DNA of 34,561 nt. Origin: Chloroflexota bacterium (lineage in GTDB: Bacteria > Chloroflexota > UBA11872). This document shows positions 1 to 34,561 of the stretch, one piece after another. The stretch covers positions 1-34,561 of the forward strand of contig JAPOXD010000001.1 in the NCBI GenBank assembly GCA_026707285.1, in the 5' to 3' direction. The notes below the pieces were generated by a model, which worked only from the letters and a program-made list of their open reading frames with translations, ran no database searches and was not told the DNA's origin. The position numbers and the translations under genes were made by a program. The first letter of the stretch is position 1, and each line of letters begins with the position of its first letter.

Positions 1-60
1 CCGATGTGTAAACCATGTCCCCGAACGGGTGTAAACCATGTCTCCGGTCTGCACAATGGG
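1..60. repeat. Tandem 'TGTAAACCATGTC' direct repeats, probable insertion-sequence end
   Basis: Two near-identical copies of GTGTAAACCATGTC lie about 25 bp apart (around 6-18 and 30-43), each followed by a short C/G-rich tail. From general knowledge, closely spaced short repeats of this form sit at the ends of some DDE (IS481/IS3-like) insertion sequences. The matching transposase would lie left of the window, so this is an inferred IS terminus and not a demonstrated one. Confidence 0.35.
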
Positions 61-63
61 AGA

Positions 64-84
64 GGGTTAGGGTGAGGGTGAGGG
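64..84 (+). repeat. Short G-rich tandem repeat with G-quadruplex pattern
   Basis: Four GGG runs are separated by exactly three bases each (TTA, TGA, TGA), which fits the intramolecular G-quadruplex pattern on the plus strand. It lies downstream of the minus-strand thiO-like gene. No function is claimed. Confidence 0.45.
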
Positions 85-145
85 TGATTCGGAGCTCGGG
101 TGTGGGACCTCGGCTAGTTGTTCAAAGGTGTCCGAAGCCAGGAAT

Positions 146-1249
146 CTAGCGATCGCTCAACCGATCGGGACTGAACGGCTCGATCGGGTATTCGGGATCC
201 CGACCAGTCAGCAGGCGAGCCACGATCTGTCCCGTCAGCCAACTCATGGTGACGCCATGCGTGTGGTGGCCGGTGGCGAGCATCACCCCGCTCCGAGAAT
301 CGCGCCCGATCAAGGGCAGGCCGTCCTCGGGATCCGGACGAAACCCCGTCAGAATTCCTGTGAGCGTTCCTTCCGCCAACGCCGGGACCCCCGCCGCGGC
401 GGCGCGGAGCAGCGACTCGATCGCGCCGGCCCGCACCCGCCGGTCGAAACCCACGCGCTCCTTGGTGGCTCCAAAAATGAGGCGCCCATCGGATCGCTGG
501 CTCAGCGTGCCGGCGGGCCTGTGGATGACGTGGCGCGTGCGGATATTGGGCGCTTCGAAGGTGATGATGTGGCCTTTGGACGGGACGACCGGAACCCAGG
601 GGAGTAACTCGCGCGCCCAGGGACCCGTGGCCAGCACGACATGGTCCGCGCTCACCGTGCCGCGCACGGTTCGCACCGTCGCGTTGGCGCCGCCCGAGAT
701 CGCCACGACCTCCGCGCCCAGGTGCACGTCCACGCCCGCCGCCAGGACGGCGCGATGCACGATGGGCGCCCATCGATGCGTGTCGACCTGCCCGTCCGGG
801 TAGATGGCGGCGCCGGTGACATCCGGCGCCAGTTGCGGCTCACGTCGTCGCGCCTCTTCCGGTTCGAGGAACTCGACATCGAAGCCGGCCTCACGCTGCG
901 CGGCGACGCGCCCCAAGAGTCGCTCGCGCTCGTCGTCCGTCAGGGCGACGCCCATGGTGGGGCCCGGGAGATAGCCGACCGGAGCGCCGCCAAGCGATTC
1001 CAAGAGCTCCGCGAATTCGGGAAATCCGTCGCGTCCAGCCAATCGCAGCCGGACCAGCGGCGAGTCTCCGTCGGCGTCGTACTGACCGCAGATCAGCCCC
1101 GCCGCCACGGACGACGCCTCGCCGCAGATGCGTCCGCGCTCGAGGATGGCCGCCGTAAGCCCGGCCTGACGCGCGGCCAGCGCCACGGCGCAACCCACGA
1201 TGCCGCCGCCGACGATGGCGACGTCCACGTTCCGCAAGTCGTTGCTCAT
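146..1249 (-). CDS. FAD-dependent amine oxidoreductase, glycine oxidase ThiO-like (DAO family)
   Basis: This 367-aa protein is a D-amino-acid-oxidase-fold flavoenzyme. The N-terminal dinucleotide-binding loop VGGGIVGCAVA (about residues 13-23) is followed by an ILERG strand end, as in FAD-binding Rossmann folds. The mid-region GAAIYPDGQVDTHRW and the C-terminal GLPLIGRDSRSG / GHHTHGVTMSW blocks match the ThiO/glycine oxidase layout and the usual length. ThiO makes the iminoacetate precursor of the thiamine thiazole; other members oxidise other small amines or hydroxy acids. The ATG start has GGGAGG about 10 bases upstream. No thiamine genes adjoin it, so the substrate is uncertain. It is the last gene of a minus-strand group with nrdR and the hydrolase, but a strong hairpin at 1318-1338 separates it from them. 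Confidence 0.82.
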   Translation of the reverse strand: MSNDLRNVDVAIVGGGIVGCAVALAARQAGLTAAILERGRICGEASSVAAGLICGQYDADGDSPLVRLRLAGRDGFPEFAELLESLGGAPVGYLPGPTMGVALTDDERERLLGRVAAQREAGFDVEFLEPEEARRREPQLAPDVTGAAIYPDGQVDTHRWAPIVHRAVLAAGVDVHLGAEVVAISGGANATVRTVRGTVSADHVVLATGPWARELLPWVPVVPSKGHIITFEAPNIRTRHVIHRPAGTLSQRSDGRLIFGATKERVGFDRRVRAGAIESLLRAAAAGVPALAEGTLTGILTGFRPDPEDGLPLIGRDSRSGVMLATGHHTHGVTMSWLTGQIVARLLTGRDPEYPIEPFSPDRLSDR

Positions 1250-1317
1250 GCCGCGCAGCCTCCCGGCGGGACTGACCGACCGAATCCCATCGACCTCGTC
1301 ATCGCCACAGAAGGTAG

Positions 1318-1338
1318 GGCCTTTGCTTCACAAAGGCC
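1318..1338 (-). terminator. Perfect 8-bp stem hairpin between hydrolase and thiO-like gene
   Basis: GGCCTTTG and CAAAGGCC form a perfect 8-bp stem around the 5-base loop CTTCA. It lies just after the minus-strand hydrolase stop (1357). No clear U tract follows on either strand, so it may be a weak terminator or an attenuating or processing structure before the thiO-like gene. Confidence 0.4.
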
Positions 1339-1356
1339 AACCACGCAGCGCCTCGA

Positions 1357-2511
1357 TCAGAGCCCGTGCAGCGCCGCGAACGTGAACCCAAACAGGCTCA
1401 ACATGCCGGGCGCGAAGGTCCCCAGGAGGAAGTCGGGCGACAGCTGCACCTCATCCAGCAGCGCGTGCTCCAGCACGTCGGTTTGCACAAGCTGTGCCTG
1501 CTCCGGACCCAGCCGACGCAGCAAGCGCTCGGATTCACTGCTCGGAATGTAGGTATCGCCGAGGTCGTGGAGCATGCGGACGTTCGTTTGGATCCCGTCG
1601 GCCACGCCCACCGGCGAGAGCGCGTCGAGACTGAGCGGCAGGTGGGCCTCCATCCGCCGAATGCGATAGGAGGCCTGCTGCGGATCGCGGTTGACGAAGA
1701 GCTCGAACACTGCCCGCCCGGCCGCCGTGAAGTCATCCAGGTCCGTGCGCGCCAGCGCATCGCGGTCCGGCTCGGGCGAAGCGGCGGGAAAGAGGTCGTA
1801 GAGCATCCGCTGATCGTTCGCGTCCGGCAGGTGGCTGACCAACGTGTTGCGCGCGACGCCCCACACGTAGCGGTGCGGGCTGAACGGTCGGAGGCTGCCG
1901 TCGTCGAGGATGGTCCCGGTCGTTGCGGCTTGGAGCAGCGTCGCCAGGCTGTAGTAGGAGCCGACGGTGGCGACGAACGCGACGTCGTCGGCGATGCGCG
2001 GGTCGGCGGCGGCCACGAGCGACAGCGATCCGCCGGTGGACACGCCCACGAAGGCGATGCGCTGGGGATCGACCTCCGGTTGCCGCGCCAGGAACTCGAA
2101 GCCCGCCACGAGGGCGTCCGGGTCGCGATCGACCAGGCGGTAGGCCGCGTTGCCGAGTTGTTCGGGCGCCAGCACGACGAAGCCAGCCCGCGCCAGCGAC
2201 TCCGCAAACGCCACCAGGACCGGATGCCGCCGTCCGGTCACTTCGACGCCGTTGACCAGGATCAGCGCCGGGCCGGGACCGTCGGCCGACGGCAAATAGA
2301 GATCGGCGGGGATTTCATCGTCCGCGCTGCTCGTGTAGCCGACGCTCCGCGCGTTGGGTTCGGCGGTCTCCGGCTGATCCTCGCTGGGAATCAGCGATGC
2401 CAGCGCGTTGCCTGCGCCCACCGCCAACCGCAACTCGTGTCGGAGCCCAACCACTAGGCCGATCAGCGCAAGCGCGATGCCAAGCGCCACGAACCCGCCG
2501 ACGGGGAGCAC
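1357..2511 (-). CDS. Membrane-anchored alpha/beta hydrolase (dienelactone hydrolase/peptidase-like)
   Basis: The 384-aa product begins with a hydrophobic segment (residues about 4-22, VGGFVALGIALALIGLVVGL) that looks like an uncleaved membrane anchor. The rest would be an extracytoplasmic or membrane-apposed hydrolase. The nucleophile elbow GVSTGG (G-x-S-x-G, about residues 155-160) follows a strand, as in alpha/beta hydrolases. PALILVNGVEVTGRRHPV upstream resembles the oxyanion-side strand, and a late HALLDE may hold the catalytic His. The start is GTG, only 20 bp after the NrdR-like stop, so the two are probably co-transcribed. The substrate is unknown; esterase, dienelactone hydrolase or acyl-peptidase are all possible. 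Confidence 0.75.
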   Translation of the reverse strand: MLPVGGFVALGIALALIGLVVGLRHELRLAVGAGNALASLIPSEDQPETAEPNARSVGYTSSADDEIPADLYLPSADGPGPALILVNGVEVTGRRHPVLVAFAESLARAGFVVLAPEQLGNAAYRLVDRDPDALVAGFEFLARQPEVDPQRIAFVGVSTGGSLSLVAAADPRIADDVAFVATVGSYYSLATLLQAATTGTILDDGSLRPFSPHRYVWGVARNTLVSHLPDANDQRMLYDLFPAASPEPDRDALARTDLDDFTAAGRAVFELFVNRDPQQASYRIRRMEAHLPLSLDALSPVGVADGIQTNVRMLHDLGDTYIPSSESERLLRRLGPEQAQLVQTDVLEHALLDEVQLSPDFLLGTFAPGMLSLFGFTFAALHGL

Positions 2512-2531
2512 CGTCCGCGCCGGGGCCGGAT

Positions 2532-3173
2532 TCAGGTGGAGGACTCCGACTCGTCCGCGACGAGCGGCAGGTTCGTCTCGCGAATCGATTGCAGCTCGCG
2601 GCGATCAAGCGTCTGGCGAATGACCGTCAGCATCTCTTCCACCCCGCCCGGCTCAACGTAGCTCGAGGCGTAGCGCACCGAGGCCACCTCGTCGAGCGGT
2701 TGGAGCCGCTCGAGGACCATTTCGGCCAGCAGGGCCGAGCGCACCTCGGTCTGACCGGTGTCCCGTAGCTCGGCCTCGATGCCGTCCGCCAGTACCAGCA
2801 CGTCCTCGGTCGCCACGGGCCGCTTGGAGCACGCCGCGCGCACCGCGCCGAAGAGCTTGCCGCCGCTGAATGGTTCGCGCCGCCCGTCGGCTTTGATCAC
2901 GGAAATGTCGGGGCGAACCAGGCCTTCGATGGTGTCGAAGATCAGGCCGCAGCGACCACAGCGACGGGTGCGCGCCACGCCGCGCGCGCCGACGTCGGTG
3001 CCTTCGACACGCGTTTCGGTGGCTGAGCAGCGCGGGCAGCTAAAGACCTCGCAGCGCTCGTAGGTCGTGAACCGATGGCCCTCGCTGCACTCGCGACGCC
3101 GGCGGACGGCGTCCGGCGCTTCGCGCGAGTCGACCACCTGCAGGCGGTCCGTTCCACATTCCGGGCAGCGCAG
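2532..3173 (-). CDS. nrdR: NrdR-like transcriptional repressor with two tandem zinc ribbons and an ATP-cone
   Basis: Canonical NrdR (about 150-165 aa) has one zinc ribbon followed by an ATP-cone and represses ribonucleotide reductase genes. Here a first ribbon (CPEC ... CSEGH, then RFTTYER) is followed at once by a second four-Cys ribbon (CPRC ... CGRC, then LIFDTIE). The ATP-cone comes next (VIKADGRREPF, then a KLFGAVRAACSKRP helix), with a normal NrdR-type C-terminus. The first ribbon lacks its fourth Cys and has His instead. NrdR proteins normally start with M-x-C-P-x-C; here the equivalent codon is CTG at 3173 with GGGAG upstream, giving 213 aa. A longer frame from TTG at 3281 would give 249 aa but would translate an interspersed repeat, so I prefer 3173. 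The downstream hydrolase is 20 bp away. Binding to NrdR boxes is family knowledge; no clear box was seen nearby. Confidence 0.8.
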   Translation of the reverse strand: MRCPECGTDRLQVVDSREAPDAVRRRRECSEGHRFTTYERCEVFSCPRCSATETRVEGTDVGARGVARTRRCGRCGLIFDTIEGLVRPDISVIKADGRREPFSGGKLFGAVRAACSKRPVATEDVLVLADGIEAELRDTGQTEVRSALLAEMVLERLQPLDEVASVRYASSYVEPGGVEEMLTVIRQTLDRRELQSIRETNLPLVADESESST

Positions 3174-3269
3174 CGTCTGTCTCCCAGCGCCCCAACGGCG
3201 CCCGAACCTAGCAAAGTCGCCGGTCGCGCGGCTCTTCGGCGGCCTAGAATGCGGCGGTGACCATCCGCC

Positions 3270-3374
3270 GGGCGCCCACAAGGGACGCCCCTACAAGAAA
3301 CCCAATCCGGGGTAGGGGCAGCCCTGACGGCTGCCCGGGTCGCCGGCGGAATGGGCGCCCGCAAGGGATGTCCC
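3270..3374. repeat. Interspersed intergenic repeat pair with central hairpin
   Basis: Two direct copies of GGGCGCCC(A/G)CAAGGGA followed by a C-rich end lie at 3270-3291 and 3353-3374. Between them, 3316-3336 is a perfect hairpin: GGGCAGCC, loop CTGAC, GGCTGCCC. This block fills the divergent space between nrdR and the nucleotidyltransferase. It looks like a dispersed genomic repeat rather than a promoter, though the hairpin could terminate transcription. Confidence 0.6.
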
Positions 3375-3453
3375 AACGGGTTTCTGTAGATTTCCCGTCA
3401 AGGGATCGGTAACGGGAAGATTCCCTGAAAGGATCGGGGAGCAAGAGTCAGCG

Positions 3454-4161
3454 ATGTACGCGGTGCTGATTGCCGGAGGCAAGGGCGAGCGGCTGCGGCC
3501 GCTCACGACGAACCGACCGAAGCCCATGGTGGAGGTCGCGGGGCGACCCATCATGGCGCGCCAGATCGACTGGTTGATCGGCCAGGGGGTCGATCGGTTT
3601 GTCGTGTCCTGCGGCGCCATGCACGAGGTCATCCAGGACTACTTCGGCGACGGAAGCCCCCTGGGAGTCGAGATCACCTACGAGGTGGAGGACACGCCCA
3701 TGGGACGCGGCGGCGGCTTGCGGCTCGGCTGTGCCCAAATACCCGCAACCGAGGAGTTGTTCATTGCCACCAACGCCGACATCCTCTCGGCCCAGGAGCT
3801 GGCGCCGATGATCGCGCAGCACCGCGAGGACGGAAACACCGCCACCATTCTGCTCACGCCCTACGTCAGCCAGTTCGGCATCGTGGAAATCGAGGGCCGG
3901 CAGGTGCGGCAATTCGCCACCAACCCGGTGCTGCCGCATTGGGTCAACGGCGGCGTCTACGTGATGAGCCGGGAGATCGAGCACCAGCTACCCGTCGTCG
4001 GCGACCACGAGGACTCGACGTTTCCCGACCTTGCCGCCCAAGGGAAGCTGGGTGCGTTCCCATCCCGCGCCTGGTGGCGCGCCATGGACAGCGTCAAAGA
4101 CCACGCGCGCCTCGAGCAGGAGCTTGACGAGCGGCAGTCGGGGTCCACCGGCGCGGGATAG
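3454..4161 (+). CDS. Sugar-1-phosphate nucleotidyltransferase (NDP-sugar pyrophosphorylase family)
   Basis: The 235-aa protein opens with the pyrophosphorylase signature AVLIAGGKGERLRPLT followed by RPKPMVEVAGRPI, where the Lys contacts the sugar phosphate. IATNADIL is the metal/nucleotide Asp region, and WVNGGVYVM matches the sugar-binding block. Such enzymes activate hexose or heptose 1-phosphates with an NTP for glycan or nucleotide-sugar synthesis in the cytoplasm. It is closest in style to mannose-1-phosphate guanylyltransferase or HddC-type single-domain enzymes. It lacks the left-handed beta-helix of GlmU-type proteins, so the sugar and base specificity cannot be read from sequence. 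It starts the plus-strand cluster with endonuclease V and a methyltransferase. Confidence 0.85.
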   Translation: MYAVLIAGGKGERLRPLTTNRPKPMVEVAGRPIMARQIDWLIGQGVDRFVVSCGAMHEVIQDYFGDGSPLGVEITYEVEDTPMGRGGGLRLGCAQIPATEELFIATNADILSAQELAPMIAQHREDGNTATILLTPYVSQFGIVEIEGRQVRQFATNPVLPHWVNGGVYVMSREIEHQLPVVGDHEDSTFPDLAAQGKLGAFPSRAWWRAMDSVKDHARLEQELDERQSGSTGAG

Positions 4162-4831
4162 GCAGACGCTGACGCTTCCGAATCTCGGCTGGCCATCGGA
4201 CGCCGCCGGCGCCCGCGCATTGCAGGAGCAGTTGGCAACGCGTGTGGTGACGACGGGATCGGCGCGGCGCGCCAGCCTTGTGGCCGGAGTCGACGTCCAC
4301 GTGCGCCACGAGACGGCCATTGCGGTGTCGGCGCTGGTCCACCTGCCAACCCTGGAGTTGCGCGAAACCGCCACGGCGGAGGAGCCGGTGCGCTTTCCCT
4401 ACCTCACCGGCCTGCTGGCGTTTCGTGAGTTGCCGGCCGCGCTTGCCGCCGTGGAGCGTCTGCGCACGACGCCACAGGCGGTGCTGGTGGACGGGCACGG
4501 CTTGGCGCACCCGCGGCGCTTCGGCCTGGCGTGCCACCTGGGTCTGTCGCTCGATCTGCCCACTGCCGGCTGCGCCAAGTCGCGACTCGTGGGCGACTAC
4601 CCGATGCCCGACGGGCCGCGCGGATCGCAAGCCGCGCTGACGCTGCGAGGTGAGGTGGTGGGCGCCGTGCTGCGCACGCGGGCCGACGTGGCGCCGGTGT
4701 TCGTGTCGGTGGGCCACCGGCTCTCGCTGCAAGCGGCGACTGCGTTGGTGCTGCGCTGCACGGGACGTTATCGCCAGCCGGAGCCGCTGCGACAGGCGCA
4801 CCTCGCCGCGCGCGCCCTTGCCCGCGCATGA
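4124..4831 (+). CDS. nfi: Endonuclease V (deoxyinosine 3' endonuclease)
   Basis: Endonuclease V nicks DNA (or RNA) one nucleotide 3' of deoxyinosine and starts repair of deaminated adenine. The conserved blocks are in order: AGVDVHV with the first catalytic Asp, FPYLTGLLAFRELPA with the YxPG-like substrate wedge region, VDGHGLAHPRRFGLACHLG with the second metal-binding Asp, and PTAGCAKSRLVG with a conserved Lys. The PYIPG wedge of E. coli Nfi is here PYLTG. The start is ambiguous. TTG at 4124 has AGGAG too close (1 base). CTG at 4169, just after the upstream stop, would give a typical ~221-aa protein. ATG at 4031 would make an implausible N-terminal extension. Its stop overlaps the next ATG by 4 bases (ATGA), so it is translationally coupled to the methyltransferase. 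Confidence 0.88.
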   Translation: MTSGSRGPPARDRQTLTLPNLGWPSDAAGARALQEQLATRVVTTGSARRASLVAGVDVHVRHETAIAVSALVHLPTLELRETATAEEPVRFPYLTGLLAFRELPAALAAVERLRTTPQAVLVDGHGLAHPRRFGLACHLGLSLDLPTAGCAKSRLVGDYPMPDGPRGSQAALTLRGEVVGAVLRTRADVAPVFVSVGHRLSLQAATALVLRCTGRYRQPEPLRQAHLAARALARA

Positions 4832-5646
4832 CCGCCGAGCCGCCATTCGTCGAAACCGGCTACGACCAGGCTGCGCACGTTTATGACTTCGAATACCCCG
4901 ACTGCACCGGCGACGAGCTGGAGTTCCTGGCGGCCAGCGCGGGACCGGCGCCTTCGCGCATCCTCGAGCTCGCCACGGGCACGGGGCGGGTGGCGCTGGC
5001 GCTGGCGGGGCTCGGTCACGATGTCACGGGACTCGACATCTCGGAAGGCATGCTGGCCCGGGCTCGCGCTAAGCGAGCGACGTTGGACCCGGAGACTGCC
5101 GCCCGCCTGACGTTTAGACACGGCGACATGGCGCGCCTTCAACTCGACGCGTCGTTCGATGTGGTCGTCGCCGCGTTCAACGCGCTCCTGCTACTGCCCG
5201 ACGCCGAGGCGCGAGCGTCGTGCCTTGCCGCATCGTTCGATCACCTTCGGCCGGGGGGAAGCCTGGTGATCGACGTGTTCGCGGCGAATGCGATCGATCG
5301 CACGCCGGACCACGAGACGGTCCAGTTTCTGGAGCGCGACCCGGAAACGGATCGGCTCATCACGCGCGAGCGCTTCTACACCTACGACCCGGAGACTGAT
5401 CGAGGCCAAAGCCTGCTCATCTACCGGCTCCATGGGGACGGCGGCGAGCCATCCGAGGAGCTGCGGCTCGGATACAGCCTCGCCCTCCTGAGCCGCGACC
5501 GGCTGGTCGACGAGGTGCACGCCGCGGGATTCGCCGACCTGGCGATCTACGGCGACTATCGGCGCGGGTCGTGGTCTCCGGACTCGCCGAACCTCATCGT
5601 CTGCGCCCATCGGCGCGCTCGTTCCGAGTGCCCCACTTTGGATTGA
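4828..5646 (+). CDS. Class I SAM-dependent methyltransferase
   Basis: The 272-aa protein has a Rossmann-type methyltransferase core. Motif I is ILELATGTGRVALALA (about residues 46-61), with VTGLDIS as the SAM-ribose acidic residue. FRHGDMARL is motif II/III-like, and FDVVVAAFNALLLL then LRPGGSLVIDVF form motifs IV-V. The C-terminal part (ERFYTYDPETDRG to GDYRRGSWSPDSPNLIVCAHR) resembles small-molecule methyltransferases of the Methyltransf_25 type. The substrate is unknown. The start codon overlaps the endonuclease V stop as ATGA, so the two are co-translated; nothing shows a functional link with DNA repair. Confidence is high for family and low for role. Confidence 0.85.
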   Translation: MTAEPPFVETGYDQAAHVYDFEYPDCTGDELEFLAASAGPAPSRILELATGTGRVALALAGLGHDVTGLDISEGMLARARAKRATLDPETAARLTFRHGDMARLQLDASFDVVVAAFNALLLLPDAEARASCLAASFDHLRPGGSLVIDVFAANAIDRTPDHETVQFLERDPETDRLITRERFYTYDPETDRGQSLLIYRLHGDGGEPSEELRLGYSLALLSRDRLVDEVHAAGFADLAIYGDYRRGSWSPDSPNLIVCAHRRARSECPTLD

Positions 5647-5705
5647 CAGATTGGAATGGGTCTGCGGCCCAGCATCGGTGACCAGCCATGACGCGGCGCA
5701 AGTCT

Positions 5706-5733
5706 TGGTCAAGGGTCCCGGTGCAATAATCAG
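5706..5733 (+). promoter_or_regulatory. Weak sigma70-like promoter candidate upstream of the HicB-like gene
   Basis: TTGGTC and TAATCA are spaced by 16 bases, each a partial match to consensus. They lie about 40 bases before the 5775 start, which itself has a good AGGGGA ribosome-binding site. The candidate is weak in a high-GC genome. Confidence 0.22.
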
Positions 5734-5774
5734 GCAATTGCAGGACATTTCGGGCGGCATCTAAGGGGACTGAG

Positions 5775-6119
5775 ATGACAGGGAGCTCGAAAGTGGTGGT
5801 GATGACGACGCTCGAATATGAGGAGTACGCCGACGGGTTGCACACCGCGCGGTTTCGTCCACTGGGTCTCACGGCATATGGGTGGTCGCGCGGCGACGCC
5901 CGCAGTAATTTCTTCACGCTCCTTCAGGAGTTTATTGAGGACACGCGGGAGCTTGGTCAGCTCGAAGTCCAACTTGGTCGGGCTGGTGTCGCCTGGTACG
6001 CCGCCAGTGACTATGTGAAATCCGGGCAGTCATACTTCGATTTGGAAACGCGCTCATGGGTGGGTGCGGAACAAGAAGCATCCGGGGAAGAGGAGCCCTT
6101 GGCGGCAATGGCCGCCTGA
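5775..6119 (+). CDS. HicB-like small protein, possible antitoxin
   Basis: This 114-aa protein has the HicB-type alternating pattern. A beta strand (MTTLEYEEYADGLHTARFRP) leads into GLTAYGWSRGDARSNFFTLLQEFIED. This resembles the 'G..A.G.S...A..N....' part of HicB antitoxins, in which a partial RNase H-like fold occludes a toxin. The C-terminal tail EEEPLAAMAA is acidic and probably disordered. The ATG has AAGGGGA about 8 bases upstream. Its TGA stop overlaps the next ATG (TGATG), so translation is coupled to the 91-aa partner. The partner does not look like HicA (no dsRBD-like GSH motif), so a canonical hicAB assignment is not supported. The function is inferred only from fold-like resemblance. 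Confidence 0.5.
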   Translation: MTGSSKVVVMTTLEYEEYADGLHTARFRPLGLTAYGWSRGDARSNFFTLLQEFIEDTRELGQLEVQLGRAGVAWYAASDYVKSGQSYFDLETRSWVGAEQEASGEEEPLAAMAA

Positions 6120-6394
6120 TGACCGGCGAGATCGACGTTGGGAATGTCATCGCCGCATTCGGTGCAGACGGGTGGGCACTTTTTCGGTACGAGTACCCGA
6201 CGCTGATCTTCAGACGCGGACTGACGGATGTTGCGCACTTGGCCGTTGTTCGGCGTGACGACTCCGCCTATCTCATCCGAACTGACCTGCTGAGTGAGGA
6301 CTTGGCGGCAATTGGGCGCCGGCTCGGTGACGAAGGCCTGCGGGATCGAGTTTTCGAGCACCTCGACGCCATGAGCGGTAGCAGTAACGACTGA
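6119..6394 (+). CDS. Uncharacterised 91-aa protein coupled to the HicB-like gene
   Basis: The product begins MTGEIDVGNVIAAFGADGW, continues with a beta-rich middle (ALFRYEYPTLIFRRGLTD, HLAVVRRDDSAYLIRTDLL) and ends with a helix (SEDLAAIGRRLGDEGLRDRVFEHLDAM). I recognise no family. The ATG overlaps the upstream stop by one base (TGATG), which implies stoichiometric expression with the HicB-like protein. A longer in-frame start at 6056 would read inside the upstream gene and is unlikely. Together the two have the size, order and coupling of a toxin-antitoxin pair, but no catalytic motif proves it. Confidence 0.6.
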   Translation: MTGEIDVGNVIAAFGADGWALFRYEYPTLIFRRGLTDVAHLAVVRRDDSAYLIRTDLLSEDLAAIGRRLGDEGLRDRVFEHLDAMSGSSND

Positions 6395-6723
6395 TCCTCG
6401 GCAAGCGAAGTGCCGGAACCGCGTGCGCAAGTCGCCGTCATGGCACGAGGTGATGTGCGGTGACGCGGCTTGCCGAATGAGTGCGGGCACCGGCCGGCGA
6501 GCGCTTCTGGCGCAGCGGAGCAACGCCCGTGTGGTTTTGCAGCGGCCCCAGTGTGTTGTTGGGCAATCCTCGTGGCACAGAGTGCCTGCAGGCTAGAAGC
6601 GGATTCTGGGTAGGCAGCCCAATGGCTAGATGAGAGTAGGTCGCTGTCTGCTCGTTGACAGACGCCTGTACCGGTCAACAGAATTGCTACTGACCGCGAG
6701 GGTCCCCGCGAGAATCACTGCCC
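6395..6723. other. Intergenic region (329 bp) with no gene seen except a promoter at its 3' end
   Basis: No open frame with plausible codon use and no tRNA or known RNA was recognised. The last ~70 bases hold a good promoter candidate. The remainder is mixed composition and less GC-biased than its surroundings, which would fit a decayed accessory gene or horizontally acquired DNA. Confidence 0.4.
6655..6684 (+). promoter_or_regulatory. Sigma70-like promoter overlapped by a dyad
   Basis: TTGACA (perfect -35) is followed 18 bases later by CAGAAT (4 of 6 to the -10 consensus). This is about 40 bases upstream of the 6724 ATG. GTTGAC (6654-6659) and GTCAAC (6674-6679) form an inverted repeat overlapping the -35 and spacer, which would suit a repressor operator. 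Confidence 0.42.
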
Positions 6724-7026
6724 ATGTCTGACGCTGCCCGCCGCCACATCCGAGTCTCCGAGCTGCGACTGCGCGTGCCGCGGCGCGAGAGCGAAGGTTT
6801 TTTCGAGTTCCCCAAGCACATGCTCCATTGGTCGCACGAGCTGCGCGACCCGTCCACCGGCGAGCTCTTCGATCGCGCCTACGTGCTTGCCGAACTGGAG
6901 AAACAGGGCTGGGATCCGCACGAGCTCACCAAGGGCGAGGGCACGTTCCGGCAGCGCGTGCAGCGCCTGCCGCTACCCGAAGGCGGTCAGTTCGCGCCCG
7001 GCGGCCCCCTGCACCGCGAGGCGTAG
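6724..7026 (+). CDS. Hypothetical 100-aa protein
   Basis: This small hydrophilic protein has basic N-terminal residues, then SEGFFEFPKHMLHWSHEL, a helix (FDRAYVLAELEKQGWDP) and a Pro/Gly-rich tail (LPLPEGGQFAPGGPLHREA). Codon use matches the chromosome, and a promoter sits 40-70 bases upstream, so it is probably a real single-gene unit. No domain was recognised. No signal peptide, membrane segment or cysteine is visible. Confidence 0.6.
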   Translation: MSDAARRHIRVSELRLRVPRRESEGFFEFPKHMLHWSHELRDPSTGELFDRAYVLAELEKQGWDPHELTKGEGTFRQRVQRLPLPEGGQFAPGGPLHREA

Positions 7027-7246
7027 ACCCGCCGTCATCACGGCGGAGAGCCGGCCCCGCGCAGGCGGGAAGTCGGAATGCAGAGGCCGCGAGGCGTCCG
7101 CCCTGTCATTTCGAGCGGAGCGAGAAATCTAAGGAGCGGGGAGAGGGCAGAACGCCTTTAGCTTCCTGACGGCGGTCGGAATGACATTTCTGTCAGCTCC
7201 GTCGCTCGCGCTTCCCCCGTCGGTGTTCCCTATTGGCGCGCGGCCG
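7027..7246. repeat. Intergenic dispersed repeats between convergent genes
   Basis: The space holds a partial palindrome around 7108-7130 (ATTTCGAGCGGAGCGAGAAAT) and a perfect inverted repeat TGACA-TTTC-TGTCA at 7182-7195. They resemble the dispersed 'cattTCGAGC...GAAATC' repeats found between genes in several high-GC genomes. No gene was found. Confidence 0.5.
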
Positions 7247-7765
7247 CTAGGACCGGCCGAAGTCATCGAGGTCGAGTTGGTCGATGAACTTGCGGAAGAC
7301 CTCGAGCTTCTCCTCTGACACCGGTTCCGCGTCGCCGTCCGTGGACTCGGCGTCCTCCTGCTCCTGGTCGGGCTCGAACCCGGCCTGCCCGAGAACTTCC
7401 TCGTCGACGAGGATCGGCACGCTCACGCGCACCGCGAGCGCGATGGCGTCGCTGGGTCGACAATCGACCTCCAGCTGCCGGCCGTTGAAGGTCATGGCGA
7501 TGTTGGCGTAGTAGATCTGATCGACCATCTTGGTGATCGAGACGTGCTGCACGCCGGCGCCAACGGTGTCGACCAGCGAACGCAACAGATCATGGGTGAG
7601 CGGACGCTGGACCTGCCGATCCTGCAGCTTGACGGCGATGGCGTCCGCCTCGGCGGTGCCGATCATGATGGCCAGGTAGCGAGCGCCGTTGCACTCTTTG
7701 AGGACCACGACCCGGCTTGGACTGACCAGGTTGACGCGCACGCTATCGACCATCATTTCGACCAT
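7247..7765 (-). CDS. Bifunctional nuclease family protein (DUF151)
   Basis: This 172-aa protein matches the DUF151/BFN family, first described in plants as nucleases active on DNA and RNA and common in bacteria. Diagnostic blocks are PSRVVVLKECNGARYLAIMIG near the start, RPLTHDLL in the middle, and ITFNGRQLEVD-like AMTFNGRQLEVDCRPSDAIALAVR. The last block carries the conserved S-D-A-I-A-L-A-V-R. The C-terminal 40 residues are very acidic (DQEQEDAESTDGDAEP). It lies 92 bp downstream of lysC in the same direction and may be the last gene of the arg/his run. Biochemical activity in bacteria is poorly defined. Confidence 0.88.
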   Translation of the reverse strand: MVEMMVDSVRVNLVSPSRVVVLKECNGARYLAIMIGTAEADAIAVKLQDRQVQRPLTHDLLRSLVDTVGAGVQHVSITKMVDQIYYANIAMTFNGRQLEVDCRPSDAIALAVRVSVPILVDEEVLGQAGFEPDQEQEDAESTDGDAEPVSEEKLEVFRKFIDQLDLDDFGRS

Positions 7766-7857
7766 GTCGCGCCTGTCCCTGAGGCGACCGCGCCGCCTCC
7801 CGTGCGAGTCGGCCCGAGTTTACCAATGACCTCCGGCGAGGCTGTGTAGATCACGCC

Positions 7858-9090
7858 TCACTGCGCCGAGTCCGCATCCAGCCCAAACGCCGTGTGGAGC
7901 GTGCGCGCCGCGTGCTCGACCTCGGCTTCGGCGACCAGGCAGGTGATGCGGATCTCGCTGGTCGTGATACCCAGGATGTTGATGCCGGCTTCGGCGAGGG
8001 CGCCGAAGGCGCGGGCGGCGATACCGGGCGTGCTCTGAATGCCCACACCGACAATCCCGACCTTGCCCAAGCTGGCGTCGGCCGAGACATCCCCCGCCCC
8101 AATTTCGGCGGCAATCGGCCGCACCAAGTCAACCGCCGCGGCCATGTCGGCCTTGCTCACGGTGAACGAGATATCGGTCGTCCCGGCCTCGGACAGATTC
8201 TGGACGATGACGTCGATGTTGATGCCGTGATCGGCCAGAGGTTGAAAAATGCCGTGCGCCAGTCCCGGTCGGTCGCGCACGGCTCGCACGGTGATGCGCG
8301 CCACGTCGGTGTCGTGGGCCACGCCGCGGACCAGCGCGACGCTTTCGATCTCGACAGCTTCAGCCGCCATCATGGACGTCCCCGGTGAATCGACGAAACT
8401 GGAACGTACCACGACCGGCAGCCGGAAGCGCTGGGCAATGCCCACCGAGCGGTGCTGCATGACCTTGGCGCCAAGCTGCGCCATCTCCAGCATCTCGCCG
8501 TAGCCGATGGCGTCCAGCTTGTTCGCCTGTGGCACGCAACGAGGGTCGGCGGTGTAGACGCCCTCGACGTCGGTGAAGATGTCGCAGCGGTCGGCGCGCA
8601 GCGCCGCGGCCAGCGACACCGCCGTCGTGTCCGACGCGCCGCGACCCAGCGTGACCATGTCGCCGCCCGGTCCGAGTCCCTGAAACCCGGCGATGATCGG
8701 AATCCGACCCGCATCCATCTCGCGCCGCACGCGGGACGGGTCAAGTCGCTCGATGCGGCCGCGGCCATACACGCCATCGGTGACGACCCCGGCTTGGATC
8801 CCGCTCAGCGCCACGGCCTCCGGACCGTGCGCGCTCACCGCCATTGCAACGAGGGCGGCCGAGGCCGTTTCACCGGTGGACATCAGCATGTCCAACTCGC
8901 GCGCACGAGGCCGCGGGACGGTGTGCTCGGCCTCCTCGATGAGTCGATCGGTGGCGTCGCCGCGAGCCGAGACGACCACGGCCAGGCGGTCCCCGCCCGC
9001 CGCGGCGTCGGCCACGCGCTCGGCCACGGCGGCGATGCGCTCACGCGTCGCCACGGACGTTCCGCCGAACTTAAAGACCAGGGTGGCCAC
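7858..9090 (-). CDS. lysC: Aspartate kinase
   Basis: Aspartokinase (410 aa, usual 400-410) phosphorylates aspartate to start lysine, threonine and methionine synthesis. The N-terminal FKFGGTSV is the kinase signature. GFQGLGPGGDMVTLGRGASDTTAV is the substrate/ATP region, and IFTDVEGVYTADPR is typical. Two C-terminal ACT domains are visible (RPGLAHGIFQPLADHGINID and STPGIAARAFGALAEAGINI), so feedback control by lysine and/or threonine is expected. The start is GTG (VATLVFKFGG). It sits 63 bp after argH in the same direction, which is unusual company: both pathways consume amino-acid precursors, but there is no direct pathway step in common. Confidence 0.95.
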   Translation of the reverse strand: MATLVFKFGGTSVATRERIAAVAERVADAAAGGDRLAVVVSARGDATDRLIEEAEHTVPRPRARELDMLMSTGETASAALVAMAVSAHGPEAVALSGIQAGVVTDGVYGRGRIERLDPSRVRREMDAGRIPIIAGFQGLGPGGDMVTLGRGASDTTAVSLAAALRADRCDIFTDVEGVYTADPRCVPQANKLDAIGYGEMLEMAQLGAKVMQHRSVGIAQRFRLPVVVRSSFVDSPGTSMMAAEAVEIESVALVRGVAHDTDVARITVRAVRDRPGLAHGIFQPLADHGINIDVIVQNLSEAGTTDISFTVSKADMAAAVDLVRPIAAEIGAGDVSADASLGKVGIVGVGIQSTPGIAARAFGALAEAGINILGITTSEIRITCLVAEAEVEHAARTLHTAFGLDADSAQ

Positions 9091-9153
9091 TAGCCGACTC
9101 CCGCGCGAAATAGGCAGGCAAGGGTAGCAGCGAGAATCACCTCGCGGCCCGGC

Positions 9154-10578
9154 CTAGTCCCGGGGCGCCAACGCGACGGGAAGCCCGCTGGCGGCCAGTT
9201 CGCGCAAACGGCCGCGCTCGAGTTCGATGCGCCGCCGCGCGTCGTCGATGGCCAGGCTCACCCGGCGCGGCGCGGTGCCGCCCGGCACGTCTCGTCGCGC
9301 GACTGAGCTCCCCGCGGTGAGTCGTTCCCGCAGCTCGGGGCAAAGACGCCCATCAATGGCTTGCAGCTCGTGGTCGGTGAGCGCCACGAGTTCGACGCCG
9401 GCGGCGATTGCCGCCGAGACGACACGGCCCGCAATCTCGTGAGCCTCGCGAAACGGCGCGCCTTGCTCGACCAGGTAGTCGGCGATCTCGGTGGCCGTCG
9501 CGTAGCCCGCGGTCGCCATTTGCGCCATCCGCTCGCGATCGAATCGAATCGTGGCGAAGGCCTCACGCATGATCTCCAGGGTCGGGAGCACCAAATCTTC
9601 CATGCGAAACAGGGCCTGCTTGTCTTCCTGCAGGTCCAGCCCGTAGGTGAGCGGCACCCCCTTGACGGTGGCGGCCATGCCCGACGCAATCCCCAGCGCC
9701 GTGCCCGCGCGCCCGCGCACGAGTTCGGCGATATCGGGGTTCTTCTTCTGCGGCATGATGCTGCTGCCGGTGGCGTAGGCATCGTCGAACTCGACCATCG
9801 CGTAGCCGGGCGAGGCCCAAATCACCAGGTCCTCGGCCCACCGCGACAGGTGCAGCAGTATGCCCACGCCGAGATTGAGCAGACCCAGCAGGTAGTCCCG
9901 GTCGGCCACGGCGTCCATGCTGTTGCGGCTGATCTGGCTGAAGTGCAGGGCGTGCGCCGCCTGCTCGCGATCGATGTCGTACGGCACGCCCGCCAGCGCG
10001 CCGCTTCCGAGCGGGCAAACGTCGGCCAGGGCGAACACCTGGTAGCAGCCGTCGAGGTCGCGGCTGAGCATCTCGTGAATCGCGAGCAGGTAGTGCCCCT
10101 GGGTGACCGGTTGCCCCGACTGAAGATGGGTGAATCCAGGCGCGACCGTGTCCGGCTCGGCGCGCTCGACCAGCGCGGCCATCAGGTCCGCCAGCGCGCG
10201 CCCGATCCGAAGCGTCAAGCCCTTCACGTAGAGCCGCATGTCGGTGGCGACCTGGTCGTTGCGGCTGCGGGCCGTGTGCAGGCGGCGACCGGGATCCCCG
10301 AGCCGCTCGATCAGGACGCGCTCCACGTAGCTGTGAATGTCCTCGTCGCCCGCGTCAACGGGACCGCCGGCCTCGTCGAGCTCCTGGAGCAGTCGGTCCA
10401 GCCCGCCGGTCAGCGCCTCGGCATCGGACGCATCGATGATGCCCCGCGCGCCGAGCATGGCGGCGTGCGCCCGGCTGGCGACGATGTCCTCGCGATAGAG
10501 CCGCCGGTCCCAGGGAAACGAGCGGGTGAAGGCCCGCGCCGCGTCGGCGGGCCCCGACTCGAAGCGCCCGCCCCACAT
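9154..10578 (-). CDS. argH: Argininosuccinate lyase
   Basis: ArgH (474 aa, usual ~460) splits argininosuccinate into arginine and fumarate, the last step of arginine synthesis. It opens MWGGRFESGPAD, typical of the family. The fumarase/aspartase superfamily signature GSSIMPQKKNPD (about residues 268-279) carries the catalytic Ser loop. HTARSRNDQVATDMRLY and the GFTHLQSGQPVTQGHYLLA block are also canonical. It lies 41 bp downstream of argD. The usual partner argG (argininosuccinate synthase) is not in the window. Confidence 0.97.
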   Translation of the reverse strand: MWGGRFESGPADAARAFTRSFPWDRRLYREDIVASRAHAAMLGARGIIDASDAEALTGGLDRLLQELDEAGGPVDAGDEDIHSYVERVLIERLGDPGRRLHTARSRNDQVATDMRLYVKGLTLRIGRALADLMAALVERAEPDTVAPGFTHLQSGQPVTQGHYLLAIHEMLSRDLDGCYQVFALADVCPLGSGALAGVPYDIDREQAAHALHFSQISRNSMDAVADRDYLLGLLNLGVGILLHLSRWAEDLVIWASPGYAMVEFDDAYATGSSIMPQKKNPDIAELVRGRAGTALGIASGMAATVKGVPLTYGLDLQEDKQALFRMEDLVLPTLEIMREAFATIRFDRERMAQMATAGYATATEIADYLVEQGAPFREAHEIAGRVVSAAIAAGVELVALTDHELQAIDGRLCPELRERLTAGSSVARRDVPGGTAPRRVSLAIDDARRRIELERGRLRELAASGLPVALAPRD

Positions 10579-10619
10579 GCCGGCGATTTCAGCCCGTGCG
10601 CGGGGTCCGGCGCCCCGCG

Positions 10620-11813
10620 CTAGGCGCGCAGCGCCGCGCCAATGACTTCAAGGCCCGTGTCCAACTCGGCATCGCTGATGTTCAGCGCCGGCACCAGGCG
10701 AATCGTCGCCGCGGCGGCCTTGATCAGCAGCACGCCGTGATCGCGAGCGTACGCAATCACGTGATCGGCGCGTTCGGGGCCCGTGAGATCGAACCCCACC
10801 AGCAGCCCAAGCCCGCGCACGTCCGTGATCTCGCTGGTCTCGCGGCCCAGGCGCCGCAACTCGGCGGCGGCATGGTCGCCCTTGCGCGCCACATCCTCCA
10901 GGAACCCCGGAGCCGTGACGTGATCGAACACCACGCGGGCGCCGGCGCAGACGAGCGGGTTGCCGCTGAACGTCGAGCCGTGGTCGCCCGGCCGCAGCAC
11001 GCTGCACCGCTCGGTGCTGAGCGCGGCGCCAATGGGCAGCCCGCCGCCCAGCCCCTTGGCCAGGGCCATCAAGTCGGGCGTGACGCCGAAGTGCTCGTAG
11101 GCGAACAGCTTGCCGGTGCGCCCGATGCCGGTCTGCACCTCGTCCAGAATCAGCAGGATGCCGTGCTCGTCGCAGAGCTTGCGGAGTCCGGTCACGTAGT
11201 CCGCGTCGGCCACCCACACGCCGCCCTCGGCCTGGATGAGCTCCAGCATCACCGCGGCGGTGGAGTCGTCGATGGCGTCGCGCACCGCGTCCAGGTCGTT
11301 ATATGGCACGTGGGTGAATCCGGCCGGCATCGGCTCGAATGGCTCGTGGTAGGCCGGCGTGCCGGTGGCGGCGGTCATGGCCAGCGACCGGCCGTGAAAT
11401 CCGCGCAGCGTCGTGATCACACCGGTCGCGCCGTCGCGGTTTTGCCGCCCCCACTTGCGCGCGATCTTGACGCAGGTTTCGGTGGCCTCGCCGCCGCTGT
11501 TGACGAAGAACACGCGGTCCAGCGCCGAGTGACCGGTCAGCCGCTCGCCCAACTCGACCTGGGGCGTGGTGTAGAAGAGGTTGGACACCTGGACCAGGGT
11601 GCGCGCCTGCTCCGCCACGGCATCGGCGATATCGGGATTTGCGTGGCCGAGGGCGTTCACCGCAATGCCCGCGGCGAAGTCCAAGTATTCGTTGCCGGCG
11701 TCGTCCCACACCCGCATGCCGCTGCCGCGCACCAGGGTGACCGGCGCGCGGGCAAACGTCTGGTGATAGACCTGAGCTTCGCGTGCCTGCCAGTCCGTCG
11801 CTGATTGGGTCAT
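10620..11813 (-). CDS. argD: Acetylornithine aminotransferase
   Basis: This class III PLP aminotransferase (397 aa) converts N-acetylglutamate semialdehyde to N-acetylornithine with glutamate as amino donor. The PLP phosphate-binding SGGEATE is followed by FHGRSLAMTAATG. ILDEVQTGIGRTGKLFAYEHFG holds the cofactor Asp, and MALAKGLGGGLPIGA holds the Schiff-base Lys. GSTFSGNPLVCAGA is the other-subunit contact block. Some homologues also act in lysine synthesis or on ornithine, but position between argB and argH supports ArgD. The ATG start at 11813 is 58 bp after argB. Confidence 0.95.
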   Translation of the reverse strand: MTQSATDWQAREAQVYHQTFARAPVTLVRGSGMRVWDDAGNEYLDFAAGIAVNALGHANPDIADAVAEQARTLVQVSNLFYTTPQVELGERLTGHSALDRVFFVNSGGEATETCVKIARKWGRQNRDGATGVITTLRGFHGRSLAMTAATGTPAYHEPFEPMPAGFTHVPYNDLDAVRDAIDDSTAAVMLELIQAEGGVWVADADYVTGLRKLCDEHGILLILDEVQTGIGRTGKLFAYEHFGVTPDLMALAKGLGGGLPIGAALSTERCSVLRPGDHGSTFSGNPLVCAGARVVFDHVTAPGFLEDVARKGDHAAAELRRLGRETSEITDVRGLGLLVGFDLTGPERADHVIAYARDHGVLLIKAAAATIRLVPALNISDAELDTGLEVIGAALRA

Positions 11814-11871
11814 GGATGAACTCTAGCCGTGCGGGTTGGCAGGAATTATATGGCGCGCCCAACCACGCGCG

Positions 11872-12672
11872 TCAGGCAACGATGCGCGTGCCCACGGCGC
11901 CCTCGACCAGGGTCTGCCGGATGGCGTGGGGTCGCCGGCCGTCGGTGATCCAAACGGCGGAGACGGCGTCCAGCAATTCCATCGCCGCCCGGACCTTGGG
12001 CACCATGCCGTCCCGGATTACGCCCTCGGCGATCAGATCGGCAGCGCGCCCAGCCGGCAGGTCGCGAATCGGCTGGCGGTCGGCATCGAGAACCGCCGGC
12101 ACGTCGGTCAGGAACAGCAGGGCATCGGCGTGGACCGCGCGCGCCACAGCCCCGGCGATTTCGTCGCCGTTCACGTTGTAAAGCTCGCCGTCCGGCCCCA
12201 GGCCCAGCGGCGCGATCGTCGGCACGTGACCGCGGGCCGTGAGGTCGTCCAGCAATCCGCGCCGCACCTCGCGCACCCGACCCACGAAGCCCAATTCGGG
12301 CGACTGCTGCTCGACCCGGATCACACCGCCGTCATTGCCGGCGATGCCGACCGCCGAGACGCCGTTGGCCACAAGCTCGCCGATCAGCGCCGGAGCCACC
12401 ATGCCGCGAAAGACCGTCACGGCGGCGTCGCGGGTGGCCGCGGATGTCACCCGCAAGCCGTCGATCCAGTGAGGCGTTTCTCCCCGATCCGCCAGGTAGT
12501 CGCTCAGCGCGTCGCCACCGCCATGGGCGATGACCACACGCGCGCCGGCCGCGATCAGGCCCCCCACGTCGGCGCCGATCCGCCCACGCTCCACGTCCGC
12601 CGTGCCGCCGACCTTGAGCACGACGTAGCGTCCCCGGAATTCGTCGAGAGCTGAGTCCGGCGATGCGGCCAC
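11872..12672 (-). CDS. argB: Acetylglutamate kinase
   Basis: ArgB (266 aa) phosphorylates N-acetylglutamate. It has the amino-acid kinase fold: LKVGGTA near the N-terminus, the glycine loop IAHGGGDALSDYL, and then ETPHWIDGLRVTSAATRDA, close to the family's GLRVTD block. NVNGDEIAGAVARAVHADALLFLTDVPAV is the nucleotide-binding and transition-state region. The start is GTG, three bases after the argJ stop, so translation is coupled. It lacks the N-terminal helix found in arginine-inhibited hexameric ArgB, so arginine feedback may act elsewhere. The LysZ alternative (LysW-dependent lysine synthesis) is less likely because argJ is next to it. Confidence 0.93.
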   Translation of the reverse strand: MAASPDSALDEFRGRYVVLKVGGTADVERGRIGADVGGLIAAGARVVIAHGGGDALSDYLADRGETPHWIDGLRVTSAATRDAAVTVFRGMVAPALIGELVANGVSAVGIAGNDGGVIRVEQQSPELGFVGRVREVRRGLLDDLTARGHVPTIAPLGLGPDGELYNVNGDEIAGAVARAVHADALLFLTDVPAVLDADRQPIRDLPAGRAADLIAEGVIRDGMVPKVRAAMELLDAVSAVWITDGRRPHAIRQTLVEGAVGTRIVA

Positions 12673-12675
12673 GAG

Positions 12676-13899
12676 CTAGGTCATGTACTCCGCGTTGATG
12701 GTGACGTAGTCGTGCGAGAGATCGCCGGTCCAGGCCGTGGCGCCGGCCGGCCCCGCATGCAGGTCGACGGCGATGCGGCACTCCGACTGGCGCAGGTGCG
12801 CGGCAACGTCGGGCTCGTGGTAGTCCTGGATGCGGCCGCTGTCGACGGTGCAGGTGTCCCCGATCCAAATGTCCAGGGCTTCCGGATCGAACTGGGCCCC
12901 GCTGTTCCCCAGCGCGGCGACGACGCGTCCCCAGTTGGGGTCGCCGCCGAACACCGCCGTCTTGACCAGCAGCGACGTGGAAATCCCGCGTCCGGCGCGC
13001 CGCGCGTCGGCGGCGTCCACCGCGCCGCGAACCTCGATCGTGACCAGCTTGGTGACGCCCTCGCCGTTCCGCACGATTTCCCGCGCCAGATGCTGGCAAA
13101 CCGCCCGAAGCGCGCGACCGAACGTCTCGGCGTCGGCCCCCTCTGGCTTGGGCGTTTCGCTCGCGCCGTTGGCGAACATCAGCACGGTGTCGCTGGTGGA
13201 CTGATCGCCGTCGATGGAGATCACGTTGAAGGAATCGTCAACCGCCGCGCGCAGGGTGCTCAGGGCAAACGACGCGTCCAGGGTGGCGTCGGTCGTGACG
13301 AACGAGTGCATGGTGGCCATGTTGGGGTGGATCATGCCCGCCCCTTTGGCGGCGCCGCCGATGCGCACGGTCCCGGTCAAGAGCGGCACCTCCACCGCGA
13401 TCGTCTTGGGAAAGGCGTCGGTGGTCATCATGGCGGTGGCGACATCGATGCCGTCGACCGAGTTCAACTCGAGCCGCCGGATGCCATCGGCCACGCGGTC
13501 CATCGGCAGGCGGAAGCCAATGACGCCCGTGGACGCCATCAAAACCTCCTCGGGCGCGACGCCCTGACCCTCCGCGAACAGCTCCGCCATGCGCATGGCG
13601 TCCGCGCGCCCCTCGGCGCCCGTGTAGGTGTTGGCGTTGCCGCTGTTGAAGACGACGCCGCGCGCTTGGCCGCCGGCGACGCGGGCGCGGTTGATCTCCA
13701 CGTTGGCGGCCGTCACGCGGTTGGTGGTGAACGTGGCGGCCACCGTGCAGGGGGCGACGGTGCTGAAGATGCCCCCAAGATCCAGAGCGCCGCTGGCCTT
13801 GATCCCGGCGGCGATCGACCCGGCCTTGAATTCGCGCGACGCCACCACGCCGCCGGGAATCACCGCGAATCCGTCAAGCCTTTCGGGAGTGGCGCCCAT
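12676..13899 (-). CDS. argJ: Glutamate N-acetyltransferase / amino-acid acetyltransferase
   Basis: ArgJ (407 aa, usual ~400) moves acetyl from N-acetylornithine to glutamate, recycling the acetyl group. Many members also use acetyl-CoA, so the cell may not need argA. It is an autoprocessing Ntn-type hydrolase. The cleavage motif is visible as KGAGMIHPNMATMHSFVTTD, with the nucleophile Thr following MA. NSGNANTYTGAEG and TSDTVLMFANG are conserved elsewhere. The C-terminal VTINAEYMT is typical. The start codon (13899) directly adjoins the argC stop with no gap. Confidence 0.96.
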   Translation of the reverse strand: MGATPERLDGFAVIPGGVVASREFKAGSIAAGIKASGALDLGGIFSTVAPCTVAATFTTNRVTAANVEINRARVAGGQARGVVFNSGNANTYTGAEGRADAMRMAELFAEGQGVAPEEVLMASTGVIGFRLPMDRVADGIRRLELNSVDGIDVATAMMTTDAFPKTIAVEVPLLTGTVRIGGAAKGAGMIHPNMATMHSFVTTDATLDASFALSTLRAAVDDSFNVISIDGDQSTSDTVLMFANGASETPKPEGADAETFGRALRAVCQHLAREIVRNGEGVTKLVTIEVRGAVDAADARRAGRGISTSLLVKTAVFGGDPNWGRVVAALGNSGAQFDPEALDIWIGDTCTVDSGRIQDYHEPDVAAHLRQSECRIAVDLHAGPAGATAWTGDLSHDYVTINAEYMT

Positions 13900-14928
13900 C
13901 TACGGATAGCCCGCCGGGATGCCGAGTCCCGCCTGCTCGTCGAGGCCCAGCATCAGGTTGGCGTTCTGCAGCGCGGCGCCGGCCGCGCCTTTGCCCAGGT
14001 TGTCGATGGCGCTCATGGCGATGAGGGTGCCCGTGGCCTCGTCGGCCACCGCCTGCACGAAGCAGTGGTTGGTGCCCGTGGTCCACTTGGTGCGGGGCGG
14101 CTCGTCGGCCAGGTGCACGAACGGCTCGCCGCCGTAGCGGCCCTCGTACGCCGCGTCGACATCCGCACTCGCAACGCCGTCCCGCAGCCGCCCGTAGGTC
14201 GTCGAGAGTATCCCGCGCGTCATGGGCACCAGGTGCGGAACGAACGTGACCTCCACCGGCGTCCCGGCGAGTACGGTCAGCTCCTGCGCGATCTCGGGAC
14301 CGTGGCGGTGGGCGGCGACGTTATACGGCGCTGCGCTTTCGTTGATTTCGGAGTACGTGAACGCCGCCTCGGAGCGTCGCCCGGCGCCCGAGACGCCGGT
14401 CTTGGAATCCACGATCACGGACGGTTCAACCAGCCCCGCGGCCAATGCCGGGCCGATGGCAAGCTCCGCCGCGATGGCGTGGCAGCCGGGATTGGCCACC
14501 AGCTTGGTGCGCCGCAACTCGTCACGCCGGAACTCGGCGAGGCCGTAGACCGCGTCGGCGATCCACTCCGACGCCGGGTGCTCGCCATACCACTGGCGAT
14601 AGACCGCCAGGTCGTGCAGTCGAAAGTCGGCGCTCACGTCCACCACCGGCACGCCGTCATCGAGCAGCGGCGCCAGTTGCGCCGCGGACGCGTTGTGCGG
14701 CAGGCACGACACGACGGCATCGACCGACCCATCCAACTCAGGCGTCAGCCGCAGGTCGGCGTAGTCGGGCCGCGCCGTGGCCCGAACCCAGGGCAATACG
14801 TCACCCACGGTGCTGCCGGCCTGACTGCGTGCCGTCAGGCTCGTCAGTTCTAGGTCGGGGTGGCCGGCCAGATAGCGGATCATCTCGCCGCCGGTATAGC
14901 CGGTGGCGTTGAGAAGGCCCAGGCGCAT
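13900..14928 (-). CDS. argC: N-acetyl-gamma-glutamyl-phosphate reductase
   Basis: ArgC (342 aa) reduces acetylglutamyl phosphate to the semialdehyde with NADPH. The start MRLGLLNATGYTGGEMIRYLAGH carries the Rossmann G-x-x-G-x-x-G and sets the start at 14928; a longer frame to 15135 would translate non-homologous sequence. The catalytic Cys lies in KLVANPGCHAIAAEL (GNPGCY block of the family), with IVDSKTGVSGAGR after it and HRHGPEIAQEL as the conserved His region. It is the first arg gene of the run and is 43 bp downstream of uppP. Confidence 0.95.
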   Translation of the reverse strand: MRLGLLNATGYTGGEMIRYLAGHPDLELTSLTARSQAGSTVGDVLPWVRATARPDYADLRLTPELDGSVDAVVSCLPHNASAAQLAPLLDDGVPVVDVSADFRLHDLAVYRQWYGEHPASEWIADAVYGLAEFRRDELRRTKLVANPGCHAIAAELAIGPALAAGLVEPSVIVDSKTGVSGAGRRSEAAFTYSEINESAAPYNVAAHRHGPEIAQELTVLAGTPVEVTFVPHLVPMTRGILSTTYGRLRDGVASADVDAAYEGRYGGEPFVHLADEPPRTKWTTGTNHCFVQAVADEATGTLIAMSAIDNLGKGAAGAALQNANLMLGLDEQAGLGIPAGYP

Positions 14929-14971
14929 CAAGCGGTGCCTCAGGTGGCTAAACGCGATTATACGGGCGCAT

Positions 14972-15778
14972 TCACGGCTGCACGGCAAGAACCACCAGCG
15001 CGGCCACGCCAAGTGCAACCCGATATGCGCCGAAGACAAGCAGGCTGTGGGTGGCCACGAACCAGAGCAAGACCCGGATGACGGCCACCCCGACCAATCC
15101 CGCCGCGAGCGCACCGATCGCCAGCGCGCCCGCAACCGACTCGAACGCCTCCGTACCGGCGGCGGCGGAGAGTTCCGCGATTCCGATAGCGAGCACGATG
15201 GGCGTCAGCAGCAGCAGCGAGAAGCGCGCGCCGGCGCGCCGCCTCACACCCAGGGCACGCGCTACGGTCATGGTGATCCCGGAACGCGAGACGCCGGGAA
15301 TCAGCGCCACGACCTGGCTCAGACCGACGAGCAGCCATATGGGCAGGCGGGTGCTCTCGAAGGTCGTGCGGGTGGGCGCCCAGCGATCGATGGCCGCCAG
15401 CAGCACGCCGAACGCGATGAGCATGATCGACGCGAACAGCAGCGTTCGTGTCTCCGTCAGCGCGCCATGCAGCGGATAGGCCACGGCGCCGACGAGCACC
15501 GTCGACCCCGCGATGCCCGCCGCCACACGGCGCGACACGGCCGGGTCGTCGCCGCGACCGACGACGCCGAGTGCCAGCCGCCACCAGTCGCGCCACAGCG
15601 CCACGGCCAGCGCCAGCGCGGTGCCCAGATGCAAAGCCACGCTGAGCATCAGGCCCGACAGAAACGGGTCGGTCCACCCGGCGAACTCGGGCACCAGCAA
15701 CAAGTGCGCCGAACTGCTCACAGGCAGAAACTCCGTGAGCGCCTGCACGGCGCCCAACAGAGCCGCCTCGACCAGCAC
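14972..15778 (-). CDS. uppP: Undecaprenyl-diphosphatase (BacA/UppP family)
   Basis: UppP (268 aa) is an integral membrane phosphatase that recycles undecaprenyl pyrophosphate to the monophosphate lipid carrier of peptidoglycan and glycan export; some members give bacitracin resistance. The signature ALTEFLPVSSSAHLLL (about residues 14-29) holds the catalytic Glu/Ser region. PGVSRSGITMTVARALG holds the second conserved Ser/Arg block. About eight hydrophobic segments follow the family pattern. The GTG start is 9 bp downstream of the hppA stop, which implies co-expression with the pyrophosphatase. Confidence 0.96.
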   Translation of the reverse strand: MLVEAALLGAVQALTEFLPVSSSAHLLLVPEFAGWTDPFLSGLMLSVALHLGTALALAVALWRDWWRLALGVVGRGDDPAVSRRVAAGIAGSTVLVGAVAYPLHGALTETRTLLFASIMLIAFGVLLAAIDRWAPTRTTFESTRLPIWLLVGLSQVVALIPGVSRSGITMTVARALGVRRRAGARFSLLLLTPIVLAIGIAELSAAAGTEAFESVAGALAIGALAAGLVGVAVIRVLLWFVATHSLLVFGAYRVALGVAALVVLAVQP

Positions 15779-15787
15779 TGCCCCGGT

Positions 15788-17995
15788 TTACGCGGTCACG
15801 ACAAAGACCGGCGCCAGAACCAAGGTGATCGTGCTCAGCAGCTTCACCAGCACGTGCAGCGATGGGCCCGCCGTGTCCTTGAACGGGTCGCCGACGGTGT
15901 CGCCGACCACGGACGCGGCGTGCTCCTCGGTGCCCTTGCCGATCGGGTTGCCGTCCTCGTCCTTGAGGTTTCCGGCCTCGATGAACTTCTTCGCGTTGTC
16001 CCAGGCGCCGCCGCCGTTGTTCATCACCGTGGCCAGCAGCACGCCCGCGATGGTTCCCACCATCAGGAAGGCGGCTTCCGCCTCGGCGCGGAGCACCAGG
16101 CCCACGACGACCGGCATCAGGACGGCTAGCAGGCCCGGCAGGATCATTTCTCGCAGCGCCGAGCGCGTGCTGATGTCGACCGCCTGGCTGTAGCTGGGCT
16201 CGACGGTGCCTTCGAGAATCCCGGGATTCTCGCGCCATTGCCGCCGGACTTCCTGGATCATCGTGCTCGCGGCGCGCCCCACGGCGCGGATGGCCAACGA
16301 GCTGAACAGGAACACGAGCATGGCGCCCAGCATGGCGCCGATGAAGACCTCGACCTTGGCCAGGTCGACACTGTGGAGATCGGCCGTTTCCAAATAAGCG
16401 CTGAACAGCAGGAACGCGGCCAGCGCCGCCGAGGCGATGGCGTAGCCCTTGGTCAGCGCCTTGGTCGTGTTGCCGACCGCGTCCAGGCCGTCGGTGATGT
16501 CCCGCACGTCCTCGGGCGCTTCGGCCATCTCGGTAATGCCGCCCGCGTTGTCCGAGATCGGACCGAACGTGTCCATGGCCAGGATGTAAGCGGCGCTCAT
16601 CAGCATGCCCATCGTGGCGACGGCGGTGCCGAAGACGCCGGCCTCGAAGGTGCCGATCGGAATACCAAGTGCCGCGAAGCCCTCGACGCCGGTGTGGAAC
16701 GAGGTCCACAGGGCAATCGAAATGACGATGATCGGCGCGGCCGTGTTCTCCAGGCCGAGCGCCATTCCCGAAATGATGTTGGTGGCGGGACCGGTGCGAG
16801 ACGCCTCGGCAATCTCACGGACCGGACGCCACGTGCCCGCGGTGTAGTACTGCGTGATGTAGACGAATGCCACGCTCGTCAGAATGCCGATGACTCCCGA
16901 CAGGAAGAACCAGGCGGATTCCAGCATCACGAACACCGCAATCGCCATTCCTACAACCGAAAACAGTGCGGTGGTCCAATAGCCGATGTCGAGCGCTTTC
17001 TGCGCGTCGCGCACTTGCTCGGGCCTGATCACAAGCAGACCGATGACTGAGGCGATGGTGCCGAAGGAGCGCACCACCAAGGGGAACAGGATCCATTCGA
17101 CGCCCGCGGTCCCCGGAGCCGCGGCCTCGATGGCCTTGAACACGGCCACACCCAGGATCATTGCGCCGATGCTTTCGGCGGCGGTCGATTCGAACAGGTC
17201 CGCGCCACGTCCGGCGCAGTCGCCCACGTTGTCGCCGACCAGGTCGGCCACCACCGCGGGATTTCGCGGGTCGTCCTCGGGCAGACCGGCCTCGACTTTG
17301 CCCACCAGGTCCGCGCCCACGTCGGCGGCCTTGGTGTAGATGCCGCCGCCCAGCTGCGCGAACAGCGCCACGAAGCTGGCGCCGAATCCGAAGCCGACGA
17401 TCAGCTCAGGGGCGCGCGTGGGATTGCCGAACCCATCGAACAGGGCGAAGAGCACGAACACGCCCAGCAGGCTCAGGCCGACGATTAAGATTCCCGATAC
17501 GGCCCCGCCCCTGAGGGCAACCGTCAGGGCGTCGCCCAGAGACTTGGTGGCCGCGCTGGCAGTGCGCACGTTGGACTTGACCGCCACGATCATGCCGATG
17601 ATGCCGGAGAGCGCGGAGGCGGCGGCGCCCACCAGGAATGAAACCCCGGTGCGCCAGGCGATGTCGCCCGCCTCGATGCCCTTGGCCTCGTTGGCGCCGA
17701 AGAAGAACAGCAGCACCGACAACCCGGCCGCCGCGAACAACGCGAGAAACGCGATCGTGCGGTACTGCCGCCGCAGGAAGGCCGTTGCGCCTTCGTAGAT
17801 GCGGTCGCCGTTGAGCTGCATGGACGCGAACAGGCGGCTCCGCTCCGCGTCGTCCAACCCCTGGACCGCCGGAATCAACTCAGCGCTGCGGCCGCTCCGG
17901 TCGACCGGCCGCGTCAAGACATCACGAACGAGATATCCGACCACGATGACGGAAACCACGATGGCCGCCGGAACGACCCACACTAGACCTTCCAA
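15788..17995 (-). CDS. hppA: Membrane-bound proton-pumping pyrophosphatase, K+-independent type
   Basis: This 735-aa polytopic membrane enzyme couples pyrophosphate hydrolysis to ion pumping. The catalytic cytoplasmic loop reads DVGADLVGKVEAGLPEDDPR, followed by DLVGDNVGDCAGRGADLFE, and later NAKKFIEAG and GDTVGDPFKDTAGPS; all Asp/Lys ligands are present. The subfamily switch reads GNTTKA, with Lys where K+-dependent enzymes have Ala, then LTKG. By established knowledge this marks K+-independent H+-pumping enzymes. The start is TTG, and a nearby GTG five codons in is possible. It is 40 bp downstream of hisC and immediately upstream of uppP. It probably drains pyrophosphate from biosynthesis and conserves the energy. 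Confidence 0.95.
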   Translation of the reverse strand: MEGLVWVVPAAIVVSVIVVGYLVRDVLTRPVDRSGRSAELIPAVQGLDDAERSRLFASMQLNGDRIYEGATAFLRRQYRTIAFLALFAAAGLSVLLFFFGANEAKGIEAGDIAWRTGVSFLVGAAASALSGIIGMIVAVKSNVRTASAATKSLGDALTVALRGGAVSGILIVGLSLLGVFVLFALFDGFGNPTRAPELIVGFGFGASFVALFAQLGGGIYTKAADVGADLVGKVEAGLPEDDPRNPAVVADLVGDNVGDCAGRGADLFESTAAESIGAMILGVAVFKAIEAAAPGTAGVEWILFPLVVRSFGTIASVIGLLVIRPEQVRDAQKALDIGYWTTALFSVVGMAIAVFVMLESAWFFLSGVIGILTSVAFVYITQYYTAGTWRPVREIAEASRTGPATNIISGMALGLENTAAPIIVISIALWTSFHTGVEGFAALGIPIGTFEAGVFGTAVATMGMLMSAAYILAMDTFGPISDNAGGITEMAEAPEDVRDITDGLDAVGNTTKALTKGYAIASAALAAFLLFSAYLETADLHSVDLAKVEVFIGAMLGAMLVFLFSSLAIRAVGRAASTMIQEVRRQWRENPGILEGTVEPSYSQAVDISTRSALREMILPGLLAVLMPVVVGLVLRAEAEAAFLMVGTIAGVLLATVMNNGGGAWDNAKKFIEAGNLKDEDGNPIGKGTEEHAASVVGDTVGDPFKDTAGPSLHVLVKLLSTITLVLAPVFVVTA

Positions 17996-18035
17996 GACCT
18001 AAACCCCCCTCGACGCCCACCGGCGGTGGGCCATG

Positions 18036-19121
18036 TCACCTTGATTCGGTGTCACAAGATTGCGCCGCGCCGGCCTCGTGCCCGAGCACGTCGCCGAACG
18101 CGGCCATGAACGACTGCATGTCTTCCGCCGAGCCGATGGAGATCCGAAGCGCATTTGCGATGCGCGGATCGCCGGCAAAACGCCGGACCACAATGCGGCG
18201 ATCTTCAAGCTGGCGCTGAACATCCGCGGCATCGTACCCGTCAAGCTCGACAAATACGAAGTTTGCCTGCGACGGGTGGCACTTGAGCCCAAATCGCTCC
18301 TGCAGCGTCGCCGCCAGCACGTCGCGGCGGCGGCGAATCGCCGCCCAGTGACGCTCCGCCCAATCCAGGTCGCCCAGGGCCGCCAGCCCGGCGGCCTGCG
18401 CCAGGCGGCTGACGTTGTAAGAGTCCTTCACCCGCAGCAGCGCGTCGGCAAGCTCCGGGCTGGCCACCGCGTAGCCAAGCCGCAATCCCGCCAGGCCGAA
18501 GCTCTTGGAGAACGAGCGCGTGACGCACACGTTGTCGCACTCCCGCAGCAGGTCCACGTTGTCGCGGTCGGCGAACTCGACGTAGGCCTCGTCGATCACG
18601 AGCAGATTCACGCGGGACGCCAGCCACCGCAGGTCGTCGGCCCCGTAGTGCGTGCCGGCCGGGTTGTTCGGACTGGCGACGAAGGTGATCTTGCCCCGCG
18701 CGGCGGCCAGCTGGCGCACCGGCAGCGCAAAGTCGTCGCCCAGCGGCACCTCGCGGATGTCGCAGCCGCCGATCGCGGCCAGCACCGGGTAGAGCGAATA
18801 GCTCGGCGTCGCCGCAACGACCCGGTCGCCCGGATCGCACGCCACGCGGATCAGCAGGTTGAGCAGATCGTCCGAGCCGTTGCCGAATACCACCTGCTCG
18901 GGCTGGACGTTGTGGCGGCGCGCGGCGGCATCCCGCAGCTCGCGGCTGATCGGATCGGGGTAAAGCCGGATCGACGCGCGGGCGGCCGCCCGCAAAGCGG
19001 CCACCGCCGCCGGCGAGGCCTCGGGGCTCTCATTGGTATTGAGCTTGATCCACCCACCGTCACCAGGCTGCAAGCCCGGCACGTATCCGTGAATCGCCGC
19101 CATATCGCGTCGCAGCCGCAC
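18036..19121 (-). CDS. hisC: Histidinol-phosphate aminotransferase
   Basis: HisC (361 aa) is a class I/II PLP aminotransferase that makes histidinol phosphate from imidazole-acetol phosphate and glutamate. The N-terminal GYVPGLQPGDGGWIKLNTNESP is typical, and YPDPISRELRDAAARRH matches the substrate region. FASPNNPAG-like FVASPNNPAGTH is present. The PLP Lys lies in TRSFSKSFGLAGLRLGY. The C-terminal GSAEDMQSFMAAF also fits. The start is GTG at 19121 (ATG at 19103 also possible). It heads the minus-strand run into hppA/uppP/arg genes; some homologues act on other amino acids such as tyrosine, so the exact substrate is inferred. Confidence 0.93.
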   Translation of the reverse strand: MRLRRDMAAIHGYVPGLQPGDGGWIKLNTNESPEASPAAVAALRAAARASIRLYPDPISRELRDAAARRHNVQPEQVVFGNGSDDLLNLLIRVACDPGDRVVAATPSYSLYPVLAAIGGCDIREVPLGDDFALPVRQLAAARGKITFVASPNNPAGTHYGADDLRWLASRVNLLVIDEAYVEFADRDNVDLLRECDNVCVTRSFSKSFGLAGLRLGYAVASPELADALLRVKDSYNVSRLAQAAGLAALGDLDWAERHWAAIRRRRDVLAATLQERFGLKCHPSQANFVFVELDGYDAADVQRQLEDRRIVVRRFAGDPRIANALRISIGSAEDMQSFMAAFGDVLGHEAGAAQSCDTESR

Positions 19122-19416
19122 GAGTTAGCTCACCGAGAAAGAAATCAGGCCGCAGACACGGGCCCCGAACGCCCATGCTACCCATTCGCCACGCCCCCCA
19201 CCACGGGAGCGCCGCTTCCCCCTCCGTAGTACCCTCCGCCCCCTCCGTCATTCCCGCGAAGGCGGGAATCTACCCCTCCATCACCTCCGCGCCCCTCGCC
19301 GTCTGGCGCCAGCCCGCGCACCTCTGTCACTCCGAGCGCAGCGAGGAGTCTCAGATTCCCGACCCCGGCCGAGCCCGTCCTGAGCCCACCCCCGTTCGTG
19401 GTGAGCCCGTCGAACC
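19122..19416. repeat. Intergenic block of dispersed repeats
   Basis: The region contains a perfect hairpin at 19250-19269 (ATTCCCGC, loop GAAG, GCGGGAAT), a CACTCCGAGCGCAGCGAGGA repeat near 19328, and a 25-bp unit at 19393-19417. The 25-bp unit recurs exactly at 31081-31105. No gene is seen apart from the decayed methylase end that begins at 19417. The hisC promoter would lie at its left edge, but no clear hexamers were found. Confidence 0.6.
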
Positions 19417-19581
19417 ATGAACGGCCCCTGGCTTCCGGATCAGGCCCGAATCGGCGACCGCCGACCTCGACGCCGCTACCAAGAAGCCCAATTCGACGGC
19501 TACTGCCGCGCCAAAGACCTTATCCTTGCCTATATGAACGCCCGCGCCGCCGGAGACTCCGACGGGCTTATCGTCCGATAG
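19417..19581 (+). pseudogene. Remnant of the C-terminus of an Eco57I/type IIG-like DNA methylase (copy 1)
   Basis: A 54-codon frame ends RRRYQEAQFDGYCRAKDLILAYMNARAAG and then a stop. It resembles the extreme C-terminus of large Eco57I-type restriction-modification methylases (VRR-x-DE-x-x-FG-x-YRTKDLIL-x-YM). Nothing upstream continues the protein, so only a tail is left. The nucleotide stretch 19487-19530 aligns without gaps to 20502-20545 in the second remnant. The stop is 6 bp before the MNT gene start. Confidence 0.55.
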
Positions 19582-19587
19582 TCGCCC

Positions 19588-19932
19588 ATGCGCATCGTCG
19601 AAGACCCGCTCAACCGCGAAACCATCGAAGCCGTCACGCAATTGATCGTCGAGCGCTTCGAGCCGGAGCAAATCATCATGTTCGGCAGCTGCGCCCGCGG
19701 CGAAGTCGACGAGAACAGCGATCTGGACTTGCTGGTCGTTCTGCCCCACAACGATGAACAGGGCCACGAGGGCCACGGCATCCGCCTCGCCATCGCTGAG
19801 CGCTTTCTGCTCCCCGTCGACGTCCTCATCCGCTCGGCCGAGGTGGTCGCGAAATATCGCCAGGACCCCAACTCCATGATCAGCCGCATGCTGGAAAGCT
19901 CCGAAGTCCTCTATGACCGCCACGCCGCCTGA
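19588..19932 (+). CDS. MNT-type nucleotidyltransferase (antitoxin of MNT/HEPN module)
   Basis: The 114-aa minimal nucleotidyltransferase carries the pol-beta signature IIMFGSCARGEVDENSDLDL (G-S then R-G, then S-D-x-D), with metal-binding Asp residues intact. Further on, PVDVLIRSAEVVAK gives the third acidic strand. In characterised MNT/HEPN systems the MNT protein AMPylates or otherwise neutralises the HEPN RNase partner. The HEPN gene starts 20 bases before this stop, so they overlap and are coupled. Both neighbours outside the pair are methylase remnants, which places the module in a defence context. Confidence 0.85.
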   Translation: MRIVEDPLNRETIEAVTQLIVERFEPEQIIMFGSCARGEVDENSDLDLLVVLPHNDEQGHEGHGIRLAIAERFLLPVDVLIRSAEVVAKYRQDPNSMISRMLESSEVLYDRHAA

Positions 19933-20296
19933 ACAGGCCTGGTTCGCGAAGGCCGACGAAGACCTGGAGATTGCCCGCCGTGCGCTCGGACCCGACCGGC
20001 CGCTTCCGTCAGTGGCCTGCTTTCACGCTCAGCAATGCGCCGAGAAACACCTCAAGGGCTACCTGGTCGCTCACGACGTGCCGTTCCGGTTTGTCCACGA
20101 CCTCGGCTATCTCATCGGGCTATGTGCGGGAATCGACCCGGCATTTGCCAACCTCAGGCCGGCCGCCGTCACCCTGAATCCATACGTGGCGACTGCTCGC
20201 TATCCGTCGGAAGCCGCCCAGGAGCCGGACGTCGAAGCCGCCGAGAATGCCATCGCAGTCGCCGAACGAATCGCCGCCGCTGTGGCGCGGAAGTAG
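19913..20296 (+). CDS. HEPN domain protein (toxin-side partner of MNT)
   Basis: The 127-aa helical protein fits the HEPN family (PF05168 type): WFAKADEDLEIARRAL, then ACFHAQQCAEKHLKGYL, then FRFVHDLGYLIGLC, and the ARYPSEA segment near the C-terminus. In this subfamily the catalytic R-x(4-6)-H motif of HEPN RNases is not evident; the candidate R-F-V-H is only R-x2-H. It may therefore act as a substrate or adaptor rather than an RNase. It overlaps the MNT gene by 20 bp. Confidence 0.85.
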   Translation: MTATPPEQAWFAKADEDLEIARRALGPDRPLPSVACFHAQQCAEKHLKGYLVAHDVPFRFVHDLGYLIGLCAGIDPAFANLRPAAVTLNPYVATARYPSEAAQEPDVEAAENAIAVAERIAAAVARK

Positions 20297-20320
20297 CGCT
20301 TTGCCGGATCTGCCCCTGCC

Positions 20321-20575
20321 TTGCCATCGCCCTTCGCCCGCGTCTTCGGCTACGGCGGACCGCCCTTCATCTGGGACGAGGAAGAGCGCCGCCACCTCCG
20401 CGCCCGCCTCGACGCGCTCTACTTCCACCTCTACGGCCTCGACCGCGCCGACGCCGCCTACGTCCTCGACACCTTCCCCATCGTCCGCCGCGAAGACGAA
20501 TCCCAATTCGACGGCTGCTACCACACTAAAGACCGTATCCTTGCGCAAATCAACACGCTGGCCATTGCAGCGTAG
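20321..20575 (+). pseudogene. Remnant of the C-terminus of an Eco57I/type IIG-like DNA methylase (copy 2)
   Basis: An 84-codon frame reads [20 protein letters not shown], then [20 protein letters not shown], then [16 protein letters not shown] and [13 protein letters not shown]. The [22 protein letters not shown] and TKxxIL blocks are hallmarks of the C-terminal end of Eco57I-type and related N6-adenine methylases. The catalytic NPPY and SAM domains are absent, so this is a fragment. Its last ~15 codons match copy 1 on the other side of the MNT/HEPN pair. Confidence 0.7.
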
Positions 20576-20689
20576 GAAAGCACAGTGTCACCATGAAGCC
20601 TGACACTCTATCCAGTGCCCCGCTCCTTACTGACCGTCGAGCACCCTTCAACCGCTATCTCGAAATCTCAGCTCCGAAGCCTGGACATC

Positions 20690-22405
20690 ATGTCCAGCTT
20701 TGACCACAAGCGCCTTCACGACCGAATCATGGAGATCGATTCGGCACCAGATTCGTCGGCATTGTTCGCAAAGTGGCTGCACGCTCCCGATCACTTGCAA
20801 CTATTGCGCGAGAATGCCGCCGAGAGCGAGCTCATCATCTACGCTTCGGGTCCCTTCACCTTCATACATGCCGTCGTTATTCAAGAAGACAAGGCCAAAT
20901 TTCTCCACGCAGATGACTTGCTGGATTGGAGTGGAAACCCTTTTTCATCCTCCGCAGGATACATGTGGGATGCCCACGGCCATAATGTGACAATTCACCG
21001 AAGCAGCCCCCGTCTCGCCATCGGTCCAATCAATGATCCTCAGCAGCTCGTATTCGCCCGATCATTCGAAGGCCTACAGACGAATGACTCCACTTCATAC
21101 GAAATCCTACAAGAATATATTCATGTCACTGAGATTTTCTGGCGTCCTGAATTCAATTCGTATTGCCGATTCAACGAATACGGAGATTTCGACCATATAG
21201 TCTCATTAACACCCAAATCTGATATCGAAGAGGTGACTCTTGTGTCGTTCAAGCGAGATCAGCTGGAGCAGTATCTTGCCGCGTCAGAGTCCATCCTATT
21301 GCGCATGTTCGATTTCACATTGCACAGAAGAGGTCACTTCGACGGATGGCCTCCTGGACCTGAAGAAGTACTCAGCGAAGACGACCAGCTTGCATACCGT
21401 CGGAAAGTAGACCCGGCAAAGGCGGCTTATACTCGTGGTGTTCAGATTGTTCGGCCATCGCGATCCAGGAGCCGGATTCTCCAGTCGATACGAGATTGGT
21501 CGTTAGGAGTCTCTGAGAGCAAATGTGTTGAGTTCATTGCGTTCGACCGGCGCAATATGAGAGTGGCAACGATTTCGACTGACCCATCCGCTACGACAAA
21601 CTACTTTCAAGCTTCAAATAACGATCTTCCCTACGAAACCTCGCCCGTATTCTTTCACCCCGAAGTGTTGCTAAGATATAAGGCAGATCGTGAAAAATAT
21701 GTAGTCGACGAGGAATACCGAGTCATACAGTGCCGTGGCGCATGGGAGCTGCGTGCGATTGACGTAAACCAGGCGGGCCAGGTGCATACGTACATTTGCT
21801 ACCTACGTAATCTGCCTTATCGGGAACAGCTCTATTGGCAACGATTCAATGAAGAACCTAAAGCAGTGATCTCTGAGCGTGCATTCCTGAACGACTTCGA
21901 AGGTAGATGGGACACGAATGTCAGGCCGTTGGAGGCGGTGCTAGCCGTCGTCAAACGATGGACGACTGCTGGCGTGTGGTGGTGGAGGCTAGGCGCAGAG
22001 AACTTAATTGAGCGTGTCAACGTCCCCCGTAGCGGGAGCCGGGACGAGTGGGCGCGGGCATTTTCTGACCTATCGATCTTGGTCATTGAGGGGTTTCGGG
22101 TCGGAGCTCTCCGTACGAAACTTGCTGAAGCTGGCATACGGCACGAAAAGCAGGACGGGAGGAGCTTAGTCCTAATCGAGAAATTCCTGGTGAGGAACAA
22201 GGTGCTTGCGGATGCCAATCGACTGGTCGGACTACGCACCGTTCAGGCCATACGTTCAAAGGTATACTCGCATTTCGGCGGCAGAGAAGCGGAAGACCTA
22301 GCAGTTAGGGCCTTGAAGGATCATGGGGCGTATTCCGCGCACTTTGAAAGCGTATGCCGAGACGTCGTTGAAGAGCTTGAGCTAATCGAGAAAACCCTTT
22401 CGTAG
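20690..22405 (+). CDS. Large protein of unknown function with C-terminal HEPN-like R-x5-H motif (candidate defence protein)
   Basis: The product is 571 aa from ATG at 20690 (MSSFDHKRLHDRIMEID), or 596 aa from GTG at 20615; neither has a strong ribosome-binding site. No known domain was recognised in the first ~450 residues, which look alpha/beta with many aromatic strands (ELIIYASGPFTFIHAVVIQE, VEFIAFDRRNMRVATIS). The helical C-terminus reads VGLRTVQAIRSKVYSHFGGREAEDL when joined across its helix, and contains R-SKVYS-H (R-x5-H), the RNase motif spacing of HEPN domains. It ends with DVVEELELIEKTL. Base composition is visibly more AT-rich than the neighbours (e.g. 21100-21230), which suggests horizontal transfer. 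It is next to an MNT/HEPN pair and methylase remnants. HEPN assignment is by motif only. Confidence 0.6.
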   Translation: MSSFDHKRLHDRIMEIDSAPDSSALFAKWLHAPDHLQLLRENAAESELIIYASGPFTFIHAVVIQEDKAKFLHADDLLDWSGNPFSSSAGYMWDAHGHNVTIHRSSPRLAIGPINDPQQLVFARSFEGLQTNDSTSYEILQEYIHVTEIFWRPEFNSYCRFNEYGDFDHIVSLTPKSDIEEVTLVSFKRDQLEQYLAASESILLRMFDFTLHRRGHFDGWPPGPEEVLSEDDQLAYRRKVDPAKAAYTRGVQIVRPSRSRSRILQSIRDWSLGVSESKCVEFIAFDRRNMRVATISTDPSATTNYFQASNNDLPYETSPVFFHPEVLLRYKADREKYVVDEEYRVIQCRGAWELRAIDVNQAGQVHTYICYLRNLPYREQLYWQRFNEEPKAVISERAFLNDFEGRWDTNVRPLEAVLAVVKRWTTAGVWWWRLGAENLIERVNVPRSGSRDEWARAFSDLSILVIEGFRVGALRTKLAEAGIRHEKQDGRSLVLIEKFLVRNKVLADANRLVGLRTVQAIRSKVYSHFGGREAEDLAVRALKDHGAYSAHFESVCRDVVEELELIEKTLS

Positions 22406-22666
22406 GAGTCAGTGCAGAGGGCCTGACCGCGCTTAGCCTGGGAGCGCTTGGATCACACCGGCCTCACATGTCAACTGTCCCGCGCACTCAACGCACGCGG
22501 CTGAGGCGCCCTATCGGTTGCCCAGGCGGCGCGCAGCCTGGGAGATTCAGAGTCTACCGATGCGTCGGGGCATGTTCCCCCTTATCCTCACCTTCTCCCG
22601 CCTGGGGAGAAGGGACCGAAAGGGCGCCCGGCGGTAGAGGCCAGCGCCGCTCGTTAGACTCGCGGC
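22406..22666. repeat. Intergenic region with a dispersed hairpin repeat
   Basis: A perfect 9-bp stem lies at 22591-22613 (CCTTCTCCC, loop GCCTG, GGGAGAAGG), within a longer dispersed-type repeat ('cctcaccttctcccgcct'). It sits between two plus-strand genes and could terminate the unknown protein's transcript. No gene is seen. Confidence 0.5.
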
Positions 22667-23419
22667 ATGGCGATTCGGGGTGTGCTGTTCGATCTGGGCG
22701 ATACCTTGGTCACGCAGGAGCCCTTGGTCGGGTCTCCCAGCAACCGGGAGGGCGCGGCGCAGGTGGCCGAGGCGCTGGGGCGGCTGACGGAGGTCGCGCC
22801 GACCGCCGAGCAGCTGACCGACCCGCTGGGCGAGACCCTGCAAGAGGCACTGATCGAGTCCTATCAGGGCGAGTGCGCCGTTCCGGACGCGCGGCGGGCC
22901 TTCCTGGAAGTCCTCGACCGCTTTGACATCGAGCCGCCGTCCGAACTCATCGACCTGCTGCTGCCGTTGTACTTCGGGCCGCACTACGCGCGGATGACCG
23001 TCGATCCGCTCGCCGTCCGCACGCTGGAGCTGCTGCGACGCGCCGGCGTGCGCACGGCCATCGTGGGCAACGTGATCCATGGCGAAGAGTTGCTGGTCGA
23101 GCGCCTGCGCGCGTTCGATCTGCTGCGGCTGGTGGACGCGCTGGTGCTGAGCACCGAGTCCGGCTGGATGAAGCCGCATCCCGTGGCCTACCGCGAGGCG
23201 CTGCGCCGGCTCGACGTCCCGGCTATCGACGCGGTCATGGTGGGCGACGACCTGGAAATCGACGTGCGCGCGCCGCAGGCGCTCGGGCTGCGGGCCATTT
23301 GGCTGCGCCGCGACACCGCGCCCGGACTCGGGTCGGTGACGCCCGACGCAATCATCGACGACCTGGGAGGCCTGATCCCGGCCATCGCGGAATTGGACGC
23401 TTCCCAGACGCCGACGTAA
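22667..23419 (+). CDS. HAD superfamily hydrolase with altered motif I
   Basis: The 250-aa HAD-IA protein has motif I VLFDLGDTLV, in which the nucleophile Asp is present but the +2 acid is Gly (D-L-G-D-T) rather than Asp. The +2 Asp is the acid/base in most phosphatases, so a non-phosphatase or altered activity is possible. Motif II is AIVGN (residues about 127-131). Motif III is the MKPHP Lys, and motif IV is MVGDDLEIDVRAPQALG with both Asp residues. A helical cap lies between motifs I and II. The substrate is unknown. It has no operon partner; the IS110 element follows. Confidence 0.82.
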   Translation: MAIRGVLFDLGDTLVTQEPLVGSPSNREGAAQVAEALGRLTEVAPTAEQLTDPLGETLQEALIESYQGECAVPDARRAFLEVLDRFDIEPPSELIDLLLPLYFGPHYARMTVDPLAVRTLELLRRAGVRTAIVGNVIHGEELLVERLRAFDLLRLVDALVLSTESGWMKPHPVAYREALRRLDVPAIDAVMVGDDLEIDVRAPQALGLRAIWLRRDTAPGLGSVTPDAIIDDLGGLIPAIAELDASQTPT

Positions 23420-23478
23420 CGGGCTGAGCGGCGACTGCCCCGAGGAGGCGACGGGCGCTGTGCTCATTTGCCGGCCCC

Positions 23479-23499
23479 TTAGATTCCTCGCTGCGCTCG
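23479..23499. repeat. 21-bp dispersed repeat, copy at the transposase 3' side
   Basis: A 21-base unit starting TTAGATTCCTCGCTGC is present here and, identically, at 29889-29909. Here it abuts the IS110 transposase end. At 29889 it continues into GGAATGACAGA, the usual form of the repeat, so this copy may have been interrupted by the IS. Confidence 0.6.
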
Positions 23500-23505
23500 A
23501 GGCTC

Positions 23506-24567
23506 CTATGTCAAGGCGAAGGACGTCCGGCCGCTGGCGAGGTCCCCTTTGATGGTGCGGAAGATCGAGCGGGCCAGGTGCCGCTTGAGAGCTCGCACGG
23601 CCTCGCGGCGACTTTTGCCCTCCCGCAGCCGGCGCTCGACATAGCGCTGGCCCGCGCTGCCCGGCATCCGCACCTGGGTCACCGCGATGCGGTGCAGCGC
23701 CACATTCAGCTGGCGGTTGCCCCGCCGGTCCAGCCGGTGCCGCACCCGCGTTCCGCTCGACGCCTCGCGCGGCGCCACGCCGCAGAACCGCGCGTAGCTC
23801 GCCTCTCGCCCAAAGTGCGCCGGGTCGCCCGTCTCGGCCAGCAGCCGCGCCGCCGTGAGCGCCTGGCAGCCCGGGCGGTCGGTCAGCGACGTGCCCACCC
23901 GCGCCACCAGCGCGGTGAGCTCCTGGGTCCGCTCCGCCACCTCCGCATGCAGCTGCAGCAGCCGCTGCGCCAGGCGCTGCGCCAGCACCCGCCGCAGCCG
24001 TTGCACGGGGTCAGGGTCGGTCAGCGGCAGTGCCAGCACCCGCTGCGCTCCCACCGGGCGCCCCAGCGCGCCCACCGCCGCACTCACCTCCGCCCCGATC
24101 GCCCGCACGCTCGCCCGTAACTGATTGATCAGCCGCGTCCGCTCCTGCACCAGGGCGTCCCGCTCATCCGCTAACAGCCGCAGCATGGTCGCTCCGTCCT
24201 CCGGTCGCGCCACGGGACGGTCGGGCTCGCGCTGCAGCGCCCGCGCCGCCGCCAGCGCGTCCTGCGCATCGCTCTTGTCCCGCCGCCCGTCGTGGCGGCG
24301 CTCCCGCGCCGTCACCCAGCCCGGGATCTCGTGCACCTGCTCACCCGCCCGTTGTAGCCGCCGCGTCAACTCCCGCCCATGGCCGCCGGCTCCTTCGACT
24401 GCCCAGGCCCGCGGCCCCGGCGCCCCCGCCGCCCACCGCTGTACCTGCTGCTGCCCTGCGACCGTGTTCGGCACGGTGCGGTCGCCCTGCACCCGCCCCA
24501 GCGCATCCACCCGCACCGCCGTCAGCGTCCGCGCATGGCAATCCACCCCCACCACCCAGCTATCCAT
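23506..24567 (-). CDS. IS110-family transposase
   Basis: This 353-aa recombinase uses DEDD chemistry in a RuvC-like domain plus a serine nucleophile. N-terminal VVGVDCHARTLTAV gives the first Asp and AVEGAGGHGRELTRRL the Glu. GRRDKSDAQDALAAARAL holds the two later Asp residues. The middle is a coiled-coil-rich helical part. C-terminal PGCQALTAARLLAETGDPAHF and YARFCGVAPREASSGTRV with HRLDRRGNRQLNVALHRIA form the Transposase_20 domain with the Ser. The ATG start has GGAGGAGG upstream; a frame running to 25446 is only antisense readthrough of the next gene. It appears intact. IS110 elements lack terminal inverted repeats and, in studied cases, use a bridge RNA from the non-coding end. Confidence 0.95.
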   Translation of the reverse strand: MDSWVVGVDCHARTLTAVRVDALGRVQGDRTVPNTVAGQQQVQRWAAGAPGPRAWAVEGAGGHGRELTRRLQRAGEQVHEIPGWVTARERRHDGRRDKSDAQDALAAARALQREPDRPVARPEDGATMLRLLADERDALVQERTRLINQLRASVRAIGAEVSAAVGALGRPVGAQRVLALPLTDPDPVQRLRRVLAQRLAQRLLQLHAEVAERTQELTALVARVGTSLTDRPGCQALTAARLLAETGDPAHFGREASYARFCGVAPREASSGTRVRHRLDRRGNRQLNVALHRIAVTQVRMPGSAGQRYVERRLREGKSRREAVRALKRHLARSIFRTIKGDLASGRTSFALT

Positions 24568-24670
24568 CGCGTCCTCCTCCGCGCTACCCTCACCCGGCGG
24601 CGTGGCGGACAATCCTGTGTGGAGTGGCCTTGCGCCACGATCTCCTATCAAGTCACACCCGCCGCCCTGA
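24568..24670 (-). ncRNA. Structured leader of the IS110 element, candidate bridge RNA region
   Basis: On the minus strand the ~100 bases before the transposase ATG contain a perfect hairpin GTGGC-GCAAG-GCCAC (about 24627-24641) and shorter paired segments (GGATTGTCC). This is followed by a C/G-rich leader. In IS110-group elements the bridge RNA is encoded upstream of the transposase. The space here is short for a typical 150-250-nt RNA, so the RNA could extend left to ~24700 or start within dispersed repeats. Supported only by position and one hairpin. Confidence 0.3.
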
Positions 24671-24851
24671 GCATTGCCCGGCGGGGGGACACTTCGAACG
24701 CCAGGCCTGCCTACCGGCAGCCACGGAATGACTGAGTCACCCCCGCCGAATGCTCGGGACCCTAGCAAGCCCCGCCCGCAGCGTGGACACACAGGAATGA
24801 CAGGAAAGTGGCGCTTGGAAGGACAGAAACTGCCGCCCGGACTCCGACGGC
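24671..24851. repeat. Repeat-rich intergenic sequence beside the IS110 element
   Basis: It contains CTGCCTACCGGCAG (a short palindrome), 'CGGAATGACTGAG' and 'AGGAATGACAGG' segments that echo the GGAATGACAG tail of the 21-bp dispersed repeat. No gene was found. Confidence 0.45.
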
Positions 24852-26189
24852 TTAGCGCGGGAGCCAGGCGTCGTCGAGGACCTCCTCGGTCAGCCGCTTG
24901 CCCAGCAGATAGGTCGTGTTGTCGGGATACCAGAGCACCTGTTCCCCGGCGTAGTCGGTGAAGCTGCCGTAGAGGGGCATGCCGCCTCCGCGACCGGTCA
25001 CCGAGTGGACGGCGTACTCGTTGTCGGCGAGCAGGTGGGGCCGGCCGAACACCAGCGGCTGGCCGCCGGGGTTGTCGATCTCTCGACCGACGCTGACGCA
25101 GACCGGCCGCCGCGCCTTGCCGTCGCCGGGTCCGTCGGCCCCATGCGCGGTGCCGTCGTTGTTGTGGAAGAACAGCAGGAATCGTCCGTCGCGCAGCTTG
25201 TGCAGCGGGCAAGGCGACGAGGGATGCGGAATGGGCGGTCCGCCGGGCTGAAACCGCAGCGGCGCTGCCTCGGACCACGACTCGCCGTAGTCCTCGGACA
25301 CCGAATACCAGATCCAGCCGGTCATAGTACGCATCACGGCCAGGATGCGGCCGTCGGAGAGGTTCTGGATCGACGGCTCCATGGCGCAGCTGATGCGCGG
25401 GTCGCGCGGATGCTGCACCTGGATGCCGTGCTCGGCGTCCGGCCAAGTCGTCACCACCAGGTCCGCCGGGTCGTCCACCGTCATCACGTTGTCGAATCGG
25501 AGGAACCAGCCCTCGTGATGGCGGGCGTTGAAGCCGATTTCCGGCGTCACCGTCTCGAATTGACGCTGATAGTGGTTGGAGGCCCAGCGCGTCATCGGGC
25601 AGATCACCTGGCCGCGCCGGTTGACGATGGGCGCCTGCCAGCCGGTCGGCACCCAGCTGCTGAGCATGGCCGGGTCGGGATCGTCGATGGCCCCGCGGCC
25701 GATGACCGTGTCGTAGCGCTCGCCCCAGGTGACGCCGTCGTCGTCCGACACGCGCCAGGACAGCACCCCGGTCATCCCGCGGTCGAAGTCCACCGGCCCG
25801 GTGTTGCGGTGATAGAAGAGCCAGACGCGACCGCTATGCGGCACCACCACCGGCACCGACCACACCGGCACCTTGCCGGAGTCGTCCGGCGGCGCCTCGA
25901 CCACCGTGGGGCGGCTCCAGGTGCGCCCGCGGTCCTCGCTGCGGGCCGTCACTATCCGCACGTTCACCCCGTGGAAGTGGTCCCCGGCCTGCGTCCAGGT
26001 GGCCAGGAATGCGCCCGTGGTCGTGACCGTGACGATGAAGTGGGTGTTGCCGTTGTCCCACGGCCCGTCCGGCCGCGGCCCGGTGTCGTGCTCGGGAGTG
26101 TCGTCGTCGGCCGGCACGTAGACGACGTAGTCGGGATTGGTGCGGAGGGCGTCGCGCCAGCGAGCGGCGGCGGTGGATTTCGGAGGCAT
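24852..26189 (-). CDS. Asp-box (sialidase-like beta-propeller) protein, cytoplasmic
   Basis: The 445-aa protein has three clear Asp-boxes (S-x-D-x-G-x-[TS]-W): SEDRGRTW, SDDDGVTW and SEDYGESW. These mark a six-bladed sialidase-like propeller. A catalytic Arg triad cannot be assigned with confidence, so exo-sialidase activity is not assured; many such proteins act on other sugar acids. The start is ATG at 26189 with GAGGG upstream; an upstream TTG (26204) is possible. No signal peptide is seen, so it acts inside the cell. It is divergent from the HAD gene at 26333, with a LacI-type operator in the shared spacer. Confidence 0.8.
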   Translation of the reverse strand: MPPKSTAAARWRDALRTNPDYVVYVPADDDTPEHDTGPRPDGPWDNGNTHFIVTVTTTGAFLATWTQAGDHFHGVNVRIVTARSEDRGRTWSRPTVVEAPPDDSGKVPVWSVPVVVPHSGRVWLFYHRNTGPVDFDRGMTGVLSWRVSDDDGVTWGERYDTVIGRGAIDDPDPAMLSSWVPTGWQAPIVNRRGQVICPMTRWASNHYQRQFETVTPEIGFNARHHEGWFLRFDNVMTVDDPADLVVTTWPDAEHGIQVQHPRDPRISCAMEPSIQNLSDGRILAVMRTMTGWIWYSVSEDYGESWSEAAPLRFQPGGPPIPHPSSPCPLHKLRDGRFLLFFHNNDGTAHGADGPGDGKARRPVCVSVGREIDNPGGQPLVFGRPHLLADNEYAVHSVTGRGGGMPLYGSFTDYAGEQVLWYPDNTTYLLGKRLTEEVLDDAWLPR

Positions 26190-26262
26190 GGAGAGCACCC
26201 TCAAAGGCAGGACGCCGCGGCACGCAGCGCCGGTGGGCCGGTCACGGCCAACGCCGTCCCGA

Positions 26263-26276
26263 CGAAAGCGCTTCCA
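26263..26276. promoter_or_regulatory. LacI-family operator candidate
   Basis: CGAAAGCGCTTCCA centres on the palindrome AAGCGCTT and matches the LacI/GalR operator pattern TGRAARCGYTTYCA almost throughout (read on the minus strand TGGAAGCGCTTTCG). It lies in the divergent spacer between the Asp-box gene and the HAD gene. No LacI-type regulator gene is in the window. Confidence 0.5.
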
Positions 26277-26332
26277 TCATCCCACCCGCGCGAGTGACAC
26301 GCCCACCCGCGTCGCTGGTGGTAGGTTCCCGT

Positions 26333-27091
26333 GTGACCACCTCGCTCCCGGCGGCCGTGTTTTTCGATGCCTACGGCACGCTGATCGACTTCCCGGACGA
26401 CCCCTCGCCGTTCGACTACATGGCCGACGCCTTGCGGCGGGCGGGAGTCGACCTGCCGCGCGCGCGCCTCGACGACGCCCTGCACGCGGAAATGCGCTAC
26501 TACAAGGCGCACTACGCCTCGGTCCGCACGGCCGACGACCTCGAACGGCTCCGCATCGAGGATGCTCGGGTGTACTTGGATGCGCTGGGCGACACCGGTG
26601 CGGTTCCGCTCGACCTGAACCAGGTCGCCGACGAGCTGGCGGCGGCCTTCGAGAGCCGCGTGCTTCCCGACGCGCATGCGGCCATCGACCTCGTGCGAGC
26701 GGCCGGCGTGCGCGCGGCCGTCCTCAGCAACTTCAGCTACCTGCTGCCGCTGGTCCTCGATGAGGTAGGGCTTGGCGATCGCCTCGATCCCATCGTCTTC
26801 TCGGCGGCCGTGGGCGCCGAAAAGCCCGACCCGCGCATCTTCGCCGCCGCGGCCACCGCGGTCGACGCCGATCTTGCCGACTGCGTGCTCATTGGCGACG
26901 ACTTCAAGAACGACGTCGGCGGCGCGCAGCGCTGCGGAATGCCCGTGATCTGGCTCGCGCGCGATGGATCGGACGTCCCGCCCGGCGTGGCCGTGGCCCG
27001 GACCCTGGTGGACGCCGCCCGGCTGGCTCTGGGACCCGGATGGCGTGACCTGTCCCGCAGCGGGCGCACGCCGCCATCGGGGAACGCCTGA
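26333..27091 (+). CDS. HAD-like hydrolase of the haloacid-dehalogenase type
   Basis: The protein (252 aa from GTG at 26333; GTG at 26294 would add 13 residues) has motif I FFDAYGTL. This is D-x-Y-G-T, as in L-2-haloacid dehalogenases, which lack the +2 Asp. Motif II is AVLSNFSYLLP with the Ser-Asn pair. Motif III is AEKPDPRIF, and motif IV is IGDDFKNDVGGAQRCGM. A four-helix cap lies between. By family knowledge such proteins may dehalogenate or hydrolyse small acids; the true substrate is unknown. The start is chosen because GGTGG/TAGG lies about 9 bases upstream. It is divergent from the Asp-box gene and one base before yjbQ. Confidence 0.83.
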   Translation: MTTSLPAAVFFDAYGTLIDFPDDPSPFDYMADALRRAGVDLPRARLDDALHAEMRYYKAHYASVRTADDLERLRIEDARVYLDALGDTGAVPLDLNQVADELAAAFESRVLPDAHAAIDLVRAAGVRAAVLSNFSYLLPLVLDEVGLGDRLDPIVFSAAVGAEKPDPRIFAAAATAVDADLADCVLIGDDFKNDVGGAQRCGMPVIWLARDGSDVPPGVAVARTLVDAARLALGPGWRDLSRSGRTPPSGNA

Positions 27092-27092
27092 C

Positions 27093-27494
27093 ATGTGTCC
27101 GGCCACGCTGCGCGTCGCCACCTCCGCGCAAACGTCGGTGCACCCCATCGGACGCCAGATCCAGGCAGCCCTTGACGGGCGGGAGGTCGGGGATGGCCTG
27201 CTGCTGGTCAGCGTCCCGCACACCACCTGCGCCGTAACGCTGAACGAACCCGAACCGGGACTGCTCGACGACCTGGCCCGGTCGCTAGAGCAACTGGTGC
27301 CCTGGCGCGGCTCCTACGCACACAACCGGGGCGCGGAGGACAACGCCGCCGCCCACGTCCGCGCCGCCTTGCTGGGCCATCAGCTGCTCGTGCCGGTCGT
27401 CGACGGACGGCTGCAGGTCGGCGTATGGCAGGACGTCCTGCTGGTCGAGTGCGACGGTCCCCGTAGCCGCACCGTCGAGCTGCGCATGGTCTAG
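27093..27494 (+). CDS. yjbQ: Secondary thiamine-phosphate synthase-like enzyme (YjbQ/UPF0047)
   Basis: The 133-aa protein has the UPF0047 hallmark SVPHTTCAVTLNEPEPGL, the NAAAHVRAALLG helix with conserved His, and the C-terminal GRLQVGVWQDVLLVECDGPR block. Overall length is the usual 130-140 aa. YjbQ from E. coli has weak thiamine-phosphate synthase activity; the physiological role is unsettled. The ATG lies one base after the HAD stop (27089-27091), so the two are co-transcribed. A longer frame to 26964 would overlap the HAD gene and is rejected. Confidence 0.92.
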   Translation: MCPATLRVATSAQTSVHPIGRQIQAALDGREVGDGLLLVSVPHTTCAVTLNEPEPGLLDDLARSLEQLVPWRGSYAHNRGAEDNAAAHVRAALLGHQLLVPVVDGRLQVGVWQDVLLVECDGPRSRTVELRMV

Positions 27495-27516
27495 GTCGCG
27501 GCGGATCGCGCGCGGG

Positions 27517-29034
27517 TCACTCCTGCAGCGACGCAACCTCGGCAAACGAATCCGCGAGCGCTGGATATAGGCCCCGATAGAGGCGGTACGTCGCCTCGTA
27601 GGCGGCGTGCGTGTCACTGCCGGGCTCTACTTCTCGGGTTCGGCTCGCCGTCGCCGCGCATGCCTCGTCGACGGAGGCGTATGCCCCGACGGCGACCCCG
27701 GCCAGCAGCGCCGCGCCGAAGGCGGGGCCGCGGTCCTCGGGCTCGAGGCTGATCGGAAGACCGAGCACGTCGGCCACAATCTGCCGCCAGAGCGGGCTGC
27801 GCGCGCCGCCGCCGGCGATCTTGACCCGGCGCGCGGGCAGGCCAAGCTCCTGGATGATCTCCAGTCCGTCGCGCAGGCTGAACGCGACGCCTTCCAGCAC
27901 GGCGCGCACCACGTCGCCACGCCCGTGGGCGGTCGTGAGGCCGAAGAGCACGCCGCGCGCGTTGGGATCGAGATGGGGCGTGCGCTCGCCCTGGAGATAG
28001 GGCAGCCAGACGAGACCGCGACTGCCGGCGGGCGAGGCGGCCGCCTCGCTCGTGAGCGAGTCGTAGGGATCGCCGTCGCCAGCATCCCGCGCGCCCAGAG
28101 TGTCCCGCACCCAGCGCAGTGAGATTCCGGCGCCCTGGGTGACGCCCATGACGTGCCAGGTCTTAGGAACGGCATGACAGAACGTATGCACGCGACCGGC
28201 GGGATCAATCTGTGGCTGGTCGCCGGCCACGAACACCACGCCCGACGACCCGATGGTCACGAGCGCGTCGCCCGCGGCAACAATGCCCGCCGCGACGCCG
28301 CCGGCAGCCTGGTCGCCCGCGCCCCCGGCAACCTGCAAGCCGGCGGGCAGGCCCAGGGCCTCTGCCGCCGCGACGGTCAGCGCACCGGCCGGCTCGGGCG
28401 ACTCGACGACGCGCGGCAGCCACTCCTGGGGAATTCCCAGGTCGTGCGTCATGCCGTCCGACCACGCCCGCTTGGCCACGTCGAAGAGCGCCGTGCCCGA
28501 GGCGTCCGCGACGTCGGCGGCGGCCTCGCCCGTGAGGCGCAGGCGAATGAAGTCCTTCGGCAGCAGCACGCGTCGAATCCGGGCGTAGGCGTCGGGCTCG
28601 TGCTCGCGCACCCACAAGAGCTTGGGCGCGGTGAATCCCTCCAGCGGCGGATTGGCGGTGCGCGCGATCACCTCGGCCAGCCCAATCTGGCGCTCGATGG
28701 CCTGTCGCTGCGCGCCGGTGCGCTGGTCGCACCAGAGGATGGCCGGCCGGATCGACTGGTCGTTCTCGTCCAAGAGCGTCGCGCCGTGCATCTGGCCGGT
28801 GAGTCCAATCCCCCGAATGGCCGAAGGGTCGGGCGCGGCGCGGACGCACGCGCCGAGCGCCTCCAACGCCGCCCGTTCCCACGCGTCGGGGTCTTGCTCG
28901 GCCCAGCCGGGCCGCGGGGTGTCCATGGGGTATTCCGCGGCGTGCGTTGCCAGGATCTGACCTGACCGCGCGACGAGCACCGCCCGCGCGCTGGTGGTGC
29001 CCAGGTCCAGGCCCAGCAGCAGGTCGTCGGTCAT
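27517..29034 (-). CDS. xylB: Xylulokinase-type FGGY carbohydrate kinase
   Basis: This FGGY kinase (505 aa) phosphorylates a pentulose, most likely D-xylulose, for the pentose phosphate pathway. LLLGLDLGTTSARAVL is the N-terminal phosphate loop. GLTGQMHGATLLDENDQSI with the MHG triplet is the xylulokinase signature, and AILWCDQRT follows. GGAGDQAAGGVAAGIV is the second phosphate loop, and IAGGGARSPLWRQIVADVLG is the adenosine motif. The ATG at 29034 is the start; a frame to 29472 would run through the SDR gene. It lies 41 bp downstream of the SDR and convergent with yjbQ. Substrate identity rests on family and context. Confidence 0.9.
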   Translation of the reverse strand: MTDDLLLGLDLGTTSARAVLVARSGQILATHAAEYPMDTPRPGWAEQDPDAWERAALEALGACVRAAPDPSAIRGIGLTGQMHGATLLDENDQSIRPAILWCDQRTGAQRQAIERQIGLAEVIARTANPPLEGFTAPKLLWVREHEPDAYARIRRVLLPKDFIRLRLTGEAAADVADASGTALFDVAKRAWSDGMTHDLGIPQEWLPRVVESPEPAGALTVAAAEALGLPAGLQVAGGAGDQAAGGVAAGIVAAGDALVTIGSSGVVFVAGDQPQIDPAGRVHTFCHAVPKTWHVMGVTQGAGISLRWVRDTLGARDAGDGDPYDSLTSEAAASPAGSRGLVWLPYLQGERTPHLDPNARGVLFGLTTAHGRGDVVRAVLEGVAFSLRDGLEIIQELGLPARRVKIAGGGARSPLWRQIVADVLGLPISLEPEDRGPAFGAALLAGVAVGAYASVDEACAATASRTREVEPGSDTHAAYEATYRLYRGLYPALADSFAEVASLQE

Positions 29035-29075
29035 TTGGACGTCAGGACAAGCGCTGACACGACAGTCGCGCCCGG

Positions 29076-29846
29076 TCACCAGGCGGTGACGCCGCCATCG
29101 ACGACCAGGTCGTGGCCGGTCACGAAGGCCGCGGCATCGCTGGCCAGGAACACCACCGCGCCCTGGATCTCCTCGATCTCCGCCATGCGGCCCATGGGCG
29201 TGTCGCGCGTCCAGATCGGGCGGGCCGGGATCATGTGCGGCGCGTTGACCATCTCGGTGCGGGTGTAGCCGGGGCTCACGGCATTGACGCGCACGCCGTG
29301 CTCCGCCCACTCGGCGGCCAAGGCGCGGGTGAGGTGAACGACACCGGCCTTCGATGCGCTGTAGTGCGCCTGCTGCTGCGGGCGGTTGATGATCTGCGCC
29401 GAGATCGAGGCCACGTTGACGATGGCGCCGCGCCCCTGCGGAATCATGACGCGCGCGGCCTCCTGCGAGCACAGGAATACACCCTTGAGGTTGGTGTCGA
29501 GCACGCGGTCCCAGTCGTCCTCGGGCATGTCAACGGCGTCGACCCAGGTGGTAATGCCGGCGTTGTTGACGGCGATGTCGAGCCCGCCCCAGTCATCGGC
29601 CACGGCCTGGACCGCGGCGCGCACGTCGTCGGCGCTGGTCACGTCGGCGTGGATCGCCTTGGAGCGAACGCCGCGTGACTCGATCTCGGCGACCGTCACG
29701 TCCAGGGTGGCGGCGGTGCGTCCGCAGACGGCGACGTCGGCGCCGGCCTCGGCCAGCGCTTGCGCCAGGCCCTTGCCGATACCGGTGCCGCCGCCGGTGA
29801 CGAGCGCGCGGCGGCCGTCGAGGCGGAAACGGTCGAGGACGCTCAT
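29076..29846 (-). CDS. Short-chain dehydrogenase/reductase (classical SDR)
   Basis: The 256-aa classical SDR has ALVTGGGTGIGKGLA as the cofactor loop (T-G-x3-G-x-G), DIAVNNAGITTW as the NAG block, and catalytic Ser in VNVASISAQI with YSASKAG for Tyr and Lys. AVSPGYTRTEM is the usual PG region, and the C-terminus GHDLVVDGGVTAW is typical. SDRs of this type oxidise polyols or reduce keto sugars with NAD(P); an R/K-rich pocket after strand 2 (CGRTAAT) suggests NADP(H) use, but weakly. It lies 41 bp upstream of xylB in the same direction. A role in supplying a ketose to the kinase is inference. Confidence 0.93.
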   Translation of the reverse strand: MSVLDRFRLDGRRALVTGGGTGIGKGLAQALAEAGADVAVCGRTAATLDVTVAEIESRGVRSKAIHADVTSADDVRAAVQAVADDWGGLDIAVNNAGITTWVDAVDMPEDDWDRVLDTNLKGVFLCSQEAARVMIPQGRGAIVNVASISAQIINRPQQQAHYSASKAGVVHLTRALAAEWAEHGVRVNAVSPGYTRTEMVNAPHMIPARPIWTRDTPMGRMAEIEEIQGAVVFLASDAAAFVTGHDLVVDGGVTAW

Positions 29847-29888
29847 GCGGGCGGTCCGTATCGAGCGGTACGGCCGAGGTTGGGAACT

Positions 29889-29909
29889 TTAGATTCCTCG
29901 CTGCGCTCG
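29889..29909. repeat. 21-bp dispersed repeat, second copy
   Basis: Identical to 23479-23499 and continuing into GGAATGACAGA. It lies between the SDR and the zinc dehydrogenase, and so may separate the two transcription units. Confidence 0.6.
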
Positions 29910-29967
29910 GAATGACAGACGGGGTCCGAATGACAAATGGGGGCTGGACCGAGATAGAGCGCCGGCA

Positions 29968-30984
29968 TCACGGCTCGACCATGACCTTGATGCAGGCGTC
30001 CTTGCGCGACCGCGCGAAGTCCATCGCGTCCTGCACGTCCTCAAGCGGGTAGTGGGCCGAGACGAGCGGCTCGAGATCGACGCGTCCCGAGGCCACGAGC
30101 TCGATGGCCTTGGGCCAGGTGTGGGCGTAGCGGAACACGCCCACCACGTCCAGCCCCTTGTCGATGATGTGGTTGGTGTCGATGGGCGCGGTGTCGTCGG
30201 GGCTCAACCCCACCAGGACCACGCGACCGCCGCGCGCGGCGAGACCAATCGATTGCACCACCGTGGCCGGGGCGCCGGCAGTCTCGAAGACCACGTCGAA
30301 GCTGTCGGCCAGCTCGGAGGCGACGTCGACCTCGCGGGCATCGACGGTGCGCTCGGCGCCCAACTCGCGGGCCTTCTCCAGACGGAAGTCGACGACGTCG
30401 ACCACGGTGACGGCGTCGATGCCCTGGCTCTTCAGGCTCAGCAGGGTCACGAGCCCGATGGGACCGGCCCCGAGGACGACCGCCCGATCGCCCAGGACCG
30501 CTTGCCCTCGCTCGACGGCGTACAGCCCGACCGAGAGTGGTTCAATGAGCGCCGCGGCGTCGTAGCTCATGCCGTCGGGAATCTTGAAGCAGCGCGAGGC
30601 CGGGTGCGCCACGTATTCCGCGAACGCCCCATGCACCGGCGGCGTGGCCATGAACACTACGTCGGGGCAGAGGTTGTAGCGACCGGCCTGGCAGTGCTCG
30701 CACCCATGGCAGGGGACGCCGGGCTCGATCGACACCCGGTCGCCGGGCGCGAGGTGCGCGACCTCCGCACCGACCGCAACGATCTCACCGGACGGCTCGT
30801 GGCCCAGGATCAGCGGCTGCTCCACGACGAAGTGCCCGATGCGTCCGTGCTCGTAGTAGTGAATGTCGGACGCGCAGATGCCCACCGACCGAATGCGAAC
30901 CAGCGCCTCATGGGCCGCCGGAGCCGGGACGGCGCTCTCGCGGACTCGGATGTTGGCGGTCCCTTCGAGGTAGGCGGCCTTCAT
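29968..30984 (-). CDS. Zinc-dependent polyol dehydrogenase (sorbitol/xylitol/L-idonate type MDR)
   Basis: This medium-chain dehydrogenase (338 aa) has catalytic zinc ligands in [17 protein letters not shown] and [12 protein letters not shown]. The structural zinc lobe is [20 protein letters not shown], with all four Cys. [20 protein letters not shown] is the NAD-binding Rossmann loop, and [18 protein letters not shown] follows, with Asp favouring [20 protein letters not shown] is the sorbitol dehydrogenase block. It would oxidise sorbitol, xylitol or a related polyol to a ketose. The ATG is at 30984; a frame to 31251 would translate repeats. Next to it are the SDR and xylB, consistent with a polyol -> ketose -> phosphate route. 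Confidence 0.93.
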
Positions 30985-31212
30985 GCTCAGTTCCCACTCA
31001 CCTGCGCCAGCCGGACCTTCTGAACGATACCGCGCGGCGTAGGCAGCGGGGGCTTGAGTCCGGTCGGGTCGGTTCGTGTCCGTTCGTGGTGAGCCCGTCG
31101 AACCACGCCCTTCGACAGGCTCAGGGCGAACGGCATCGGGTGCGGCTGCGGCCTGCGGTTTAATGGAATCCGCGCCGATCGTGTCGTGCCGCATGCCAGT
31201 GCGGGAGAGCCC
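30985..31212. repeat. Divergent intergenic region with dispersed repeats
   Basis: Between the divergent dehydrogenase and fhs genes lies the 25-bp unit at 31081-31105, identical to 19393-19417. It is followed by a CCTTCGACAGGCTCAGGGCG-type segment. Both genes must have promoters here, but no confident -35/-10 pair was found. Confidence 0.55.
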
Positions 31213-32895
31213 ATGAGCCCTTCGCAACCGCCGGACATCGAAATCGCGCAAGCTGCCAGGCTGCGCCCCATCGAAGAGATCGCGGCGCCGGTCGGTCTGA
31301 CTGGCGACGAGATCGAGACCTACGGCCGCACCAAGGCCAAGGTGACGCAGGCGGCAATTTCGGCGCGGCAGGACGCGCCTGACGGCGATCTGGTGCTGGT
31401 GACGGCGGTCACGCCAACGGCGGCCGGCGAGGGCAAGACCACTACCACGATCGGCCTGACGCAGGCGCTACAGCGTCTGGGGCATCGAGCCATCAGCGCC
31501 ACGCGCGAGCCCTCGCTGGGGCCGGTGTTCGGCGTCAAGGGCGGCGCGGCCGGGGGCGGCTACGCGCAGGTGGTGCCGATGGAAGACATCAACCTGCACT
31601 TCACCGGCGACTTCGCGGCGGTGACTTCGGCGCACAATCTGCTGGCGGCCATGCTGGACAACCATCTGCACCAGGGCAACGCGCTCGACATCGACGCGCG
31701 GCGCGTGCTGTGGCGTCGGGTGATGGACATGAACGACCGCGCGCTGCACGACATCGTGGTTGGGCTTGGCGGGCGCACGCGCGGCGTGCCGCGTGAAACC
31801 GGATTCGACATCACGCCGGCGTCGGAAGTGATGGCCATCCTGTGCCTGGCGCGCGACCTGGAGGACCTGAAGGACCGCTGTGGCCGCATCGCCGTGGCCG
31901 ACCGCGGGCGCGGCGCCTACGTGACGGCCGCCGAGTTGGAGGCGCAGGGCGCCATGGCCGTGCTGCTGCGCGACGCGGTGCTGCCCAACCTGGTGCAGAA
32001 CCTGGAGGGCGGTCCGGCGCTGATTCACGGCGGACCGTTCGGCAACATCGCGCACGGGTGCAGCACGTTGATCGCGACCAAGCTGGCGCTGAAGCTGGCG
32101 GACCTGGCGGTGACCGAAGCCGGATTCGGCGCCGATCTCGGCGCGGAGAAGTTTCTCAACATCAAGTGCCCAGCGGGCGGGCTGCGCCCCCGGCTGGCGG
32201 TGCTGGTGGCCACGGTGCGCGCGCTCAAGCTCCACGGCGGCGCCGACCGCCGCGAGCTGGACACCGAGGACCTGGGGGCGCTGCGCCAAGGTCTGCCAAA
32301 CCTGGCAGCGCACGCGGAGAACATGGCCAAATTCGGGCTGCCCGTGGTGGTGGCGGTCAATCGATTCCCCAGCGACACGGACGCGGAGGTGGAGGTAGTG
32401 ATGCAGGCGGCCGCCGCGATGGGCGCGCCGGCGGCGGAGTCCACCGTGTTCGCCGACGGCGCCGCGGGCGGAGAGGCGCTGGCGCACCAGGTGCTGCGCG
32501 CGCTGGAGGCCGGGGGCGACAACTTCGCGCCGTTGTACGAGCCTGAAGCCACCCTCACCGAGAAGATCGAGACGGTCGCGCGCGAGGTCTATGGGGCGGA
32601 CGGCGTGGACTATGCGGGAGGCGTGGAGCGGCGGCTGCGGCGCATGGATCGCGGCGTGGCGCGCGGATTCCCCGTTTGCATGGCGAAGACGCAGTACTCG
32701 CTGTCCGACAACGCATCGCTGCGGGGTCGGCCCAAGGGATTCCGCATCACGGTGCGCGACGTGCGGCTGTCGGCGGGTGCGGGGTTCGTGGTGCCGCTGA
32801 CCGGCGACATCCTGACGATGCCGGGGCTGCCGCGGCGGCCGTTTGCCGTGGGCATGGACGTGACGCCGGACGGGACGATTTCAGGGCTGGCCTAG
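31213..32895 (+). CDS. fhs: Formate-tetrahydrofolate ligase
   Basis: This 560-aa enzyme (usual ~555) makes 10-formyl-THF from formate, THF and ATP, feeding purine and one-carbon metabolism or the reverse acetyl-CoA route. The P-loop TPTAAGEGKTTTTIGL, the GPVFGVKGGAAGGGYAQV region and NLHFTGDFAAVTSAHNLLAA are signature blocks. DVRLSAGAGFVVPLTGDI and MPGLPRRPFA close the protein. ATG at 31213 is chosen because GGGAGAG lies about 6-7 bases upstream; a longer frame from 31186 lacks that site. It is divergent from the polyol dehydrogenase; no other one-carbon gene is next to it. Confidence 0.97.
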   Translation: MSPSQPPDIEIAQAARLRPIEEIAAPVGLTGDEIETYGRTKAKVTQAAISARQDAPDGDLVLVTAVTPTAAGEGKTTTTIGLTQALQRLGHRAISATREPSLGPVFGVKGGAAGGGYAQVVPMEDINLHFTGDFAAVTSAHNLLAAMLDNHLHQGNALDIDARRVLWRRVMDMNDRALHDIVVGLGGRTRGVPRETGFDITPASEVMAILCLARDLEDLKDRCGRIAVADRGRGAYVTAAELEAQGAMAVLLRDAVLPNLVQNLEGGPALIHGGPFGNIAHGCSTLIATKLALKLADLAVTEAGFGADLGAEKFLNIKCPAGGLRPRLAVLVATVRALKLHGGADRRELDTEDLGALRQGLPNLAAHAENMAKFGLPVVVAVNRFPSDTDAEVEVVMQAAAAMGAPAAESTVFADGAAGGEALAHQVLRALEAGGDNFAPLYEPEATLTEKIETVAREVYGADGVDYAGGVERRLRRMDRGVARGFPVCMAKTQYSLSDNASLRGRPKGFRITVRDVRLSAGAGFVVPLTGDILTMPGLPRRPFAVGMDVTPDGTISGLA

Positions 32896-33055
32896 GCGGT
32901 GCAGGCGGCCCGTAACCATATCGCGGCTCTAGCTATGAGCTAGCGGCTCCGCAGGACACAGCCCGATTCGGCGCGCGGCGGCGAATTGAGGCATGGTAGG
33001 GCGCAGATGGGATCGGCCCGCGCATACGCGCGGCGGCTGACTGGGGAGCGCGCCG
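32896..33055. other. 160-bp intergenic region with a palindrome
   Basis: It holds CTAGCT-ATG-AGCTAG at 32929-32943, a perfect 6-bp dyad after the fhs stop. The rest has no gene. GGGGAG just before 33056 is the ribosome-binding site of the next gene. Confidence 0.4.
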
Positions 33056-34261
33056 ATGATCACCGAGGCCACCTACACCCGCGACGGGCGCACCGCGACG
33101 ATCCGCGTCGAGCGCATCGACACCTGGGTCCAAGACACCGCGAGCATCGTGAACTTTCCGGGAATCCTCGAGCTGGACGGCCGGCTCATCCTGACCTTCG
33201 CCCGCTCGCGCCACGGCGCCGAGCACTCCCACAAAGAGGACCCTGGGCGCAGCCTGGAGTCGTTCGACGATGGCGAGACCTGGCAACCCAGACCGGACGA
33301 CGACCCACTCGTCACCTACGACCCTCTCAGCGGCCATAAGAATGACGGTTTCGGCGGTGGGTGCGGGCGACTCCGCGACGGCACGATCGTCCACATGAGC
33401 CACAGCACGGTGGTGCACCTCGACAACGGCTATGACCGCGCGAAGGGTCACATGCACGAGCAGTTCCAGCAGGACGACCCCACGTTCCGCTTTCAGCGGG
33501 CCTCGAGCGACGGTCAGCTGCTCGAGCGATTTCCATTCAAGGTCTCCGGCATGCCCTGGGGGCGCCGGTCGTATCAGGTCTACTCGCCGATCCTCGAAAT
33601 GGACGACGGCGATCTGCTGGCGGCGATGGAGTGGGTCGAGCTGCTCCCGGAGGAACGGTGGCGTCACGAGGCCCACGGCCGCGTCTGGAAATACCTCTTT
33701 GGCGTGTTCATCGTGCGTTCCGGCGATGGCGGGCGAACCTGGGACTACGTGACCCAGTTCGATCCCGGCGAGGTCAAGCCGGTTTATGGGATCAGCGACC
33801 GGCCGGTCGACGAGGGCTTTGACGAAGCCCACATGGTCAGGCTTCCGAATGGCGACATCCTCTGCGTGATGCGCACCGGCTCCTATTCGCCCCTGTGGCA
33901 GACGCGGTCGCGCGACGGCGGTCGGACCTGGGACACGCCCGAGTCAATGGGTTGGCCGGGAGCCAAACCGCAGCTGCAAGTCCTTCCGAACGGCGTGCTC
34001 GCGTGCGCCTCGGGACGCGGGTCCTACGGCCATCCCCAGGTGACGCACGTGATGATCAGCATCGACGGCACCGGGCATCAGTGGGAAGCGCCCTTCAACT
34101 TCCACACCGGGCCGGGCTGCTCCTACACCTCGACCATGCAGCGCGACGGCAAGCTGCACGTGATCTACTCGGACTCCGACTTCACGCGCGACATGGGAAC
34201 GCACGGGCTGCCTGTGCAGCGCATTCGCCGCGCCGTCATCGACATCTCAACCGACGCATGA
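33056..34261 (+). CDS. Asp-box (sialidase-like beta-propeller) protein, paralogue 1
   Basis: The 401-aa protein has three clear Asp-boxes: SFDDGETW, SGDGGRTW and SRDGGRTW. N-terminal RIDTWVQDTASIVNFPGILELDGR is a sialidase-type first blade, with Arg in the DGRLILTFARS stretch. GHKNDGFGGGCGRLRDGTI, DEAHMVRLPNGDILCVMRTG and PGCSYTSTMQRDGKLHVIYSD are further blades. No signal peptide is seen, so the product is cytoplasmic. Its stop overlaps the next start by 4 bases (ATGA). The next gene is a close paralogue. Enzymatic activity on sialic or other nonulosonic or uronic acids is inferred. Confidence 0.8.
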   Translation: MITEATYTRDGRTATIRVERIDTWVQDTASIVNFPGILELDGRLILTFARSRHGAEHSHKEDPGRSLESFDDGETWQPRPDDDPLVTYDPLSGHKNDGFGGGCGRLRDGTIVHMSHSTVVHLDNGYDRAKGHMHEQFQQDDPTFRFQRASSDGQLLERFPFKVSGMPWGRRSYQVYSPILEMDDGDLLAAMEWVELLPEERWRHEAHGRVWKYLFGVFIVRSGDGGRTWDYVTQFDPGEVKPVYGISDRPVDEGFDEAHMVRLPNGDILCVMRTGSYSPLWQTRSRDGGRTWDTPESMGWPGAKPQLQVLPNGVLACASGRGSYGHPQVTHVMISIDGTGHQWEAPFNFHTGPGCSYTSTMQRDGKLHVIYSDSDFTRDMGTHGLPVQRIRRAVIDISTDA

Positions 34262-34561
34262 TCCACCAGGCCCGCTACAGCGACGGGACCCGCACCGCCA
34301 CCGTCACGCTCGAGCGCATCGACACCTGGGTGGAAGACACCGAGAGCATCGTGAACTTTCCGGGAATCCTGGAGCTGGACGACCGGCTGGTGCTGTACCA
34401 CGCGCGCTCGCAACACGGCGCCGAGGACTCCCACAAAGAGGACCCCAACCGCATCCTGGAGTCCTATGACGACGGCGAGACCTGGCAGCCCAGACCGGAC
34501 GACGACCCGCTCGTCACCTACGACCGATTCAGCGGCCACAAGAATGACGACTTCGGCGTCG
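34258..34561 (+). CDS. Asp-box (sialidase-like) protein, paralogue 2, cut by window end
   Basis: The visible ~100 residues start MIHQARYSDGTRTATVTLER, then IDTWVEDTESIVNFPGILEL, and align to the N-terminus of the previous gene with about three quarters identity by hand count, including SYDDGETW. ATGA overlap with the upstream stop gives coupled translation. The reading frame is open to the last base, so the gene continues beyond the window. Confidence 0.85.
   Translation, partial: MIHQARYSDGTRTATVTLERIDTWVEDTESIVNFPGILELDDRLVLYHARSQHGAEDSHKEDPNRILESYDDGETWQPRPDDDPLVTYDRFSGHKNDDFGV

Follow-up and report, generated by a model that had tools for sequence, protein, structure and literature searches.

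HEPN Domains in Single-Gene Defense

Tha, an anti-phage protein of 301 amino acids from a Staphylococcus aureus prophage, carries a C-terminal HEPN RNase domain with an R-x4-H motif and acts as a non-specific RNase that is activated by phage tail proteins, with an abortive-type outcome (PMC11087260). In ApeA and AbiJ, variable N-terminal domains are fused to HEPN, according to a survey of the superfamily (PMC3710099), and BxaP, a DUF4145 protein, is a single-gene defense protein containing a HEPN-superfamily domain (PMC10799925). A gene that seems to encode a protein of comparable design is located in a 34,561-nt stretch of a Chloroflexota genome (assembly GCA_026707285.1, contig JAPOXD010000001.1, positions 1–34,561; hereafter, the window).

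The Target Gene and Its Family

The target gene (20690–22405, +) encodes, from the ATG at 20690, a protein of 571 amino acids composed of an N-terminal domain resembling the C-terminal domain of Avs3, a conserved middle domain, and a C-terminal HEPN-like domain. A longer open reading frame with a GTG start (20615–22405, 596 amino acids) is also present, and the initial annotation had described a protein of about 571–596 residues ending in a helical domain with R-SKVYS-H; the open reading frame and the motif, at residues 522–528, are as described, and the shorter product is preferred because relatives align from the ATG at 20690 and M1 is nearly invariant among them. With the target as a single query sequence, Pfam, NCBIfam, PADLOC, and the PDB yielded no matches, the scanning of 31 family members returned scattered sub-threshold matches only, and Foldseek alone found nothing significant for the models in the PDB and BFVD. 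The AlphaFold2 model of the full-length target, obtained from a 31-sequence alignment, has a pLDDT of 85.9 and a pTM of 0.66.

Relatives occur in Pseudomonas and Rhodococcus (tblastn, plasmids), three more were present, besides the window's own copy, among 301 sampled genomes of the phylum, and one contig scan of genomes provided 40 loci from several phyla and groups, including Proteobacteria, Nitrospirota, Acidobacteriota, Planctomycetes, Chloroflexi, Rhodothermaceae, and others. The alignment comprises 38 members, full-length or nearly so, or 37 when the truncated copy L044 is left out; these 37 sequences have pairwise identities of 17–94% and share 15 invariant columns over the whole protein. 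No mention of the accessions of four relatives was found in the literature searched. The family, which has no counterpart in Pfam, NCBIfam, or PADLOC, is undescribed and unnamed, widespread, and horizontally mobile.

Some members have particular settings. One lies in a 22-kb phage-like contig (L009:10001-11719), between primase/helicase and RuvC-like genes (named by eye), a placement that is expected for a prophage-borne defense gene. Copies broken by frameshifts or an insertion (L010:3040-4746, L033:10001-11676, and L026:10001-12708) were also observed; broken copies are common among defense genes. A close relative of the target and a remote paralogue of 641 amino acids (L039:9071-10996, −), the latter containing the middle and C-terminal domains, are arranged tail to tail, and this pair is possibly a two-gene version of the system. 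Moreover, in two Rhodobacterales, an uncharacterized gene of 589 amino acids begins about 23 bp past the target's relative (L034:11721-13487 and L038:11722-13488), and its L034 copy has no PADLOC match.

The C-Terminal HEPN-Like Domain

In the predicted structure, residues 428–571 (21971–22402, +) form a HEPN-like helical domain, which contains the predicted active-site pair in R522-SKVYS-H528 (22253–22273, +). Both residues are kept in 37 of the 38 aligned members, the exception being the truncated L044, and are the sole invariant columns of the domain across the 37 sequences, which supports the reading of this motif as HEPN-type in the initial annotation. Their spacing is mostly x5, with x4 once (L039) and x6 once (L036), a range allowed in HEPN domains, and remote relatives retain the motif at the equivalent place, namely the 641-amino-acid L039 paralogue as R-x6-H and a viral-contig protein (L050/L051) as R-x4-H. 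Since each relative has between one and five R-x4-6-H strings in its last 180 residues, a lone string of this kind is not above chance; nevertheless, the motif signal exceeds chance because R522 and H528 are exclusively invariant in the C-terminal domain. The residue after the motif Arg is polar in 31 of 31 members, being Ser, Asn, or Thr and mostly Ser, and the HEPN survey reports that the polar residue at this position is mostly Asn, Asp, or His (PMC3710099).

When the C-terminal 180 residues were modelled alone (pLDDT 89.6), HEPN structures took most of the top ranks in VIA-align, as the initial annotation had anticipated, with HepT 6m6u at Z 5.8, 2hsb and 6m6w at 5.7, and 5yep at 5.6, together with 7ae6 (5.5), 7ae9 and 7bxo (5.3), and 7ae8 (5.2), in a table where unrelated bundles have Z scores of 4–5.7 (1xwo 5.7, 4dzu 5.5). 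In the whole model, residues 428–569 match HepT 6m6u with a Z of 4.7 and the HEPN protein 1wwp with a Z of 4.2. Because Z scores of 5–6 are modest for helical bundles, the HEPN call leans on the fold and the motif together. Profile comparison of the domain with the window's own HEPN family (the PF05168 protein), using four close sequences, found nothing. The prediction of a HEPN-like domain of the RNase type is supported by these data.

Alternatively, the HEPN-like domain could be a non-enzymatic module that binds RNA or protein, the target then working through a different mechanism, either in defense or in ordinary regulation. Non-catalytic HEPN families do exist (PMC3710099), and conservation in the target family is highest in the middle domain; however, families of that kind typically lose the Arg or the His, while here both residues, and they alone, are invariant in the domain, and the neighborhood of the relatives is one of defense. 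Thus, a catalytic role is the preferred reading and a purely binding role seems unlikely.

The N-Terminal and Middle Domains

The initial annotation had recognized no N-terminal domain. This holds for sequence-level matches, but structure and profile comparisons (VIA-align and hhalign) indicate that residues 10–259 (20717–21466, +) resemble the C-terminal domain of Avs3. VIA-align matches this region to residues 1838–2077 of Avs3 (8dgc) with a Z of 11.9, an rmsd of 3.5, and 183 aligned positions, far above the other rows for the whole model. In hhalign, the N-terminal domain compared with Avs3 C-termini, represented by the last 300 residues of 10 Avs3 proteins taken from genomes and plasmids, gives a score of 33.8 (E 6e-4, 178 columns), whereas reversed, column-shuffled, and other-domain controls give 12–17. 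This match requires the broadest alignment, a narrower N-terminal alignment scoring 14.2 against Avs3, with no signal, and Avs3b used as a probe gave no match. Since both approaches point to one and the same region, the relationship of the N-terminal domain to the Avs3 C-terminal domain is likely, though remote, and the domain is a candidate sensor. Profile searches with the target and the 31 members detected no STAND ATPase, N-terminal Cap4 nuclease, or TPR sensor.

The middle α/β domain (residues 276–400; 21515–21889, +) shows the strongest conservation in the family alignment, with F322, V326, Y337, C348, W352, P376, E379, W383, and N387 being invariant.

Gene Neighborhoods of the Relatives

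The relatives are found in defense contexts, in agreement with the setting that the initial annotation had proposed for the target. The 105 proteins encoded within 3 kb of relatives account for 302 PADLOC families, vs. 30 for 105 others from the same genomes, drawn from stretches by contig number and with total residues differing somewhat between the two sets, so that the enrichment over proteins of the same genomes is about tenfold. Distal genes in the relatives' own loci account for 265 PADLOC families and are unclean as a control because the islands reach beyond 6 kb; stretches elsewhere were, therefore, used. Neighbors confirmed singly include GajA and GajB (L021, Pseudomonas benzenivorans), Avs2 (L014), HEC-03B (L019), HerA (L003), a type IIG restriction-modification (RM) protein (L011), and an ApeA-like protein (L026), while SIR2 and an AbiLi/PDC-M38A-like ATPase accompany the relative in L002. 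Pfam matches among neighbors comprise HsdR-type SWI2/SNF2, N6 methylases, AbiEii, EcoRII, and YhcG. DUF4238 proteins are encoded by 2 of the 105 neighbors, in unrelated genomes (L008:8810-9925 and L030:3510-4514), and the gene at L036:8148-8861 resembles them by eye.

In Pseudomonas aeruginosa, the relative adjoins a CBASS locus with SAVED, nucleotidyltransferase, ThiF, and Mov34 genes. The target could, thus, be an accessory effector of nearby signaling systems such as CBASS, in which the middle domain, rich in invariant polar residues, would bind a second messenger and activate the HEPN domain in the manner of Csm6/CARF-HEPN proteins. Nevertheless, the systems nearby vary by locus (Gabija, Avs2, RM, SIR2), no cyclase adjoins the target in the window, and the 31 members yielded a single CARF/SAVED match, at an E of 0.03, which makes such a dependence improbable. 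The preferred reading is that of an autonomous protein: unrelated loci have no partner gene in common and, therefore, the target probably acts alone, as a single-gene system.

A Defense Hotspot and the Arrival of the Target

The target lies in a hotspot whose borders, a hisC-like aminotransferase gene on the left (18036–19121, −) and a HAD hydrolase gene on the right (22667–23419, +; PF00702), are defined by synteny within the genus. The order across 18036–23419 is hisC, MNT/HEPN, type IIG RM, variable cargo, and HAD. Each of the six genomes available for the genus has this hotspot, and the five besides that of the window lack the target; the hisC–HAD distance is 3.0–12.8 kb where one contig spans it, a contig break falling inside the interval in G010. 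Congeners contain an MNT/HEPN pair (in L090, MNT alone was called), then a type IIG-like restriction-methylase, intact with 1391–1571 amino acids, and then variable cargo, including an OLD/PD-T4-4-like ATPase, an IS110 transposase, and a PDC-S35-like protein. In the window, the genes for the MNT nucleotidyltransferase (19588–19932, +; PF01909, 5e-12), which is also at the hotspot in congeners, and its paired HEPN protein (19913–20296, +; PF05168, 9e-21) precede a remnant of the restriction-methylase, comprising its last ~78 amino acids (20321–20575, +; 81% identity to L088), and the target fills the cargo slot.

Homology to the congeners ends at ~20563 and returns at ~22515–22646 (blastn, L088–L093), and these breaks, together with the GC content, delimit an acquired segment of approximately 20564–22514. 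The target has a GC content of 51.6%, vs. 68% for the window, and is its lowest 1.7-kb stretch, in line with the AT-richness relative to its neighbors pointed out in the initial annotation. Moreover, it is missing from 18 of 18 other genomes of the taxonomic family. The position in the cargo slot, the homology breaks, and the absence from related genomes indicate a recent single-gene arrival; the target is, thus, a recent acquisition that moved as a single-gene cassette. The same colinear MNT/HEPN–remnant block exists in G051, with a REP-associated transposase (by eye) in the slot, and the decay of the RM gene to its 3′ end appears alike in G051 and the window.

Other traces are visible around the hotspot. 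Another short methylase remnant, again C-terminal (19471–19587), just upstream of the MNT gene, has 74–81% DNA identity to the 3′ end of the RM gene in congeners, short REP-like intergenic repeats at 19315–19424 recur at several places in the congeners' hotspot loci, and an IS110-family transposase (23506–25446, −; PF01548 and PF02371) is encoded, in a longer open frame, just past the HAD border.

The MNT/HEPN pair and the methylase remnant upstream, both reported by the initial annotation, are real but are fixed residents of the hotspot and not partners of the target. The position of the pair just upstream could suggest a three-gene toxin–antitoxin locus in which the target, as a HEPN toxin, is restrained by the neighboring MNT. 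However, the pair occupies the same position in congeners lacking the target, for which reason it is not regarded as the target's partner, and NTP_transf_2 is matched by at most one of the 105 neighbors of relatives. Such a toxin–antitoxin arrangement is very improbable.

Proposed Mechanism

The target probably encodes an RNase that brings about abortive infection as a single-gene system and carries its own Avs3-type domain. In this mechanism, the C-terminal HEPN-like domain would act as the RNase, through an active site that is built from R522 and H528 and probably spans a homodimer, and would be kept inactive by the rest of the protein in uninfected cells. The N-terminal Avs3-type and middle domains may sense a ligand specific to infection, a phage protein being the most likely one, and sensing could then release the RNase to cut both cellular and phage RNA, so that the infection would be halted at the expense of the cell. 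A more specific version, in which a stand-alone HEPN RNase recognizes a phage protein directly via an Avs3-type C-terminal domain, with neither STAND ATPase nor repeat sensor, is a rather doubtful proposition.

The target family would add a new, unnamed, and mobile member to the single-gene HEPN defense proteins. Moreover, the Avs3 link suggests a reusable module, which could be coupled to a STAND nuclease in some proteins and directly to an RNase in others, and raises the testable question of which role this domain has in Avs3 and whether the target recognizes the same phage protein.

Comparison with Known Systems

Like ApeA, the target combines a large N-terminal region with a HEPN domain bearing the R/H motif, is a single gene, and is found in defense islands. 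The initial annotation had likened it to ApeA-like single-gene abortive-infection HEPN effectors; an effector of this type is supported, but the resemblance to ApeA concerns the way of working and not membership, since ApeA models (PADLOC Cas13-ApeA and PDC-S58; Pfam) match none of the 31 members at E ≤ 1. Similarly, hhalign between the target family and the ApeA-like protein of L026 gives a score of 15, with no profile similarity. With BxaP, the target shares the status of single-gene defense candidate and a domain of the HEPN-superfamily type, although membership of DUF4145 was rejected, the Pfam model matching 0 of 31 members.

The HEPN fold, predicted for the target with HepT as the top structural match, and the R/H pair are common to the target and to the HepT of MntA-HepT or HEPN-MNT pairs; however, in the target, the HEPN domain is fused to two further domains and has no conserved MNT antitoxin partner. 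Avs3 probably shares with the target the domain seen at 1838–2077 of 8dgc, whereas the target, about a quarter of the size of Avs3, has no STAND ATPase, Cap4 nuclease, or TPR array and has a predicted HEPN effector instead.

In function, the target is most likely closest to Tha, going by the description of the latter, as both are single proteins with a C-terminal HEPN domain and its R/H motif. Nevertheless, Tha is prophage-encoded and has 301 amino acids, and its N-terminal part resisted modelling, whereas the target has 571 amino acids and N-terminal and middle domains that are modelled confidently.
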